Assembly (NCBI GenBank): GCA_013215945.1
Contig: JABSOM010000005.1
Location: 1 to 64,000, forward strand
Direction of reading: 5' to 3'
DNA from: Campylobacteraceae bacterium
Lineage (GTDB): Bacteria > Campylobacterota > Campylobacteria > Campylobacterales > Arcobacteraceae
DNA length: 64,000 bases
A program made the translations under genes and the position numbers. Positions 1 to 64,000 of the stretch are shown piece after piece. Each line of letters begins with the position of its first letter. The first letter of the stretch is position 1. The notes under the pieces were generated by a model, which saw only the letters and a program-made list of their open reading frames with translations, was not told where the DNA came from and did not search any database.

Positions 1-95
1 TTTTTAGTATTTAAAATACTAATATTCTCATTTTTAATTTCAATATAAACTTGTAATGTTGACTTAGATACATCAATTCCGATAAACTTATACAT
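1..95 (-). CDS. IS110-family transposase, N-terminal end (runs off window)
   Basis: Only the first 31 codons are inside the window. They read M-Y-K-F-I-G-I-D-V-S-K-S-T-L, which carries the IGIDVSK motif at the start of the DEDD (RuvC-like) domain of IS110-family transposases. A strong ribosome site (AGGAGG) lies 5 bases before the ATG at 95-93. The rest of the enzyme, including the C-terminal serine domain, is off the left edge, so integrity cannot be judged. IS110 enzymes move circular intermediates and use a non-coding guide (bridge) RNA encoded next to the gene. Confidence 0.8.
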   Translation of the reverse strand, partial: MYKFIGIDVSKSTLQVYIEIKNENISILNTK

Positions 96-300
96 GAAGG
101 CCTCCTAATTAATTTTAGAAGAGCTTGTTAGGACAGAGCTTCTGCTCTGTCTGATTTTAGAAACTAAATATAACTTCACCTCGCAAAATGCAATCTGGAA
201 ATATATCCGACTTAGTTGCCACTCAAGTTTTTAATTTAGCTATTACACTGGGGTCCAAACTCATTCAATAATTATTAAATGGTCTCAGGGGTACATCAAT
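96..300 (-). ncRNA. candidate IS110 left-end non-coding region (possible bridge RNA)
   Basis: This is untranslated DNA directly upstream of the IS110-type gene, the place where IS110-group elements encode their bridge RNA. It contains a perfect hairpin at 132-151 (GACAGAGC, loop TTCT, GCTCTGTC) just before the ribosome site. Other weaker pairings may exist. I cannot see the element boundary or the guide loops with certainty. The assignment rests on position plus one clear hairpin. Confidence 0.4.
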
Positions 301-354
301 ATACTAAAATTGACTCTTCTTTTTATTATAGCTTATTGCTATATTCCATTATAC

Positions 355-378
355 GAGGGGTAATAAATCCACTTTTAT
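355..378 (-). repeat. REP-like palindrome, degenerate copy
   Basis: On the minus strand it reads AAAAGTGGATTTATTACCCC, matching the left arm of the REP-like family found repeatedly in the window (AAAGTGGAGATTCA then CCCC/GGGG). A short piece of the composite-repeat terminus follows at 410-425. Confidence 0.5.
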
Positions 379-389
379 ACTAGATAAAT

Positions 390-402
390 GGTGACAGACA
401 CC
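390..402. repeat. short palindrome GGTGACAGACACC
   Basis: A 13-bp imperfect palindrome. Related forms occur at 1765-1811, 42421-42433 and 41453-41500 (GGTGACA ... TGTCACC). All lie between genes. They look like a second family of REP-type sequences. Confidence 0.5.
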
Positions 403-443
403 TTTATTGTAAGAGCTCATACATTTTCCTTTCGTTTTAATAA

Positions 444-734
444 TTAATACCATTTTTTATAAATTAAAAAATCTTTTATTACTTTTTGTCTTGAGCTTTT
501 TAAAAAATATTTTATTTCCTCTGCTAACGCTATTTTTTCTTTTTTAGCCAGATTTTCAAATGATATTTTAATTGAACCACATTCTAATGCAGTAACATCA
601 AAGCCTTTATTTGAAAAATATTCGTTTGCCAAAGATGCAAAAGGATGATAAATTTTAATACTATTAGAGATTGCTTCTGCGGGAAGAAACTCAAATCCCA
701 CAAAGGAGTTTTCTTTAAAAATCCTTTTTGTCAT
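444..734 (-). CDS. hypothetical protein, 96 aa
   Basis: I do not recognise this protein. It is small and soluble, with a mixed alpha/beta look: hydrophobic beta-like stretches to about residue 55, then a lysine-rich helical C-terminus (residues 60-90). It has no signal peptide or membrane segment. A good ribosome site (AAGGAGAA) precedes the ATG, which supports a real gene. It stands alone between repeats and a divergent AraC regulator, and nothing nearby suggests a function. Confidence 0.6.
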   Translation of the reverse strand: MTKRIFKENSFVGFEFLPAEAISNSIKIYHPFASLANEYFSNKGFDVTALECGSIKISFENLAKKEKIALAEEIKYFLKSSRQKVIKDFLIYKKWY

Positions 735-817
735 AATCTTCTCCTTGATCTTTTCCTTAGTATAGAATATTTAAAGATTTAATGCTCTATCTTAAATTCT
801 ATTTTTACTATCTTATC

Positions 818-846
818 TTGCTATTATTTCTATCTTATATTATAAT
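818..846 (+). promoter_or_regulatory. sigma-70-type promoter, possibly giving a leaderless mRNA
   Basis: A -35-like TTGCTA (818-823), a 17-bp spacer and a perfect TATAAT (841-846) precede the AraC gene. The expected start of transcription falls at about 852-854, on the ATG itself, and no ribosome site is visible. Confidence 0.5.
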
Positions 847-851
847 AAATT

Positions 852-1721
852 ATGAAAAGAGATACAAAACACATAAGAGCCCAAATAGTAAATAAAACGT
901 TAAACTATATTTATACGAATATTGATACAGATATTTCACTTGATGAATTAGCAAGATTGAATAGCGTTAGTAAATACCATTTCCACAAAATATTTAAAGA
1001 AGAAACAGGTGAGAATATTTTTGTAAAAATCACATCTATTAGACTTCAAAAAGCGGCAAATCTTCTTATTACAGACAATTACTCTACAATTACTGAGATT
1101 GCTAACAATTGCGGTTATGTTTCCCCTACATCATTTAGCAAAGCGTTTAAAAAGCGTTTTACATTTACCCCAAGTCAGTGGAGAAAAGGAGCTTTTAGAA
1201 ACTTCACTAAAAACAAATTTGATATAAATGATAAATCCATAAAAAACTTTGAAGGCTTAGAGCCAAGAATAAAAGTAATTCCACAAAAAACATGTGTATA
1301 TCTCAGACTCAAAGGCTATACTGAAGCGAATCTTATAAAAGTATGGCAAAGACTATTAGCTTTTGCATATCAATGTGACTTAAAAAACAATACTCATATA
1401 GGAATTTACCATGATAGTACTATTATGATTCCATACGAAGAGTGTAATTATATTGCAGCTCTTGAAGTAGATGAGAATTTTGAACCAAAAAACTCAATAA
1501 GCAAATTAAAAATTCATGAATCCTTGTGTGCTATTTTTCATTATGAAGGTAAATATGGAGACATAGAAAGACTTATGATATATATTTATCAATATTGGAT
1601 GCCAAAGAGTGGATATGAAGTTATAACTTTGCCAGCTTATGCAGTATTTTCAAAAAACCACTATTTAGAAGAGAATGATACATTTATTTTAGATTTTCAT
1701 GTTCCAATTAGAGTTGTTTGA
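852..1721 (+). CDS. AraC-family regulator with GyrI-like effector domain
   Basis: The N-terminal part (about 8-115) holds the two helix-turn-helix motifs of AraC/XylS proteins, including the second-motif signature SPTSFSKAFKKRF and the SPSQWR-like end (TPSQWRKG). Residues about 135-289 form a GyrI-like (SOGA/BmrR-type) ligand-binding domain with the typical GIYHDS and ending PIRVV. This order, DNA binding first and effector second, is that of Rob-like regulators sensing amphipathic or drug-like ligands. A close paralogue is at 45357-46229. The target is unknown, since no exporter is directly adjacent. Confidence 0.85.
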   Translation: MKRDTKHIRAQIVNKTLNYIYTNIDTDISLDELARLNSVSKYHFHKIFKEETGENIFVKITSIRLQKAANLLITDNYSTITEIANNCGYVSPTSFSKAFKKRFTFTPSQWRKGAFRNFTKNKFDINDKSIKNFEGLEPRIKVIPQKTCVYLRLKGYTEANLIKVWQRLLAFAYQCDLKNNTHIGIYHDSTIMIPYEECNYIAALEVDENFEPKNSISKLKIHESLCAIFHYEGKYGDIERLMIYIYQYWMPKSGYEVITLPAYAVFSKNHYLEENDTFILDFHVPIRVV

Positions 1722-1762
1722 TTCATTCTTTTTGGCTACATCTTTAATTGCTCTATAACAAA

Positions 1763-1813
1763 ATGGGGACAGTCACCTTTCTTGGTAAAAATAATAATGG
1801 TGACTGTCCCCAT
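1763..1813. repeat. inverted repeat with 15-bp perfect arms
   Basis: The arms ATGGGGACAGTCACC (1763-1777) and its exact complement (1799-1813) are separated by 21 bases. A third half site (TTGTCCCCATAG) follows at 1818-1829. It lies between the convergent araC-type gene and merF. It could act as a bidirectional terminator, but the motif matches the GACAGACACC repeat family, so a REP-type doublet is more likely. Confidence 0.7.
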
Positions 1814-1890
1814 AGTTTTGTCCCCATAGTTTTATTGACATGACATTTAGAAGTATAAGAAAATCATATATGAGTTGATAAACAATTAGA

Positions 1891-2124
1891 TTACTTTTTT
1901 AAATTTTTATCATTATTATTACAACAAGAACTATTTTTTCTTGAAATAGCGTAAACTGTTAGTAAAACAAAAAATCCCAATGCTGGGAATAATACGTAAT
2001 CTAAGTATCCTACAATTGCACTAAGCCCAACTGTTGTTACAAGAATTACAAGAATGGGTGTAAAGCAGCAAAGTGCTATTAAAATAGTTCCAATAATTCC
2101 AGTTTTTAAGAGGTTTATTTTCAT
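1891..2124 (-). CDS. merF: MerF-like mercuric ion transporter
   Basis: This 77-residue protein has two membrane helices (about 8-32 and 40-60). Its vicinal cysteine pair in helix 1 (LCCFTP, residues 18-23) and C-terminal pair (SSCCNN, about 66-71) are the mercury-handling cysteines of MerF. Length and the GYLDYVLFPAL loop also fit the family (about 80 aa). MerF brings Hg(II) across the inner membrane to MerA. No merA, merR, merP or merT is visible here, so the gene is an orphan and may act on another thiophilic metal or with genes elsewhere. Confidence 0.8.
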   Translation of the reverse strand: MKINLLKTGIIGTILIALCCFTPILVILVTTVGLSAIVGYLDYVLFPALGFFVLLTVYAISRKNSSCCNNNDKNLKK

Positions 2125-2164
2125 TTATTATCCTTTGATAGGTTTAGTTTTATATCTTCAAAAA

Positions 2165-2225
2165 ATTCTGGAACAGTTTACCTAATTAACTAAATGATAA
2201 AATGCGTATACTTTCACTGGAATTT
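2165..2225 (-). repeat. intergenic repeat (TTTAGTTAATTAGGTAAACTG type)
   Basis: The minus strand carries CATTTAGTTAATTAGGTAAA followed by CTGTTCCAGAATT. Similar sequences occur at 41453-41505 and, more weakly, at 39331-39372. This copy lies exactly where the toxin reading frame next to it loses homology. Confidence 0.6.
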
Positions 2226-2327
2226 TCTCAAACAGAATTTATAAATTTTGCCATTTTCTCTTATTGATTTATCTAGTTTATTCCACTTTTTTAATGCTTT
2301 TTGGTGGAATTTTAGATTATAAGTCAT
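2214..2327 (-). pseudogene. truncated RelE/StbE-type toxin
   Basis: The ATG overlaps the end of the antitoxin frame. The first 24 residues, starting MTYNLKFHQKALKKWNKLDK, are typical of the N-terminus of RelE/StbE mRNA-cleaving toxins. The frame then diverges and stops after 37 residues, where a full toxin has about 85. The break lies next to an intergenic repeat. The toxin core and catalytic residues are missing, so it should be inactive. Confidence 0.75.
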
Positions 2328-2568
2328 CAAGATTTACAGAAACAATTTCATCTTTATCATTAATTCTTTTATTTACTTCTTGTTCTAATAAATAGTCATC
2401 AACAATACTTAATAGTTTTTCGTAGGTTTTTGCAGGAACTAAATATGAGCTAACCTTATTATGATTTAAAATAGCTACTGCTTCATCTCCTGCTTCTTCA
2501 ATAATTGAAGAGGGTGATTTTTTTAATTCTGATATGCTTGCAGAATAATTTGATAAAATAGCATTCAA
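2317..2568 (-). CDS. Phd/YefM-type antitoxin (StbD-like)
   Basis: This 83-residue protein has the layout of type II antitoxins: an N-terminal DNA-binding half (NYSASISELKKSPSSIIEEA, then AVAILNHNKVSSYLVPAKTYEKLL) and an acidic, probably disordered C-terminal toxin-binding tail. It normally represses its own operon and blocks a RelE-type toxin. The partner gene directly downstream is truncated, leaving a solitary antitoxin that could still bind other RelE proteins or DNA. Confidence 0.75.
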   Translation of the reverse strand: MNAILSNYSASISELKKSPSSIIEEAGDEAVAILNHNKVSSYLVPAKTYEKLLSIVDDYLLEQEVNKRINDKDEIVSVNLDDL

Positions 2569-2694
2569 AAGAGTATCCTTTTTAGTATTTAATTTAGTAC
2601 ATTATACTTGATTGTTAATTTATTGTCAAGATTTAAAATACTAGTAAAAAGGAACTTTTACCATTTTCAATTCTTCTAACTTAAAAGAGAAAAA

Positions 2695-2724
2695 CACCCC
2701 TGAGAATGAATCTCCACTTTTATA
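2695..2724 (-). repeat. REP-like palindrome
   Basis: The minus strand reads AAAAGTGGAGATTCATTCTC then AGGGGTG. It lies a few bases outside the A terminus of the composite repeat at 2729. The same arrangement is seen at 43485-43509. Confidence 0.65.
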
Positions 2725-2728
2725 TTTA

Positions 2729-3284
2729 AGAGCTCATACAAAGTACCTTTGCGCTTTTTTCTTTTTCTTAATTGTCAGAAAAAGAAACAAAAAGAAGCAA
2801 CTGACGAGTTGATAAAGCCCTTCGGGTGCCTAAATATTTTTATTTGTTAACTGGGCTGTGGAACTCGTTAAAATGTGCTAGAGAGCACATTTCTTTACAC
2901 TCAAATAGTCCTCGCCTTTTTCCGTTAAAAAATAAAAATATTTAGCTTTCTCAAAGTCAGGGAAAGAGCCGTTGGGAATGTGGTTTTTTATTAGATTTAA
3001 TTATCTCTTATATTTTTACGTTCAAGAGAAAAAATCATTAGTGAAATGTGGAGCGTGGTTCTGACTTTGTTGAAGCCGAGCGTTTATTTTTTGTTTCTGA
3101 ACAGCCTGAGGACTGTTTGACCGTTAAGAAAGGTGCTTTAATGCACGTTTTAGGGAGTTCCACAAGGCAGAAACACAAAATAACAAGTGAGGGAAGCTCC
3201 GCCTTCAACAACCGTCAGTTGCTTTCTTGTTTCTTCTTTTCTATAAAAGAAGAAAAAAAACGAATGCGCTAGCTTTCATGAGCA
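2729..3284. repeat. composite repeat element, copy 1 (A half then B half)
   Basis: A roughly 555-bp non-coding element. The A half (about 2729-2980) starts at AGCTCATACAAAGTACCTTT and the B half (about 3040-3284) ends at GCGCTAGCTTTCATGAGC. The two halves resemble each other in inverted orientation: both contain AAGCAACTGACG or its complement, a conserved small hairpin (for example AAATGTGCT-AGAG-AGCACATTT at 2872-2893), TCCTC and CTTTTTCCG blocks, and a CAAAGTCAG block near the centre. An inverted copy is at 40209-40771 and a half copy at 43223-43479. Confidence 0.8.
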
Positions 3285-3384
3285 CTAGAATTATCACTTT
3301 CTAATAAAGGTAGAAGTATAGAAGAATGTATACTCATTAGGAAAAAAATAGCTGCTCTCTTTGTTTAAAAAAAGATATATAGTT

Positions 3385-5220
3385 TCACTTTAGAGCGTTT
3401 ACAACAACATTATTTCTACCTGAATTTTTGGCTTGATAGAGTCCATCATCAGCTCGTTTTAGAGCATCGTTGATATTTGTTTCTTTTTCTATATCTACTT
3501 GAGCTACACCTAAACTTATTGTGAATTTAAAACGTTCATTTGATGGAAGCGTCATTCTTGATGATTCTACAAGTATACGTATTTTTTCAGCTACTACAGC
3601 TGTAGCGTCAAGTGCGGTGTATGGCAGTAATATGATAAATTCTTCGCCCCCATACCTACAAATAATATCACTTTTTCTTTGACTTTCAATGAGTATACGA
3701 GATAATGAAATTATGACATCATCACCAAATTGATGTCCGTATGTGTCATTTACATTTTTAAACTTATCAATATCAATCATAATGATTGACAAATTCTCTT
3801 TTTTTCTTTTAGATAAAGCTACTATACTTTTTGATATCTCGGCAAAATATCTTCTGTTATATAACGTAGTCATAGGGTCAGTAATTGTCAATAGCTTTAA
3901 TTCTTTAAGTAATAATTCTCTTTCTTCTACTAAAGCACTTAGTTTATTATTTGATTCTGTTAAGTTCTTTGTTCTATCTTCTATTTTTTTTTCTAAAATG
4001 ATTTCATTTTTATCTTTCAATTCTAAAAGTTCATTTTGTATCTTAAATTTTTCACTTTGAAATATATAAAATCTATTGGTAAGAACCAGTGTAAAAAATA
4101 ATATCTCAAAAAATGAACCAAATAAGAAAGAGTATCTATTTATATCACTGTTTTCAATCCACCCATTTGCCATAGCTGACATTAAAGACATACTTACCAT
4201 GTAAACGCTCATAGCGAAAAGATAGTATTTGGTATTAATATCATTATTTTTTCTTAAAATATAGATAGCTACTGAAAATAAAACTAAAAATAAAACAGAA
4301 GCTAATGTATTCATAATTTCAAACCACGGCTCAAAGCTAAAAACAATAAGAATAGCTAATACTCCAAAAATATATCCAAAAATATTTAAAGGTTTATATA
4401 GTTTAGGTAAGTGTTTTTTCACATTTAAAAATTCTGAGGAAAAGAGAATTAAGAACATTATAAACATAGGTGTTACCATGAGAAATTTATAAAAAAATTG
4501 ATAAACTGGGGTATATAAGATCAATCCGCCGTAAGCAGCTGCCCATAAAGTATAAAAAAATGTATATCCACTATAATAAAGATACACACGCTCTTTTAAT
4601 CTAAAATAAATAAATAAATTTATTAATGTAATAGTGAAGATTGCTCCAAGATAAAACATATATAAAATATCATTAGAATGTCCATGTATCGAGTTGAAAT
4701 ACTCTTTTTTATAAATCTCAAACTCTCCAGAAGTAGTAAGTTTAGAGTTTCCTTTTATATAAAAAGTTTGTATTTGATTGGGTTTTATTTTTAGATGAAA
4801 TGTGGGATTGTGATTTAAAACCTCTCTTTGCTTGAAGGGTAGTATTAAACCATTTTTCTCTTTTTCCCAAGAGTTATTTACTTTTTTATAAAGGGTCATC
4901 TCGTGATAATATGCTTCACTAAAATTTAAAATAAAGTCTTCATATAAACTGTGGTTTTTAATTACAAACCTGAACCAAATATTTCCTTTTTCATGTCCAA
5001 ATGTAAATTGACTTGGTATTTTTTCAAAGGATTTAGTCTCAATGTTTTCAATCGTAAGTTTTTTTGAACTGTCATAAAACTTTTCTAAAATAAAATTACT
5101 TTTTTTATCAATATTTTTATCTAAAATAATATTTGAAAAAAGAGTGTTTATAAATAATAAAACAAATAATAGAATTCTCAATTTGTACCTTTTAAGGACA
5201 TGCCATGATTTATAATACAT
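3385..5220 (-). CDS. membrane diguanylate cyclase (7TMR-DISM sensor plus GGDEF)
   Basis: Layout of the 611 residues: an N-terminal hydrophobic segment (about 13-30), an extracytoplasmic beta-rich domain (about 45-180, 7TMR-DISMED2 type), seven membrane helices (about 185-385), a coiled coil (about 390-435) and a GGDEF domain (about 440-611). The active-site motif is intact as GGEEF (524-528) and is preceded by an RxxD inhibitory site (515-518), so it should make c-di-GMP with product feedback. A TTG at 5181-5179 has a better ribosome site (AAAAGG) than the ATG used here and would give a tidier signal anchor. It stands alone, not in an operon. Confidence 0.9.
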   Translation of the reverse strand: MYYKSWHVLKRYKLRILLFVLLFINTLFSNIILDKNIDKKSNFILEKFYDSSKKLTIENIETKSFEKIPSQFTFGHEKGNIWFRFVIKNHSLYEDFILNFSEAYYHEMTLYKKVNNSWEKEKNGLILPFKQREVLNHNPTFHLKIKPNQIQTFYIKGNSKLTTSGEFEIYKKEYFNSIHGHSNDILYMFYLGAIFTITLINLFIYFRLKERVYLYYSGYTFFYTLWAAAYGGLILYTPVYQFFYKFLMVTPMFIMFLILFSSEFLNVKKHLPKLYKPLNIFGYIFGVLAILIVFSFEPWFEIMNTLASVLFLVLFSVAIYILRKNNDINTKYYLFAMSVYMVSMSLMSAMANGWIENSDINRYSFLFGSFFEILFFTLVLTNRFYIFQSEKFKIQNELLELKDKNEIILEKKIEDRTKNLTESNNKLSALVEERELLLKELKLLTITDPMTTLYNRRYFAEISKSIVALSKRKKENLSIIMIDIDKFKNVNDTYGHQFGDDVIISLSRILIESQRKSDIICRYGGEEFIILLPYTALDATAVVAEKIRILVESSRMTLPSNERFKFTISLGVAQVDIEKETNINDALKRADDGLYQAKNSGRNNVVVNALK

Positions 5221-5306
5221 AATTTAATACAAATTACATACGTTTCAATACTGTCATATGTATAAAAGTATACGATTATGTTTTATAAAAATGGCTTAAA
5301 ATGTGC

Positions 5307-5575
5307 TTACACGCTGGGGGTTGAATCTCCACTTTTGATACAATTTCTTTTATATTTTTTGTTAAAGTATTGTGAATAGTTAGAATTAATTACTCTCATA
5401 AAAGAAGATAAGTTTTCTTTTTTTGTTTCTATTAATAAATGATAGTGATTATCCATTAAAACATAAGTATGAAGAATAACATTGTCTCTTAAAGCTATTT
5501 TATTTATAATTTTAAGAAGCATATCTTTATCATTATTGTGGTTAAATATATTACATCTATTTCACCCCCAGGGGT
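5307..5575 (-). pseudogene. REP-associated tyrosine transposase (RAYT) remnant
   Basis: The open stretch 5522-5307 contains the Y1 transposase signature HTYVLMDNHYHLLIET (HxH metal site) and a downstream YSQYFNKKYKR, where the nucleophile tyrosine normally sits. In-frame codons before the ATG (RCNIFNHNNDKD) extend the homology, but a stop cuts it. Full RAYTs are about 150-230 aa, so both ends are lost. Each end abuts a REP-like palindrome, at 5313-5337 and 5560-5578, linking that repeat family to this enzyme type. Confidence 0.75.
5313..5337 (-). repeat. REP-like palindrome at 3' end of RAYT remnant
   Basis: The minus strand reads AAAAGTGGAGATTCAACCCC then CAGCGT. It encodes the artificial C-terminus (SGDSTPSV) of the remnant frame. 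Confidence 0.65.
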
Positions 5576-5578
5576 GTA
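5560..5578. repeat. REP-like palindrome at 5' end of RAYT remnant
   Basis: TTTCACCCCCAGGGGTGTA, with perfect 6-bp arms CACCCC/GGGGTG around CA. This is the cleanest example of the core palindrome of the family. Confidence 0.65.
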
Positions 5579-5609
5579 TATAATTTGCTATTAACAAACA
5601 AGGATACTC

Positions 5610-6281
5610 ATGATTAAAGCAATTCTTTTCGATCACGATGGAACAATTGTAGACTCAGAACAAGCCCACTATGAAATGTGGAGAGATGTTCTACGTAGTT
5701 ATAATATTGACTTGTCCCATGAAGAGTACAAAAGTCAATATGCAGGTATACCAAGCACAGCAAACGCAATAACTATTGTGCAAAATCACTCTATGGAAGT
5801 AGAGCCTTCTGAACTCGAAATGGCTAAAGCAAAAATCACAAGTGAATACTTGGCTAAGCAAGCTTTTCCTCTTATGGAAGGAGCACTTGAGTCTATGCGT
5901 TATTTCTGCGCTCAAGGGTTAAAAGTTGGAATTGTTACTGGTGCAGGAAGAGAAGGAGTGAATACTACGTTGAGGAATCACAAACTCGAAAAGTATGTCT
6001 CAGTGGTCGTTTCTGGCGATGATGTTGAAAATAGCAAGCCTTCTCCTGATTGTTATTTATTGGCAGCAGACAAACTGGACTTAGAACCATCCGAATGTCT
6101 GGCCATCGAAGATACTTACAATGGTAGTCTTTCTGCCATTCGAGCCAACATAAAATGTATCGGTGTATCTTCATCGAATAGTGTGCGTGAGCTGTTTTCT
6201 GGTACGCAATTCGAATGTAGTAACCTCAATCTTGCGACACAGTGGATATCAAAAAAATTTCAGTTTGAAGTAAGTAACTAA
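5610..6281 (+). CDS. HAD-superfamily hydrolase (phosphoglycolate phosphatase/beta-PGM-like)
   Basis: A 223-residue cytoplasmic HAD phosphatase. Motif I is DHDGT (residues 8-12, nucleophile D8 and acid D10). The cap domain spans about 15-85, motif II is VTGAG (about 110), and the SKPSPD motif III and EDTYNG motif IV lie near 142 and 160. The substrate cannot be told from sequence; small sugar phosphates are typical. Base and codon use look richer in G+C than the neighbours, which hints at acquisition. A ribosome site (AAGGA) is upstream. Confidence 0.85.
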   Translation: MIKAILFDHDGTIVDSEQAHYEMWRDVLRSYNIDLSHEEYKSQYAGIPSTANAITIVQNHSMEVEPSELEMAKAKITSEYLAKQAFPLMEGALESMRYFCAQGLKVGIVTGAGREGVNTTLRNHKLEKYVSVVVSGDDVENSKPSPDCYLLAADKLDLEPSECLAIEDTYNGSLSAIRANIKCIGVSSSNSVRELFSGTQFECSNLNLATQWISKKFQFEVSN

Positions 6282-6465
6282 CAAAAAAATTAATATGGTC
6301 ATCAAAATAACGAGGACGCAATACCAAATTATTTACAATTTGCTCATTACTAATTGCTGCTTGACACCTTTTTTTTGCTCTATAAATATCTTTTGGATAT
6401 GATGAAAAATTAAAAGATAAGAAGGATTTTACATAAAATTTTATAGTAATAAAAAAGATTTTAAA

Positions 6466-7758
6466 ATGATTTGGTTATTGTCTTGGCCTGTGATGCTTTC
6501 TAATATCTCACAACCTTTATTAGGACTTGTGGATATTGCGGTAATTGGTCATCTACCAGACAGTCGTTTTTTAGCAGCAATTGCTATTGGTACCACTATT
6601 TTTTCTTTTGTTTATTGGTCTTTTGGTTTTTTAAAAATGGGGACAACAGGAATGATTGCTCAAAGCGTTGGGGCGAATGATGGAGATGCTAATCGCACTG
6701 TTTTATCACAGTCTATTATTTTAGCACTTTTTATTTCTTTGTTAATACTGCTGTTTCAAGAAGTCATCATTGATGTAGCGTTGAATTTATTATTATCCGA
6801 TGAAAAAGTATTACCACAGGCTTTAGCTTATTCAAGTATTCGTATTTATGGGGCACCAGCTGTTTTATGTTCTTATGTTTTATTGGGCTGGTTTGTTGGT
6901 AATCAAAATACTAAAGTTTTATTAATCTTATTAGTAAGTACGAACTTGTTAAATATAGTATTAGATGTAATAGCTGTTAATGTTCTAAATATGCAAGCAG
7001 AAGGTTTAGCTATAGCTACTGTAATATCAGAATACTTTGGACTAGTACTTGGGGCTTATTTTTGCCGTAAAATGCTTTTAAAGGTTGGGGGTACTGTTGT
7101 TTTTGAATCTTTAATCAAATTAAATAATTACTCAAAAATTATAAAAGTCAACCGTTATTTATTTGTAAGAACTATTTTATTACTTATTTCTATGTCCTTT
7201 TTTACAGCTCAAGGTGCTAAATTTGGGGCAGATACTTTGGCTGCGAATGCAGTACTACTTAGTTTTGTTATGTTAATTGCACATGTTTTAGATGGTTTTG
7301 CACATGCACTTGAAGCGTTAAGCGGAAAATCTATTGGGGCTAAAGATATGGAGAATTTTTTCCGTTTAGTTATTTCTGCTGCTTGTTTATCTTTTCTTGT
7401 AGCTCTTTGTTTTAGTGTGTTTTTCTACTTTTTAGGCGAAGAAATTATAGGAGCTTTAACCTCAATATCACAAGTACAAGACATTGCGATTAAATACTTA
7501 CCTTGGTTAATAATCTTGCCAATATTAGCAGCACCCAGTTATTTATTAGATGGAGTATTTATAGGGGCAACACAAGTAAAAGTCATGCAAAATGCGATGT
7601 TAGTATCCGTAATACTGGTCTATTTCCCTGTATGGTTTTTCACACAAGCTTTAGAAAATAATGGTTTGTGGATAGCAATGCTTTCCCTTTATATAGCAAG
7701 GGGAGTAACAAGCGTTGCAGGTTTTATTTATATCACTAAAAAAAATAAATGGTTTTAA
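6466..7758 (+). CDS. MATE-family multidrug efflux protein (DinF-like)
   Basis: About 12 membrane helices in 430 residues, with the MATE signature near the N-terminus (SWPVMLSNISQPLLGLVDIA, VIGHLPDSRFLAA). These proteins export cationic compounds using Na+ or H+ gradients. The frame stays open upstream, and the only good ribosome site (AGAAGGA, 6419-6425) sits 7 bases before an ATA codon at 6433, which would add 11 residues (starting IKFYSNKK). The ATG at 6466 has no ribosome site. No regulator is adjacent. Confidence 0.85.
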   Translation: MIWLLSWPVMLSNISQPLLGLVDIAVIGHLPDSRFLAAIAIGTTIFSFVYWSFGFLKMGTTGMIAQSVGANDGDANRTVLSQSIILALFISLLILLFQEVIIDVALNLLLSDEKVLPQALAYSSIRIYGAPAVLCSYVLLGWFVGNQNTKVLLILLVSTNLLNIVLDVIAVNVLNMQAEGLAIATVISEYFGLVLGAYFCRKMLLKVGGTVVFESLIKLNNYSKIIKVNRYLFVRTILLLISMSFFTAQGAKFGADTLAANAVLLSFVMLIAHVLDGFAHALEALSGKSIGAKDMENFFRLVISAACLSFLVALCFSVFFYFLGEEIIGALTSISQVQDIAIKYLPWLIILPILAAPSYLLDGVFIGATQVKVMQNAMLVSVILVYFPVWFFTQALENNGLWIAMLSLYIARGVTSVAGFIYITKKNKWF

Positions 7759-7788
7759 CATTAATTAAATTTTCTACTTAATTAATTA

Positions 7789-7817
7789 TTGACAAAAATA
7801 CGGTATTCGTATATAAT
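7789..7817 (+). promoter_or_regulatory. consensus sigma-70 promoter with palindrome in the spacer
   Basis: TTGACA (7789-7794), 17-bp spacer, TATAAT (7812-7817): both hexamers match consensus exactly. Within it lies ATACG-GTATT-CGTAT (7798-7812), an inverted repeat that would let a repressor block the polymerase. It drives the HTH/AbiEii pair, and autoregulation by the HTH protein is inferred. Confidence 0.75.
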
Positions 7818-7838
7818 GTAAATATATAAGGATAGCGA

Positions 7839-8360
7839 ATGACTCAAGTAGAAATTAGTAAATATTTAGAGATACCATTAACAACTCTTAATGATTGGAA
7901 AAAAGAGGACAGTAATAGAAATAAACTGTATCAACTACTTATTCATCTTGATAAAAAAGAACTTCAAAATATTAGTGAAAAAAAAGTTACTCATAGGTTT
8001 TTTCATATACTTAATAGAAATATTGATGAACATTTCAAATTTACATATAGTGACATTAAAAAAGCATTTAATAAAAGTAAGTATGATGATGCAAGCATTA
8101 AAGAACAAAGTATTTATTCAAAGTTTTTTAAAGAACTATCGCCTGATGAGCTTGAAGAGTTTATTTCAACATTTGATATTTCAAAAAGAGATGTTAAGAA
8201 TATATATATCACAAGTCCTTTTAGAAGTTTAACAGGTGTCGCTAAATCATGGGACAAACGATTTAGACTTAAACATCTTCCTTTAAATGGCGATAATGAA
8301 AATATTGTTCCTCTTGCATTGCAAAATATATTAAAGCGAAAAAAAATAGTTCATGTATGA
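7839..8360 (+). CDS. HTH protein, putative antitoxin of the AbiEii-like gene downstream
   Basis: I do not recognise the family of this 173-residue protein. Residues 1-30 look like a helix-turn-helix (MTQVEISKYLEIPLTTLNDW). The rest is helical and charged, ending in a basic tail. It has a ribosome site (AAGGAT), and its stop overlaps the next start by 8 bases, so the two genes are coupled. Position and overlap are those of an AbiEi-type antitoxin, but the usual AbiEi winged-helix and C-terminal domains are not evident. A different, XRE- or MerR-like, antitoxin is the best guess. Confidence 0.6.
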   Translation: MTQVEISKYLEIPLTTLNDWKKEDSNRNKLYQLLIHLDKKELQNISEKKVTHRFFHILNRNIDEHFKFTYSDIKKAFNKSKYDDASIKEQSIYSKFFKELSPDELEEFISTFDISKRDVKNIYITSPFRSLTGVAKSWDKRFRLKHLPLNGDNENIVPLALQNILKRKKIVHV

Positions 8361-9111
8361 TTTCTCAAAACAAAAAGCTATGCTTAACGCAACTCTTTTA
8401 CTTTTAGAAGAAAAGGGATTAAAAGATGTATCTACTCTTGGTGGAGGTACTGCTTTAGCAGCTTATTATTGGAATCATAGATATTCTACGGATATTGATA
8501 TTTTTATATATGCTGATGTCGATAAAAAACACTTACTTAAAGAGTCTTCTTGGAGTAAGGAAGTAAAAGAAAGTATGAAAAACATTGGATTTACTGGAGA
8601 TTTTAGATCTCATCCTATTTATTCTGAAATTGTAATAGATGAAGATTGTAAGATTCAATTTTTTGATGTTATTCAAAAATCAAAAGTTCCTTATACTAAA
8701 GTAACGTTATGGAATCATGGATTATTAATTGATACAGTAGAAGAAATAATTGCAAAAAAAATTTATTATAGAGCTGGGAATGGTAATGCTAGAGATTTAT
8801 TTGATATTGCAATTGCATTTAATAAAGAACCTAATATTCTAAGTAAAACAACGTTAAAAAAAGAAAAAATTATTGTACTTTTTGAAACGGTAAGTAATAT
8901 TTACAAAAATCAAGAATTAAGAGATTTATATTTAGAAGAAATAAAACAGATGAATCCCAATAAAAAATATAAATTTTTAGCAGTAAATACTCTTGAATAT
9001 TTATATGGTATTTTAGAGAATATTTGTGGGGCTTATAATTTATCTTATGAGCTTACAAATGAAGAATATATTGAAATTGAGAATATTGTATTTTTAAGTT
9101 TAAAGAAGTAG
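8353..9111 (+). CDS. AbiEii/AbiGii-family nucleotidyltransferase toxin
   Basis: A 252-residue DUF1814-type nucleotidyltransferase. Motif I is GGGTAL (30-35), followed by HRYSTDID (42-49), whose aspartates bind metal. The lysine pair at 135-136 and the R-x-x-x-x-x-x-R-D-L-F-D stretch (140-151) are motifs III and IV of AbiEii. Characterised members add nucleotides to tRNA acceptor stems and stop growth, giving phage defence as type IV toxin-antitoxin systems. All key residues are present, so it is probably active. Confidence 0.8.
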   Translation: MYDFSKQKAMLNATLLLLEEKGLKDVSTLGGGTALAAYYWNHRYSTDIDIFIYADVDKKHLLKESSWSKEVKESMKNIGFTGDFRSHPIYSEIVIDEDCKIQFFDVIQKSKVPYTKVTLWNHGLLIDTVEEIIAKKIYYRAGNGNARDLFDIAIAFNKEPNILSKTTLKKEKIIVLFETVSNIYKNQELRDLYLEEIKQMNPNKKYKFLAVNTLEYLYGILENICGAYNLSYELTNEEYIEIENIVFLSLKK

Positions 9112-9258
9112 GGTTATTTAGAGTATTAAGGCATTTGATGCTCAAAGAGCTTATTATATTTGCTGTATAATATAATAAGTTTATAAATTTTATTTTTATT
9201 ACATTTTTTCGTTTTATACTATTTTACTTGATAATAATTTGATATAAAAGGATTTAAT

Positions 9259-10083
9259 ATGACGTATAAAAAACTTTTTTTTCCCATTGGTGGAGGAGAA
9301 GAGCTAGAAGATAGACTATATGGTGCTTTATTAATTGCAAAACATTTTGCGGTTGATGTAGATATTTTACAATCCAGATTAGAAACTATTGTTACTATGA
9401 CAGATACTATGCGTTTACCTACAGAGATTCAAAATTCTATTGATGAAGTTCTTAGATCTCAGTATAAAGAAGAAGATGATGAATTTAAAGCCCTTCTTTC
9501 TAAGGTAATCAACAAGGTTGGTATTGATAAAAGTCTTGTTAATTTAAAAATTAAAGTAGGGGTTAGAAGTTCTTTGGTGGAACAAGCTTCTAAGTTTTGT
9601 GATTTAGTTATTGCAGCAGCGCCTCCCTCTGGTATTGCTACTGCTACTTTTGAAACAGCTGTTTTAAAAAGTGGAAAATCAGTATTAATGTTTCCAAGAG
9701 TTATGAAAAAGTTTTCGCTTGATTCTATTATTATTGGCTGGAATAATTCTCCTGAAGCTTCAAGATCTTTGACTTCTTCCCTTGATTTATTAAAAGCTGC
9801 AAAAAAAGTAAAAATAGTTTCTTCTAAAGAATATATAAAAGATGAAACTCAAATGAAAGATATACAAGCATATTTATCTTTACATGGAGTAGAAAGCACT
9901 TATGAAATAGTAAAAACAACCAGAATTCCAGGGCAGGCTTTATTAAATGCTGCAAATGATGGCAATTTTGATTTAATTGTTGCTGGTGCTTTTGGACAAA
10001 AAGGCTTAAGAGAACTTATGTTTGGTGGAACAACAAGATATTTGTTGGAAAATTCTACTTTACCAGTATTTTTATCTCACTAA
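9259..10083 (+). CDS. universal stress protein (UspA family), two-domain
   Basis: 274 residues, about twice a single Usp domain. The C-terminal half (about 152-274) keeps the nucleotide-binding loop in the form GAFGQKGLRELMFGGTTRYL (about 243-262), then STLPVFL as the final strand. The N-terminal half (about 1-145) is a diverged Usp fold without that loop. Such proteins are cytoplasmic and associated with survival under starvation or oxidative stress. It is a single-gene unit with a ribosome site (AAAAGGA) 7 bases before the ATG. Confidence 0.8.
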   Translation: MTYKKLFFPIGGGEELEDRLYGALLIAKHFAVDVDILQSRLETIVTMTDTMRLPTEIQNSIDEVLRSQYKEEDDEFKALLSKVINKVGIDKSLVNLKIKVGVRSSLVEQASKFCDLVIAAAPPSGIATATFETAVLKSGKSVLMFPRVMKKFSLDSIIIGWNNSPEASRSLTSSLDLLKAAKKVKIVSSKEYIKDETQMKDIQAYLSLHGVESTYEIVKTTRIPGQALLNAANDGNFDLIVAGAFGQKGLRELMFGGTTRYLLENSTLPVFLSH

Positions 10084-10198
10084 TTACACAGAAGTATGGT
10101 TTATTCCATACTTCAAAACCCTCTACGAATCTAACTTTCTAAGCCTTTAAAACCTTTTTTATAAATTTTGTATACAATACGATTAATAAAGGATCTAA

Positions 10199-11092
10199 AT
10201 GTTAAATAAGTATTCCATCATCTCAAAAATAAAACTAATCGATCAGGGTATTTTATTCATGCTTTCATCTGCTCTTATTGGGGCACTTTCAGGGGCAGTT
10301 GCTAAAATATTATCAGATACTATGGACCCCATTGAAATAGTATTTTATAGAAATCTTTTGGGCGTTATAATTGTACTTTATAGTTTGAAAAAAGTCCCTG
10401 TAGCTATAGATATGTCAAAACTTAACTTACTTGTTTTAAGAGGTGTTTTTGGAACACTTGCTATGCTGTGTTATTTTTATACTATTGCTTCGATTCCTTT
10501 AGGAGAAGCTGTGATATTAAATAAAACATCGCCCTTTTTTGTAACGATTTTTGCTTATTATTTGATGAAAGAGTCTATTAGTACGAGCACCATTCTAGCT
10601 TTGTTTATTGGATTTTTAGGGGTTATATTTATAATAAAACCTTTTGGTTTAGAAATATCTTTTGAACATATTCTTGGAATTTTAGGTGGTTTTTTTGCAG
10701 CTGCTGCTTATGCCACTATTAAAAAAATAAAAGACATTTATGATGCAAGAATTATTATGCTTTCTTTTATGGGGATAGGAGTGATTATTCCTTTATTCAT
10801 TTTGTTATTTACTTCTTTCGTTGAGTTTAAAATATATACTGATCCTTTTGTTTGGGCGCTTATTGCTTTTATGGCTGTTTTATCCACGGCATCTCAGTGG
10901 TTTCTTACTCGTGCTTATAGTTTAAGTGCTGCAAGTATTATTGGCGTTATTAGTTATACCAGTATTCCTTTTGCTGTTGGTTTTGGTCTTATGTTAGGAG
11001 ATGAAATACCAGATATATACGCAATCTCTGGTATTGCACTTATTGCTTTAGGTGGTATTTTAGTGGGTAGAAAACCAAGAAAAAAAGAATAA
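10199..11092 (+). CDS. EamA/DMT-family transporter
   Basis: 297 residues with ten membrane helices in two EamA repeats (about 17-148 and 160-290). Helices 3-4 carry the YRNLLG and NKTSPFFVTIFAYYLMKE stretches typical of the drug/metabolite transporter superfamily. Members export amino acids, nucleotides or other metabolites, and the substrate is not predictable. It is one of four such exporters in the window. The C-terminus is basic (RKPRKKE) and cytoplasmic. Confidence 0.85.
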   Translation: MLNKYSIISKIKLIDQGILFMLSSALIGALSGAVAKILSDTMDPIEIVFYRNLLGVIIVLYSLKKVPVAIDMSKLNLLVLRGVFGTLAMLCYFYTIASIPLGEAVILNKTSPFFVTIFAYYLMKESISTSTILALFIGFLGVIFIIKPFGLEISFEHILGILGGFFAAAAYATIKKIKDIYDARIIMLSFMGIGVIIPLFILLFTSFVEFKIYTDPFVWALIAFMAVLSTASQWFLTRAYSLSAASIIGVISYTSIPFAVGFGLMLGDEIPDIYAISGIALIALGGILVGRKPRKKE

Positions 11093-11168
11093 AAGTATAT
11101 AAAAAATATCACTACATTTTTTTTAAATAAAAATATCTTAAAATAAGAAAAGAATTAAAGGAAAATAA

Positions 11169-11462
11169 ATGGAAATACTCATATTTTTAATCGTAATGAT
11201 TGTTATTTGGTTGCGTTGGAGCAGATATTACACGAACAAACAGATAAAAAATGCTTTGAAGCAAGTAAATGAAAACAAAGCTTTTCGTTCAGGAATTAAA
11301 TTTACAGAATATTTAAGATATTTTAAATTGGACATGGGCTCAAGTGCTCAAAGTATAGATACCGTGTATGAAGATAAAAATATTACCATTGTAAAAGATG
11401 ATAATGAATGTGTTTTAATGGTAAATAAAAAGAATGAGAACAGTCCTGAAATACAAAAATAA
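11169..11462 (+). CDS. small membrane-anchored hypothetical protein, 97 aa
   Basis: I do not recognise it. One N-terminal membrane helix (residues 2-16, MEILIFLIVMIVIWLRW) is followed by a positively charged stretch and a soluble domain of about 75 residues in the cytoplasm. It has a ribosome site (AAAGGAAA) and lies 76 bases after the EamA gene on the same strand, so co-transcription is possible. Confidence 0.65.
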   Translation: MEILIFLIVMIVIWLRWSRYYTNKQIKNALKQVNENKAFRSGIKFTEYLRYFKLDMGSSAQSIDTVYEDKNITIVKDDNECVLMVNKKNENSPEIQK

Positions 11463-11519
11463 AGTATTTTACTCTTTATTTAAACAAAAAAACTACTGTA
11501 AATTTTAAATTTAACGTTT

Positions 11520-11544
11520 TTCAAGCCTAAAAGAGAGGCTTGAA
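11520..11544. other. hairpin between genes
   Basis: TTCAAGCCT, 7-base loop, AGGCTTGAA: perfect 9-bp arms. It follows the 97-aa gene but has no T-run on either side that would make a classical terminator. The rest of 11463-11861 is AT-rich and holds only the promoter listed next. Confidence 0.6.
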
Positions 11545-11633
11545 TCATATCTTCGTGAAATTTTTCTTTTTATTATCTACTTAACTAAAGCGCATTATTT
11601 CTTACTTTTTCATGTTTTACTGTTTTAAAATTG

Positions 11634-11642
11634 TGCTATAAT
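11634..11642 (+). promoter_or_regulatory. extended -10 promoter element upstream of dld
   Basis: TGCTATAAT is an extended -10 element (TGnTATAAT). A weak -35 (TTTTAC, about 11614-11619) precedes it. The start of transcription would be near 11649, giving a leader of about 210 bases before dld. Confidence 0.45.
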
Positions 11643-11861
11643 TCGCATAATTAAATAATTAACAAGAATTTTAGGATTTATTTTACTTAAAAGAAGGCAT
11701 TATTATTAAACTAATAACTTCTTTTAATATTATGTCATATTTGAGATAAGTATTTATTCTAAGTTTATACTCGATTTTCTAAGTGATAAATAGAAGTATT
11801 GATTAACGTATCAAAAAAATTTAAAAATTAAAAATTATAAAATAATTAAAAGGCTAAGATA

Positions 11862-13586
11862 ATGACAATAACAGCAGAACAAAATGTATTGATTCAAGAG
11901 TTTGAAAACATTGTAGGTTCAAAAAAAGTTCTAACCAGTGAGAGTAAAACATCTTATTACAGAAGTGGTTTTCGTTCTGGAATTGGTACGGCTTTAGCAG
12001 TTGTTTTTCCAAGTACTCTGCTTGAACAATGGAAACTAATTGAAGCGTGTGTTAAAAATAATTGTATCATTATCATGCAAGCTGCAAAAACAGGACTTAC
12101 AGAAGGTTCTGCTCCTAGTGGAAATGACTATGATAGAGACCTTGTTATTATATCTACTCTTGCAATTAATAAAATTCATTTAATAAATGAAGGAAAACAA
12201 GCCGTTAGTTTAGCAGGTGCTACGCTTCACTCACTTGAAGAAACTCTGGTTAAAATAAACAGAAGTCCTCATTCTGTTATTGGTTCTTCTCAATTAGGTG
12301 CTACTGTTATTGGTGGTATTGCTAATAACTCAGGAGGCGCATTAGTAAAACGAGGTCCAGCTTATACTGAACTTGCTATTTATGCACAAGTTGATGAAAA
12401 AGGAAAATTACACCTTGTTAATAATTTAGGAATTGATGGACTTGGGGATACACCAGAAGAAATATTAACAAATCTTCAAGAAGGTAACTTTGATGCTTCT
12501 AAAATTTCTTATGATAAAGGAATAGCATCTGATAATGAATATGAGGCACGTGTTCGTGATATAACATCAGACATTCCAGCCCGTTTTAATGCTGATGAGA
12601 GAAGATTATTCGAAAGCAGTGGTTGTGCTGGTAAACTGGGTGTTTTTGCAGTACGAACAGATACTTTTGTAATACCTAAAAGAGAACAAGTTTTTTATCT
12701 TGGAACGAATAACCCAGATAAACTTGCAAAACTAAGAACGGATATTCTAAAGGACTTTACGAACCTTCCAGAAATGGGAGAATACATGCACCGAACTATT
12801 TTTAATATTACAGAAGAGTATGGAAAAGATACTTTTGTAGCAATTAGATACTTAGGTACGAAAAGAATGCCTCTTTTATATGAAATAAAAGCAAAAGCGG
12901 AGAACTTTTTAAAAGGGTTTTCATTTTTACCAAAAGATATTCCAAATAAAGTAATGCAATATACAAGTAAATTATTCCCCAATCAAATTCCACAGCGTTT
13001 ACTTGATATTAGAGATAAATATGAACATCATTTGATTTTAAGTATGGGAGATGATGGAATAGAAGAAGCAAAAGTATATTTAGAAGAAAACTGGAATGAA
13101 GATAAAGAAAACAGCGATGGTGGATATATAGAATGTACAAAAGAAGAGGGCGATAAAGCAATCTTACACAGATTTGCAGCCGGTGGAGCTACTGGAAGGT
13201 ATGCTGTTATGAACAATAATATAATTTCAGGTGTTTTGCCTTTAGATATTGCATTACGTCGTAATGATACGCAATGGTTTGAAGTACTGCCAGAAGAAGT
13301 AGCAAAAAATATTGAAATTACCCTTCATTATGGACATTTTATGTGTAATGTATTTCATCAAAATTACATTTTCAAAAAAGGTACTGATTTAGTAAGAATG
13401 AAAGAAATTATGCTTGAATTTTTAGACGCAAAAGGTGCTAAGTATCCTGCTGAACATAATGTTGGACATATGTATAAAGCAGAAAGTACTTTAAAAAAGT
13501 TTTATGAAAAATTAGATCCTACGAATACGTTTAATCCAGGTATTGGAAAATTAAGTAAGTATAAACAAGCTTGTAATTGTTGTTAA
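11862..13586 (+). CDS. dld: quinone-dependent D-lactate dehydrogenase
   Basis: 574 residues, the length of E. coli Dld. The FAD-binding PCMH-type domain spans about 35-230, with the QAAKTGLTEGSAPSG and GSSQLGATVIGGIANNSGGA stretches that hold FAD. The membrane-binding and cap domain of D-LDH follows (about 270-560). The enzyme oxidises D-lactate to pyruvate on the inner face of the membrane and passes electrons to quinone. It ends in CNCC, an unusual cysteine cluster. It is a single gene with a long leader. Confidence 0.9.
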   Translation: MTITAEQNVLIQEFENIVGSKKVLTSESKTSYYRSGFRSGIGTALAVVFPSTLLEQWKLIEACVKNNCIIIMQAAKTGLTEGSAPSGNDYDRDLVIISTLAINKIHLINEGKQAVSLAGATLHSLEETLVKINRSPHSVIGSSQLGATVIGGIANNSGGALVKRGPAYTELAIYAQVDEKGKLHLVNNLGIDGLGDTPEEILTNLQEGNFDASKISYDKGIASDNEYEARVRDITSDIPARFNADERRLFESSGCAGKLGVFAVRTDTFVIPKREQVFYLGTNNPDKLAKLRTDILKDFTNLPEMGEYMHRTIFNITEEYGKDTFVAIRYLGTKRMPLLYEIKAKAENFLKGFSFLPKDIPNKVMQYTSKLFPNQIPQRLLDIRDKYEHHLILSMGDDGIEEAKVYLEENWNEDKENSDGGYIECTKEEGDKAILHRFAAGGATGRYAVMNNNIISGVLPLDIALRRNDTQWFEVLPEEVAKNIEITLHYGHFMCNVFHQNYIFKKGTDLVRMKEIMLEFLDAKGAKYPAEHNVGHMYKAESTLKKFYEKLDPTNTFNPGIGKLSKYKQACNCC

Positions 13587-13991
13587 TCACAATTTTTTAA
13601 GTTATTAAAAAATATGGAGATATTTTTATCTTCATGTTTTTAGAAAGTACAGTGTTTTTTATTCTCTAAATTTAAAATAAAATAATCCAAATTCTATTTT
13701 TCCTTTTTTCCTACTTCTTTTTTTATTTTTTTCTCAAATTATGATTGGATTTTATCTTGTAAAATTCATAAACTTAAATTTATAATTTAATTACATTAAA
13801 AATGATTAAAGTGCATTTTATATAGTCTTCATTCCTTTTTTATAGAGATAAATAATTTATTGTTGTGATATATATAGTCTATTAATTACAAATCATTAAA
13901 AGAATAATATTAATACCTAAAGATAACAATATGTTAAGAGCGAGTGATGTATATTTTTAAGCTAAGATAAAAAGTTACTTAAGGATTTTAA
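13587..13991. other. intergenic, no gene seen
   Basis: 405 bases of AT-rich DNA between dld and an MCP gene. I found no convincing small ORF, RNA or clean terminator. It ends in the MCP ribosome site (AAGGATTTTA). Confidence 0.6.
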
Positions 13992-16118
13992 ATGACTAGT
14001 AAATTATTAATTAATATGAAACTAACAACAAAAATACTTTTTTCTATTTTAGTTGGAATTACGGGCATGATTATTATTGCCACTTCTTCTTATTTGGGAT
14101 TTAATAAAATCGGAAATGAAATCAGTGAAATATCGCAATACCAAATACCTCTTAATACGATTATTACTGAATTGGAAAAAGATATCTTAGAAGAAGAGAT
14201 ACTTACTTATGAATTGATTATAGCAAGTGCTGATATTAATTCTAAAGAGTTTAAAACACTTGAGAATAATATTGTTTTACTGGAAAAAGAAACAGACCAT
14301 ACCCTTGTAAAAGCAGAAGAATTATCACTTAAAGCAATTGCGCATAATGTAGATGAAAAAACAAAAAACATATACAAACTTTTTCTAAAAGAGCTTAAAA
14401 TTTTAGAAAAAGAACAAAAAGAGTTTGAAGCTACATTAAAGATGTTTATATCTGATTTAAAGAGTGGTAAAAAAGAGCATATTAAAGAAGAACAAAAGAC
14501 TTTAAGTACAGAGCTAAAACTTATGGATAAAAATATACAAATATTAATGCATCAAATGGAAAATCTTCTTGAACATTCCATAGCACAAACTGAGAAAGAT
14601 GAACATACTATCTTAAGAACCATAGAAATTATTTCACTTATTGTTCTTTTTATATCTTTTTTAAGTGCCTATTTTGTTATGCGATCTGTTAGGTATAAAA
14701 TATCAACGTTTCAAGAAGGATTACTTGGATTTTTTGATTATTTAAACAGAGAAAAAGATGAGATTAAACTCTTAGATGATGTATCAAACGATGAAATGGG
14801 ATCTATGGCAAAAATCGTTAATACAAATATTAAAAGTATAAAAAAATCAATTGATGAAGACAGAGCTTTTATAGATGAAACAATAATGGTTTTATCTGAG
14901 TTTGAACAAGGTGATTTATGTCAAAGAATTAATATGAATGTAGAAAATCCTACCTTGATGCAGTTAAAAAAAGTTTTAGATTCTATGGCTTTTCAAATGG
15001 AAAATAATATAGGGAATGTTTTAAGTATTTTAGAAGAATTTTCATCTTATAACTATATAAATAGAGTAGATAATTCAAAAGTAAAAAACCAACTTCTTGA
15101 TTTAGCAAATGGCGTTAATTCTTTAGGAGATTCTATTTCGTTTATGTTGGTAGAAAATAAACAAATTGGTTTAACGCTAAATTCATCGGCGAATACTTTA
15201 TTGGAAAATGTTGATATTCTTAATCATTCTTCTAATGAAGCAGCTGTTTCTCTTGAAGAAACATCTGCTGCTTTAGAAGAGATTACAAGTACGGTAACAA
15301 ATAATAATAACTCTATTAGTGAAATGAGCACTTATGCTAATAAAGTACTTGATTCAATAAAAGAAGGTCATGTTTTAGCAGAAAAAACCACTTCTTCAAT
15401 GGATGAGATTAATGAACAAGTATCTGCAATAACAGACGCCATTGCTGAAATTGATCAAATAGCTTTCCAAACCAATATTTTAAGTTTAAACGCAGCTGTA
15501 GAAGCAGCCACCGCTGGGGAAGCAGGAAAAGGTTTTTCAGTAGTTGCACAAGAAGTAAGAAACTTAGCAACCAGATCAGCTGATACAGCCAAAAGAATCA
15601 AAGATTTAGTAGCTAATGCAAATAATAAAACAAGTGAAGGCAAAAAAATATCAGATGAAATGATTTCTGGTTATACGAACCTAACCGAAAATATAAATAA
15701 TACAATACGATTAATTGCCAATGTTGAGACCTCCTCAAAAGAACAAAAGCTTGGCATTGAACAAATTAATGATGCGATTAGCACACAAGACAGAGAAACT
15801 CAAAAAATCGCATTTGCAGCAAATGAAACCTTAGAAATTGCAGTAAGTTCAGCAGACATATCTCAAAAAATAGTGGACAGTGTGAATCAAAAAGAATTTA
15901 TTGGAAAAAATGATATTAAAGATAGAAGAGAAAAAGACTTTGATTTAGATTATGATAACAATGAAAGACGAAGTGGAGAAAAAGCCATTATGAGACAAAA
16001 AAGTAATTTGAAAATAAATAAAAATAAAATTATAAAAGAAAGAAGTGAAAAAACAAAAGAAGAAGTGAATAGCACAGTATTTGCAACAAATGATCAAAAA
16101 GAATGGGAAAGTTTTTAA
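13992..16118 (+). CDS. methyl-accepting chemotaxis protein with C-terminal xWxxF tether
   Basis: 708 residues. Membrane helices lie at about 15-37 and 210-232, flanking a four-helix-bundle type periplasmic sensor. HAMP-like regions follow (about 232-400), then the cytoplasmic signalling coil with its highly conserved hairpin at about 487-530 ([20 protein letters not shown]). It ends in EWESF, matching the xWxxF pentapeptide that tethers CheR/CheB in high-abundance receptors. Sensor and linker resemble the MCP at 55377-57419. The ligand is unknown. Confidence 0.92.
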
Positions 16119-16141
16119 GGTTACTTTTTTTGTTTCTAAAT

Positions 16142-17002
16142 TTATTTGGATGGATATGTTTTAAAATCACTTGATTTTGTTAAAGAGAGTTTATTTTTAT
16201 AGTAGTTTTTAGGGGTTTCTTTCATAAAAAATTTAAATTCTCTTATAAAATGGGATTGATCAAAAAAACCTGTTTCATGCGCTGTTTTGGTGAAACTTTC
16301 TAAATCAAGTTTATTTAAAAGATCTTTTGCATTTCTCATTCTGATTACACGAAGAAATACCTTAGGACTAAGACCTATTTCTTTTTTAAAACTACGTTCC
16401 ATTTGTCTGATACTTATATCAAAGTCTTTACATAAAGAATCCAAGGTAATATCACCCTTATTATCAAGAACTTTAGAGATCAAAGGAAACATCCACGGCG
16501 CATTCTTTTTTTTACTTTCTTGAAGTTTTTTAATTAAAAAGTTTTCAATCTCTTTTATTCTTTCTTCTACAGTACTTTTACTAATAAGTGAATTGTACAA
16601 AGCATCTAAGGGCCAGTTTTTTGTATTGTGAAGAGGAGTGTTTTTATCTGCAAAAGATTCTATCTTTTCTTCAAAAAAAACATAAGCACCTGCTGTTTTA
16701 AAACGTACTCCAATAATATAGAGTTCTTTGTCAAAATGTAGATATGTTGGGTATTTTGTAGGTCCATCTATAGAAAACTTTCCTATACAATCAAAAGTAT
16801 TGTTATTCATTTTGCTAAAATATGCTTTGGCAAAATTAATTGAAAAACCCATACTTGCATCACTTAATATTTTATAAATCATTTCTTTTTTAAAGTCTTT
16901 TTTTTGTATTAACCAATAAGAGTGAACATAGGGTTTTAAGCGGGTATGGGGTTCAAATAATTTAAAATTAAGTGCGTCTAAATTTGCATTAAAGTATCCC
17001 AT
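16142..17002 (-). CDS. AraC-family transcriptional regulator
   Basis: 286 residues. The N-terminal domain (about 10-150) includes the YIIGVRFKTAGAYVFF segment seen in regulators of the DUF6597 type. The C-terminal AraC HTH (about 175-270) contains ISIRQMERSFKKEIGLSPK and FFDQSHFIREFKFF. It has a strong ribosome site (AGGAGG). It lies 14 bases after an oxidoreductase gene on the same strand, so it probably shares that operon. A paralogue with the same layout is at 35326-36183. Confidence 0.85.
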   Translation of the reverse strand: MGYFNANLDALNFKLFEPHTRLKPYVHSYWLIQKKDFKKEMIYKILSDASMGFSINFAKAYFSKMNNNTFDCIGKFSIDGPTKYPTYLHFDKELYIIGVRFKTAGAYVFFEEKIESFADKNTPLHNTKNWPLDALYNSLISKSTVEERIKEIENFLIKKLQESKKKNAPWMFPLISKVLDNKGDITLDSLCKDFDISIRQMERSFKKEIGLSPKVFLRVIRMRNAKDLLNKLDLESFTKTAHETGFFDQSHFIREFKFFMKETPKNYYKNKLSLTKSSDFKTYPSK

Positions 17003-17016
17003 ACTCCTCCTATCTC

Positions 17017-17553
17017 TTATAAAATATGTTCTTTTACTTCAAGCATTATATCATCTAATTGTTCATTCGTATATTTATGTGTATCTACTCCATAAAGTAA
17101 ATAAGGATCAAGTTCTTTCATACCTAAAGCGGAAGCTGTAATAGAATAAGAAGATAAACAATCTTTTACATTTACATTCATATTTTTATAATCTTCTTCA
17201 CTTCCTCCAATAGTAACAATCATTTGAAACTCTTTATTTTGTAAATTAAGAGCTTTCCATGCACCCTTATCATCATACTTATAAGCAAAACCATAGGTAT
17301 AAATATCATCCATCCATTGTTTTAAAATAGCAGGTGCCGTCCACCAATAAAGAGGGAATTGAAAGATTATTTTTTGGGCATTTAATAAATCTTCTTGTTC
17401 TTTTTTTACGTCAAAATTATAATCTTGATACAAAGATTTAATATCTTTATATATAATATCTTCTTCATTTTCAAGGGTGTGTTTAATTCTTTTATTGATT
17501 TTAGAATCATTTGGATTGGAGTGGGCCATAATAATTAATGTTTTCTTTTTCAT
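17017..17553 (-). CDS. flavodoxin-fold NAD(P)H oxidoreductase (KefF/MdaB-like)
   Basis: The start is set at the ATG 17553-17551, which has a good ribosome site (AAAGGAAAA). The open frame extends upstream to 17643 but without one. The 178 residues have the flavodoxin-like fold of NAD(P)H:quinone reductases: an FMN loop near the N-terminus (MAHSNPNDSKIN), the FQFPLYWWTAPAILKQWMDD motif (about 64-83) and TIGGSEEDY (about 115). It probably reduces quinones or electrophiles with two electrons. The AraC gene follows directly. Confidence 0.85.
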   Translation of the reverse strand: MKKKTLIIMAHSNPNDSKINKRIKHTLENEEDIIYKDIKSLYQDYNFDVKKEQEDLLNAQKIIFQFPLYWWTAPAILKQWMDDIYTYGFAYKYDDKGAWKALNLQNKEFQMIVTIGGSEEDYKNMNVNVKDCLSSYSITASALGMKELDPYLLYGVDTHKYTNEQLDDIMLEVKEHIL

Positions 17554-17702
17554 TGTTTTCCTTTTTTTAGAAGTATATAGAAAAAGTTTTTTTATTAATT
17601 GTACAAAAGCGACAAATAGAATATTTGAAGCTAACAAGCTCAAAACGTACTAAAGTGCTCTTTTAATAAGCCCTTCGTAATTTCTGTTTTATACGAATAC
17701 AA

Positions 17703-18524
17703 TTATTTTTTTTCGCTTAAAAAAGGAAGATTTAACAGACTTAAAATATTAGTCATTTGTTTTTTATCTTGAAGGTTTGCTAAGCCTATAGTCATTGTTT
17801 CATACTCATCTTTTGGTTTTGCAGTATAAGAAGAAAATATTTTATCCCAAAAAGATATATTAAAACCGTAGTTTGAGTTTAGTTCTTCTTTATGCACACT
17901 GTGATGAATTCTATGCATATCAGGTGTTACAATTAAAAACCTAAGATATTTATCAAAAGATTTATTTAAACGTATATTTGAATGATTAAAAACAGCAAGA
18001 CTGCTTAAGATAATCTCAAAAATAAAAACAGCTAAAAGGGGTGCTCCTAAAATAAGAATAGCTGCTATTTTTATTATCATTGAAAAAAGTATTTCTACAG
18101 GATGAAATCTAAGAGCTGTGCTTAAATCATAATCCATATCGCTGTGATGAACTTTATGAAACTTCCAAAAAAATGTATTTTTATGAAAATATCTGTGTTG
18201 AAAATATATAAGTAAATCCAATAATACTACGGAAAGAAGAATCTCTAAGAAGTAGGGAAGTTCAAGGTAAGAAAACAAACCTATGTTCTTCTCATAAGCT
18301 AATATAGCTGCCCCAATAGCTGCAAAAGGAAGAAATAACTTCACTAAAAAAGAGCCCAGGAATACGAGTAAAAAATTACTGAACCAACGCTTTTGTTTTT
18401 TAATTTTTAATTTTCTTTGAGGAATAAACACTTCTAAAAAAAACATGATAAAAATAATTGAAACAAAGAATGTTATTCGTATTAAGGCTTCATTGTTTAA
18501 AATAAAAGTATTTAGAGTATTCAT
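17703..18524 (-). CDS. fatty acid hydroxylase / sterol desaturase family membrane protein
   Basis: 273 residues with about four membrane helices and the di-iron histidine clusters of the superfamily: HRYFH (about 109-113), HKVHH (about 122-126) and HRIHH (about 203-207), plus H in FNHSN. The family inserts oxygen into lipid C-H bonds. The substrate here is unknown; bacterial members act on fatty acyl or hopanoid/carotenoid lipids. It is a single gene, downstream of a hypothetical secreted protein on the same strand. Confidence 0.85.
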   Translation of the reverse strand: MNTLNTFILNNEALIRITFFVSIIFIMFFLEVFIPQRKLKIKKQKRWFSNFLLVFLGSFLVKLFLPFAAIGAAILAYEKNIGLFSYLELPYFLEILLSVVLLDLLIYFQHRYFHKNTFFWKFHKVHHSDMDYDLSTALRFHPVEILFSMIIKIAAILILGAPLLAVFIFEIILSSLAVFNHSNIRLNKSFDKYLRFLIVTPDMHRIHHSVHKEELNSNYGFNISFWDKIFSSYTAKPKDEYETMTIGLANLQDKKQMTNILSLLNLPFLSEKK

Positions 18525-18627
18525 TTTTTGCCCTTAGTTTTTCATATAAGAATAACATTAATTTATAAAGAAGACGTTTATTAGTTAAAGCTAAGCGTAA
18601 TATTCGAAACTTTAGGGACAGGGTAGA

Positions 18628-19035
18628 TCATAATAACTTGTCACCAAAATTAGCAAAAGCACTTTCTAAGTTTGGCATATTTTTGTAGCTAGTTTTTGTT
18701 AGTCTTACGCTTCTTGTTTTAAGATCACAAATAGCAATTTTAAAACTAGAACCCATAAAAGGTTCTACCACACAAATGATTTTATCTTCAACCTGCCTTG
18801 TTGCATAAATAGTACCTTGAAGAGATGAAAAAAAGTATTTGGGATAAGTCAAGGGCGTTATTTCAACAATATCTATGCTTTCTTCATTTTCAAGCGTTTG
18901 CATTATATCCATAGCATCTTCATAGCTCTCAAATTGAATACACCAGTCATCAAATATTTTATTAAAATGTTCTAGATCTTCATCTAAAAAACCACCAGCT
19001 AAAGATTGAAAAGTAAAAATAGACACAAATAACAC
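18628..19035 (-). CDS. hypothetical secreted protein, 135 aa
   Basis: I do not recognise it. The N-terminus is a short hydrophobic stretch (IFTFQSLAGG) that looks like the end of a signal peptide. The mature part is acidic at first and has two cysteines (CVV, AIC). The start is uncertain: the open frame begins at GTG 19035, but a ribosome-like AAGG favours the GTG three codons later (19026). Confidence 0.55.
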   Translation of the reverse strand: MLFVSIFTFQSLAGGFLDEDLEHFNKIFDDWCIQFESYEDAMDIMQTLENEESIDIVEITPLTYPKYFFSSLQGTIYATRQVEDKIICVVEPFMGSSFKIAICDLKTRSVRLTKTSYKNMPNLESAFANFGDKLL

Positions 19036-19110
19036 CTTAAAATATATATAGTTTAGAAATTAATTCTAACATATTTAACTTTTAAATTCAAGAATGTGTA
19101 TTCCTAATTA

Positions 19111-19209
19111 TTAGCTATTAGAAAATTCAATTGCCTTTTTAATTTTATGAAACAAAGCAATAAGAAATAAAGCAGTAAATAAAAATGCAATATATAAATT
19201 TAAATCCAT
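19111..19209 (-). CDS. small membrane protein, 32 aa
   Basis: A 32-codon frame starting MDLNLYIAFLFTALFLIALF, with one membrane helix (about 5-20), then a basic tail (HKIKKAIEF). The ribosome site TTAGGAGA, 7 bases before the ATG, is excellent, which is why I call it real. The function is unknown. It resembles in size the small accessory subunits of membrane enzymes, but no such enzyme is adjacent. It occupies most of the 350-base gap between its neighbours. Confidence 0.55.
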   Translation of the reverse strand: MDLNLYIAFLFTALFLIALFHKIKKAIEFSNS

Positions 19210-19391
19210 GCGTTTATCTCCTAATAAAAAAATTACTAAGCTTATTTATATATAGTATTAAATAATAAACAAATTTTGTTATTATAAAACAATAATAGAG
19301 ATTTTTATTCAAATAACAATTTGGGATAAAAGTAAAACTTAAGAAGGACAAGTGTGCAAAAAGAATATACATTTTATACTAAGAGTAAAAG

Positions 19392-20423
19392 ATGAAACGA
19401 TTTGATAGAGTCACCTCTCTTTTATTACTCCTACAAACACGCTCCCTTGTAACAGCTAGATTTTTAGCAGACTATTTTAATGTGAGTGAACGTACAATCT
19501 ATCGTGATATAAGTTCCCTACAGAGTGCTGGCGTGCCAATACGTGCAGAAGCAGGTATTGGATACTCTTTGTTCCAACGTTCCAACTTACCTCCTATTCG
19601 TTTTACACTGGATGAGGCTGCTTCTTTATTGCTTGGGGAAAAACTACTGGTATCGAGTCTTGATGCCAATTCTTTGCAAGATTTTAAACATGCTTTAAAT
19701 AAAATTAGAGCAGTAATTGATAGTTCAGATAAAGACGGTTTAAATTCTTTTGCTGCTAATATTGAAGTTTTACCTACAGGCAGTCATTTTCCAATGAATA
19801 ACAAGGGTTACAATGAAAATCAAAATGTGTCTGTTGCTACTAAAAAGAAAGGCTATGAAAGAGAAACAATAACAAGTACTGATCGCTGGTTACGAGAAAT
19901 AAGAAGCTCTCTTTTAAATACAGAAGTAATTGAAATTAATTATGCCGCTCTTAGTAGTAATGCTCAAACGCTACGGTGTATTGAACCCATTGGTCTTTTT
20001 TATTACAGTTGGCATTGGCATCTTATTGCATGGTGTCGTAAGAGAGAAGCTTATCGAGATTTTCGACTTGACCGTATTTTATCCTTTTCACCACAAAATG
20101 AATATTTCCTTCGTCATAGTAGGTTAACGCTACAAGAGTATTTAAAAGAACAACAAGGAAGAGAAGAGCTTGAAGAAATTGAAATCCTTTTTACCCATGA
20201 AGCAGCTAGATTTGTGGGAGAACAACGTTATATGTTTGGATTTATTGAAGAAGAGCTGCAAAAAAATGCTGTAAAAATGCGATTTTTAAGCTCTATGCCA
20301 GACTATATGGCGCGTTGGCTCTTACAATATAGCAATGAAATTGAAATAATCCTTGGCACTTCTCTTAAACAAGAATTAAAAAGGCTTTCTTTAGAACTTT
20401 TTTCTCATTGGAACAAAAAATAA
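19392..20423 (+). CDS. YafY-type regulator (HTH_11 plus WYL domain)
   Basis: 343 residues. An N-terminal winged helix (about 1-60: TARFLADYFNVSERTIYRDI, then GVPIRAEAGIGYSL) is followed by a WYL ligand-sensing domain (about 165-250, with IGLFYYSWHWHLIAWCRKR and FRLDRI) and a WCX C-terminal extension (to 343). Such regulators respond to small ligands or nucleic acids and often control one adjacent gene, here ridA. Base composition is somewhat higher in G+C than the neighbours. Confidence 0.88.
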   Translation: MKRFDRVTSLLLLLQTRSLVTARFLADYFNVSERTIYRDISSLQSAGVPIRAEAGIGYSLFQRSNLPPIRFTLDEAASLLLGEKLLVSSLDANSLQDFKHALNKIRAVIDSSDKDGLNSFAANIEVLPTGSHFPMNNKGYNENQNVSVATKKKGYERETITSTDRWLREIRSSLLNTEVIEINYAALSSNAQTLRCIEPIGLFYYSWHWHLIAWCRKREAYRDFRLDRILSFSPQNEYFLRHSRLTLQEYLKEQQGREELEEIEILFTHEAARFVGEQRYMFGFIEEELQKNAVKMRFLSSMPDYMARWLLQYSNEIEIILGTSLKQELKRLSLELFSHWNKK

Positions 20424-20431
20424 AAACTTCC

Positions 20432-20479
20432 TGACATAGGGTTGTCAATACCAGGTGTTATAATTAATTTAATACCTGG
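20432..20479 (+). promoter_or_regulatory. ridA promoter region with two inverted repeats
   Basis: TGACA-tagggt-TGTCA (20432-20447) and CCAGGT ... ACCTGG (20451-20456 / 20474-20479) flank and enclose a TATAAT at 20459-20464. No -35 is properly spaced, which suggests an activator- or repressor-dependent promoter. The WYL protein is the obvious candidate to bind. Confidence 0.5.
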
Positions 20480-20515
20480 AAATACTTCGGGTAAACTATT
20501 AATTGGAGACAAATT

Positions 20516-20911
20516 ATGAAACGAATAGCTATTAACCCATGGACTTGGTCACAAAATCTTGGATATAACCAGGCTGAAATACTAGAAGGAGTTACACGAC
20601 AAATAATATGTTCGGGACAGACTTCTGTTGATGCCAAGGGCAAATTACAACACGCTAAAGATATGCGAAAACAAATTATTCTTTCACTTGATAATTTAGA
20701 AGAAGTTTTGCACGCTGCTGCTATGAGTTTGAAGAATGTTACGGGGCTTAAAATTTATACTACAGATGTGGATGAAGCTATGAAAAACTTTGATGTTTTA
20801 GCTTCAAGATTTGGCCCTATACAAATAAGTCCTCCTATGACCTTGCTTGGTATTACTAGGCTTGCTCTTCCTTCATTAATGTTTGAGATTGAGGCGTGTG
20901 CGGCAGATTAA
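20516..20911 (+). CDS. RidA-family (YjgF/Rid) protein
   Basis: 131 residues with the chorismate-mutase-like Rid fold. It starts with the typical MKRIAINPW followed by CSGQTSVDAKG (about 41-51), and has the KIYTTDVDEAM stretch (about 83-93). RidA hydrolyses reactive imine/enamine intermediates released by PLP enzymes. The usual arginine near residue 105 is not obvious here: the equivalent region reads ISPPMTLLGITRLALP, with R at about 115. The activity may match a Rid subfamily rather than archetypal RidA. Confidence 0.85.
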   Translation: MKRIAINPWTWSQNLGYNQAEILEGVTRQIICSGQTSVDAKGKLQHAKDMRKQIILSLDNLEEVLHAAAMSLKNVTGLKIYTTDVDEAMKNFDVLASRFGPIQISPPMTLLGITRLALPSLMFEIEACAAD

Positions 20912-20939
20912 TTTTAAGCTAATAGGTAAAATTAAATTA

Positions 20940-20965
20940 CTCGGAGACAGTATTACTGTTCCGAG
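20940..20965 (+). terminator. hairpin after ridA, terminator-like
   Basis: CTCGGA-g-ACAGT-att-ACTGT-TCCGAG is a strong 11-bp stem with one bulge. There is no T-run after it, so it may be a Rho-independent terminator only in part, or an mRNA 3'-end stabiliser. Confidence 0.5.
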
Positions 20966-21010
20966 GAAGTAAGGGTGATTGGTATTTTATCTCTTAGAAA
21001 AGTACAGGGC

Positions 21011-23245
21011 TTAAAAACTCTCCCAAGATTCATCTTTTCCTTTAACTACTGCTTTTTTAGGAGAAGATATTTTTTTGGTCTTTTCTTCTGTTTCTTCTGT
21101 TTTTTCTTCCCCTTTATTTCCCTTACTTGACTTTTTATTTACTTCTCTTGCTTTTACTTCATCTTTTCCTTTAAACTCTTTATTATTAGCATCTTTTACA
21201 ATATCATTGGCAATAACATTCGTTTGTTCAGCAATTTCTTGTGTTTGAGAGGCAATGGTTGCAATTTCTTGAGTTTGTGAATCAACTTGGGTTACTGCAT
21301 CATTGATTTGCTCTATTCCTGCTTGTTGTTCTTTTGATGCGCTTGATACATCCGCAATAATAGAAATAGTATTTTGTATATTCTCATTTAATTTAGAATA
21401 TCCTTCTAACATATTATTGGCAATTTGTTTTCCCTCACTGGCTTGTGCCGTAGCATTCTCAACCAAACTTTTTATCTCTTTTGCAGCTTCTGCAGATCTG
21501 CTTGCAAGGTTTCTTACTTCTTGGGCTACAACTGCGAAACCTTTTCCAGCTTCTCCTGCTGTTGCTGCTTCCACGGCTGCATTCAAGCTTAAAATATTGG
21601 TTTGAAAAGCAATTTGGTCAATTAAACCAATAGAATCATTAATAGAAGTGACTTGTTTATTTAGTTCATCCATAGATTGACTGGTTTGAGTAGCTAGATC
21701 TTCTCCATTTTTAACCGCTTTGGTAACTTCTTGCGCATAATTTGACATTTGTTGTATGCTTTCATTATTACTTACAACCGTTGCTGTTATTTCTTCAAGT
21801 GCGGCAGCTGTTTCTTCAAGAGAAGCTGCCGTTGAATTTGCATTTGTATTTAACTGTTCGACATTACGTACAAGGATTTTTGCACTTTTTGAAAGACCTA
21901 ATCCAATACCTTTATTTTGAACTAACATTACAGTTGTAGAATCTCCTAGAAAATTGATTCCTTTACATAACTCTTTTACTTCTCCTTCAACACCTTTAAT
22001 ATCTACTACTGGTAAAAAGTTGTATTTAGAATAACTTTCTAAAACAAGAAGGATATTGTCTATATTATTATTTAAGTTTTCTAACATTTCATTAATTACA
22101 TCTTTCAAATCATTTAATTCATCTGAATTAGACTCTTTTGTAATTCTCTCTTTTAAGTAACCCACTTTGATTTTATTAGCAACTACAGTTGCATCATCAA
22201 TTAACGCTCTGTCTTTTTCAATATTTATTTTAGTAGTAGCAATGTTTTGATTAATGATTTTTGCCATATTACCTATTTCATCATTGTTTTTATCATCTAA
22301 TCTATCAACTTCTTTTATTTCATTGTTTACAAAAGAGAAAAATTGAATTAATCCTTTTTCAAAATCTCTTAATGAAACACTAATAGAATTACTAATATAT
22401 AGAAGTGCAAATACAATAAATACTGCAATAGAAATAGCAAAAATAGCAGCAAACATTTGAATATCAGATACTTTTTGAGTAACTGCAACTCCTATAAGAG
22501 AAGTCATATTTTTTAATGACTCTTCTGATCTGTGTATAACTTTTCTCATTTTTCCTAAAAGTCCTAGTTTACTGTTTAGACCTTTTTTCTCTTCAAATTG
22601 CACCAATTTATTAAAATCTTCTCTGTATTTATTTAACAAGGAGGACATGTTTTGATACTTGGCATCTGCTTTTAAAGCATCCAATTTTGAATTAAAAGAG
22701 CTAAGATATTTTTTATCACTTCTTAACATAAAATCCTTTTCTTGTTTTCTTAAATCATATACAATAGATAAAAGATTTTTATCATCGGATTTTTTTGCAA
22801 ATTCTTGAACTTTATGAACGGTACTTCTTAAGCTTCCATACAAACCATCTTTTGGATTTAAACCTATTTGTTCTTGAGTTTTAACAAGCTGGGTAAATAC
22901 AGAGCTGTACTCATGAATGATTTTATTATAAGAATCCGTATCTTTAGTATCTAATTCAAAATCAATAAGCATTATTTTCAGTTCTTTTGATTCTACATCA
23001 ATTTTACCAACGGTAGTTTTGAAGCTTTTTAGATACTTCATATCTTTTCTTGCCAGAAAATCTTTTTCATGTTTACGCAAATTGAGCATATTAATATTTA
23101 AGTTTTTAACAGCCTCTTTCATATGGCTTAAGTCATTAAGCTCTTTTATATCTTTTGTTTCGAGTATTACAATTGCTGCAAAACCAAGAGATACAAGTAT
23201 TGCTAAAATAATAAGTTTGAGTTTAATTGTCAGGTTATTCAACAT
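21011..23245 (-). CDS. methyl-accepting chemotaxis protein with HBM-like sensor and xWxxF tether
   Basis: 744 residues with membrane helices at about 8-28 and 262-285. The periplasmic part shows two repeats, [20 protein letters not shown] (about 56-75) and [20 protein letters not shown] (about 170), typical of helical bimodular (HBM) sensors, which bind organic acids in studied cases. HAMP-like linkers and the conserved signalling hairpin (about 545-590) follow. The C-terminal tail is lysine/glutamate-rich and ends ESWESF, a CheR/CheB docking pentapeptide. Confidence 0.92.
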
Positions 23246-23469
23246 CAGAAGTCCTTTTTTTGGCTTGATATAACAATATTACACCTAATAAACCAATATT
23301 ATTATTAATTAAATTATTAATCTAAGATATTAATTTAAGAGAGTAAAAAAGCATTAAAATAATACTGTTAATTACTAATGAGAATGGATTCTATCCAAAA
23401 GCAGTAAATTTTAGTTCTTAAGTTAATAATAATATTAATTATATTAAGATAAAAATAAACGGAGTTTTA

Positions 23470-23640
23470 ATGAAAAAAATGATTGGAATTAGCTTATTTA
23501 CTTTTAGTTTGTTGTTTGTTACAGGGTGTTCCCCAAAAGTTGGTAGTGATGCTTGGTGTACAGATATGAAAGAAAAAGATAAAGGGGAGTGGACCGTAAC
23601 ACAGGCCGGTGATTTTGCAAAACATTGTCTTCTTAAATAA
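23470..23640 (+). CDS. DUF3012-type small lipoprotein, 56 aa
   Basis: The N-terminus MKKMIGISLFTFSLLFVTGC is a signal peptide with lipobox VTGC (C20). The mature part has the DUF3012 pattern: VGSDAWCTDMKEKDKGEW, then QAGDFAKHC. The two cysteines at 30 and 53 may pair. It has a ribosome site (CGGAG). The function of the family is unknown. It probably sits in the inner or outer membrane facing the periplasm. Confidence 0.75.
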   Translation: MKKMIGISLFTFSLLFVTGCSPKVGSDAWCTDMKEKDKGEWTVTQAGDFAKHCLLK

Positions 23641-23812
23641 TATAAAATTATCAAAGAATTATCTACTTTTTTGTCCAGCAAGCACTTCACAAACGCAAAT
23701 GAAAGAAGATTTAGATAATATTGATTTTAACGCAGATGTTAAGAAAATAGACTCTATTTAAGTATTATTACAATGCTTAAATAGGGAACAAAAATTTAAA
23801 AAGAGAGTAATA

Positions 23813-24145
23813 ATGAGTTTATCTAAGATGACATTTTTTGAGCGTTTTGAAGAAGATATTTTATCTTCTAAAAAAACAATTACCATTCGTGATGCATCGG
23901 AAAAAGATTATGAAATAAACAGTATTGTGCAGGTTTCTACTTTTGAAAGCAGCCGTTGGTTTTGTACCTTAAAAATTAAAGCAGTGCTTCCTATTCTTTT
24001 TAAGGATTTGTCTGATTTTCATGCCAAACAAGAAAATATGACACTTGAAGAGCTTAGAGAAATAATACAAGAAATCTATCCTTGCGTGACACGTTTGTAT
24101 GTTATATCGTATGAACTAGTGGATATTCTAGAGCCTAGAGATTAG
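23813..24145 (+). CDS. yqfB: ASCH-domain protein, YqfB-like N4-acetylcytidine amidohydrolase
   Basis: 110 residues, close in length to E. coli YqfB (103 aa). It shares the start MTFFERFEEDILSSKKTITI and the later QENMTLEELREIIQEIYP. In E. coli the enzyme hydrolyses N4-acetylcytidine to cytidine and acetate. The catalytic K and T in KKTITIRD and the E in the ENMTLEEL region are conserved. It is a single gene with ribosome site GAGAG. Confidence 0.85.
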   Translation: MSLSKMTFFERFEEDILSSKKTITIRDASEKDYEINSIVQVSTFESSRWFCTLKIKAVLPILFKDLSDFHAKQENMTLEELREIIQEIYPCVTRLYVISYELVDILEPRD

Positions 24146-24156
24146 GTCGCTAAATC

Positions 24157-24777
24157 TTATTTTGAATTTGCCAGTTTATAAGAAAACAAAACAAATACAC
24201 TTCCTGCAAAATAATTTAAGAATCTAGCATTTTTTGCTTTGGATAAAAAATCTTTTAGATATTGAGATAAAAGAATAATTATTAAAAACCAAAAAGATAC
24301 AACTAAAGCCTGTATTGCCCCTAAAAAAAGGCTGTCTTCTAAAATATTAGTAGAACTAACAAATTGAGGAAAAATGGATAAGTAAAAAAGTATTATTTTG
24401 GGGTTCAGAAGATTTGTTAATAATCCTTTTGTAAAATTCTTCATTAAACCTTTTTGTTCTTCACTCTTAGGCGCTGCTATGCTTTTTAGATGATAACCTG
24501 CTTTAAAATGCGTAAACCCTAAATATAAAAGATAAAAAACACCTAGTATTTTTAACAATGTAAAAGCAATAAGCGATTTTGACACTAATAAAGAGAGCCC
24601 TAGGGCCGAAATAAAAGCATGTATTAAAAAACCACAGGATACTCCAGCAACATTTGCAAATGCTTTTGACTTATTATTACTAAGGGCAGTAAAAAGAACT
24701 AATAAAGCATTAGGTCCTGGAATAATTGCTATAAAAAATACAATAGCTGCAAATGTTAATAATGATTCAAAACTCAT
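24157..24777 (-). CDS. LysE/RhtB-family amino acid exporter
   Basis: 206 residues and six membrane helices. The start carries the LysE signature (IPGPNALLVLFTALSNNKSKA, residues 19-39), then GVSCGFLIHAFISALGLS. Family members export amino acids such as homoserine, threonine or lysine. It converges on yqfB with only 11 bases between the stops. There is no regulator nearby, and the substrate is unknown. Confidence 0.88.
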   Translation of the reverse strand: MSFESLLTFAAIVFFIAIIPGPNALLVLFTALSNNKSKAFANVAGVSCGFLIHAFISALGLSLLVSKSLIAFTLLKILGVFYLLYLGFTHFKAGYHLKSIAAPKSEEQKGLMKNFTKGLLTNLLNPKIILFYLSIFPQFVSSTNILEDSLFLGAIQALVVSFWFLIIILLSQYLKDFLSKAKNARFLNYFAGSVFVLFSYKLANSK

Positions 24778-24971
24778 TTTATATTCCTAATATATTAAAT
24801 TTTAATAATAGTTGAATTGAAGTCAGAATTATAACATCTTTTTTTTTCTTGATAAAAAACTTGAAAAATTTAAATTATTTTTTATTTTATTTAAAATATC
24901 CATTTATATGTTTATTTATAAATATTAGATAAATCATTAAAAACATCTTTTTTATAAACAAAAAATCTCGC

Positions 24972-24985
24972 TTGATTTTAATCAA
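24972..24985 (+). promoter_or_regulatory. perfect FNR/CRP-type box
   Basis: TTGAT-TTTA-ATCAA matches the FNR consensus TTGATnnnnATCAA at every position and extends to CTTGATTTTAATCAAG. Its centre is 24978.5. A -10-like TAAGAT at 25008-25013 would start transcription near 25020, placing the box at about -41.5, the class II activator position. Confidence 0.75.
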
Positions 24986-25040
24986 GACAATTTTTGTCCT
25001 ATTTAGTTAAGATTCGACTACATAACAAATAGGAAAGAAA

Positions 25041-26453
25041 ATGTTAAATATAAAATCACTTTATTTTAGAATGACGGTTGTTCATTGTATTGGAATAATA
25101 CTACTTCCTCTTAATGCAATATTCTTTACTTCTTCTATAATATCTCAAAGTATTCAAGTTATTATTGCACTGGCCCTTATCATACATGAATTAGATGAAC
25201 GTAAAAATGGTAATAAATTATCAAAAGAATTGGTGAAGTTTTTAAAAAATATGGACAATAAAAATGTTAGTTTAGAAATTAATACTTCAATGTCGAGTGA
25301 ATACTCTGAAATTAAAGAAGTCATTGACAAAAGAGAAATTGAGCTTCTTAAAAAAGAAAAAGAAGATTCATTGTTAATTGAAGAAGCCAATGAAGTTATG
25401 AATAATTTAAAAAGAGGTGTTTATTCTCATACCATTGAAAGATCTACTTCAAATGAATCGTTAGAAAAATTTAAACAAAGTGTAAATGAAATGATACTTG
25501 AAACAAAAGGTCATTTTTCAAAAACAAACACTCTTTTAAAAAAATATACAAATTATGACTACACAGAAGAATTAAAACTAGAAGGTTTAGCAAAAGAGGG
25601 GGAATTTAACTTATTAGTAGCTGCTGTTAATCAACTAAAAGAAGCCATTAGCAATATGTTATTTGAAAATAAAACAAATGGTGTTAGTTTGCAGGGGTCT
25701 TCTTCTACTTTATTAAACAATGTTAGTACCCTAAATACATCCTCAAATGAAGCAATGCAGAGTTTAACAAACACCTCAGAAGTATTGGCTATTATTACAA
25801 AAAACGTGACTAAAACATCTGAGCAAACAATTGAAATGTCTGCTATTGTAAATGATGTAATTCATTCAACAAAAGAGGGTCAAGACTTGGCTTCCAAAAC
25901 AACAAAAGCAATGGATGAAATAAATGTACAAGTAAGTGATATCAATGAATCTATTTCTATTATTGATCAAATTGCTTTTCAAACCAATATTTTAAGTCTA
26001 AATGCAGCAGTGGAAGCAGCAACAGCAGGTGAAGCTGGAAAAGGTTTTGCAGTAGTGGCTCAAGAAGTAAGAAATCTTGCAAACAGAAGTACAGAAGCTG
26101 CTAAAGAAATAAAAAGCATAGTAGAAGCTGCAAAAGTAAAAGCAGATGAAGGAAAAATGATTGCTTATGAAATGATTGATGGCTATAAAGACTTAAGTAA
26201 TAATATTGATAAAACCATAATAATCATAAACGATGTCTCTAATATATCAAAAGAACAGCAAGTAGGAATTATAAAAATCAATGATTCTGTAGAAGTATTA
26301 AAACAACAAGTTCAGACAAATCTTGAAGTATCTTCACAAGCAAATAAAATTGCCCATAAAACATCTCTGATTGCTAATACTATTGTAGACAATGCCAATG
26401 AAAAAGAGTTTGAAGGTAAAAACAGTATTCATTGCAGCAGATGTGAAGCATAG
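25041..26453 (+). CDS. short methyl-accepting chemotaxis protein without periplasmic domain
   Basis: 470 residues. Two membrane helices close together (about 10-30 and 36-52) leave almost no periplasmic loop, so the sensor must be the membrane part, the HAMP-like coil or a partner protein. The signalling hairpin is intact (about 308-355). There is no xWxxF tail; it ends HCSRCEA with two cysteines. It is followed after 3 bases by a globin-EAL gene and preceded by the FNR-type box, so it probably belongs to oxygen-related behaviour. Confidence 0.88.
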
Positions 26454-26456
26454 AAT

Positions 26457-27686
26457 ATGTTTATGAATTTAGAAAACAAAAAAAACAAAAAAATTGATGA
26501 TAAAAATTATAAAACTATTGTTAAAAACTATAAATTTACAAAAGAAGATGCTTCTAATCTTAAAAGCATAGAAGCTTTGGCTATTTTGTGTGTAAAAGAA
26601 TTGTTAAAAGGTTTTTATGCTTTTATTTTTGAATTTGAACATGCGAAAAAATTCTTACACAATAAAGAAATTCTTTCTCGTCATGAAAAAGGAATAGAGC
26701 TTTGGTATAGCAATCTTTTTTGTGGCAAGTATGATGAAGAGTATTTTGAAAAACTCAATATTATAAGTGAAATTCACGTACGTATTGGTCTTCCTGCTCA
26801 TTATGTAAATGCAGCTTTTAGTTATGTCCGTAGTTTCATAAAAGATATTATTGTAAAAGAAAAAAAGTTTGAAGTTTTAGTATCTGTTGATAAAATTATA
26901 GACATTAACTTAGATGTGTTAACCATTGCTTATAGGCAAGAAGAACAAACAAAACTTCTCGATGATATTGTTTTACTTAAATATGTAGTAGATAATGATT
27001 ATATAGAACCTTATATCCAACCCATTTTTGATAAAGAGGGTTTAAAAATCAGTAAATATGAGTGTTTAATGCGCTTATTCCCAGAAGGAAAAAACAAAGC
27101 TTTGTCTGTTTTTCCTTATTTAGAAACAGCAAAAAAAATCAAACTTTATGAAACAATGATGCAAACAATGTTTGAAAAATCTTTTAAATTGTTCTGCTCT
27201 AAAGAAACAGAGTTTAGTATTAATCTGTCTTATGAAGATATTTCAAATACTACTTTTAGAGAATTTATATACAGATATATTAAAAATGCTGCGTATTCAA
27301 AATATATTATCTTTGAAATTTTGGAGAGTGATTTTATAGAAGATTTTACAATAATGCAAGACTTTGCGAAGCGTGTACGTACTTTTGGGTGTAAGATAGC
27401 TATTGATGATTTTGGAAGCGGTTATTCGAGTATGGAAAATATTTTAAAATTAAAACCAGAGATAATAAAAATAGATGGTTCTTTAATTAAGAATATTGAT
27501 GTATCTAAAGAATCAAAAACAATTGTTAAAAACATAGTCAATATGGCCAAAGATTTGGGTGCAAAAACGGTTGCTGAATATGTTCATTCAAAAGAAGTTT
27601 TTGAGATTACAAAAGCTTTAGATATAGATTTTTTACAAGGTTTTTATTTAGGAGAACCAAAAGAATTCAGTTATTATTTCAAATAA
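26457..27686 (+). CDS. globin-coupled c-di-GMP phosphodiesterase (protoglobin plus EAL)
   Basis: 409 residues. Residues about 20-165 look like a sensor globin, with the proximal haem histidine at H107 in EIHVRIGLPAHYVNAAFSYV. Residues about 178-409 form an EAL domain. The EAL motif is ECL (202-204), with N257 (INLS), FEILE (286-290), DDFGSG (317-322), K338, AEYV (373-376) and QG (394-395), so all catalytic positions appear present. It should hydrolyse c-di-GMP in response to O2 or another haem ligand. It is translationally coupled to the MCP upstream. Confidence 0.82.
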   Translation: MFMNLENKKNKKIDDKNYKTIVKNYKFTKEDASNLKSIEALAILCVKELLKGFYAFIFEFEHAKKFLHNKEILSRHEKGIELWYSNLFCGKYDEEYFEKLNIISEIHVRIGLPAHYVNAAFSYVRSFIKDIIVKEKKFEVLVSVDKIIDINLDVLTIAYRQEEQTKLLDDIVLLKYVVDNDYIEPYIQPIFDKEGLKISKYECLMRLFPEGKNKALSVFPYLETAKKIKLYETMMQTMFEKSFKLFCSKETEFSINLSYEDISNTTFREFIYRYIKNAAYSKYIIFEILESDFIEDFTIMQDFAKRVRTFGCKIAIDDFGSGYSSMENILKLKPEIIKIDGSLIKNIDVSKESKTIVKNIVNMAKDLGAKTVAEYVHSKEVFEITKALDIDFLQGFYLGEPKEFSYYFK

Positions 27687-27817
27687 AATATTAACAAAGA
27701 TACAGGGATAAAGGTTCTTGTTTTTTAATTGTTTTTATTTTATAAAAACTTCAAGAACTCACCTATAACACACTTGATCCCAATATAATTTTCTTTTAAT
27801 ATCGAAGGAAATAATAA

Positions 27818-28393
27818 ATGCATGAAACAACAATCAAAAAACAAGAAGATTTAGTACGTAAATACATTCGCGCCAAAGATACAAACATGCCAGCTTTAAT
27901 GAAAGAAGTGTTTAGCTCTAATGCACGCTTAGAAATGAAATTACAAACTCAAAATATTTCATTTCCTTCTTTTACACTTGGATTAGAAAATATTACCGAG
28001 GTTTTAGTTACGACATTTGCCAAGTCTTATGAAAAGGTTTACACTTTTTGCCTTAGCGATAGCCTAAAAAACAATGAAGAAACACTTACTTGCCATTGGA
28101 TAGTATGTATGAGGGAAAAGAACTCAGGAAAGGTGAGAATTGGATATGGAATTTATGATTGGGTTTTTACTATTGGTGAAAATACAAAAGTCAAACATTT
28201 AATCATTACAATAGAAGAAATGTTTAGCCTTGAAAAAAAACACTCCTCTGTTTTTCTTGAGTGGCTAGAGGGGCTTTCTTACCCCTTCTGTAGTATAGAA
28301 ACATTTTTTAAAAACAGTCCCAAAATGGAAGAAGTCCAAAGTATTGAAAACTATTTTAGAAAAGTAGAAACAAAAAAACAAGAGACAATTTAA
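27818..28393 (+). CDS. NTF2-like/SnoaL-fold protein, 191 aa
   Basis: The N-terminus (LVRKYIRAKDTNMPALMKEV, FSSNARLEM) is the typical first helix and strand of SnoaL/NTF2-like domains, which spans about 8-140. The remaining 50 residues are an added helical tail. Such proteins can be small-molecule isomerases, hydrolases or binding proteins, and no catalytic residue can be named here. It has a ribosome site (GAAGGAAAT) and is monocistronic. Confidence 0.65.
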   Translation: MHETTIKKQEDLVRKYIRAKDTNMPALMKEVFSSNARLEMKLQTQNISFPSFTLGLENITEVLVTTFAKSYEKVYTFCLSDSLKNNEETLTCHWIVCMREKNSGKVRIGYGIYDWVFTIGENTKVKHLIITIEEMFSLEKKHSSVFLEWLEGLSYPFCSIETFFKNSPKMEEVQSIENYFRKVETKKQETI

Positions 28394-28420
28394 AAAAGTC
28401 TTTTGTTTTCTTTACTATTT

Positions 28421-29818
28421 TTATTTTTTTGTATTTACAATATAAAGGGTATTGGAATCTACTTTTCCTGTACCTAACATTTTTGCGTGAAGTTTACCTT
28501 TTGTTGACCAGGTTGCAAAATCATCGTCATTTAAGATACCTATATACCCATCTTTGATAAGCCATAACCCTTCCATTTTATCATGAGGGTATTGTACTTC
28601 TTTTACCATATCAAGAATGAGTTTTTTGCTAACAGGTTTAATGCCATAGTCTAAAAGTTTTTGCCAACCTTCTTGTAAAACAAACTCTTCTAAAGTTTTG
28701 CCTTCAATCATAAGTCCAAGCGCTTCATCTTGTTTAATAGCAGCGCTTTCTTTTATTTCTTCAAGATTACTTCCTTTACTTAAATCGATTTCATAGATAT
28801 GTTTTTGTGCTTTGTTATTGGCTTTTTTAGGTCCACCTTTCAAAAAAGAACCATCTCTTTCAATAACATAATAGGTGTTTTTTCCAATAGCAACTATACC
28901 TGAGTTTGAATTTTGTGCTTTTTCTTGTTTGTATAAATATTGTGCGGTTTCACCTGTTTTTGGATTAATACTTACAATACGTGTAAGATTGAGTTTTTTT
29001 ACTTTTTTACTTGGATTATAAAGCGTTGATTGCATTATTCCTACTAGTATTTTTTCATCTAAACTTGAAGCTAACCCTTCCATTCCTCTGTTAGGTCTTC
29101 TGTTTTTATATTCTTGCGGAAGATTGAATTTTGTTCGTATATCGTTTTTAAAAGCATTGATTCTCTCAATTTCTATTCCTTTAGCATTAAAATGAACCAT
29201 ATGAGGACCATATTCATCACTGACCCAAAATGTTCCATCTTTTAGAGCCACTAAACCTTCTCCATCTAAACCATAATCATCCAATCTCATAGGATTGTTT
29301 TTTTTATGATAGGCTTTGTTCATATCCAAACGAATGACTTCACCTTTGGCATTATAAGGAGTTTCTCCTGTACCTCCTAGGGCTGAAGAGTTAGGAAGAC
29401 CTGTGATTTCCTCTCCTGTAGGACGTTTTAATAATATTTGTTTAAGCAGTATAATAGAAGTATCTTCTTGTAATTCAAAAAGTCCAATTCTCGGAGTATA
29501 ATTTGGCGTTGGAAACTTTTTTCCTTTTCCGTAAGCTCCTTTATATTTTGCATTAGGACCTCGATCGGTTAAAGCATAAAATTGATTATTGTTTTTGGGG
29601 TGGGCAACCATATCTGAACCATAACCCCCATTTCTAATCTCAAAGACTTTATTTGTTTTCATATCAAGAACATCTGTACGTAGAACCTCATAAGGCAACT
29701 GTATACCCTTTTTAGACATTTTACTTAATACTTCATCCATATTTACATTTGAGCTTGCACAGGCTGTAAAAAGTGCTGCAACACTAAGCGATATACTAAA
29801 AGAGAGATATTTTCTCAT
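28421..29818 (-). CDS. esterase-like/phytase-like lipoprotein, 465 aa
   Basis: A lipoprotein signal peptide with lipobox FTAC (C19) is followed by a beta-propeller-like domain of the 'esterase-like activity of phytase' family. Recognisable blocks are YALTDRGPNA (about 65-74), LDDYGLDGEGLVALKDGTFW, SDEYGPH and NRGMEGLA. It is probably anchored facing the periplasm. The reaction is uncertain: members have been linked to phytase or phosphodiesterase activity. It is monocistronic. Confidence 0.75.
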   Translation of the reverse strand: MRKYLSFSISLSVAALFTACASSNVNMDEVLSKMSKKGIQLPYEVLRTDVLDMKTNKVFEIRNGGYGSDMVAHPKNNNQFYALTDRGPNAKYKGAYGKGKKFPTPNYTPRIGLFELQEDTSIILLKQILLKRPTGEEITGLPNSSALGGTGETPYNAKGEVIRLDMNKAYHKKNNPMRLDDYGLDGEGLVALKDGTFWVSDEYGPHMVHFNAKGIEIERINAFKNDIRTKFNLPQEYKNRRPNRGMEGLASSLDEKILVGIMQSTLYNPSKKVKKLNLTRIVSINPKTGETAQYLYKQEKAQNSNSGIVAIGKNTYYVIERDGSFLKGGPKKANNKAQKHIYEIDLSKGSNLEEIKESAAIKQDEALGLMIEGKTLEEFVLQEGWQKLLDYGIKPVSKKLILDMVKEVQYPHDKMEGLWLIKDGYIGILNDDDFATWSTKGKLHAKMLGTGKVDSNTLYIVNTKK

Positions 29819-30031
29819 TAACTTATCCTTGGGTTTTATTCTTTTAGCATTTTATATTAAGATTATTACAAAACAGTTACTTATATTTATGTTTTTAACC
29901 TTTTGTTACAGAGGATTTTACTAAGTACGAATAGGTTTAAGAGGGACAGATATTTTTATTATGTATATACGCTATAATCCAGAATTAAAATAGAAAAAGT
30001 CTATAAATACAAGAAAATAAGTGGGTCAACA

Positions 30032-31738
30032 ATGCAAGAAATAGCTCTTAAAATATTAAAATCTGGTCAAAATGTTTTTTTAACAGGATCAGCAGGTACG
30101 GGTAAAACTCATATCTTAAATGAATTCGTTTTATATCTCAAAGCAAGGAAAATACTTCCTACTATAGTAGCACCTACAGGAATTGCGGCATCACATTTAA
30201 ATGGACAAACGATTCATTCTTATTTTAGTCTAGGAATAAGAGACAGTATTGATGAAGCTTTTATTTCAAGTTTATTAGAAAAAAAATATCTACAAACAAG
30301 ATTTAAGAAACTAAAAATATTAATTATCGATGAGATTTCTATGGTAAGTCCTAATGTATTTTCTGCAATTGACCAAATATTAAGAGCTTTTAAACAAAAT
30401 GATGAACCTTTTGCAGGTATTCAAGTAATACTTTCAGGTGATTTTTTTCAGTTACCTCCCATTTCTAAAAATATAGAAGGTAAAAGATTTGCCTGGCAAA
30501 GCCCTTCATGGAAAAACCTTGATTTACAAACGTGTTATTTAGAAAAAAAGTTTAGACAAGATGACAATCAACTTATTTTTGTATTAGATGAGATAAGAAG
30601 CGGGCAGGTATCTCAAAAAAGTCATGATATTTTGAATGCAAGATATCAAAAAGACTTAGATATAGATTTTACGCCTACAAAATTGTATACCCATAATATG
30701 GATGTAGATAGAATTAACAATGATGAGTTAAGAAGTATCAATAATGAAACACAGGTTTATACGTATAGAAGTGAGGGTGCTAAAACAAATATTGAAAAGT
30801 TATTCAAATCTGCTTTGGTCAAAGAAGAACTTAGCTTAAAAAAAGATGCTGTTGTTATGTTTATTAAAAACAATCCCGAAAAATACTATATAAATGGAAC
30901 CACAGGGGTAGTCATTGATTTCTCAAAAGATGAAGAAAAACTTCCTATAGTAAAACTATCAAATGGTTATATCATAAAAGTAGAATATGAAGATTGGATG
31001 ATAGAAAATGATAAAGGAAAAGTACAGGCAAAAATATCTCAAATACCTCTAAAACTTGCTTGGGCTATTACTATTCATAAATCACAAGGAATGACACTTG
31101 ATGCTGCACAAATAGATTTATCTAAAACCTTTGAAGTAGGGCAAGGGTATGTAGCACTGTCAAGAATAAAAAACATAGAAGGTCTTAAACTAATGGGTTT
31201 TAATGACAATGCCCTAAGTGTGGATTCTTTGATTTTAAGTATTGACCCTAGAATCAAACAAGCTTCAAAAAAAGCAGAACAAAAAATACTAGATTATGAA
31301 GATAAACAACTTGATGCTATTTTCTTATCCTATATACAGCGACTTGGGGGAATCTGTGATGTAAAAGAGATAGAAAAAGAAAAAGTATTATTAAATTCAA
31401 AACCTAAAATCGAAGAAAAAGTGCCCAACCATATCAAAACAAAAAATCTAATAAGCACATCAGATAGTCTTGAATCTTTAGCCAAAAAGGCCAGTTTCTC
31501 TGTATCTACTATTATGAATCACCTTGTTTTAATAAAAAAAGACGAAGCCAATTTTGATATATCAAAATATATGCCAAACCTAAGTACGATTAATCTTGTT
31601 AATGATGCCATTAACGATATCAAAGAGAGAAAAACCCAAGAAGATTTCTCAGAAGACGGAAAAATCAGATTAAAAGCAATATTTACAAAATTGGATGAAA
31701 AAATATCATACGATGATATAAAAATGACCCTAATCTAA
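30032..31738 (+). CDS. PIF1/RecD2-like superfamily 1 helicase
   Basis: 568 residues. Walker A is GSAGTGKT (19-26), motif Ia is APTGIAA (47-53), Walker B is LIIDEISM (near 95-102), motif III is LSGDFFQLPP, and the C-terminal motifs include AWAITIHKSQGMTL and GQGYVALSRI, all typical of PIF1 5'-3' DNA helicases. Residues about 475-520 look like a helix-turn-helix (SLESLAKKASFSVSTIMNHL). A role in replication through structured DNA or recombination is likely. It is a single gene. Confidence 0.88.
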   Translation: MQEIALKILKSGQNVFLTGSAGTGKTHILNEFVLYLKARKILPTIVAPTGIAASHLNGQTIHSYFSLGIRDSIDEAFISSLLEKKYLQTRFKKLKILIIDEISMVSPNVFSAIDQILRAFKQNDEPFAGIQVILSGDFFQLPPISKNIEGKRFAWQSPSWKNLDLQTCYLEKKFRQDDNQLIFVLDEIRSGQVSQKSHDILNARYQKDLDIDFTPTKLYTHNMDVDRINNDELRSINNETQVYTYRSEGAKTNIEKLFKSALVKEELSLKKDAVVMFIKNNPEKYYINGTTGVVIDFSKDEEKLPIVKLSNGYIIKVEYEDWMIENDKGKVQAKISQIPLKLAWAITIHKSQGMTLDAAQIDLSKTFEVGQGYVALSRIKNIEGLKLMGFNDNALSVDSLILSIDPRIKQASKKAEQKILDYEDKQLDAIFLSYIQRLGGICDVKEIEKEKVLLNSKPKIEEKVPNHIKTKNLISTSDSLESLAKKASFSVSTIMNHLVLIKKDEANFDISKYMPNLSTINLVNDAINDIKERKTQEDFSEDGKIRLKAIFTKLDEKISYDDIKMTLI

Positions 31739-31886
31739 GGTATAAAACACCTAAGAAAATAAGAATAAAGAATAGAAGAAATTATTAGCCTATGAAGTTA
31801 GTAAGTTTCTAAAATTAGCAAGCTCGGAGTAGTTTTGTTTTTTTGATCCTAATATAATCAGATACAAAAGAATTGAAAAGAGGCAA

Positions 31887-32732
31887 ATGAAAACATCTAC
31901 AAGAGACGAGCATATTCATAGTGTATGTAAAGTTATTTTATATATTGAGCAAAACTACCATTATGACTTAAACCTTGAACAATTGTCAAAAATTGCCAGT
32001 TTTTCAGCCTATCACTTTCATAGAATTTTTCAAGCCATTATGGCTGAGACCTTGAGTGAGTATATCAGAAGAGTAAGACTGCAAAGTACAACCTTAAAGT
32101 TTAAAACAAATCAAAGAGTTACTCAAATTGCACAATCTAGTGGATATGAAACAAATGCTTCTTTTTCAAAAGCTTTTAAAAATCATTTTGGAATAAGTCC
32201 TAAAGAGTTTTCCAAAAATGCTAAAGTACAAGAAGGAAATGAAATGTTAGAGCCAAAAATTATTGAACTAAAAGAAGTAGAGATTCTATATGTGAGAAAA
32301 GAGGGTGATTATACTGTATCTGCCTCTAAAGCATGGGAAGGATTGATGCAATTTGCTTACAGAAATAAGATAAAATATAAAAAAAACCTTATGGGAAAAA
32401 GCGCTATGATGTTTGGAATAGGACATGATGATCCAAATGTCACCGATACCAATAAACTAAGATACGATGCTTGTATTACATGGGATGATAAAACAGTAAA
32501 ACCAGAAGGTGAAATTTTAAACAAAACCATAGAAGGTGGAAAATACGCTATGTTTTTACACAAAGGTTCTTATGAGAATTTAAAACCCTTATACGATGAA
32601 ATTGGCAATTGGATTGTGCAAAGTGGTATTGAGTTAAGAGACTTGCCCTTGTTTGAAAAGTATTATAACCGTGATCCAAGAAGAACCAAAGCAGAAAATC
32701 TGAAAACTGAGATTTATGTTCCTATTAGATGA
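31887..32732 (+). CDS. AraC-family regulator with GyrI-like effector domain
   Basis: 281 residues. The AraC HTH comes first (about 10-110: SAYHFHRIFQAIMAETLSEY, NASFSKAFKNHFGISPKEF). A GyrI-like domain follows (about 125-281, with MFGIGHDDPNVT and the ending TEIYVPIR). It has the same architecture as 852-1721 and 45357-46229 but is more diverged. The alkylation-repair-like gene starts about one base after its stop, so it may regulate or be co-expressed with it. Confidence 0.87.
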   Translation: MKTSTRDEHIHSVCKVILYIEQNYHYDLNLEQLSKIASFSAYHFHRIFQAIMAETLSEYIRRVRLQSTTLKFKTNQRVTQIAQSSGYETNASFSKAFKNHFGISPKEFSKNAKVQEGNEMLEPKIIELKEVEILYVRKEGDYTVSASKAWEGLMQFAYRNKIKYKKNLMGKSAMMFGIGHDDPNVTDTNKLRYDACITWDDKTVKPEGEILNKTIEGGKYAMFLHKGSYENLKPLYDEIGNWIVQSGIELRDLPLFEKYYNRDPRRTKAENLKTEIYVPIR

Positions 32733-32733
32733 T

Positions 32734-33483
32734 ATGAATGAATACACAAAATACGCAGCTATAATTAGAAAGGAACTCATGAAAGTGAGTACTCCTGAAA
32801 AAATAAAGTCTACGAAAAGGTATTTCCCAAATGGCATTACCTGTCTTGGGGCAAACGCTTCTGATATAAAATTAATCATTGCTGATTTTCATAAAAATAA
32901 CCCTTTGTTATCAGCGAAACAAGTACTTTTAGTTACAGAAGAAGTATTAAGAAACTCAGTATACAGTGAAGAAATAATGCTAGCCTATGGACTTATTACT
33001 AAGTTGGTAAAAAAGAACTATGATGATGATTTATTGTTACGTTTTGAGTATTGGCTTGAGAATTACTCTACCAACTGGGCACTCGTTGATGATTTATGTA
33101 TAAAAACTATTTATAATTTTTTATTAGTACGACCTCATTTAATTGAAAAAACACAACATTGGTCTAAATCTAATGTTTCTTGGTGCAGGCGTGCCAGTAA
33201 TGTTGTTTGGGTTAAATTTATAAAACGAAAAATGAAAGGTTCTATCTATTATTTAGATAAGAATTTGGTTTTTGAAAATTGTGATACTCTCTTAAATGAT
33301 GAAGATGAATTTGTTCAAAAAAGCGTGGGATGGCTTTTAAAAGTAACTTCCTTACAGCATGATGCTGAGGTGCTTAATTATATTATAAATAAGCACAGGT
33401 TTATGAAAAGATCAACAGTCTTATATGCACTGGAAAAGTTTCCTAGTGATATTCGACAAAAAGTACTGGCCTTAAAAAGATGA
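32734..33483 (+). CDS. AlkD-like DNA alkylation repair protein
   Basis: About 249 residues of HEAT-like helical repeats. The region NWALVDDLCIKT and the WCRRASNVVWVKF stretch match the DNA-contacting parts of AlkD glycosylases, which excise bulky or cationic alkylated purines without base flipping. I place the start at 32734, just after the AraC stop. The open frame also allows an ATG at 32716, inside the regulator. The ribosome site is weak in either case, pointing to coupling. Confidence 0.75.
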   Translation: MNEYTKYAAIIRKELMKVSTPEKIKSTKRYFPNGITCLGANASDIKLIIADFHKNNPLLSAKQVLLVTEEVLRNSVYSEEIMLAYGLITKLVKKNYDDDLLLRFEYWLENYSTNWALVDDLCIKTIYNFLLVRPHLIEKTQHWSKSNVSWCRRASNVVWVKFIKRKMKGSIYYLDKNLVFENCDTLLNDEDEFVQKSVGWLLKVTSLQHDAEVLNYIINKHRFMKRSTVLYALEKFPSDIRQKVLALKR

Positions 33484-33509
33484 GTCAAAAGTACCTCTTG
33501 GGTGTAGTT

Positions 33510-34406
33510 TTAAAGAGGAGAAGACTTAAGCCTAGGGCTTATATTTTGTAATTTTAGAATAAGAAGAACTATTCCACTTGATATTAAAATAATACCAAAT
33601 ACTTGAGTAACTTCAATATATTCATCTAGAATTAACCATCCTAAAAAGACAGAGAATACTATACTTGAAAGTGATATTAAACTTACAAACCAAGCTGCTG
33701 CATATTTATAAGCTTGCGTTTTGGTTATATCAGATAACAAGCCAAATACAGCAATAGCAATGACGTAATATATATCATTACCCACAGGTATAGACAAACT
33801 ATCATAAGATACTATGCTAGCTCCTATTATATTGAATAGCGAAAACCAAACAATCACTACTTGTGTGCTAACCATTTTTAATGCGCAACGCATTGATAAA
33901 AAAGCAATAGCTGTTAATGCACTACCCAGTAATCCTATACTAAAGGGAAATAAATCTACTCCAAAACTTACTTTGTCTACAAAGCTTATGTTCGCCACAA
34001 AGAATAAACCAATGAAAACTGTCATTATTGGTATTATTTGATTTCCATTTACTTTTTCTTTTAAAATAAATTTTCCTAATATCATTACAAAAAGGGGAGT
34101 AGTAAAAGTCAAAACCATTGCAATGGAAAGTTGAAGATTCAAAATAGCATAAAACATTGATCCCATTCCTAGAAAACCAAATATTCCACGAGAGGCTAAT
34201 ATTAACAGTGCATCTTTTTGTAAGCACGCTTTAATTTTAGGTTTAAATACTAAAAAAATAAAAATCAATGAGAACAATGCTCTATAGAAAATTTGTTCAA
34301 AAATTCCAATTTCACTGGATACTAAGTTAATAAAAACTCCCGTTAATGAGAACAGTAATGCATGTGATAATGTTAAGGATAAGGCTTTTAAATAATTATT
34401 TTCCAA
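33510..34406 (-). CDS. EamA/DMT-family transporter
   Basis: 298 residues with ten membrane helices in two EamA repeats (about 9-140 and 155-287), including FYRALFSLIFIFLVF and FTTPLFVMILGKFILKEK. It is a probable metabolite exporter with unknown substrate. It converges on the AlkD-like gene with 26 bases between the stops. Confidence 0.85.
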   Translation of the reverse strand: MENNYLKALSLTLSHALLFSLTGVFINLVSSEIGIFEQIFYRALFSLIFIFLVFKPKIKACLQKDALLILASRGIFGFLGMGSMFYAILNLQLSIAMVLTFTTPLFVMILGKFILKEKVNGNQIIPIMTVFIGLFFVANISFVDKVSFGVDLFPFSIGLLGSALTAIAFLSMRCALKMVSTQVVIVWFSLFNIIGASIVSYDSLSIPVGNDIYYVIAIAVFGLLSDITKTQAYKYAAAWFVSLISLSSIVFSVFLGWLILDEYIEVTQVFGIILISSGIVLLILKLQNISPRLKSSPL

Positions 34407-34465
34407 TGTGATTCCTTGTCCTGATAAATTCCAGAAATCATCATTATCTAAAATATCGATAATTG

Positions 34466-34496
34466 AGGTGGAGATTCAACCTTAGGGATGTGATTC
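34466..34496 (+). repeat. REP-like palindrome
   Basis: AGGTGGAGATTCAACCTTAG then GGATGTGATTC, an imperfect palindrome of the same family as at 5560-5578, between the EamA gene and a small hypothetical gene. Confidence 0.55.
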
Positions 34497-34519
34497 TATT
34501 ATTTTGTCATAACTATTTG

Positions 34520-34723
34520 TTAATTTACAGCTTCAATCCATTTACTACTGTTAATCTCTTCCATAGGTATTCCACCTTGAACATATAATTTAGCAACAAA
34601 ATTTATAGCTATTTCTTGATTATTAAAACATTTATAATAATAGTATTTTTTTTCATTATGTCCCATTCCAATTAATGCCATTACCCCGTTATCTGCTGTT
34701 GTCCCCATACTTGCTTCAATCAT
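34520..34723 (-). CDS. hypothetical protein, 67 aa
   Basis: I do not recognise it. It is a small soluble protein with an unusual KKYYYYKCF stretch and a balanced composition less lysine-rich than its neighbours. A possible ribosome site (GAAAGG) lies 7 bases before the ATG. Its 5' flank shares similarity with that of the gene at 43461-43982, another poorly conserved gene beside a REP-like repeat. It may be a mobile cassette-type gene. Confidence 0.5.
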   Translation of the reverse strand: MIEASMGTTADNGVMALIGMGHNEKKYYYYKCFNNQEIAINFVAKLYVQGGIPMEEINSSKWIEAVN

Positions 34724-34849
34724 TTCTAACCTTTCGTAGTATAACTATTTTTGTATTTCAACGTTAATCCACCAAACTGTTTTTATAATTAGTTTTCTCA
34801 AAACTTCGCACATTATCAGAAAACTTAATAACTATTTTATTATTTAAAT

Positions 34850-34995
34850 ATATCATACCATTAAAAAGTAACATTTTAATAACAATTGAATAATTTAACT
34901 GTATTTATCTTATAAACAATAATAATAAGAAGGTGCTACAGTTTTTACCCAAAAAAATTAATTTCAGAATTAATCGCCACTTTTAAAAAGTAAAT
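34850..34995. repeat. diverged intergenic repeat, copy 1
   Basis: It begins ACCATTAAAAAGTAACATTT and runs past AAGGTGCTACAGTTTTTA. The same order of blocks occurs at 44177-44320. The rest of the 34724-35325 gap shows no gene. Confidence 0.5.
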
Positions 34996-35325
34996 AAATC
35001 CTAAAGGTAATTTAATAAATTATATTTTTACTTATTTTTACTAATAGACTACTTAAACAAAGAATTGTTTCGAAATTAAAGTGTGCTCTAGAGTGACTAG
35101 GGGATGAAAAAATGGGGATAAATATAAAAATATAAAGTAAAATAATTTTTTATAATTCTCTTTTTAATAAAAAGATGCCCGAATTATGAGAGAGTTTTTA
35201 ATTTATTTTAAGGTGGTGACTAATAGCAATTCTACGTGAGTGATTTATTAAAAGAATATCTTATATTGGTTATTATATGCTTACTTAATACAAAAGGATT
35301 CTCATCTTAAAACTCAAAAAAAAAC

Positions 35326-36183
35326 ATGAATTATTTTAATAAAGATTTAGACAATATCGGGTTTAAACTAATAGAACCTTGTTTAGAATTAAAACCATTT
35401 ATTCAATCTTTTTGGCTTGTTAAATTTAATAGAATTCCTTTTTCTGTGCCATTAAAAATCATAGCTGATGGAAATTCAGGTTTTGTTATAAATTTCTCCT
35501 CTGCTTATATCGTTAAAATGAAGGGAAAATCATCCACCTATAGCGATAAATTTGTTTATTTTCCTCCCAGTGAAGATCCTGCTTTTGTAAGTGCGAAGGG
35601 CAATGTTTTTGTAATAGGGGTACGCTTCAATGCAGCGGGCGTTTACAGATTTTTTAATAAAGATATTTCTAGTTTTAATAACAATATCTCTAGTATAGAA
35701 AATAGTCCTGATTGGCAAATAGATTCTTTATTCTCTAGCTTAGAAAAAACGCAAAAAGTAAAAGATAAAATACATACTTTGGAGTTATTTTTATTAGATA
35801 AATTAAAACACTCAAGAAAACGTAATTCACCTTGGATTTTTGAGTTTATATCTAGAATAAGAGAAGAAAAAGGAAATGTAAATATTCAAGACTTATGCGA
35901 AGAATTCAATGTAGATATAAGACATGTTCAAAGACGTTTTAAAATTGAACTTGGATTGAGTGCTAAGTTATACTCTAGATTAATAAGAATTCAAGACAGT
36001 AAAAAAACGCTTAGTTCCTTAATTGTGGCTTCTTTAACCTCTTTTTCTTATGATAAAGGATTTTTTGACCAGTCTCATTTTATAAATGAATTTAAACATT
36101 TTATCAAAGAAACTCCCAGAGAATATTTGCATAAAAAGTTTTTACAAGCAAAAGAATTCTCTTTTAAAAAATATAAAAAATAG
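35326..36183 (+). CDS. AraC-family transcriptional regulator
   Basis: 285 residues, a paralogue of 16142-17002. The N-terminal domain (about 10-150) contains VFVIGVRFNAAGVYRFFNKD, and the AraC HTH (about 175-268) contains VDIRHVQRRFKIELGLSAK and FFDQSHFINEFKHF. No ribosome site is visible close to the ATG. The only AAAGGA is about 30 bases upstream. The next gene, a membrane protein, starts 67 bases downstream and may be its target. Confidence 0.85.
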   Translation: MNYFNKDLDNIGFKLIEPCLELKPFIQSFWLVKFNRIPFSVPLKIIADGNSGFVINFSSAYIVKMKGKSSTYSDKFVYFPPSEDPAFVSAKGNVFVIGVRFNAAGVYRFFNKDISSFNNNISSIENSPDWQIDSLFSSLEKTQKVKDKIHTLELFLLDKLKHSRKRNSPWIFEFISRIREEKGNVNIQDLCEEFNVDIRHVQRRFKIELGLSAKLYSRLIRIQDSKKTLSSLIVASLTSFSYDKGFFDQSHFINEFKHFIKETPREYLHKKFLQAKEFSFKKYKK

Positions 36184-36250
36184 TGTCGTTTTTTTACAAG
36201 TAATAAAAATATTTTTTTAGTAATATTATAAAAATTACAAAGGAAGTATT

Positions 36251-36841
36251 ATGAACACTTTAAAAAACTACTATGGACTAATAAATAAAATGAGCCTTTT
36301 ATTGCTTGGTCTGTTTGTTTTTATTCACATTTTTAACCATCTTATTCTTGTTATATCTATTAAAGAACACATCTCTTTTATGGAGAATTTTAGATTTATT
36401 TATAGAAATATTTATATTGAAAGTATATTATTATTAGCATTTTTATTTCAAATAATAAAAAGTATCAAAGCTACATGGCGTGAGAGAAAAAATAGAAGAA
36501 CCTTCTTTGAACTCTTAGTCTTTATTTCAAAAATATATTTAATATATTTTTTGATTAATCATATAACAGCAGTATTATTTGGAAGAATAGTATTTAATCT
36601 TGATACAAATATATATTATGCAATTGCAGGATTACATGTTTTTCCTTATTCCTTCTATTTTATACCCTACTATTTTTTATCTATTATTTGTTTATTCTTT
36701 TATTGGAGTAAGAATAAAAAATCGTATTCATTTTATACAATAAATAGTATAGGTTTTATTCTTGCTTTTGTACTTTTATTGGCTCTAAAAAGCGTTTTTT
36801 ACGATATCAATATTCCTTTTGAGTATCTTGATATGTATTAG
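36251..36841 (+). CDS. hypothetical membrane protein with conserved-looking histidines, 196 aa
   Basis: About five membrane helices (roughly 13-34, 52-70, 88-108, 128-150, 160-182). Histidines sit inside or at the ends of helices: FIHIFNHL (20-27), INHITAV (about 102-108) and GLHVF (about 127-131). The pattern resembles the haem-ligating four-helix bundles of FrdC/SdhC-type cytochrome b, but length and order are not an exact match, so this is a suggestion. It has a good ribosome site (AAAGGAAG) and lies downstream of an AraC gene. Confidence 0.55.
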   Translation: MNTLKNYYGLINKMSLLLLGLFVFIHIFNHLILVISIKEHISFMENFRFIYRNIYIESILLLAFLFQIIKSIKATWRERKNRRTFFELLVFISKIYLIYFLINHITAVLFGRIVFNLDTNIYYAIAGLHVFPYSFYFIPYYFLSIICLFFYWSKNKKSYSFYTINSIGFILAFVLLLALKSVFYDINIPFEYLDMY

Positions 36842-36882
36842 GAAGTTAAGTTTTGGGAGCATAAACCTATTTAACATTTTAA

Positions 36883-36915
36883 AAAAGAGAAGATGTTTTT
36901 AAGCACCTCTCTTTT
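36883..36915. terminator. bidirectional terminator between convergent genes
   Basis: AAAAGAGA (36883-36890) and TCTCTTTT (36908-36915) with an inner loop, between the convergent membrane gene and katG. Each strand ends in a T-run after the stem. Confidence 0.55.
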
Positions 36916-36921
36916 AAATAT

Positions 36922-39180
<2,259 letters not shown>

Positions 39181-39330
39181 TTATCTTTTATAACTATACT
39201 TTACAATTCCTTAATTATATATTAATCATTAATATAATTATTAATTTAAAATGTTATATGATTTTATTATTGTAATAAATTTCAAGTATTTTATATATAA
39301 GGAATGGGCAAAACAGGGGATAGTATCCTC

Positions 39331-39372
39331 ATTAAACATTTAGTTAATCAGATAAACTTTCCTCGGGATTCT
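39331..39372 (+). repeat. intergenic repeat (TTTAGTTAATTAGGTAAACTG type), diverged copy
   Basis: CATTTAGTTAATCAGATAAA then CTTTCCTCGGGATTC, related to 41453-41505 and, on the other strand, 2165-2225. Confidence 0.45.
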
Positions 39373-39388
39373 TTTCCAACATTATTAA

Positions 39389-39423
39389 AAAAGGTGGAAT
39401 TTCACGCCCTGGGGAGTAAGTCC
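39389..39423 (+). repeat. REP-like palindrome
   Basis: AAAGGTGGAATTTCACGCCC then TGGGGAGTAAGTCC, an imperfect palindrome of the main REP-like family. Confidence 0.5.
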
Positions 39424-39480
39424 ATATGATATACTACATCAAGATATTTTAGAAGTGTCTGTACCTAAAGGAAATTATAC

Positions 39481-40161
39481 ATGCCCCAATATTCATTTGA
39501 ATTTGACTTTTCTGGTTTTAATGTAAAAGGTGATAAATACAACGATAATTGTAATACTGTCATCTTACATGGCGCTGGAAAATCATCACGCGCAAGATTT
39601 AAAAAACTAAGACATGCATTAAATAAAAAAGGTTTAAGCAGTATGAGTTTTGATTTTGTAGGACATGGAGAATCAGAGGGAGAACTTAAAAATAGCAGTT
39701 TAGAAAAAAGATTTGAACAAGCAAAAGTTACTATAAAACAGCAATCTCCTGATTTTTCTACATTAATAGCTTCGAGTATGAGTGCTTACACTGCTATCAA
39801 ATTAACAGAAATATTTCCTATTAAAAACTTAATACTTATGGTACCTGCTGTTTATACTTCAAAAGCATATACTCTTACTTTTGGTCCTTCTTTTTCAAAA
39901 ACCATTCGTGAAAAAAATAGTTGGTTAAATTCTGATGCATTTAGTATTTTAAAAGAATTTAAAGGTAATTTATTAATTATTGCTGCGCAAAATGATGAAG
40001 TCATTCCGCCTTTGCTTCTTGAACGTATATACAGTTCTGCAAGCAGTGCAAAGAGCAAAAAATTGCATATAATACCTAATGCAGAACATAGAAATCTCTT
40101 TCCCAAAATAGGTGATTTTGATTTAAGTTTGGATTTAATTCATACAATGAGTAAAACATAA
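39481..40161 (+). CDS. alpha/beta hydrolase
   Basis: 226 residues with the alpha/beta-hydrolase order: oxyanion-site HGAG (30-33), strand SMSFDFVGHGESEG (54-67), nucleophile elbow ASSMSA (97-102), acid D in AQNDEVIPP and histidine in NAEHRNLF. The elbow departs from G-x-S-x-G: A97 and S101 replace the glycines around S99. The triad is otherwise present, so activity is possible. Probably an acyl esterase or thioesterase, with unknown substrate. Confidence 0.78.
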   Translation: MPQYSFEFDFSGFNVKGDKYNDNCNTVILHGAGKSSRARFKKLRHALNKKGLSSMSFDFVGHGESEGELKNSSLEKRFEQAKVTIKQQSPDFSTLIASSMSAYTAIKLTEIFPIKNLILMVPAVYTSKAYTLTFGPSFSKTIREKNSWLNSDAFSILKEFKGNLLIIAAQNDEVIPPLLLERIYSSASSAKSKKLHIIPNAEHRNLFPKIGDFDLSLDLIHTMSKT

Positions 40162-40208
40162 CACAGAACATTTTCTTAATAATCAAATTATTAAAATGAT
40201 GATTTTTA

Positions 40209-40771
40209 AGAGCTCGTGAAAGCTAGCGCATTCGTTTTTTTTCTTCTTTTCTTGAAAAGAAGAAACAAGAAAGCAACTGACGGTTGTTGAAGGCGGAGCT
40301 TCCCTCACTTGTTATTTTGTGTTTCTAACTTGCGGAACTCCCTAAAACGTGCATTAAAGCACCTTTCTTTACGGTCAAACAGTCCTCAGTTTTTTCCGAA
40401 ATACAAAATAAACGCTCGGCTTCAACAAAGTCAGAATCACGCTCCACGTTTTTCTTAAAATATTTTCTCTTTTTAAAGTAAAGATATAAGAAATAAATAA
40501 ATCAAAGAGCAAACTTTCAATCCCCACGGCTCTTTCCCTGACTTTGATAAAGCTAAATCTTTTTATTTTTTAGCGGAAAAAGGTGAAAACTGTTAGAACG
40601 TAAAGAAATGTGCTCTTTAGCACGTTTTAGTGAGTTTTTGAACCTAGCTAACAAATAAGAATATTTAGGCACCCGAAGGGCTTTATCAACTCGTCAGTTG
40701 CTTCTTTTTGTTTCTTTTTCTGACAATTAAGAAAAAGAAAAAAGCGCAAAGGTTACTTTGTATGAGCTATT
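40209..40771. repeat. composite repeat element, copy 2 (inverted: B then A)
   Basis: An inverted copy of the element at 2729-3284. It starts TAAGAGCTCGTGAAAGCTAG (B terminus) and ends GGTTACTTTGTATGAGCT (A terminus). The internal hairpins are kept with sequence changes, for example AATGTGCT-CTTT-AGCAC near 40608-40625. I see no ORF shared with copy 1 that would explain conservation. Confidence 0.8.
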
Positions 40772-40792
40772 TAATACATTTAAGAATTATTG

Positions 40793-40828
40793 AAAAAATG
40801 GAGCTTCAAGCCATGGTGGAATTTTCAT
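40793..40828 (+). repeat. REP-like palindrome
   Basis: AAAAAATGGAGCTTCAAGCC then ATGGTGGAATTTTC, about 20 bases outside the A terminus of composite copy 2. Confidence 0.5.
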
Positions 40829-40878
40829 TTTTAACTAAAGTTTAGTTATCATAAATAACTTAAAATGAAAGGTTTTTT

Positions 40879-41352
40879 ATGTCTGGAAAAATAGTAAATT
40901 TTTATATTGCAAAAGATTCACAAAGTGAAATTCAAAGTGTTAATGAAATTGTTTTATTAAAAGATAGTGGAATATTTGGAGACAGATATTCAGTAAAAAA
41001 AGGCAGTTTTTCAGAACAAGAAGGTGAAATTAAACCTAAAAGACAAGTTACTTTAATTGAAAAAGAAAATATTGATGATTTAAATATTCTCTTAGAAACA
41101 AACTTCGATTATGGGTTATTTAGACGTAATATTCTTGTTTCAAACTGTGATTTAAATGCACTTGTTGGAAAAGAATTTTCTATTGGAAATGTTGTATTAA
41201 AAGGAATACGTTTATGTGAACCGTGTTCTTTACTTTCCAAAAGACTTAATAATAAAAAAGTTCTAAAAACACTTATTGGTAAAGGTGGTCTTAGGGCTGA
41301 AATTATTCAAGGTGGAAGATTAGTTTTAAGCGATCAAATAGAGATAAGATAA
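40879..41352 (+). CDS. MOSC-domain protein
   Basis: 157 residues covering one MOSC domain: the start of the fold (VNFYIAKD), GIFGDRYSVKKGSF (about 32-45) and the conserved cysteine in IRLCEPCSLLSKRL (about 112-125). The family is the MoCo-sulfurase C-terminal domain, which handles sulfur or molybdenum-bound substrates. Stand-alone bacterial members of this size often act on N-hydroxylated compounds or are of unknown role. It has ribosome site GAAAGG. Confidence 0.82.
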   Translation: MSGKIVNFYIAKDSQSEIQSVNEIVLLKDSGIFGDRYSVKKGSFSEQEGEIKPKRQVTLIEKENIDDLNILLETNFDYGLFRRNILVSNCDLNALVGKEFSIGNVVLKGIRLCEPCSLLSKRLNNKKVLKTLIGKGGLRAEIIQGGRLVLSDQIEIR

Positions 41353-41412
41353 TGAGATACTTGCAAAGGACACTTTGTATGAGCGCTTAAAATATATTGA
41401 TAATTACCATAA

Positions 41413-41445
41413 AAATGGAATTACTACCCCTGGCAGTAATTCTTA
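41413..41445 (+). repeat. REP-like palindrome
   Basis: AAAAATGGAATTACTACCCC then TGGCAGTAATTC, with GAATTACT/AGTAATTC arms. It follows a stray piece of the composite-repeat A terminus (about 41355-41385). Confidence 0.6.
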
Positions 41446-41452
41446 AATCTGG

Positions 41453-41505
41453 TGACAACATATTCATTTAATGATTTAGTTAATTAGGTAAACTGTCACC
41501 GGAAT
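41453..41505 (+). repeat. intergenic repeat with GGTGACA/TGTCACC ends
   Basis: GGTGACA (41453-41459) and TGTCACC (41494-41500) enclose TTTAGTTAATTAGGTAAAC. This is the best copy of a family also seen at 2165-2225 and 39331-39372. Confidence 0.6.
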
Positions 41506-41546
41506 TCGCAATAGTATAATTTAATTATTAGGTATCTCTGGAATTT

Positions 41547-42140
41547 TTATTTTGTTTGTGAATAGCCTGGGAGGGTATATAATAATTTATCTAACCCTGC
41601 TAATATATTTTTTTTATTAGCACCTAAAAACTTTATATATTCTTTTTCTGATGCCCATTTTTTGATATTAAATTCTTCATTCTTATAATAACGAAATGCA
41701 TATTGTATGCTAATTGTTTCTTTACTGTTTATTGGTACAAAATACCATATATTATATTCGTAAAATTTTTGGTATTTACTTTTAGAACTAGATATAAACT
41801 CTAATAAATAGCTATTTTCTTGTTCAGAATTTCGATAAATGGAATACTTTATATTTGGTACATTATTTTCTAAATTTTTAACTGTGTACGTTAAAATAAA
41901 CTTAGGTGAAGAATTCGAATAGTTTCTAAAAGCCACCATATTAACCCAATTATTCAAATCTCTATCTTTATCTATGTATTCATAAATATATTTTTCTAAG
42001 GTACCCTCAGTATATTTCATTTCTAAGTTTTTATCTAAGAAGTTAATTGATTTTGGATAGTTCAAAGGTTTTGTATCTGCCAAACAACTTGTAAATAATA
42101 AAATAAACATAGTACTAATAGTTAAAATATTTTTATTCAT
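41547..42140 (-). CDS. hypothetical lipoprotein, 197 aa
   Basis: I do not recognise it. The N-terminus MNKNILTISTMFILLFTSCL is a signal peptide with lipobox FTSC (C19). The mature region looks beta-rich and may be a lipocalin- or NTF2-sized fold. It is lysine- and asparagine-rich like native genes. It lies in the repeat island, with no operon partner. The ribosome site is AAAAGGAA. Confidence 0.55.
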   Translation of the reverse strand: MNKNILTISTMFILLFTSCLADTKPLNYPKSINFLDKNLEMKYTEGTLEKYIYEYIDKDRDLNNWVNMVAFRNYSNSSPKFILTYTVKNLENNVPNIKYSIYRNSEQENSYLLEFISSSKSKYQKFYEYNIWYFVPINSKETISIQYAFRYYKNEEFNIKKWASEKEYIKFLGANKKNILAGLDKLLYTLPGYSQTK

Positions 42141-42224
42141 TTATGAATTCCTTTTATTTTATAATTTATATTATTATTAATATACTTATGAAATGTTTAA
42201 GAAAGATATAGTTTTAGCATATTT

Positions 42225-42330
42225 CTTCACAGAGAGTGCAATCACAGCGAGTTTTTGAGCCTAACTAACAAATAAAGATATTTAAGTTTATCAACTCGGA
42301 AGTTGCTTCTATTTAGATACAAGTATGATT
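42225..42330 (-). repeat. degenerate half of the composite repeat
   Basis: Blocks GAGTTTTTGAGCCTAACTAA, then AAGATATTTAAG and ATCAACTCGGAAGTTGCTTC, keep the order of the A half of 40540-40715 but with deletions. Confidence 0.5.
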
Positions 42331-42420
42331 TCGTGTTTTTTTTTGAGAATTAAAAATATGATGAGGGAATGAAATGACTAAATTCTGCTTGCAGACCAAA
42401 AAGCGAAAAGGCTACTACTT

Positions 42421-42433
42421 GGTGCCTGACACC
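42421..42433. repeat. short palindrome GGTGCCTGACACC
   Basis: Same family as 390-402. It lies 13 bases from the REP-like palindrome at 42446. Confidence 0.5.
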
Positions 42434-42445
42434 TTTTCTCAAATA

Positions 42446-42493
42446 TAAAAGTGGAGATTCATTCTCAGGGGTGTAATTTTGGGGTGTAATTTT
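42446..42493 (+). repeat. REP-like palindrome, doubled
   Basis: AAAAGTGGAGATTCATTCTC, then AGGGGTGTAATTTT, followed at once by a second GGGGTGTAATTTT. Confidence 0.65.
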
Positions 42494-42569
42494 AATTTGA
42501 AAGGGAAATGTATTTAAACTAAAGGATTTCATAAAAATAAATTTTAAATTATCATCTTTTACATTATTT

Positions 42570-42600
42570 TTGGAGATTCAACCCCTTGGGTGTAATTTCC
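42570..42600 (+). repeat. REP-like palindrome
   Basis: TTGGAGATTCAACCCCTTGG then GTGTAATTTCC, a near-perfect palindrome of the family just past the stop of the 140-aa gene. The 42141-42610 gap holds only repeats. Confidence 0.65.
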
Positions 42601-42610
42601 CTTTATTTAT

Positions 42611-43033
42611 CTATTCAAATAAAAGTGAAGTTTTATCATCCCATCTAATAGAATTTATTAACCATTTATCACTAGGTTTATAAAATGTACATATATAACG
42701 AATAGATGTATTTTCATATTTGAGAATATATGTATGTTCTAAAAAACTTTTTCCAGCTTCTTTCGTTCTAATAAAATCAATTCCTATTGCATTTCCAAAA
42801 CGTTTTGAAACCATATCTAATTGTACTTTAGTTTGATATGCAACATTGTCAATTTCTGCGGGTGGTAAAGGCCAGAACTTTTTTACATCATTAAATGCTT
42901 TATTTACTTTACCTTTTTGAATACTGTACAAAGAGTTTTTACAAATATCTTTCGTATCACTTATTGTTATCAAATTATTTGCAAATAAATTCAATCCACT
43001 CACAAGTAAAATTGTGCTTAATACTTTTTTCAT
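42611..43033 (-). CDS. hypothetical exported protein, 140 aa
   Basis: I do not recognise it. A signal peptide (MKKVLSTILLVSGLNLFA, cleavage after about 18) is followed by a helical then beta-type mature domain with two cysteines (C31 and C117). It looks like a small periplasmic NTF2-like protein: the strands IDFIRTKEAGKSFLEHTYIL and SIRYICTFYKPSDKWLINSI fit this. It has ribosome site AAGGAAAAC. No partners are seen. Confidence 0.6.
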   Translation of the reverse strand: MKKVLSTILLVSGLNLFANNLITISDTKDICKNSLYSIQKGKVNKAFNDVKKFWPLPPAEIDNVAYQTKVQLDMVSKRFGNAIGIDFIRTKEAGKSFLEHTYILKYENTSIRYICTFYKPSDKWLINSIRWDDKTSLLFE

Positions 43034-43171
43034 TGTTTTCCTTATTAGATAACTATTTATTAGTTTCGCATTTTATACCAATATTACTTAATAACAATTA
43101 TTATACATTTTTTATGAATTATACAGTTGATGTTTTATTAGAAAACATATAAATATGTTATATATTTAATT

Positions 43172-43201
43172 AGGGTTTACTGCCTCTGGGGTGTAAATTT
43201 T
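43172..43201 (+). repeat. REP-like palindrome, partial
   Basis: AGGGTTTACTGCCTCTGGGG then TGTAAATTTT, about 20 bases outside the inner end of composite half copy 3. Confidence 0.5.
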
Positions 43202-43222
43202 AAGAAATAAATAAAGAATAAA

Positions 43223-43479
43223 AATTCATTCCCTACGGCTCTTTCCCTGACTTTGATAAAGCTAAATGTTTTTATTTTTTAACGGAAAAAGGCGAGGACT
43301 GTTCGAGCGTGAAGAAATGTGCTCTTTAGCACATTTTAGTAGGTTCCACAGCCTAGTTAAACAATAAAAATCTTTAGGTACCCGAAGGGCTTTATCAACT
43401 CGTCAGTTGCTTCTTTTTGTTTCTTTTTCTGACAATTAAGAAAAAGAAAAAAGCGCAAAGTCACTTTGTATGAGCTATT
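43223..43479. repeat. composite repeat element, copy 3 (A half only)
   Basis: From ATTCATTCCCTACGGCTC to TCACTTTGTATGAGCTATT. It matches the A half of copy 2 closely, including the hairpin AATGTGCT-CTTT-AGCACATT (43316-43335). The B half is missing, which shows that A can exist alone. Confidence 0.75.
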
Positions 43480-43982
43480 ACATATAAAAGTGAAGATTCA
43501 TTCTCAGGTATTGATGCCAGAAAGCTTCCCACACAACACAGAGCTGATTCATTTACGGTATAGCCTGAACTCCCTTTCATTTTTCCATCCCCAGGATATA
43601 TGTATCGTACTTCGCTAAATAAGTTAGCATGCTTACAAAGTATGTCTTCAAGGTTTATCGAATATTTGCTCGAAATTGATTCGGAAAGCCAATTTTTAAG
43701 CTCTTGGGGGAGATAATTATAGACACCAATAAGGTCATGTCCCTTAACGTGCTCTACTTTTACGCTATTGATTTTACTAGGTATACTTTTTGATGTAGTT
43801 ATCGTTTTTTTTACTCGAAGGCTCTTGAGCATCAATTCTATACTGAATGCTAACAAAACATAGTATGGTGAATTTGAATAGTGAACAGGATGCTCCTTCA
43901 GTACAGCAGCTGAATCAAAAAATTTCTTCCCCTCGTAATGAAGCATGTGATCGAAACTAAAATCATCTTTAACTACTGCCAC
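43461..43982 (-). CDS. HEPN-like hypothetical protein, 173 aa, 3' end overrun by repeat
   Basis: A GTG start with a perfect ribosome site (AAAAGGAGG). The segment about 15-58 (YEGKKFFDSAAVLKEHP, SPYYVLLAFSIELMLKSLRV) resembles the HEPN-type helical domain of small RNA- or nucleotide-related proteins. The rest is unrecognised. The last residues (about 159-173, PENESSLLYVIAHTK) are encoded by a REP-like palindrome and the composite-repeat end, so the native C-terminus has been lost. Base composition is clearly richer in G+C than the neighbours, suggesting transfer. Confidence 0.6.
   Translation of the reverse strand: MAVVKDDFSFDHMLHYEGKKFFDSAAVLKEHPVHYSNSPYYVLLAFSIELMLKSLRVKKTITTSKSIPSKINSVKVEHVKGHDLIGVYNYLPQELKNWLSESISSKYSINLEDILCKHANLFSEVRYIYPGDGKMKGSSGYTVNESALCCVGSFLASIPENESSLLYVIAHTK
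43485..43509 (+). repeat. REP-like palindrome inside the 3' end of a gene
   Basis: AAAAGTGAAGATTCATTCTC then AGG. It lies a few bases outside the A terminus of copy 3, as at 2695-2724, and forms the last codons of the HEPN-like gene. Confidence 0.6.
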
Positions 43983-43989
43983 TGAAACC

Positions 43990-44030
43990 TCCTTTTGTAA
44001 CTAACGTTTGACTACTGCGACACACTGTGT
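43990..44030 (-). other. attC-like imperfect hairpin
   Basis: On the minus strand GACTATCAGACGAACACA and TGTGTCGCAGTAGTC pair with bulged bases and run into AAACGTTAGTTAC, recalling the end of an integron attC site (TCAAGCGTTAG-like). The GTG of the HEPN-like gene follows about 22 bases later, the spacing seen in gene cassettes. The opposite core site is not clear. Confidence 0.35.
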
Positions 44031-44176
44031 TCGTCTGATAGTCATTTTGTACTTTGATTTATTTTATCTTGAAATTAACATTAGTACTATCAACACTTTA
44101 AATGTACTGCCATTTTCATAGTTCACTGTTCATCATAAGAAAACAACAAAAACATTGCCTTATCTAAAATCAATAA

Positions 44177-44320
44177 TACCATTAAAAAATAACATTCCAA
44201 TAATAAAATCACTTTATTAAATAATAACAAAAAGGTGTCACAGTTTGCGTCACAGTTTTCACAAATTTCTAAATTTCACCAAAGAAAATAAATCATCACT
44301 TTTAAAAGAAAATAACATTT
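44177..44320. repeat. diverged intergenic repeat, copy 2
   Basis: ACCATTAAAAAATAACATTC through AAAGGTGTCACAGTTT, matching 34850-34995 in block order. The rest of the 43983-44443 gap shows no gene. Confidence 0.5.
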
Positions 44321-44443
44321 ATTAAATAAAAAAATCTCCAATACTCCAAATATGAAACAAATAGCAATTTTCTCCTATCTTTATAAGCAAAAATGAAATA
44401 TACTACTTGTTAAAAAATAGATTTATAAATCTAAAGGCAAATT

Positions 44444-45334
44444 ATGGCTAAAAATTTACCTCTTATATTATTTGCAATACTAGGAATAATATGGGGCTCA
44501 AACTTTATATATATGAAATGGGCAAGCGAATACTTATCTGATATTCAAATCGTACTAATAAGAGTACTCTTTGGCTTCATCCCAGTGTTGATTTATGCTA
44601 TGTATCTAAAAGTATTAAAACTTGAACACTTAAAACACAGTTTTCATTTTTTTGTAATGTCCTTATTAGCAACGACTGTTTATTATTACTTTTTTGTAAA
44701 AGCATCTTCTTTACTATTATCAGGGGTTGTAGGTGCGCTAAGTGGCACCATCCCACTCTTTACTTTCATTCTTGCCGTTATTTTTATAAAAGAAGAAAAA
44801 ATAACACCCCTTAGAATCTTAGGTATATCCATTGGACTTTTAGGCGTGGTACTTATTGCAAAACCTTATGATGCCAATTTATTAGAAACAAATATAGAAG
44901 GCGTTATTTTTGCCATAACAGGCTCGCTGATTATTGGAATATCATTTGTTTATGCCAAACGATTTATTTCACCTTTAAAAATACATTTTGCAGCACTTAC
45001 GTCTTATCAATTGGGTTATGCTCTTCTTGTATTGCTTTTTATTACGGATTATAAGGGCATTGAAAATATTCTGCCTCATACCCATGTATTTATAGGTTTA
45101 GTTGTTGGTTTAGGATTATTAGGAACAGGTTTGGCTTTTATTATTTACTATTATTTAATTGAGCGAATTGGTGCAGTAAATGCATCATCAGCAACCTATC
45201 TTCCACCTCTTGTAGCTCTTTTTATTGCTTACTTTTTTGTGAATGAAAATATAACTTTTGTTGATCTTCTGGCTACTGTTTTGATTTTTTCTGGGGTATT
45301 TTTAATCAATGCTAAGAAAAAAGTCAAAGCTTAG
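44444..45334 (+). CDS. EamA/DMT-family transporter
   Basis: 296 residues and ten helices in two EamA repeats (about 6-138 and 152-291). It has the start LFAILGIIWGSNFIYMKWAS, typical of the family, and the GALSGTIPLFTFILAVIFIKEE stretch at the end of repeat 1. A probable metabolite exporter. It converges on an AraC regulator with 22 bases between stops. Confidence 0.87.
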   Translation: MAKNLPLILFAILGIIWGSNFIYMKWASEYLSDIQIVLIRVLFGFIPVLIYAMYLKVLKLEHLKHSFHFFVMSLLATTVYYYFFVKASSLLLSGVVGALSGTIPLFTFILAVIFIKEEKITPLRILGISIGLLGVVLIAKPYDANLLETNIEGVIFAITGSLIIGISFVYAKRFISPLKIHFAALTSYQLGYALLVLLFITDYKGIENILPHTHVFIGLVVGLGLLGTGLAFIIYYYLIERIGAVNASSATYLPPLVALFIAYFFVNENITFVDLLATVLIFSGVFLINAKKKVKA

Positions 45335-45356
45335 AGACTTGGGCTGAATCTTTATT

Positions 45357-46229
45357 TTATACACTTTTTATAGGAAGATAAAAAGTAGCATCGATTTCAT
45401 TGTCTTCTAAAAAATGATTTTTATGCATAATAAGAAAAGAAGAGTCTGTAGTTGTCTCAAAACCACTTGTGGGCAACCACTTATGATAGGCCCATTTAAC
45501 AAACCATGCGGCTTCTCTATCCCCTGCATATAAATCAAAGGTGGCATATAAACCACCTTTTAACGTATTAGAAGGAATATTGGTATTTTCTATTTTCTTT
45601 TTACTACTAAGTGCTGCTATATAAAAACACTTATCATGAGGGGTAAGAGCTGGGTTATCATGATAAATTCCTATTTGTTCATAGTCTTTTAAATCATTGG
45701 TATAAGCAAAAGCTTGAAGCTGCTGCCACTTCTTTTTAGCTTCTTTTACTATATATCCTTTTTGTCTAATATAATAAATCAATCGGTCTTGTGTTTTAAC
45801 AATTCGTACCTTTGAGGTATCAAAATTAGGCAAAGAATCTTTTAATAAAGAATTCTCCATTATTTTATCTGAGTAGGCTTCATACGCACCATTTCTCCAC
45901 TGTGTAGGACTTACTTCAAAACGATTTTTAAAGGCTTTTATAAAAGAGGATTGAGAGCTATACCCACACATATTAGCAACTTGGGTGATGCTTGAGTATT
46001 TATTAGTAAGCAAAATATTTGAAGCTTTTTGCAGCCTTATTGATTTTATGGATTCATAAATATTAATACCCAATTGTTCTTTAAATATATTATGAAGATG
46101 TTTTTTACTTATAGAAAAACTAAGAGCAAGCTCATCTATATTAATAGCCGTATCTATATACCTATAAATATAAGACATTGTTTTATTTGCGATGTTTATG
46201 TGTAAATCACGTGTTATTTTTCTTTGCAT
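45357..46229 (-). CDS. AraC-family regulator with GyrI-like effector domain
   Basis: 290 residues, a paralogue of 852-1721: AraC HTH about 10-115 (SISKKHLHNIFKEQLGINIY, QSSFIKAFKNRFEVSPTQWR) and effector domain about 140-290 (with QIGIYHDNPAL and the ending FYLPIKSV). It diverges from the exporter/aminotransferase operon starting at 46385, with 155 bases between, so it is a good candidate to regulate it. As with its paralogue, no ribosome site is seen before the ATG, and a TATGAT lies 6 bases upstream of it. Confidence 0.87.
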   Translation of the reverse strand: MQRKITRDLHINIANKTMSYIYRYIDTAINIDELALSFSISKKHLHNIFKEQLGINIYESIKSIRLQKASNILLTNKYSSITQVANMCGYSSQSSFIKAFKNRFEVSPTQWRNGAYEAYSDKIMENSLLKDSLPNFDTSKVRIVKTQDRLIYYIRQKGYIVKEAKKKWQQLQAFAYTNDLKDYEQIGIYHDNPALTPHDKCFYIAALSSKKKIENTNIPSNTLKGGLYATFDLYAGDREAAWFVKWAYHKWLPTSGFETTTDSSFLIMHKNHFLEDNEIDATFYLPIKSV

Positions 46230-46384
46230 GAAGAATCATATCATAAATAAACCTTATTATGGTTACTAATGGACAATCAAATATACTCAAAAAGACAAGT
46301 ATTAGAGGTGTTTTGATAAAGACTTAAAAAAATCAAAGGGATATACTTGGCTTTTATTATATTAGAACTGCCAAGGATGCATAT

Positions 46385-47314
46385 ATGTCAAATAATACAC
46401 TTGTACAAAATATTACGAGCACAGCAAAACAACAAACCATTGGTTTATTTATAGCTTTTATAACGGTCCTTATTTGGTCTTCTTATACTTTATCCCTTAG
46501 AGTGGGTGCGCTTACTCCTTTAACCCTGGAAGAATTAACATTTTTTCGTTATGCAATACCTGGTTTAATACTTTTACCTGTTTTTTTGAAAAGCATGAAA
46601 AATTATGCAAAAGTACCTCCTTTGTATTTGCTGGGAATTATTATAGGAAGTGGTTTGCCTTTTTTTATAGTATCTGGATATGCCATGCAATTAACACAAG
46701 TCGCTTATGGAAGTACTTTAATACCAGGAACAACACCCTTGTTTGTAACCATAATAGCAGTCGTTATTTTCAAACAGAAATTACCACTTTTTAGAACAAT
46801 AGGTCTAAGTATTATTTTTTGTGGCATTGTATTTATGTTAATTAATGCGGGAAATAATCTTGATGAAACTTTGTTATTGGGACAAGGACTGTTTTTATTT
46901 TGTGCAATGTTGTGGGCAATCTTTACTATTAGTATTAGAGTATCTGGGCTTAAACCTCTTCAAGTAGCCGCACTTTCTGCTTTACCAAATGGAATATTTA
47001 TCACACTTTGGATTGTAATTACGCAGCCAGAGCTTGGCTATTCTTTAATGCCACTGTCTGAGTTAATTGCACAAATATTGGTGCAAGGTATTATTGTTGG
47101 TATTTTTTCAGGGCTTTGTTTTTCTGCTGCCATTTTAAGAATTGGTGCTGAAAAAGCAGCTGCAATTGGCGCAGCAACTCCTGTTGTTGCTACTTCAATA
47201 GCTGCCTTTATGTTAGGAGAACAAATTAGTATGAGTTTATTATTAGGAATGATACTTGTGATTTCGGGTGTGCTTCTTGCAAGTGGTGTTTTACACGGGG
47301 AGAGAGTATCATAA
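46385..47314 (+). CDS. EamA/DMT-family transporter, operon with aminotransferase
   Basis: 309 residues, ten helices, two EamA repeats (about 16-150 and 165-302). The family mark RYAIPGLILLPVFL and the pattern GSTLIPGTTPLFVTIIAVVI are visible. The stop codon overlaps the ATG of the aminotransferase (TAATG), so the two are translationally coupled. A transporter for an amino acid or a related keto acid is a reasonable inference. Confidence 0.86.
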   Translation: MSNNTLVQNITSTAKQQTIGLFIAFITVLIWSSYTLSLRVGALTPLTLEELTFFRYAIPGLILLPVFLKSMKNYAKVPPLYLLGIIIGSGLPFFIVSGYAMQLTQVAYGSTLIPGTTPLFVTIIAVVIFKQKLPLFRTIGLSIIFCGIVFMLINAGNNLDETLLLGQGLFLFCAMLWAIFTISIRVSGLKPLQVAALSALPNGIFITLWIVITQPELGYSLMPLSELIAQILVQGIIVGIFSGLCFSAAILRIGAEKAAAIGAATPVVATSIAAFMLGEQISMSLLLGMILVISGVLLASGVLHGERVS

Positions 47315-48498
47315 TGTTAGAATTATTAAATAAACCAAAAGGTGATCCCATTCTTTCAGTTATGTCTGCTTTTAAAAACGATTCTTCCTCTGCAAAAATC
47401 GATTTAGGTATTGGTATATATAAAGATAAGTACGGAAAAACACCTATTATGCAAGCTGTAAGAAATGCCTCTGTTAGCATAGCTGTAAGTGAAGAAAGTA
47501 AAAGTTATATAGGGCTTGTTGGGGATGAGAATTTTAATACAGCCATTCAAGATTTGGTTTTAGGTAAAAGTGAAGCAAATTTGCGAGCAAGTACTTTACA
47601 AACCCCAGGGGCTAGTGGGGCATTAAGACTTTTAGCTGATATGATTAAACTGGCACGTCCAGAATCTCGTGTATGGCTTAGTAATCCAAGTTATATTAAT
47701 CATCGTACTATTATGGAAAAAGCAGGTTTAGAAGTTTGTGAATATCCTTATTTGGATCTTGAAACAAAACAAGTAAATGAAGCGTTAATGATGAAGGTTG
47801 TGGAAACCCTAGGAGAGAATGATGTTCTTTTAGTACATGGATGTTGTCATAATCCTTCTGGAGCTGATTTGTCTTTTGATGCTTGGAAAAAAATAGCCCA
47901 ATTGTCACAAAAAAATGGTTTTCTTCCTTTTATTGATATCGCATATCAAGGACTTGGGGATGATTTAGATGAAGATGCAAAAGGACTTAGATTTTTAGTT
48001 GATCAAGTAAATGAAGTACTTATATCTACTTCTTGCTCAAAAAACTTTGGTTTATACCGTGAGAGAACGGGAGCTGCTATTGTAATTGCAAAAACACAAG
48101 AAAAAGCAAAAGAAGTACGAATTCATATGGGGGAATTAGCCAGAGGTTCTTATTCAATGCCCCCAGCACATGGAGCTGCTATTGTTGCTAAGATATTAAA
48201 TGATGATATCTTAAAAAAACAATGGAACTTAGAATTAAAAGAAATGAGGGTGCGCATTCTTGCTTTACGTCATGCTTTAGTAGAGTCTTTTAGAATCAAG
48301 AGCGATTCAAATAAGTATGATTATATTCTTTCTCACAAAGGTATGTTTTCGATGACTGGGCTTAATGAAGCTCAGATGTTAAAACTTCAAAAAGAGCATT
48401 CCATTTATTTAATCCCAGGGGCTAGAATTAATATTGCAGGTTTGCAAACAAATGAAGTAAATAGAGTAGTATCTTCTATTATTGCTGTTGCAAGATAA
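47314..48498 (+). CDS. aspartate/aromatic aminotransferase (TyrB/AspC type)
   Basis: 394 residues, the family's usual length (about 397). PLP-binding lysine lies in STSCSKNFGLYRERTGA (about 238-254). GICKDK-like start IGIYKDKYGKTPIM, GASGALR (about 95), the NPSGAD motif (about 188) and the substrate arginine near SMTGLN/INIAGL at the end fit the alpha subgroup of class I aminotransferases. It transfers amino groups between aspartate or aromatic amino acids and 2-oxoglutarate. It is coupled to the exporter upstream. Confidence 0.9.
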   Translation: MLELLNKPKGDPILSVMSAFKNDSSSAKIDLGIGIYKDKYGKTPIMQAVRNASVSIAVSEESKSYIGLVGDENFNTAIQDLVLGKSEANLRASTLQTPGASGALRLLADMIKLARPESRVWLSNPSYINHRTIMEKAGLEVCEYPYLDLETKQVNEALMMKVVETLGENDVLLVHGCCHNPSGADLSFDAWKKIAQLSQKNGFLPFIDIAYQGLGDDLDEDAKGLRFLVDQVNEVLISTSCSKNFGLYRERTGAAIVIAKTQEKAKEVRIHMGELARGSYSMPPAHGAAIVAKILNDDILKKQWNLELKEMRVRILALRHALVESFRIKSDSNKYDYILSHKGMFSMTGLNEAQMLKLQKEHSIYLIPGARINIAGLQTNEVNRVVSSIIAVAR

Positions 48499-48517
48499 AT
48501 AATTATCTCTGTAAAAA

Positions 48518-48558
48518 CAAGGGTGTTTAGTACTTAAATTACAGTAAGTACACCCTTG
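48518..48558 (+). terminator. strong hairpin after the aminotransferase
   Basis: CAAGGGTGT (48518-48526) pairs with ACACCCTTG (48550-48558), with an inner ACTTA/TAAGT stem. The T-run comes only 17 bases later, so it is terminator-like but not classical. Confidence 0.5.
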
Positions 48559-48667
48559 AGAAGGAAGCTCACTTTTTTAAAGATTAACTGTTATATTAAT
48601 AGATGAAAATTAATCTTTAAACAGTTAAAATATCCCATAAATAAATCTACATAAGAAAGAAATACGT

Positions 48668-49039
48668 ATGAATTATGAAGCGTTTAATAAATTTTGTTCT
48701 TCTTTAATAGCTACTTCTTATGTCAATCAATGGGGTGGGTCTCATGTATGGAAAGTGGCAGATAAAGTTTTTGCTGTTGGGGGGTTTACCAACAAAAACA
48801 AAGAAGCTTTTACTTTTAAAACCTCTGCAGAGGATTTTTATTTTTTAAGTGATTTAGAAGGGTATAAACCAGCTCCATATTTTGCAAACAGAGGCATGAA
48901 ATGGATCCAAAAAATTGATAACTCACAAGAAATAGATGAAGAATTAGAAGAATACATTAAAGAATCACATCGTATCGTATCTTTAGGTTTAAGTAAAATC
49001 AAACAAAAAAATTTGGGCTTGAATCAAAATCAAGAATAA
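48668..49039 (+). CDS. MmcQ/YjbR-family protein
   Basis: 123 residues with the YjbR/CyaY-like fold: FNKFCSSL, then the WKVADKVFAVGGF strand (about 29-41), FKTSAEDFYFLSDLEGYKPA (about 50-69) and the MKWIQ block (about 79). The family is described as DNA-binding by fold, with no established role. It is followed after 53 bases by an aldo/keto reductase on the same strand. Confidence 0.83.
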   Translation: MNYEAFNKFCSSLIATSYVNQWGGSHVWKVADKVFAVGGFTNKNKEAFTFKTSAEDFYFLSDLEGYKPAPYFANRGMKWIQKIDNSQEIDEELEEYIKESHRIVSLGLSKIKQKNLGLNQNQE

Positions 49040-49092
49040 AAACAGTATTAATCCAGTTATACTGCTTTATTAACTGTATAAAAAGGGAAAAC

Positions 49093-49899
49093 ATGCCAAA
49101 GATGATATATGGAACGGCTTGGAAAAAAGAAGAAACAACAAGACTTGTAAAAGAAGCTCTAACTTTTGGTTTTAGAGCTATTGATACCGCTTGTCAACCC
49201 AGACATTACAGAGAAGATTTAGTGGGTCTTGCTTTGCAAGAAGCTTTCTTAACTGGTCTTAAGAGAGAAGATGTTTTTATTCAAACAAAGTTTACCCCTA
49301 TTAATGGACAAGATCAAGACAATATGCCTTATTTAAGCTCTGATAACATCATTATACAACTTGAAAAATCGTTTATACGATCAAAAGAGAATCTAAAAGT
49401 GGATTGTATTGATTCGTATTTAATTCATTCTCCTTTTTCTCCTATGAAAGATTTTATAAGTGTTTATAGAACAATGGAAGAATATGTAGAAGTAGGGCAG
49501 GTGAAACAACTTGGCCTTTGTAATTGTTATGATATTCAAACACTTTCTTATTTATATGATATAGCAAAAATAAAACCCAAAGTTTTACAAAACAGATTTT
49601 ACGCGGATTCGTCTTATGACAAAAAAATAAGGGAATTTTGTAAAAACAAAAATATCTCTTACCAAAGTTTTTGGTCTTTGAGTGCTAATCCACATATCTT
49701 AGCTTCGAGGGAAGTTCTTATTTTGTGTACTAAGTATAAAAAAACATCGGCTCAAATATTTTACAGATTTTTACAGCAAATAAATATCACGCCTTTGAAT
49801 GGAACAACTTCTACAAAACATATGAAAGAAGACTTAGATATAAGTTCTTTTTCTTTAGAAACTGGGGAAATAAACGCTGTTTTAAAACTATTAGAATAA
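49093..49899 (+). CDS. aldo/keto reductase
   Basis: 268 residues with a TIM-barrel AKR fold. It starts at PKMIYGTAWKKEE; AIDTACQPRHYRED replaces the usual DTA..YGNE catalytic-tyrosine block, QTKFTP holds the lysine and DSYLIHSPF the histidine. The Y is present as HYRE. NADPH-dependent carbonyl reduction is expected, and the substrate is unknown. It heads a run of three genes with short gaps (to 50760). Confidence 0.85.
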   Translation: MPKMIYGTAWKKEETTRLVKEALTFGFRAIDTACQPRHYREDLVGLALQEAFLTGLKREDVFIQTKFTPINGQDQDNMPYLSSDNIIIQLEKSFIRSKENLKVDCIDSYLIHSPFSPMKDFISVYRTMEEYVEVGQVKQLGLCNCYDIQTLSYLYDIAKIKPKVLQNRFYADSSYDKKIREFCKNKNISYQSFWSLSANPHILASREVLILCTKYKKTSAQIFYRFLQQINITPLNGTTSTKHMKEDLDISSFSLETGEINAVLKLLE

Positions 49900-49939
49900 G
49901 TATTTAGACGGGTTTTATTTATTTTATAAAAGGTAAAAA

Positions 49940-50449
49940 ATGACATTAGAGAAAAAAATTGCTAATTTTTTTAATTTGAGTGATGAAAACTGGATGAAAC
50001 ATGCCAATCCTCTTAGTGTTTGGAGCAGGTATTCTGTTCTTCCTATTATTCTATTTTCTTTTTGGAGTCGTATATGGATAGGCTGGTGGTGTTTAATTCC
50101 TGCTGTTTTATCTTTGCTTTGGATGTTTTTTAATCCTATTGTTTTCAAAAAAGCCAAATCAACCAAAAACTGGGCATCAAAAGCAGTATTAGGAGAAAGA
50201 ATTTATTTAAACAGAGATAAAATTCCTATTCCTTTCCATCATAATACTTCCTTTAATACAATGCTTAATATTATTTCCTCTTTTGGTTTACTTTTATCAA
50301 TTTGGGCAACAACATATTATTCTATTTGGGGAGTTATTTTAGGTACTCTTATTACTTATTTTGGAAAAAGCTGGTTTTTACATAGAATGGTTTGTTTATA
50401 TGAAGATATGAAAAATGAAAACGATACATATAAAAGTTGGGAATATTAA
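49940..50449 (+). CDS. DUF6653-type membrane protein
   Basis: 169 residues with two pairs of membrane helices (about 35-70 and 105-140) and a soluble N-terminal helix. The start IANFFNLSDENWMKHANPLS and GERIYLNRDKIPIPFHH are the recognisable family blocks. Function is unknown. It sits 40 bases after the aldo/keto reductase and 17 before the next gene. Confidence 0.72.
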   Translation: MTLEKKIANFFNLSDENWMKHANPLSVWSRYSVLPIILFSFWSRIWIGWWCLIPAVLSLLWMFFNPIVFKKAKSTKNWASKAVLGERIYLNRDKIPIPFHHNTSFNTMLNIISSFGLLLSIWATTYYSIWGVILGTLITYFGKSWFLHRMVCLYEDMKNENDTYKSWEY

Positions 50450-50466
50450 GTATAAAAAGGATGTAA

Positions 50467-50760
50467 ATGAGCGCATATATAATTTACAATTATAACATTA
50501 CGAACAGAGATAAAATAAATGAATTGGGACCCTTGTCTTTAGAAATTATCAAAAAATATTCTGCACAATTAGTAGTTGCTAGTCCTACCCAAATATTAGA
50601 AGGTTCTGCTTATTCAAATATGGTGATGTATAAGTTTAAAAGTATGGAGGATGCGAAGGATTTTTATAATTGTTTTGAATCAAAAGAGCTAAAAAAATTA
50701 AGAAATGAAATTACAGAAGGTTTTGCTGTACTTGTTCCTGAGTATAAAACCAGTACTTAA
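50467..50760 (+). CDS. DUF1330 family protein
   Basis: 97 residues, a ferredoxin-like dimeric alpha-beta barrel: SAYIIYNYNITNRDKINELG at the start, then VVASPTQILEGS and the FKSMEDAKDFYNC helix. It is related to small antibiotic-monooxygenase-like proteins, with no assigned reaction. Last gene of the 49093-50760 run. Confidence 0.8.
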   Translation: MSAYIIYNYNITNRDKINELGPLSLEIIKKYSAQLVVASPTQILEGSAYSNMVMYKFKSMEDAKDFYNCFESKELKKLRNEITEGFAVLVPEYKTST

Positions 50761-50773
50761 TATTTAAAATAAA

Positions 50774-50802
50774 TTTGGAGGACAGTAGTTTCGTCCCCCA
50801 AA
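50774..50802. terminator. bidirectional terminator
   Basis: TTTGGAGGAC and GTCCCCCAAA form a 10-bp stem with one mismatch, between the DUF1330 gene and a convergent small gene. Confidence 0.6.
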
Positions 50803-50811
50803 CTTTAAATA

Positions 50812-50910
50812 TTATGAATCTTTTTTCGCTTTTTTATCTGCTCTTTTTTCTTTTAATGATTTAGCAGGTGCTTTTTTAACTGATTTTTGAACGTCTTTAC
50901 CTTTTGCCAT
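50812..50910 (-). CDS. small basic protein, 32 aa
   Basis: A 32-codon frame starting MAKGKDVQKSVKKAPAKSLK, nearly all lysine, alanine and acidic residues, with a perfect ribosome site (AAAAGGAGA). I recall similar tiny lysine-rich proteins in many marine bacteria, with unknown function. It diverges from the 141-aa gene, which also begins MAKGKK. Confidence 0.65.
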   Translation of the reverse strand: MAKGKDVQKSVKKAPAKSLKEKRADKKAKKDS

Positions 50911-51045
50911 TGTATCTCCTTTTATTTTAATAATATTAGTATAGCTTAATAAAAAAAATCTTGGATTAAAGGCAGGCTAAGTAGTCTTAATCTTTGGCTT
51001 AGTAGCTTAAATTTAGCTATAATGTGGAAAAACTAAAGGGCATTA

Positions 51046-51471
51046 ATGGCTAAGGGTAAAAAAACGAGTATCAAAGAGATTAAATTATTGAAAAATGATG
51101 AAATCTTAATTAATGGAAAAGAGTATGTAATACTTGAAACATGTGAAGATATTCTAAGTGCAAAAACAATGAAAATTTCTTCTAATGGGAACCGTATATT
51201 ACGTTTTGATGATGAAAAGAAAAAAGCAAGAATTGATGTAAAAAGAGAGATCGATATTATCAAATGTACCTTTAAAGACATAGATAGAGCTAAAGCATTT
51301 AAAAAAAGTAATGATAAAGGTGTTATTGTAAATGAAGATAAAAAAGAAATCATTGCAACAGCCAGTTCTTTTATTAAAGCAAGAGAAATTATAGATTCTT
51401 ATAAAGATACAAAAAGCAAAAACTACGATTCACAAGCAGGAAAACTAAGTTTTTATTTCACTGAAGAATAA
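51046..51471 (+). CDS. hypothetical protein, 141 aa
   Basis: I do not recognise it. It is soluble and lysine-rich. Two similar alpha-beta stretches (about 20-75 and 76-120) are followed by a tail ending KLSFYFTEE. Its last quarter is duplicated as a fragment at 54405-54509, after which the same terminator follows. It heads a duplicated block. No ribosome site is strong; AAAGGG lies 5-10 bases upstream. Confidence 0.6.
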   Translation: MAKGKKTSIKEIKLLKNDEILINGKEYVILETCEDILSAKTMKISSNGNRILRFDDEKKKARIDVKREIDIIKCTFKDIDRAKAFKKSNDKGVIVNEDKKEIIATASSFIKAREIIDSYKDTKSKNYDSQAGKLSFYFTEE

Positions 51472-51481
51472 AAATAATAAA

Positions 51482-51509
51482 AGCTAAGAACGAGGTTCTT
51501 AGCTCTTTT
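51482..51509 (+). terminator. Rho-independent terminator, copy 1
   Basis: AGCTAAGAAC-gag-GTTCTTAGCT then CTTTTC: a perfect 10-bp stem. The same structure is at 54520-54542. Confidence 0.8.
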
Positions 51510-51609
51510 CTAAAACACTCCTCTCCTAAAAACAACAAGATACAAGCAGAACTATAAATCCTTTTTATTAATAATAAGATGTTTTACTAAAGAAAAACAA
51601 TGGATTGTT

Positions 51610-51696
51610 ATGAGTTTTAAAACAATAATAAAAGAAAATATGGATAAAGATTTTGTTTACTCGAAAATTAAAACACAAGGTAAAAAAAGAAAATAA
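51610..51696 (+). pseudogene. truncated copy of the 54651-54932 gene
   Basis: The ATG frame gives 28 residues (MSFKTIIKENMDKDFVYSKI ...) matching the first 20 or so residues of the 94-aa protein at 54651, then ends in a lysine run. The rest is deleted. Confidence 0.7.
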
Positions 51697-51731
51697 AAAA
51701 AGAAAAATAATTTTCAAAAAAAGAAAAATAA

Positions 51732-51785
51732 CTTTTATATAAAAAGAAACTAAGAAACAAGGCAGATGTTTTATTAGAGAAATAA
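51732..51785 (+). pseudogene. 3' remnant of the 54941-55312 gene
   Basis: Seventeen codons (LLYKKKLRNKADVLLEK) match the C-terminus of the 123-aa membrane protein (FLYKKNLRNKADILLDK). The membrane part is missing. The rest of the gap to 52093 is AT-rich with no gene. Confidence 0.7.
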
Positions 51786-52093
51786 CTGTCTTATTTCTCT
51801 TTCTTGCCCGATAAATACTATTATCCTAAACTATACTATTAAATAAGAACACACTCCTTTTCTCCGAATATTTTTGTTATTTTTTAGTTTACTTATAAAA
51901 ATAAGCAACAGCATTAGAATATATAATTTAAGTTTTTTTTAATATAAAAGAAATATATATTTGATATACTAATGATATATCATAAAAATATCTACAATAA
52001 GGGAACAAATATTTTTTAAATTTACTATTAGAATTAGTGAATAAATAATAATTTCACATTTGTATTTTCTATTAATCTGTCTAAGGAAGAAGA

Positions 52094-54259
52094 ATGAATA
52101 ATTTTACAATCAAAACAAAATTAATAGCTAGTTTTGTTTCTATTGCCGTGTTAATATTAATACTTAGCATAATAAGTATTTCAAGTATTAAAGAAATATC
52201 TAATGGTTTTACGAACTACCGATCGATGGCAAATGACAGTGCTTTAGCACAAAAAATTCAATCAAATATGTTTATAATTAGAATGTCAGTTAAAAATTAT
52301 TTAACAGAATCTGATAAAAAAAATATTGAAGATTTTAATCATAAGTTTGAAAAAGCGGTCTCTTTTGTTAAAAAAGCAAAATCTGAGATAAAAGAAGAAT
52401 CAAGAAAAAAACTTTTTAATATCATAGAAGACGACCTTTTAAAGTATAAAAACAATTTTTTTGAAGTAACCGTTTTTATGGATCAAATAGATGACATTGT
52501 GACTAAGAACCTAAATGTAAATGGGGAACTAATAGAACAATATTTAACAAAAGTTATGGACGATGCAGAAGTTAATTATGAACTTGAAATTTCTTTATCA
52601 ATTGCTCAAAATATCAGAACACTACTGCTTGCAAGGCTTTATACAAGTAAATACTTGGCTTCTAATGAGCTTAAATATTCTAAAAGAATAGCAAATGAAT
52701 TCCTAACCTTAAAAGGTAAAATTGAACAATACCACAAAACATCTTATGCAAAAGAAATTGATAAAGCTATATATCTTATAGATAAATATCAAGAAGGTGT
52801 AAATAAAATAATTACAATTATTGCGAAACGAAATGCACTTGTTAATGAAGGCTTAACTGTGATTGGAAAAAACATTTCCAAACTTTCAGAAGATGTAAAA
52901 ATGGCTATTAAAAAAGAGCAAGATAGAATTGGACCAATGGTAGCTACGTTAAATTCAGATGTTCAAAATGTTGTTATGATTATCTCATCTATTATTTTAG
53001 TTCTGGTTATTTTATTGTCAATATTTATACCAAGAAATATTTCATCATTAATTAATACCTTTCAAATTGGACTTATTGACTTTTTTAAATACCTGAACAA
53101 AGAGAGTACGGAAGTTCAATTAATTGGAATTGATTCAAAAGATGAAATAGGTGTAATGTCTAAAATAGTTGATGAAAACATTGAAAAATCAAAATTACTA
53201 ATAGAAGAAGATATTGCTTTAATTAATGAAGTAAAAGCAGTTGTAGAAAATATTAAAAATGGTGATTTAAAACAAGAAATAAAATTAAATACAAATAATA
53301 AAAGTTTAGAAGAACTGAAAATTATTATTAATGAAATGATTGAAGTCATTGGGAATGAAGTATGTGAAAATATTAAAGATTTACAAATATCATTAAAAAG
53401 TTATCAACACTTGGATTTTAGACATAGAATTCAAAACTCTAAGGGTAAAACAGCCGAGGGTTTGAATGCTCTGGCTGATATTATTAATGATATGTTATTA
53501 AAAAATAAAGACAATGGTAATGTTTTAGTAGAGAGTTCAAAAACCTTATTGTTAAATGTAGATGATTTAAATAAAAACTCAAGTCTAGCAGCTGCTTCAC
53601 TTGAAGAAACGGCAGCAGCAGTTGAACAAATAACAGGAAATATAAGAAACAATACGAATAATATAGAAAAAATCTCTGTTTTTGCTTCTGAAGTAAGTGC
53701 TTGTGCAAGTGAAGGAGAAGCACTCGCAAACAAAACGAATAATGCCATGGATGAAATTAACTCAGAGATAAGTGATATAAATGAAGCCATAACAATTATT
53801 GACCAAATCGCCTTTCAAACGAATATTTTATCTCTTAATGCTGCAGTTGAAGCTGCAACAGCAGGTGAAGCTGGAAAAGGTTTTTCAGTGGTTGCTCAAG
53901 AAGTAAGAAATCTTGCTTCACGTAGTGCTGAAGCTGCAAATGAAATTAAAGCTTTGGTTGAAAGAGCAAATATAAAAGCCAATGAAGGAAAAAATATTGC
54001 CAATGAAATGATCGAGGCTTACATTGGGTTAAATGAAAGTATTACTAAATCAGATGATTTAATTAAACATGTATCAAGTGCTTCGAAAGAACAATTACTT
54101 GGAATTGAACAAATCAATGATGCGATTAATAGCTTAGATTATCAAACCCAAGAAAATGTAAAAATTGCAAGTAAAAGTAATGATATTGCTCAACGAACAG
54201 CAGATATTGCGGATGCAATTGTTGCAGATGTAAATACAAAAGAATTTAGAGGGAAATAA
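52094..54259 (+). CDS. methyl-accepting chemotaxis protein with HBM-like sensor
   Basis: 721 residues. Membrane helices at about 10-31 and 295-318 enclose a long helical periplasmic domain with two repeats ([20 protein letters not shown] near 54 and [20 protein letters not shown] near 178), in the style of helical bimodular sensors. The signalling hairpin lies at about 570-615. It ends at KEFRGK without the xWxxF tail found on two other MCPs. It sits inside the 51-55 kb duplication. Confidence 0.9.
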
Positions 54260-54263
54260 ATCT

Positions 54264-54344
54264 ATGGATTTACCTGCTAGTGTAAAAATAACTGTGCAAA
54301 GCTTAAAAAATTTATTAGATGCAATATCTACTGAACTAGTTTGA
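54264..54344 (+). CDS. possible 26-aa peptide or gene remnant
   Basis: A frame MDLPASVKITVQSLKNLLDA ... follows the MCP stop after 4 bases, with AGAGGGAAA upstream. It may be a coupled small gene or the tail of a lost gene. The evidence is weak. Confidence 0.25.
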   Translation: MDLPASVKITVQSLKNLLDAISTELV

Positions 54345-54404
54345 GGCTTTACATTCTAGAAAACTTTAATAAATCCTATGAAATAAGGGGAGATTAATAT
54401 CCTT

Positions 54405-54509
54405 ACAACAGCCAGTTCGTAAGAAATTTTTCTTTCATATAAAGATACAAAAAGTAAAAACTACGATGCACAAGCAGGAAAACTAAGTTTTTATTTCATT
54501 GAAGAATAA
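54405..54509 (+). pseudogene. 3' fragment of the 141-aa gene (second copy)
   Basis: Codons for SYKDTKSKNYDAQAGKLSFY then FIEE match the last quarter of 51046-51471 (two substitutions). The preceding bases (ACAGCCAGTTC) also match but are frameshifted. It is followed by a copy of the same terminator. Confidence 0.75.
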
Positions 54510-54519
54510 AAACAATAAA

Positions 54520-54542
54520 AGCTAAGAACTAGGTTCTTAGCT
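54520..54542 (+). terminator. hairpin, terminator copy 2
   Basis: AGCTAAGAAC-tag-GTTCTTAGCT, identical arms to 51482-51504, but the T-run is degraded (TTAGC). Confidence 0.65.
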
Positions 54543-54650
54543 TTAGCATAAAATACTCCTTCCCTAATAAAAATAATATACATGCAGAACTACAAATCCT
54601 TTTTACTATTAATAATAAGATGTTATACTAAAGAAAAACAATGGATAGGT

Positions 54651-54932
54651 ATGAGTCTTAAATCAATAATAAAAGAAAATATGGACAAAGCTTTTGATTA
54701 CTCAAAAATCAAAAGTACTACACTAAAAGATAAAATCAAAGAAAAAATCAGAGAAAATGCAGTCCTGTCTACAAAAGCCAGACTAGCCTTAGTACACAAA
54801 ACATTTGATGATTATACGAATGAAGAATTAGAAATCATAATAAGTGATGAAGAGCGTAAAATTATTGATGAATTAAAAACAAAATCTTTGTTGTTGGCTC
54901 TTGCTGCACTTGGATTAAACGTTTTTATTTAA
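54651..54932 (+). CDS. hypothetical protein, 94 aa
   Basis: I do not recognise it. I choose the ATG at 54651 because similarity with the truncated copy at 51610 begins exactly there; the open frame also extends upstream to 54582. A charged helical body carries a repeated-charge pattern (KDKIKEKIRENA), and a hydrophobic C-terminus (SLLLALAALGLNVFI, about 80-94) could insert in a membrane. It is followed after 8 bases by the 123-aa membrane protein, so the two probably work together. Confidence 0.6.
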   Translation: MSLKSIIKENMDKAFDYSKIKSTTLKDKIKEKIRENAVLSTKARLALVHKTFDDYTNEELEIIISDEERKIIDELKTKSLLLALAALGLNVFI

Positions 54933-54940
54933 GGTTATAG

Positions 54941-55312
54941 ATGTTTAAACAAGTTAAATCGGCGCTGTTTTGGTATTATTTATATAAGTTTAGAAAAAGA
55001 GTTTTACTTATTGTTCTTTTATTAAGCATCACTTTGTTTTCCAATGCGATTTATGGGGATATTGTTGAGTATTTACAAATAAGCAAACAATTGCAGTATT
55101 TGAAGGTTCTGCTTATTGTTAAATGGTGCATTATTTTGTTTAATATTGTTTTTTCTGCGTATTTAGTACTTACCTTATTTAAAAATAAAGAAAAAGAAAA
55201 AGAAAATAAAGAAAAAAAAACAAATAAAAAAGAAGAATTCTCTAAAAGAGAAAAAGAATTCTTATATAAAAAGAACTTACGAAATAAAGCCGATATTTTA
55301 TTGGATAAATAA
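54941..55312 (+). CDS. hypothetical membrane protein, 123 aa
   Basis: I do not recognise it. Two membrane helices (about 20-38 and 52-82) are followed by a highly charged lysine/glutamate tail (about 85-123, KEKEKENKEKKTNKKEE). The N-terminal loop is basic, so both ends are probably cytoplasmic. It is coupled to the 94-aa gene. A C-terminal remnant of a second copy is at 51732. Confidence 0.6.
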   Translation: MFKQVKSALFWYYLYKFRKRVLLIVLLLSITLFSNAIYGDIVEYLQISKQLQYLKVLLIVKWCIILFNIVFSAYLVLTLFKNKEKEKENKEKKTNKKEEFSKREKEFLYKKNLRNKADILLDK

Positions 55313-55376
55313 AGCAGAACCTTTTTGTTAAAAATATATGTTAAATACTTATGATTTTATCTTTAAACAAAAGTGC

Positions 55377-57419
55377 TTATATCGCTTTGTTCTTTTTTTG
55401 TTCCAGTTGATGATTAGAATCATATTTTAAGCTTTTTTCTATGGTTCTTTTTTCATCTCCTTTATAATCCATATTAATACTTTGTACTCTAATGGATGCA
55501 TTTTTTATAAGAGCATGTTTTCCTTCAAACTCTTTTTCATTGGCTTCTTCAACAATTTGTTTTGAGATAATAGATGTTTTTTCTGCGATTTCTTTACTCG
55601 CAGAAGCAACTTGGGCTATTTTTTGAGTTTGTTGATCTTGAGTAGACACAGCATCGTTAATTTGTTCAATAGCGTTTGTTTGCTCAAGGGAAGAGTGTTC
55701 TATCTCTTTTATTAATATAATGGTATCAGAAATATCTTCATTTAAGTTATCAAAGCCCTCTATCATGTCTTGGGCTACTTTTTTTCCTTCTTTGGCTTTT
55801 ATGTTTGCATTATTAACAATGTTTTGAATTTTTTTAGCTGCTTGTGCTGAACGTGATGCTAAATCTCTTACTTCTTGTGCCACAATAGCAAAACCTTTTC
55901 CTGCTTCCCCAGCAGTTGCTGCTTCAACGGCTGCGTTTAATGACAATATATTGGTTTGAAAAGCAATTTTATCAATAATTTCAATGGCTGTGTTTATTTC
56001 ATTCACTTGTGTATTAATTTGATTCATTGCTTGCATGGTAGAAGTGGCAAGTTCTTTTCCTTTATTCGTAGCTTCTTCTAGTTTTTGCGTATTATTAGAC
56101 ATCTTCGTAATATTTTGCGTATTTGATTGTATGTTTGCAGTGATTTGATCTAAAGCGGCTGCAGTTTCTTCTAATGATATGGCTGCTTCACTGGAGGATT
56201 CGTCTAATAAGAGGGTATTGCTTAAAAGTTTGTTTGCATTGTCTTGTAAAATGAGACCATTGTTGATATTTGAGTATAAAATACTAGTAATAAGTTTGTT
56301 TACTTCATTTAGTGCAAGTGAGATTTTCCCTTTATCACTTTTTACCTGATGCATAAAATTTAATTTTGAAAAATGCTCCAATACATTTAAAATGCTGTTG
56401 GTATTTTCACCTACATTAGTATGTAAACTTTCTAACATTTCATTAAAAGAGATTCTTAACTCTTCTAGGTTTTGTGATTGAGTTGTTTTGTTTAAACGTT
56501 TATTTAAAACACCATTTTTTACTTGACTTACTATGTTATTAACATCTTTTAAAAAACTTCTGTCTTCTTCTATTATTTTATTGGTATTTTTAATATGAAG
56601 ATTTATTTTTTTTGACATATTTCCTAATTCGTCGTTATTTTTATCATGAAGAAGTTTTATATCGTTTTTTTCTTTATTTAAATATTTGAAAAAATCAAAC
56701 AAACCTTCTTGAAAATCTTTTATAGCTTGAGAAATATTTCTACTTAAATAAAGAGTGATTAATACTGAGGATAGAATAGCAATTATAGCAATAATAGCAA
56801 TTATCTTTAAAATGAGTTGTTCATCTGCTTCTGCTTTTTTAGATGAGAGTTCAAGAAGTGCTTCCATTTGATGGCTTAATATCTGAATATTTGTATCCAT
56901 TTCATCTAATTCTTTATGTAATAACTTTTTTTCTTCTTCAATATTGTGAACATTGTTTGTTTTTAAATCGTTTTCAAATAGATGTAGGGTTTTTTTAAAA
57001 ACATTTTGTTCTACTTCTAAAACATTTAATTCTTTTAAAAATAGTTCGTAAGTATTTTTGGTTTTTAGGTCTGCATTATGTGAAATAGCTTGTTTGACTA
57101 AAACTTTTGCTTCTAGAATTACTTTATTGGTTTCCTCTTCTAATATTCTCATATTTTCTTTAATCTTTAAAAACTGCTTACTTTTCGTATTCTTACTTTC
57201 AATAATTAAATTATACGTAAGAATTTCTTCTTTTAAAATGTCTTTTTCAAGTTGTGAAATAAGTTTGTTTATGGGGATTTGGTAATGATAGATTTCCTCT
57301 AATTCATCTGAAATAGTGTTAAAGCCAATATAAGAGGACAAGGAAATTAAAACCATAAAAAACAGTGATAAAGCCATTGAAAGCGCAAATTTAGTTGTTA
57401 ATTTTAAATTATTAAACAT
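55377..57419 (-). CDS. methyl-accepting chemotaxis protein, four-helix-bundle sensor
   Basis: 680 residues, similar in layout to the MCP at 13992: membrane helices at about 10-30 and 205-225, and a periplasmic helical domain with [20 protein letters not shown] (about 43-62). The signalling hairpin is intact at about 475-520. It ends LEQKKNKAI without the xWxxF tail. It converges on the 123-aa gene. Confidence 0.9.
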
Positions 57420-57561
57420 TAATTACCCTTTATTTTGAATTGGATAATAATGTTAATATAATGATTATAAAATTATACTTATTATTTTAAAGTACATTAC
57501 TTAAATTATATATAAATTTCATTCAAGCCTTAAATGCTTATTCTACTGTTCTTCTTAACAT

Positions 57562-58653
57562 TTATTTTTCTATGATTTTATAAATATTTCCTTGGTCGCT
57601 TGAAAAATAAATATATCCTTTTTCATCTTCTACTAAAGCTCTAATGCGTTCATTTAGCTCTAAAAATAAACGTTCTTCTTGAAGAACTTTCATTTCTTTA
57701 TTTAAAACAATACGGTTAATATGTTTTAAAACAAGCGCACTTGAAAATAAATTATTTTTCCATTCTTTGTATATTTTTCCAGAATAAAGTAATAAAGAAG
57801 AGGGTGCAATTGATGGGATATATACTTTGATTGCATCTTCCATGCCTTTTTTTCTTCTTGTTTCTCCTACAAAAGATAAAGAATAATATTCTTTTCCATA
57901 CGAGACCAGAGGCCAGCCATAGTTTTTTGCTTTTTTTATTATATTAATTTCGTCTCCTCCTCTTGGCCCATGTTCATTTGAAAATAAGAGTTTTCTTTTT
58001 TTATCATAAAAAAGTCCTTGAGGGTTTCTGTGTCCATAAGAATAGATTTCATCTAAAACATTCTTGTTGTTTACAAAAGGATTATCAGAAGGAATACTTC
58101 CGTCTAAATTAAGACGAATAATACTTCCTGCATGATTTAATAAATTTTGTGCATTTTTTCTTTCTCCTCTGTCTCCTAAACTAATAAAAATATGATTGTT
58201 TTCATCAAAAGCGATACGTGAACCAAAATGTCTGTTTGTATTACTTTTTGTAGTGCTAATAAAAATATCATGAAAAATAAGAGGGCTGTTCTCTTTATAT
58301 TTGGCTCTAGCAAGGCTTAAAAAAGAAGTATTTTTTTGCACATAAGTAAGATAAAGGTAAGAATCTTTTTTGAAAAAAGGAGATTTTTTCAAGTCCAAGA
58401 GTCCTCCTTGGCCCCTTGAATCAATTTGTAAATTATGTTTAATGTTTTTTCTTTTTTTTGTTTTTAAATCTACAAGTAACATTTCACCATTTTTTTGATT
58501 GATTAAAATTTTGTTCTTGGATATAAATACAAAAGACCAGGGTTTATTCAAAGAACTTATAATTAACTCAAGAGTGTAGTTTGTATTATTTTGGGCAAAA
58601 GAAGTGCTTGCAAATAAAAATAGTAAAAAAAGTGTTAAAAAAGTATTTTTCAT
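57562..58653 (-). CDS. PQQ-dependent sugar dehydrogenase (Asd/YliI-like)
   Basis: 363 residues with a signal peptide (LTLFLLFLFASTSFA, cleaved after about 20) and a six-bladed beta-propeller of the soluble glucose dehydrogenase family. Recognisable blocks are LIISSLNKPWSFVF, GQGGLLDLKKSPFF, NRHFGSRIAFD, YSYGHRNPQGLFYD (with the catalytic H) and NEHGPRGGDEIN. It oxidises aldose sugars in the periplasm with PQQ. No PQQ synthesis genes are in the window. Confidence 0.88.
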   Translation of the reverse strand: MKNTFLTLFLLFLFASTSFAQNNTNYTLELIISSLNKPWSFVFISKNKILINQKNGEMLLVDLKTKKRKNIKHNLQIDSRGQGGLLDLKKSPFFKKDSYLYLTYVQKNTSFLSLARAKYKENSPLIFHDIFISTTKSNTNRHFGSRIAFDENNHIFISLGDRGERKNAQNLLNHAGSIIRLNLDGSIPSDNPFVNNKNVLDEIYSYGHRNPQGLFYDKKRKLLFSNEHGPRGGDEINIIKKAKNYGWPLVSYGKEYYSLSFVGETRRKKGMEDAIKVYIPSIAPSSLLLYSGKIYKEWKNNLFSSALVLKHINRIVLNKEMKVLQEERLFLELNERIRALVEDEKGYIYFSSDQGNIYKIIEK

Positions 58654-58771
58654 AATAAAAGCCTTTGTTATAGTTTATTACAAAATGTTTTAAAGTAAAA
58701 ACTAATTAAAAAAACACTTCTGTTTTTTTAAGAATTTTTGTTAAACTTAATAATGAATGAAAGGATATATT

Positions 58772-58957
58772 ATGAAATATCTTTCTGATATAACACTGGC
58801 ATATGTTTTTGTGCTTGCTTTAATGCTTCCCGTAATTGTGGTATTGTTTAATGCTTATGGTTTTTTTATTGCATTGTTTTTTGTGGTAATACCTCTTTTT
58901 TGGTTTGTAATGGATTCAGAAGTAAACCATTATGACGTGGATAAATATTTGTTATAA
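58772..58957 (+). CDS. small membrane protein, about 61 aa
   Basis: I choose the ATG at 58772, which has AAAGGA 7 bases before it, over the ATG at 58757. The protein is almost wholly two membrane helices (about 6-25 and 27-48), ending with a charged tail (DSEVNHYDVDKYLL). Function unknown. Confidence 0.6.
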   Translation: MKYLSDITLAYVFVLALMLPVIVVLFNAYGFFIALFFVVIPLFWFVMDSEVNHYDVDKYLL

Positions 58958-59138
58958 AGTATAAATTTAGAAGTCTGTTTATCTATACATGAAGGAATTC
59001 TTTTGTTTTTTTTCCGTATTTTTTAATAAATGTTACTGATTATTAAGAGCATGCTTATTATCTAATTTAGACTTAAGTTTTAAAAACAAACATATGTAAT
59101 TTTAGATATAATGCGAAAAATACATATAAGGATAGAAT

Positions 59139-59774
59139 ATGAAAGACTGCATTTTTGTGGGTGTTGCTGGTGGAAGTGGCTCTGGAAAGACTACTGTTGC
59201 CCACAATTTAGTAAAAGCATTTAGAGGTGGAGATGCAGCTTTAGTAGAGCAGGATGCATATTATCAAGAACTAAAGAATACAACAATAAAACAAAGAGCT
59301 AAGGTGAATTTTGATCATCCTGATTCTATTGAGTTTTCTTTATTGGTTAAACATTTAAAAGCCTTAAAAAAAGGCAAGTCCATAAAAAGACCTATTTATG
59401 ATTTTACGACACATTTAAGAAAAGAAGAAAGTGTTAGTATTTCTCCTAAAAAAATCATTATTATTGAGGGAATTTTAATTTTATCAATTCCTGAAGTAAG
59501 AGAACTCTTAGATGTAAAAATATTTGTTGATACAGATGCGGATGAGATGCTTTTAAGAAGAATTGAACGTGATATCAATGAAAGAGATAGAACCTTTGAA
59601 TGTGTACGTGATCAGTACTTAACTACGGTTAAACCAATGTACTTAGAATTTTGCGAACCCTCTAAACGATATGCTGATATTATTATTCCACGTGGTGGGG
59701 AAAATAAAATAGCTGTTGATATGATAATTGCTAAATTAAAACGTTACTTAAAAAAAGGTACTTTAAATAAATAG
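59139..59774 (+). CDS. udk: uridine kinase
   Basis: 211 residues, the normal length. P-loop GGSGSGKTT (about 10-18), the uridine-binding DAYY (about 39-42) and NFDHPDSIEF (about 57-66), IYDFTTHLR and IIIEGILIL match Udk. It phosphorylates uridine and cytidine with ATP or GTP in pyrimidine salvage. Ribosome site AAGGAT. It converges on the HD gene with a perfect palindrome between. Confidence 0.93.
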   Translation: MKDCIFVGVAGGSGSGKTTVAHNLVKAFRGGDAALVEQDAYYQELKNTTIKQRAKVNFDHPDSIEFSLLVKHLKALKKGKSIKRPIYDFTTHLRKEESVSISPKKIIIIEGILILSIPEVRELLDVKIFVDTDADEMLLRRIERDINERDRTFECVRDQYLTTVKPMYLEFCEPSKRYADIIIPRGGENKIAVDMIIAKLKRYLKKGTLNK

Positions 59775-59804
59775 ATAAATAAATCTTTTAAAGATTTATT
59801 TATC
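59774..59804. terminator. bidirectional terminator, 15-bp perfect palindrome
   Basis: GATAAATAAATCTTT and its exact complement around one base. It includes the stop codon region of the HD-domain gene and follows udk. Confidence 0.75.
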
Positions 59805-60389
59805 TTCTAACCAGCTGTTTTTTACCGCTTCTTGTACTTCTTCTTGTACATAATCCCACAATTTAGGCGAAGCTTCTTTTAAATAAAGATTTCTTTTTAA
59901 GACCTGAGATTTAGAAATACGGTGTTTAACCCACGATCCTCCCTCATTTCTCATATTAATAAATAATGGTAAGATTCTATCAATGGCTTTTGCAAAACAG
60001 GCATCGGCGCTAATACAGTCTTCAAATTCAAACCATAAATCTTTAAATTCTTTTGCTTGATTTTGTGGCAGTAGAGAAAATAAACGCTCTGCTGCTTTTT
60101 TTTCTTTTATTTCTTGTTCTTCTTGATTTTTTTGATCTTCAAAAGCGAATAAATCTCCTGCATCTATTTCTATAACATCATGAATTAATAACATTTGAAT
60201 AACACGTGAAATATCTATTGTTTTGCCTGCATATTCTTGAAGAATTATGGCTGCTAGTGCTATATGCCAAGAGTGTTCTGCTGAGTTTTCTTGTCTGTTA
60301 TTATCTTCTTTTACCGTAGTTTGACGATAAACTGCTTTGAGTTTATCTATTTCCATTATAAAATTTATTTGTTGCGTTAAAGCCTTCAT
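59796..60389 (-). CDS. HD-domain 5'-deoxynucleotidase (YfbR-like)
   Basis: 197 residues. The HD metal residues are NSAEHSWHIAL (H at about 36), LLIHDVIEID (H69, D70) and a later aspartate near DAC/IDRILP. Length and the KLKAVYRQT start match the YfbR/HDDC2 group, which removes phosphate from deoxynucleoside monophosphates. Together with udk this suggests a nucleotide-salvage corner. Confidence 0.85.
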   Translation of the reverse strand: MKALTQQINFIMEIDKLKAVYRQTTVKEDNNRQENSAEHSWHIALAAIILQEYAGKTIDISRVIQMLLIHDVIEIDAGDLFAFEDQKNQEEQEIKEKKAAERLFSLLPQNQAKEFKDLWFEFEDCISADACFAKAIDRILPLFINMRNEGGSWVKHRISKSQVLKRNLYLKEASPKLWDYVQEEVQEAVKNSWLEDK

Positions 60390-60497
60390 ATTTGTCCTAT
60401 ACTTAAGTTCATTATTCTATAATTATAACCAAAGAAACTGTTTTAAACTAAGACTTTATATGCAGTTTAAAATAAATTTTAAAAAAGCGAATATTAT

Positions 60498-61424
60498 ATG
60501 AACCTACTTAAAACCCTCTTGGAAAAACAAAAAATTATAGTGCTTGATGGGGCATCTGGAACAGAACTTCAACGCAAGGGTTATGATGTAAACGATGAGC
60601 TTTGGGCTGCAATGTTTTTAATTTCTAATCCAAAAGCCATTAAAGAAGTACATGAGGATTATTTGCAAGCAGGGGCTAATTGTATAACAAGCTTAAGTTA
60701 CCAAGCCACATATGAAGGATTTTATAAAAAAGGACTTAATGAAAACGAAGCTAAAAAAATGCTTTTATTATCTGTTTCTTTGGCTAAAGAAGCAAGAGAT
60801 GAATACTTCAATAAAAACAGTGAACATACAAATAAAGCTCTTGTTGCTGCATCAATTGGTCCTTATGGTGCATTTTTAGCAGATGGTTCTGAGTTTAGGG
60901 GAGATTATTCTTTAAATCAAAAAGAACTGGAAGAATTTCATAAAAAAAGGCTGAATACTTTACTTGAAGCCAAACCTGACCTTCTTGCATTTGAAACCGT
61001 TCCTTGTTTAAAAGAAGCAAAAGCTTATGTTAATTTATTAAAAAACAAAAAGAATATAAATGCTTGGATTAGTTTTAGTGCTAAAGATTCTTTACATATA
61101 AACAGTGGAGAAACAATAAAAGAATGTGCACAATATCTTGAAGAATATTCTTTTATTACTGCTATTGGAATTAATTGTACCTCTCCTAAATATGCCCAAT
61201 CCCTTATAAAAGAGATCAAAAAAGTCTCAAGTAAAATAATCCTTGTTTATGCAAACAGTGGAGATATTTACGATGCAAATGATAAATCATGGAAAGTAAG
61301 TAAAAATAGTCAAAGTTATGCCAAAATGTCAGATCTTTGGTATAAAGAAGGGGCTCGATTTATTGGAGGATGTTGTCAAACTACGCCAAAAGATATAAAA
61401 GAAATAGTTTCTATGTATAAATAA
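60498..61424 (+). CDS. mmuM: homocysteine S-methyltransferase (MmuM type)
   Basis: 308 residues with a TIM barrel. It starts ILDGASGTELQRKGYDVND. The zinc cysteines are GINCTSP (about 222-228) and GGCCQTTP (about 293-300). It transfers methyl from S-methylmethionine (or SAM) to homocysteine, making methionine. No S-methylmethionine permease is adjacent. It converges directly on the next gene, with stops adjoining. Confidence 0.9.
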   Translation: MNLLKTLLEKQKIIVLDGASGTELQRKGYDVNDELWAAMFLISNPKAIKEVHEDYLQAGANCITSLSYQATYEGFYKKGLNENEAKKMLLLSVSLAKEARDEYFNKNSEHTNKALVAASIGPYGAFLADGSEFRGDYSLNQKELEEFHKKRLNTLLEAKPDLLAFETVPCLKEAKAYVNLLKNKKNINAWISFSAKDSLHINSGETIKECAQYLEEYSFITAIGINCTSPKYAQSLIKEIKKVSSKIILVYANSGDIYDANDKSWKVSKNSQSYAKMSDLWYKEGARFIGGCCQTTPKDIKEIVSMYK

Positions 61425-62030
61425 CTATTTATATTCCAGACTTTTTATAAGCAGTTTTTTGTTTTTAAAAGGATCTATAATGGCTTCTATTTCATCAAAA
61501 TTATATTTAAATCTAAAACCTATTTTCGAATTTGTAGCTGTGCTTTCTAGAATATAAAAAGCTTTTTTATTTACATAAAGCGCTTTTTTATTTTTAAGTT
61601 TATTTTTTAAATGTACAATAACAAAGATATGTTTGGGTACTAAAACAAAATACGCTTCATAGTTTTTTGCTTTTAGAAGTGAGATTAAAAGATTGCTTTT
61701 ATCATCACAATCGCCATAATTTTGTTTGATAACATGTTTTGAACTTCTTGCAATACTTTCATTTATTTTATAAGGAATATTTGTAACTAAATCAAGAAAA
61801 CTTTGTACTTCACATAATTCATTTTTTTTGCAGCCTTTGCTTAGATGAAAACTTAATCTTTTTGTATAATCATCCATTCTTACTTGATTCACATAAGTAG
61901 AATCTCCTAAATCAAGGAATTGGTTTTTAACTATAAAAAATGACAGATAAATCATATACAGCAAATAAGATATAAAGATAAAACAAAAAACAATTGAAAA
62001 ATATTTTAGGAATTTGTTTTGTATTAACAT
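61425..62030 (-). CDS. transglutaminase-like membrane-anchored protein
   Basis: 201 residues, one N-terminal membrane helix (about 10-30) and then a periplasmic domain. QNYGDCDDKSNLLISLLKAK (about 109-128) holds the cysteine and KHIFVIVHLKN the histidine of a transglutaminase/BTLCP-type cysteine protease fold; an aspartate is missing from view in the usual third position. It may act on cell-envelope proteins. Gene order gives no further hint. Confidence 0.75.
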   Translation of the reverse strand: MLIQNKFLKYFSIVFCFIFISYLLYMIYLSFFIVKNQFLDLGDSTYVNQVRMDDYTKRLSFHLSKGCKKNELCEVQSFLDLVTNIPYKINESIARSSKHVIKQNYGDCDDKSNLLISLLKAKNYEAYFVLVPKHIFVIVHLKNKLKNKKALYVNKKAFYILESTATNSKIGFRFKYNFDEIEAIIDPFKNKKLLIKSLEYK

Positions 62031-62099
62031 GGTATTTCTTTATATATATAATTTAAATATTATTGCATAAGTAGCATTAATACTTAAAAAACATAAAAA

Positions 62100-62131
62100 A
62101 ATAAACGAAAAGAGTTTTCTTTTCGTTTATT
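62100..62131 (-). terminator. Rho-independent terminator of the DASS gene
   Basis: AATAAACGAAAAG, 6-base loop, perfect 13-bp stem, then TTTTTTATGTTTTTT on the minus strand. Confidence 0.85.
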
Positions 62132-62141
62132 ATAGACTTAC

Positions 62142-63554
62142 TTAAAGAATGAAAAAACCTAAGGAAATTAAAGCACCTAAATAAATAGCTCCAAAGATTG
62201 CTCCTAATCTCCACCATGTTGCTTGTGGAATATAACCAGCCCCATACCAAATAGGAGAAGGTCCTGTTGCATAAGGTGTAATTATTCCCATAAGTCCAAG
62301 GGAACCTACAAATAAGATTGAAAGAGGTTGCAGCATCTCACTTGGTAATAAACTTGAAGCTACTGCTAAAAACAGTGGCAATAAAGCAACCGTATGTGCA
62401 GTAACACTTGCAAAAAAATAATGAAAGATAAAAAACAAAAATAATAAAATCAAAGCAATACTAAGCGGTTCAAAACCTTCAAGACCTGTAGAAATTAAGC
62501 CTGTTGCCCAAGCTAAAAAACCAACTTTTTTAAGTCCAGCTGCCATAGTAACTAAAGTAGCAAACCAAATGAATACATTAAAAGCATTTTTATTAGTAAT
62601 GACATCATTCCAGGTAATTACATTTGTTAAAACCAATAAACACAAAACCAATAAAGCGGCCGTTGTTCCATTAATAGAGAATTGTTTACCAAAAATCCAT
62701 AATACTAAAGCTAAGGTACCAAGACCTAACATTAAGAGTTCATTTTTAGTGATTTTTCCCATTTTATCTAACTCTTTAGCTGCCCATGCAGGAGCTTCGG
62801 GAGATTTTTTTTGTGTAGGAGGGTAGATTATATATGCCAACAAAGGTACAGCTAAAAACAAAGGAATCATAATGATTGCTAAAGTAGAAAACCACTCTCC
62901 CCATTCAATAATAATACCTGCATTTTTTTCAACTAAAGAAACGGCTAAAAGATTGGGTGCAAGTGCTGTTAAAAACATAGAACTGGTAACACAAGTAGCA
63001 GCTATTGCTACCCACGAGATATAAGCACCCAGTTTTCTTGGTTCATGCTCAGGTGTTGAATCAAACATTTGTGGAATATTAATAGCTATTGGGAAAATGG
63101 TTCCTGCACTTCTTGCTGTATTTGAAGGCATAAAAGGAGCTAAAATTCCATCTGCAAAGGCTACTGCATAACCAAGACCTAAAGATGTTTTTCCTAAAGC
63201 TTTAACCAATAAAAGAGAAATTCTTTTTCCTAAACCACTTTTTTGATAACCAAGGGCAAACATAAATGCTGCAAAAATCAGCCAAATTACACCATTTGAG
63301 AAACCACTTAAAGCCCAATCTCTGTTGGCTTTAGCTGTCGTTTCAACAAGCCCAAAAGATGCTGAAAATATAACACCAACAAGTCCAATGAGAGCAGCTG
63401 GAATAGGTTCTAGAATTAAGGCAATAATTACAGCTAAAAATACTGCAAAAAACTGATGGGCATTTGTGCTTAGGCCTTCAGGCGTTGGTAATAAAACAAC
63501 AAAAATTCCGATTAATATAGGTATTAAAAGCCTAATTTTTTTACTTTCTAACAT
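62142..63554 (-). CDS. DASS-family dicarboxylate/anion symporter
   Basis: 470 residues from the ATG at 63554-63552, preceded by TGGAGA; the open frame to 63605 lacks this. About 12-13 membrane helices. Blocks HQFFAVFLAVIIALILEPIP, APFMPSNTARSAGTIFPIA (SNT motif of the substrate site) and TPYATGPSPIWYGAGYIP are those of the CitT/SodiT group, which move malate, 2-oxoglutarate, citrate or tartrate with sodium or by exchange. It diverges from malate dehydrogenase, supporting a C4-dicarboxylate role. Confidence 0.88.
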   Translation of the reverse strand: MLESKKIRLLIPILIGIFVVLLPTPEGLSTNAHQFFAVFLAVIIALILEPIPAALIGLVGVIFSASFGLVETTAKANRDWALSGFSNGVIWLIFAAFMFALGYQKSGLGKRISLLLVKALGKTSLGLGYAVAFADGILAPFMPSNTARSAGTIFPIAINIPQMFDSTPEHEPRKLGAYISWVAIAATCVTSSMFLTALAPNLLAVSLVEKNAGIIIEWGEWFSTLAIIMIPLFLAVPLLAYIIYPPTQKKSPEAPAWAAKELDKMGKITKNELLMLGLGTLALVLWIFGKQFSINGTTAALLVLCLLVLTNVITWNDVITNKNAFNVFIWFATLVTMAAGLKKVGFLAWATGLISTGLEGFEPLSIALILLFLFFIFHYFFASVTAHTVALLPLFLAVASSLLPSEMLQPLSILFVGSLGLMGIITPYATGPSPIWYGAGYIPQATWWRLGAIFGAIYLGALISLGFFIL

Positions 63555-63742
63555 AATAATTCTCCATAAAGTGTGTGGGTTTAAATAAATTGTTTGATAA
63601 AACAAAAGAAAAAATACTTCTTACGTTAAAATTTTACTCCAAAGAAAAAGTACTTACCTTGTTTCAAATCAATTCATTATATTAAAAATAACTTTAAAAT
63701 ATAATATAATTTAATAAATTAAAATTTACAAAAGGATAGGCA

Positions 63743-64000
63743 ATGATTAAAAAAGTAGGAATAGTAGGTGTTGGTAATGTAGGTGCTACTTTGGCTTTTA
63801 TTTTAGCCAGTAAAAATATTTGCGATGAAATTGTTTTAAAAGATATAAGAGAAAATATTCTTGAAGCAATGACTTTAGATATCTCTCAAGCAAGCGCTGC
63901 TAGTAATTCAAAAACAAAAGTTAGCTCTGCAAAAGAAGCAAAAGAATTTAACACTTGTGATATCGTTGTAATAACAGCTGGAATTCCAAGAAAACCTGGA
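63743..64000 (+). CDS. mdh: malate (lactate-type) dehydrogenase, N-terminal part, runs off window
   Basis: The first 86 codons: MIKKVGIVGVGNVGATLAFI with the NAD-binding GVGNVG (residues 9-14), the acidic residue D38 (LKDI) that selects NAD, and VITAGIPRKPG (about 76-86). IPRKPG, not VPQKPG, favours malate dehydrogenase of the LDH-like type, though lactate dehydrogenase is possible. Ribosome site AAAGGAT. It diverges from the dicarboxylate transporter. Confidence 0.88.
   Translation, partial: MIKKVGIVGVGNVGATLAFILASKNICDEIVLKDIRENILEAMTLDISQASAASNSKTKVSSAKEAKEFNTCDIVVITAGIPRKPG

What the first reader, a model, noticed from the sequence alone, without database searches (positions are those of the whole stretch)
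2729..3284. Undescribed composite repeat made of two mutually inverted halves
The element recurs inverted at 40209-40771 and as a single half at 43223-43479, with a degenerate half at 42225-42330. The A and B halves resemble each other in inverted orientation. Both keep AAGCAACTGACG and a small hairpin whose arms vary together (TGTGCT/AGCACA, CGTGC/GCACG). A piece with the A terminus is followed outward by a REP-like palindrome in nearly every occurrence (near 355-425, 2695, 40793, 41413, 43485). No protein is shared. It looks like a non-autonomous mobile or structured-RNA element.
Basis: seen in the sequence. Interest (0 to 1): 0.62.

Follow-up and report, generated by a model that had tools for sequence, protein, structure and literature searches.

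The report
Folded paired repeat targeted by IS110
This ~560-base non-coding repeat of Arcobacter-like bacteria is two inverted halves that each keep the same folded shape across genera, and it turns out to be a favoured landing site of RNA-guided IS110 jumping genes whose guide sequences match it.

Summary
Window 2730-3285 and 40209-40770 are full copies, and 43195-43487 is a single half. The genome has 43 halves. Each half carries a 170-nt core that folds into a long rod: 92-93% of cells are paired, up to 44 of 47 pairs show double changes, and covariation is about three times that of shuffles. Two half types, inverted to each other, are conserved as a pair across Arcobacteraceae genera; one tree branch separates the halves of 46 of 53 composites. 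The half alone occurs in at least one other Campylobacterales family. There are no Rfam, phage or plasmid matches. Copies up to 97% identical lie at unrelated sites, so the element spreads, but no mobilizing enzyme or target duplication was found. The main new result: one IS110 subfamily lands inside it. All nine copies in repeat-bearing genomes sit inside a half, at CT cores, and their bridge-RNA target guides match those sites (1 of 720 guide-target pairings as good). Three copies in repeat-free genomes sit elsewhere, with guides that fit there. I read it as a non-autonomous, BIME/MITE-like mobile repeat with a conserved single-strand fold. "REP outward in nearly every copy" is overstated (13 of 31 A halves).

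The parts
2730..3285 (.). full composite (A half, centre, inverted B half); ends GAGCTC...GAGCAC
2739..2751 (+). A terminal hairpin CAAAGTACCTTTG
   Evidence: sequence; hairpin arms vary together between copies and genera, not counted statistically
2761..2784 (+). A second hairpin CTTTTTCTTAATTGTCAGAAAAAG
2793..2962 (+). A half core, 170-nt rod (P1-P5)
   Evidence: R1 hit 183.6 bits, E 9.7e-35; covariation
2963..3058 (.). AT-rich centre between the two halves
3059..3226 (-). B half core, 170-nt rod
   Evidence: R1 hit 181.8 bits, E 2.3e-34
40209..40770 (.). second full composite, inverted relative to the first
40269..40436 (+). B half core of second copy
40536..40705 (-). A half core of second copy
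43195..43487 (-). solo A half (core 43245-43414)
42225..42415 (.). degenerate half remnant, with a small insert (ATGAGGGAATGAAATGACTAAATTCTGCTTGCAGACC) also seen inside other halves
   Evidence: weak
41360..41387 (-). isolated A terminus (CTCATACAAAGTGTCCTTTGC)
   Evidence: sequence
411..430 (+). isolated A terminus scar (AAGAGCTCATACATTTTCC)
   Evidence: sequence; a like scar in G001
1..355 (-). 5' part of an IS110-type element (transposase start codon at 95-93, non-coding left end with target loop); it sits in the REP-like repeat R3, target GATTTATTACCCCT, guide GTACCCCT at 280-297. Not part of the repeat, but shows the same targeting
   Evidence: the window ORF is too short for a Pfam test, so family by sequence resemblance

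Best explanation
The element is a non-autonomous, mobile intergenic repeat of Campylobacterales. Its unit is the half: a terminal hairpin, a second hairpin and a 170-nt rod P1-P5; the rod is kept by compensatory change, so the half works as a folded single strand (shown for the rod). In Arcobacteraceae two diverged units, A and B, sit tail to tail and are inherited and copied as one ~560-bp element with fixed outer ends (shown). I infer that an unidentified enzyme acting in trans recognises the folded ends and copies or moves the composite, and that solo halves are broken or single-ended products (not shown). Whatever moves it, the conserved strand between P4 and P5 has become a recurrent landing pad for IS110-family transposons: the target-binding loop of their bridge RNA carries a left guide matching ..TGCGGAACT, ..TATGAAACT or ..AGCCTGAGAC and a right guide matching the other side of a CT core, and they insert exactly there (shown by sequence; recombination itself not tested).
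For: Fold: 92.4% cells paired, 32/47 pairs with double changes in 62 halves; 93.0%, 44/47, covariation 0.484 vs 0.147 shuffled and at most 0.086 slid in 116 halves (that alignment was fitted to the model). Pairing conserved: in the complete genome G017 most hits are +/- pairs with 55-115 bp between; a tree branch with support 0.87 splits 46/53 composites. Spread: 43, 43, 39 and 28 halves in G000, G001, G017, G033; copies 97% identical 190 kb apart with unrelated flanks and sharp ends. Range: an exact-pattern scan of 84,980 species finds 30 stretches, all in Arcobacter-type or Campylobacterales records, 0 viral; weaker or shorter solo halves in other families of the order. IS110: Pfam PF01548/PF02371; 12 copies located; 9/9 in repeat-bearing genomes lie in halves, 3/3 in repeat-free genomes do not; own-guide match 6-8 of 8 on the left side, diagonal sum 43, reached by 1 of 720 permutations; interrupted versus intact orthologous composite G111/G112.
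Against: No mobilizing enzyme: genomes with many copies can lack Y1 transposases (G011, G104). No target-site duplication seen at 15 G017 copies (by eye). Orthologous sites in G001 are not clean empty sites but cassette-like indels and scars, which also fit recombination between repeats. Transcription and RNA function untested; G-U versus A-C counts (107 vs 125) name no strand.
Confidence: 0.6

Rival explanations
1. BIME-like 3' element: the halves are functional RNAs or transcript ends placed after genes (stability, termination, regulation), and are spread only by homologous recombination and gene conversion.
For: In 10 of 14 solo halves the gene on the centre side runs towards the half; composites are rarely between divergent genes (1 of 11); avoidance of promoters is typical of REP/BIME. 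Near-identical copies beside a repeated block in G031 that reads as rRNA fit gene conversion.
Against: 10 of 14 is weak (about p 0.09 one-sided; rough ORF calls). No terminator-like U run after the fold. Sharp ends with unrelated flanks at many sites need a copying step. Strand asymmetry absent in the larger set.
Confidence: 0.25
2. The halves are boundary sites of a cassette system: inverted halves bracket cargo (type I restriction system, DUF3427 helicase) and recombine to exchange it, like an integron or a compound transposon.
For: Type I hsdMSR lies between inverted halves in G017 and G033; NUDIX plus DUF3427 helicase in G001; arrays of unrelated genes separated by A halves in G000 C2.
Against: The real attC sites of the own-genome integron are a different repeat (TATAACAA...GTTATAT). 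The hsd locus is one orthologous event with shared flanks. No recombinase lies with the cargo; most composites have no cargo.
Confidence: 0.12
3. Simple MITE: internally deleted remnant of one DNA transposon still encoded in these genomes.
For: No ORF over 74 aa, short inverted ends, high copy number.
Against: No transposase gene bounded by these ends was found in the loci read; no target duplication; the 170-nt fold is conserved far beyond what a transposase end is known to need.
Confidence: 0.15

Closest known systems
REP/BIME repeats (with RAYT transposases) as IS110 targets
   Same: Intergenic, palindromic, inverted pairs, and hit site-specifically by IS110-family elements such as IS621, and by ISPpu9 and ISPa11 (PMC1525189, PMC11208160)
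   Different: Here the unit is ~250 nt with a 170-nt covarying rod, not a 20-40 nt palindrome; A and B are two long-diverged types; copy number does not follow Y1/RAYT genes
IS621 and other IS110 elements with bridge RNA (seekRNA)
   Same: LTG/RTG target loop in the left non-coding end, CT core, DEDD and Transposase_20 domains (PMC11208160, PMC11187229)
   Different: A subfamily whose natural guides are seen retuned to three different places or variants of one structured repeat, and to unrelated sites in repeat-free genomes
MITEs, ERIC/IRU elements
   Same: Non-coding, high copy, inverted ends, restricted to one bacterial group
   Different: No parent transposon and no target duplication found; fold conserved across genera
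Integron attC sites
   Same: Folded, palindromic, repeated, found near a cassette array in this genome
   Different: Lacks the attC core pair; the genome has separate true attC sites

Membership tests
MITE | no coding capacity, high copy | tested here: met
   longest ORF 74 aa; 43 halves
MITE | terminal inverted repeats | tested here: met
   AAGAGCTC at both ends in G000; CTCWTGAAG in G017; short
MITE | target-site duplication | tested here: inconclusive
   none evident by eye at 11 G000 and 15 G017 copies
MITE | ends shared with an autonomous transposon | tested here: inconclusive
REP/BIME | 20-40 nt palindromic unit | tested here: not met
   unit about 250 nt with 170-nt rod
REP/BIME | association with RAYT (Y1) transposase | tested here: not met
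   Y1 found in 27/104 genomes without clear relation to repeat count, absent in repeat-rich G011 and G104
Integron attC | cassette site with inverted core sites | tested here: not met
   own-genome attC is another repeat; halves lie mostly outside arrays
Rfam RNA family | match above gathering score | tested here: not met
IS110 bridge-RNA element (for the IS inside the repeat) | DEDD transposase with Transposase_20 domain | tested here: met
IS110 bridge-RNA element (for the IS inside the repeat) | LTG and RTG match the inserted target at a CT core | tested here: met
   (left guide 6-8 of 8; right guide 3-6 of 6 where readable)
IS110 bridge-RNA element (for the IS inside the repeat) | guide change redirects insertion | not testable with these tools
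   needs a recombination assay

The most novel reading that the evidence does not exclude
A large structured repeat family of Campylobacterales, with two co-inherited half types, acts as a dedicated genomic docking platform: the repeat provides folded, expendable targets in many genomes, and IS110 elements track its sequence drift by retuning their bridge-RNA guides, a natural guide-target co-evolution that can be read across species.
Probability: 0.3. Interest if true: 0.75.

Novelty: new variant of a known kind. Interest (0 to 1): 0.55.

Why it matters
It adds an apparently undescribed, strongly covarying ~170-nt fold present in tens of copies per genome. It also gives a natural series of IS110 bridge-RNA guides with their own insertion sites, one intact and filled at the same locus, useful for learning target rules and for seeing how programmable transposons keep up with drifting targets.

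Tried and rejected
Halves as integron attC: rejected, the true attC is another repeat. RAYT/Y1 as mobilizer by co-occurrence: not supported. Decayed coding sequence: rejected, no long or shared frame and pairing conserved instead. Known RNA: no Rfam match at gathering score; matches at E<10 are chance-level. Identical copies in G031 as recent transposition: rejected, they adjoin a repeated block that reads as rRNA, and one site is a tandem array. Strand choice by G-U versus A-C: first set 38 vs 76, larger set 107 vs 125, so no conclusion. G000 versus G001 orthologous sites: messy, with scars and cassette-like indels. Autonomous parent between widely spaced halves: found only cargo (hsdMSR, helicase). 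Plasmid and phage records: no match. Literature search found no description of this repeat, but only open-access full text was searched; a 2019 paper analysed Arcobacter sp. L intergenic regions (PMC6429828) and its unnamed motifs could not be compared.

Full report
What was checked. The window is the first 64 kb of contig C5 of a 3.24-Mb genome. The reported element is real: 2720-3290 hits itself, 40209-40776 inverted at 89% and 43195-43487 as a single half. AAGCAACTGACG is present at all five cores.

Anatomy. Reading each half from its outer end to the centre there is a terminal hairpin, a second hairpin (in the window copy CTTTTTCTTAATTGTCAGAAAAAG), and then a 170-nt core. I aligned 62 cores from ten genomes and wrote one structure with 47 pairs: P1, P2 with a small side hairpin, P3, P4, P5. 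It holds in 92.4% of cells; 32 pairs have changes on both sides; the covariation score is 0.368 against 0.130 for shuffles and at most 0.120 when the partner is slid. A covariance model then gave 117 cores from a wider set: 93.0% paired, 44 of 47 pairs with double changes, 0.484 against 0.147. That second alignment was fitted to the model, so the first count is the cleaner one. Both window halves fold better than shuffles (z -3.7 and -3.4). The terminal hairpins also vary with pairing kept between copies, but I did not count this.

Copies and range. The model finds 43 halves in the own genome, 43 in G001, 39 in G017 and 28 in G033, and matches in 35 of 104 family genomes, 8 of 20 genera. In the complete genome G017 most are + then - pairs with 55-115 bp between them. 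A tree of 117 halves has a branch (support 0.87) that puts the two halves of 46 of 53 composites on opposite sides: left and right types are old. An exact pattern over 84,980 species hits only Arcobacter-type or Campylobacterales records, and no viral contig. The model, more sensitive, finds shorter solo halves in another family of the order (G502, E 3e-15, same hairpin, same CCCTTCGGG side loop, same P3/P4) and weak ones in a few further families. So the half is the basic unit and the composite is the Arcobacteraceae form.

Mobility. Copies in G017 are up to 97% identical with unrelated flanks and sharp ends. Of the six G000 composites whose flanks I compared with G001, four had a syntenic flank and none had the same intact composite there, but the sites are messy: one keeps only a 13-base end scar, one lacks a 1.2-kb stretch with a gene and the element, one has only the A half, one has remnants around other DNA. 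I saw no target duplication. No enzyme was found: Y1/RAYT genes do not follow copy number, and wide-spaced halves enclose cargo (type I restriction system in G017 and G033; DUF3427 helicase in G001), not a transposase.

IS110 landing. In G102, G111 and G002 an IS110-family element (PF01548 and PF02371) interrupts a half. At one locus the composite is intact in G112 and split in G111 by 1.28 kb at one point. A conserved motif of the IS left end located 12 copies in the family. All nine in genomes holding the repeat, including one in the own genome (contig C9, L062), are inside halves; the three in genomes without model hits are not. The sites have a CT core, as in IS621 (PMC11208160). In the left end, where IS621 has its target-binding loop, each copy carries a segment like the left target and one complementary to the right target: TTGCGGAACT for ..TGCGGAACT| in G111/G112, GTATGAAACT for ..ATATGAAACT| in the own genome, AGCCTGAGAC for ..AGCCCGAAAC| in G002, and unrelated ones in G003, G070 and G119 that fit their own sites. 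Left matches are 6-8 of 8; among six distinct guides the true pairing scores 43 and only that one of 720 pairings reaches it. The guides were aligned by hand on the core, so this is strong but not blind; the right-hand match is weaker (3-6 of 6). The window's own IS110-type element at 1-355 sits in the REP-like repeat R3 (GATTTATTACCCCT|) and its left guide reads GTACCCCT. IS110 insertion into REPs is known (PMC1525189, PMC11208160); what is new here is the target and the visible retuning of guides.

Judgement. Shown: repeat, fold, paired half types, range, IS110 insertion and guide match. Inferred: that the folded strand is what an unknown enzyme copies. Not settled: RNA or DNA, mobilizer, cost or benefit to the host. 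I file it under no known family; it works most like a BIME or MITE and fails the size and RAYT tests for REP/BIME.

Noticed in passing
L194 (G000:C2:204500-224400), attC-like sites at 4230, 7225, 8379, 12632: A degenerate chromosomal integron: intI fragment at G000:C2:209037-209294 with premature stops and four attC-like sites; integron integrases over the curated cut-off in 16 of 104 Arcobacteraceae genomes.
   Followed up: partly
G000:C2:217356-223195 (L060): Next to the integron array, an array of unrelated genes each separated by an A half plus another palindrome (GACAGTATACC...GTATACTGTC, also near window 2170-2225 and 41465-41502), looking like a second cassette-type array.
   Followed up: partly
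L121 and L122: Complete type I restriction system bracketed by inverted halves of the same type in two species, same flanks.
   Followed up: partly
L061:3604-3797, L055 near 1530-1580, L136, L131: The same ~24-nt insert CTTGTGCTTGCACTCTCTNTGAG appears inside halves at different places and in different genera; a second ~35-nt insert (GGTCTGCAAGCAGAATTTAGTCATTACATTCCGGCAT) sits in the second hairpin.
   Followed up: no
L106-L112 (G031): Solo halves adjoin a repeated block that reads as rRNA operon ends in G031, and at one other site form a 556-nt tandem array.
   Followed up: partly
window 5346-5561: Fragment of a Y1/RAYT-type transposase on the minus strand; two further full ones at G000:C7:119968-122730, the latter about 190 bases from a solo A half.
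   Followed up: no
window 1740-1840, 42418-42435, 375-400: Other short REP-like palindromes (GGTGACTGTCCCC, GGTGCCTGACACC) scattered in intergenic spaces.
   Followed up: no
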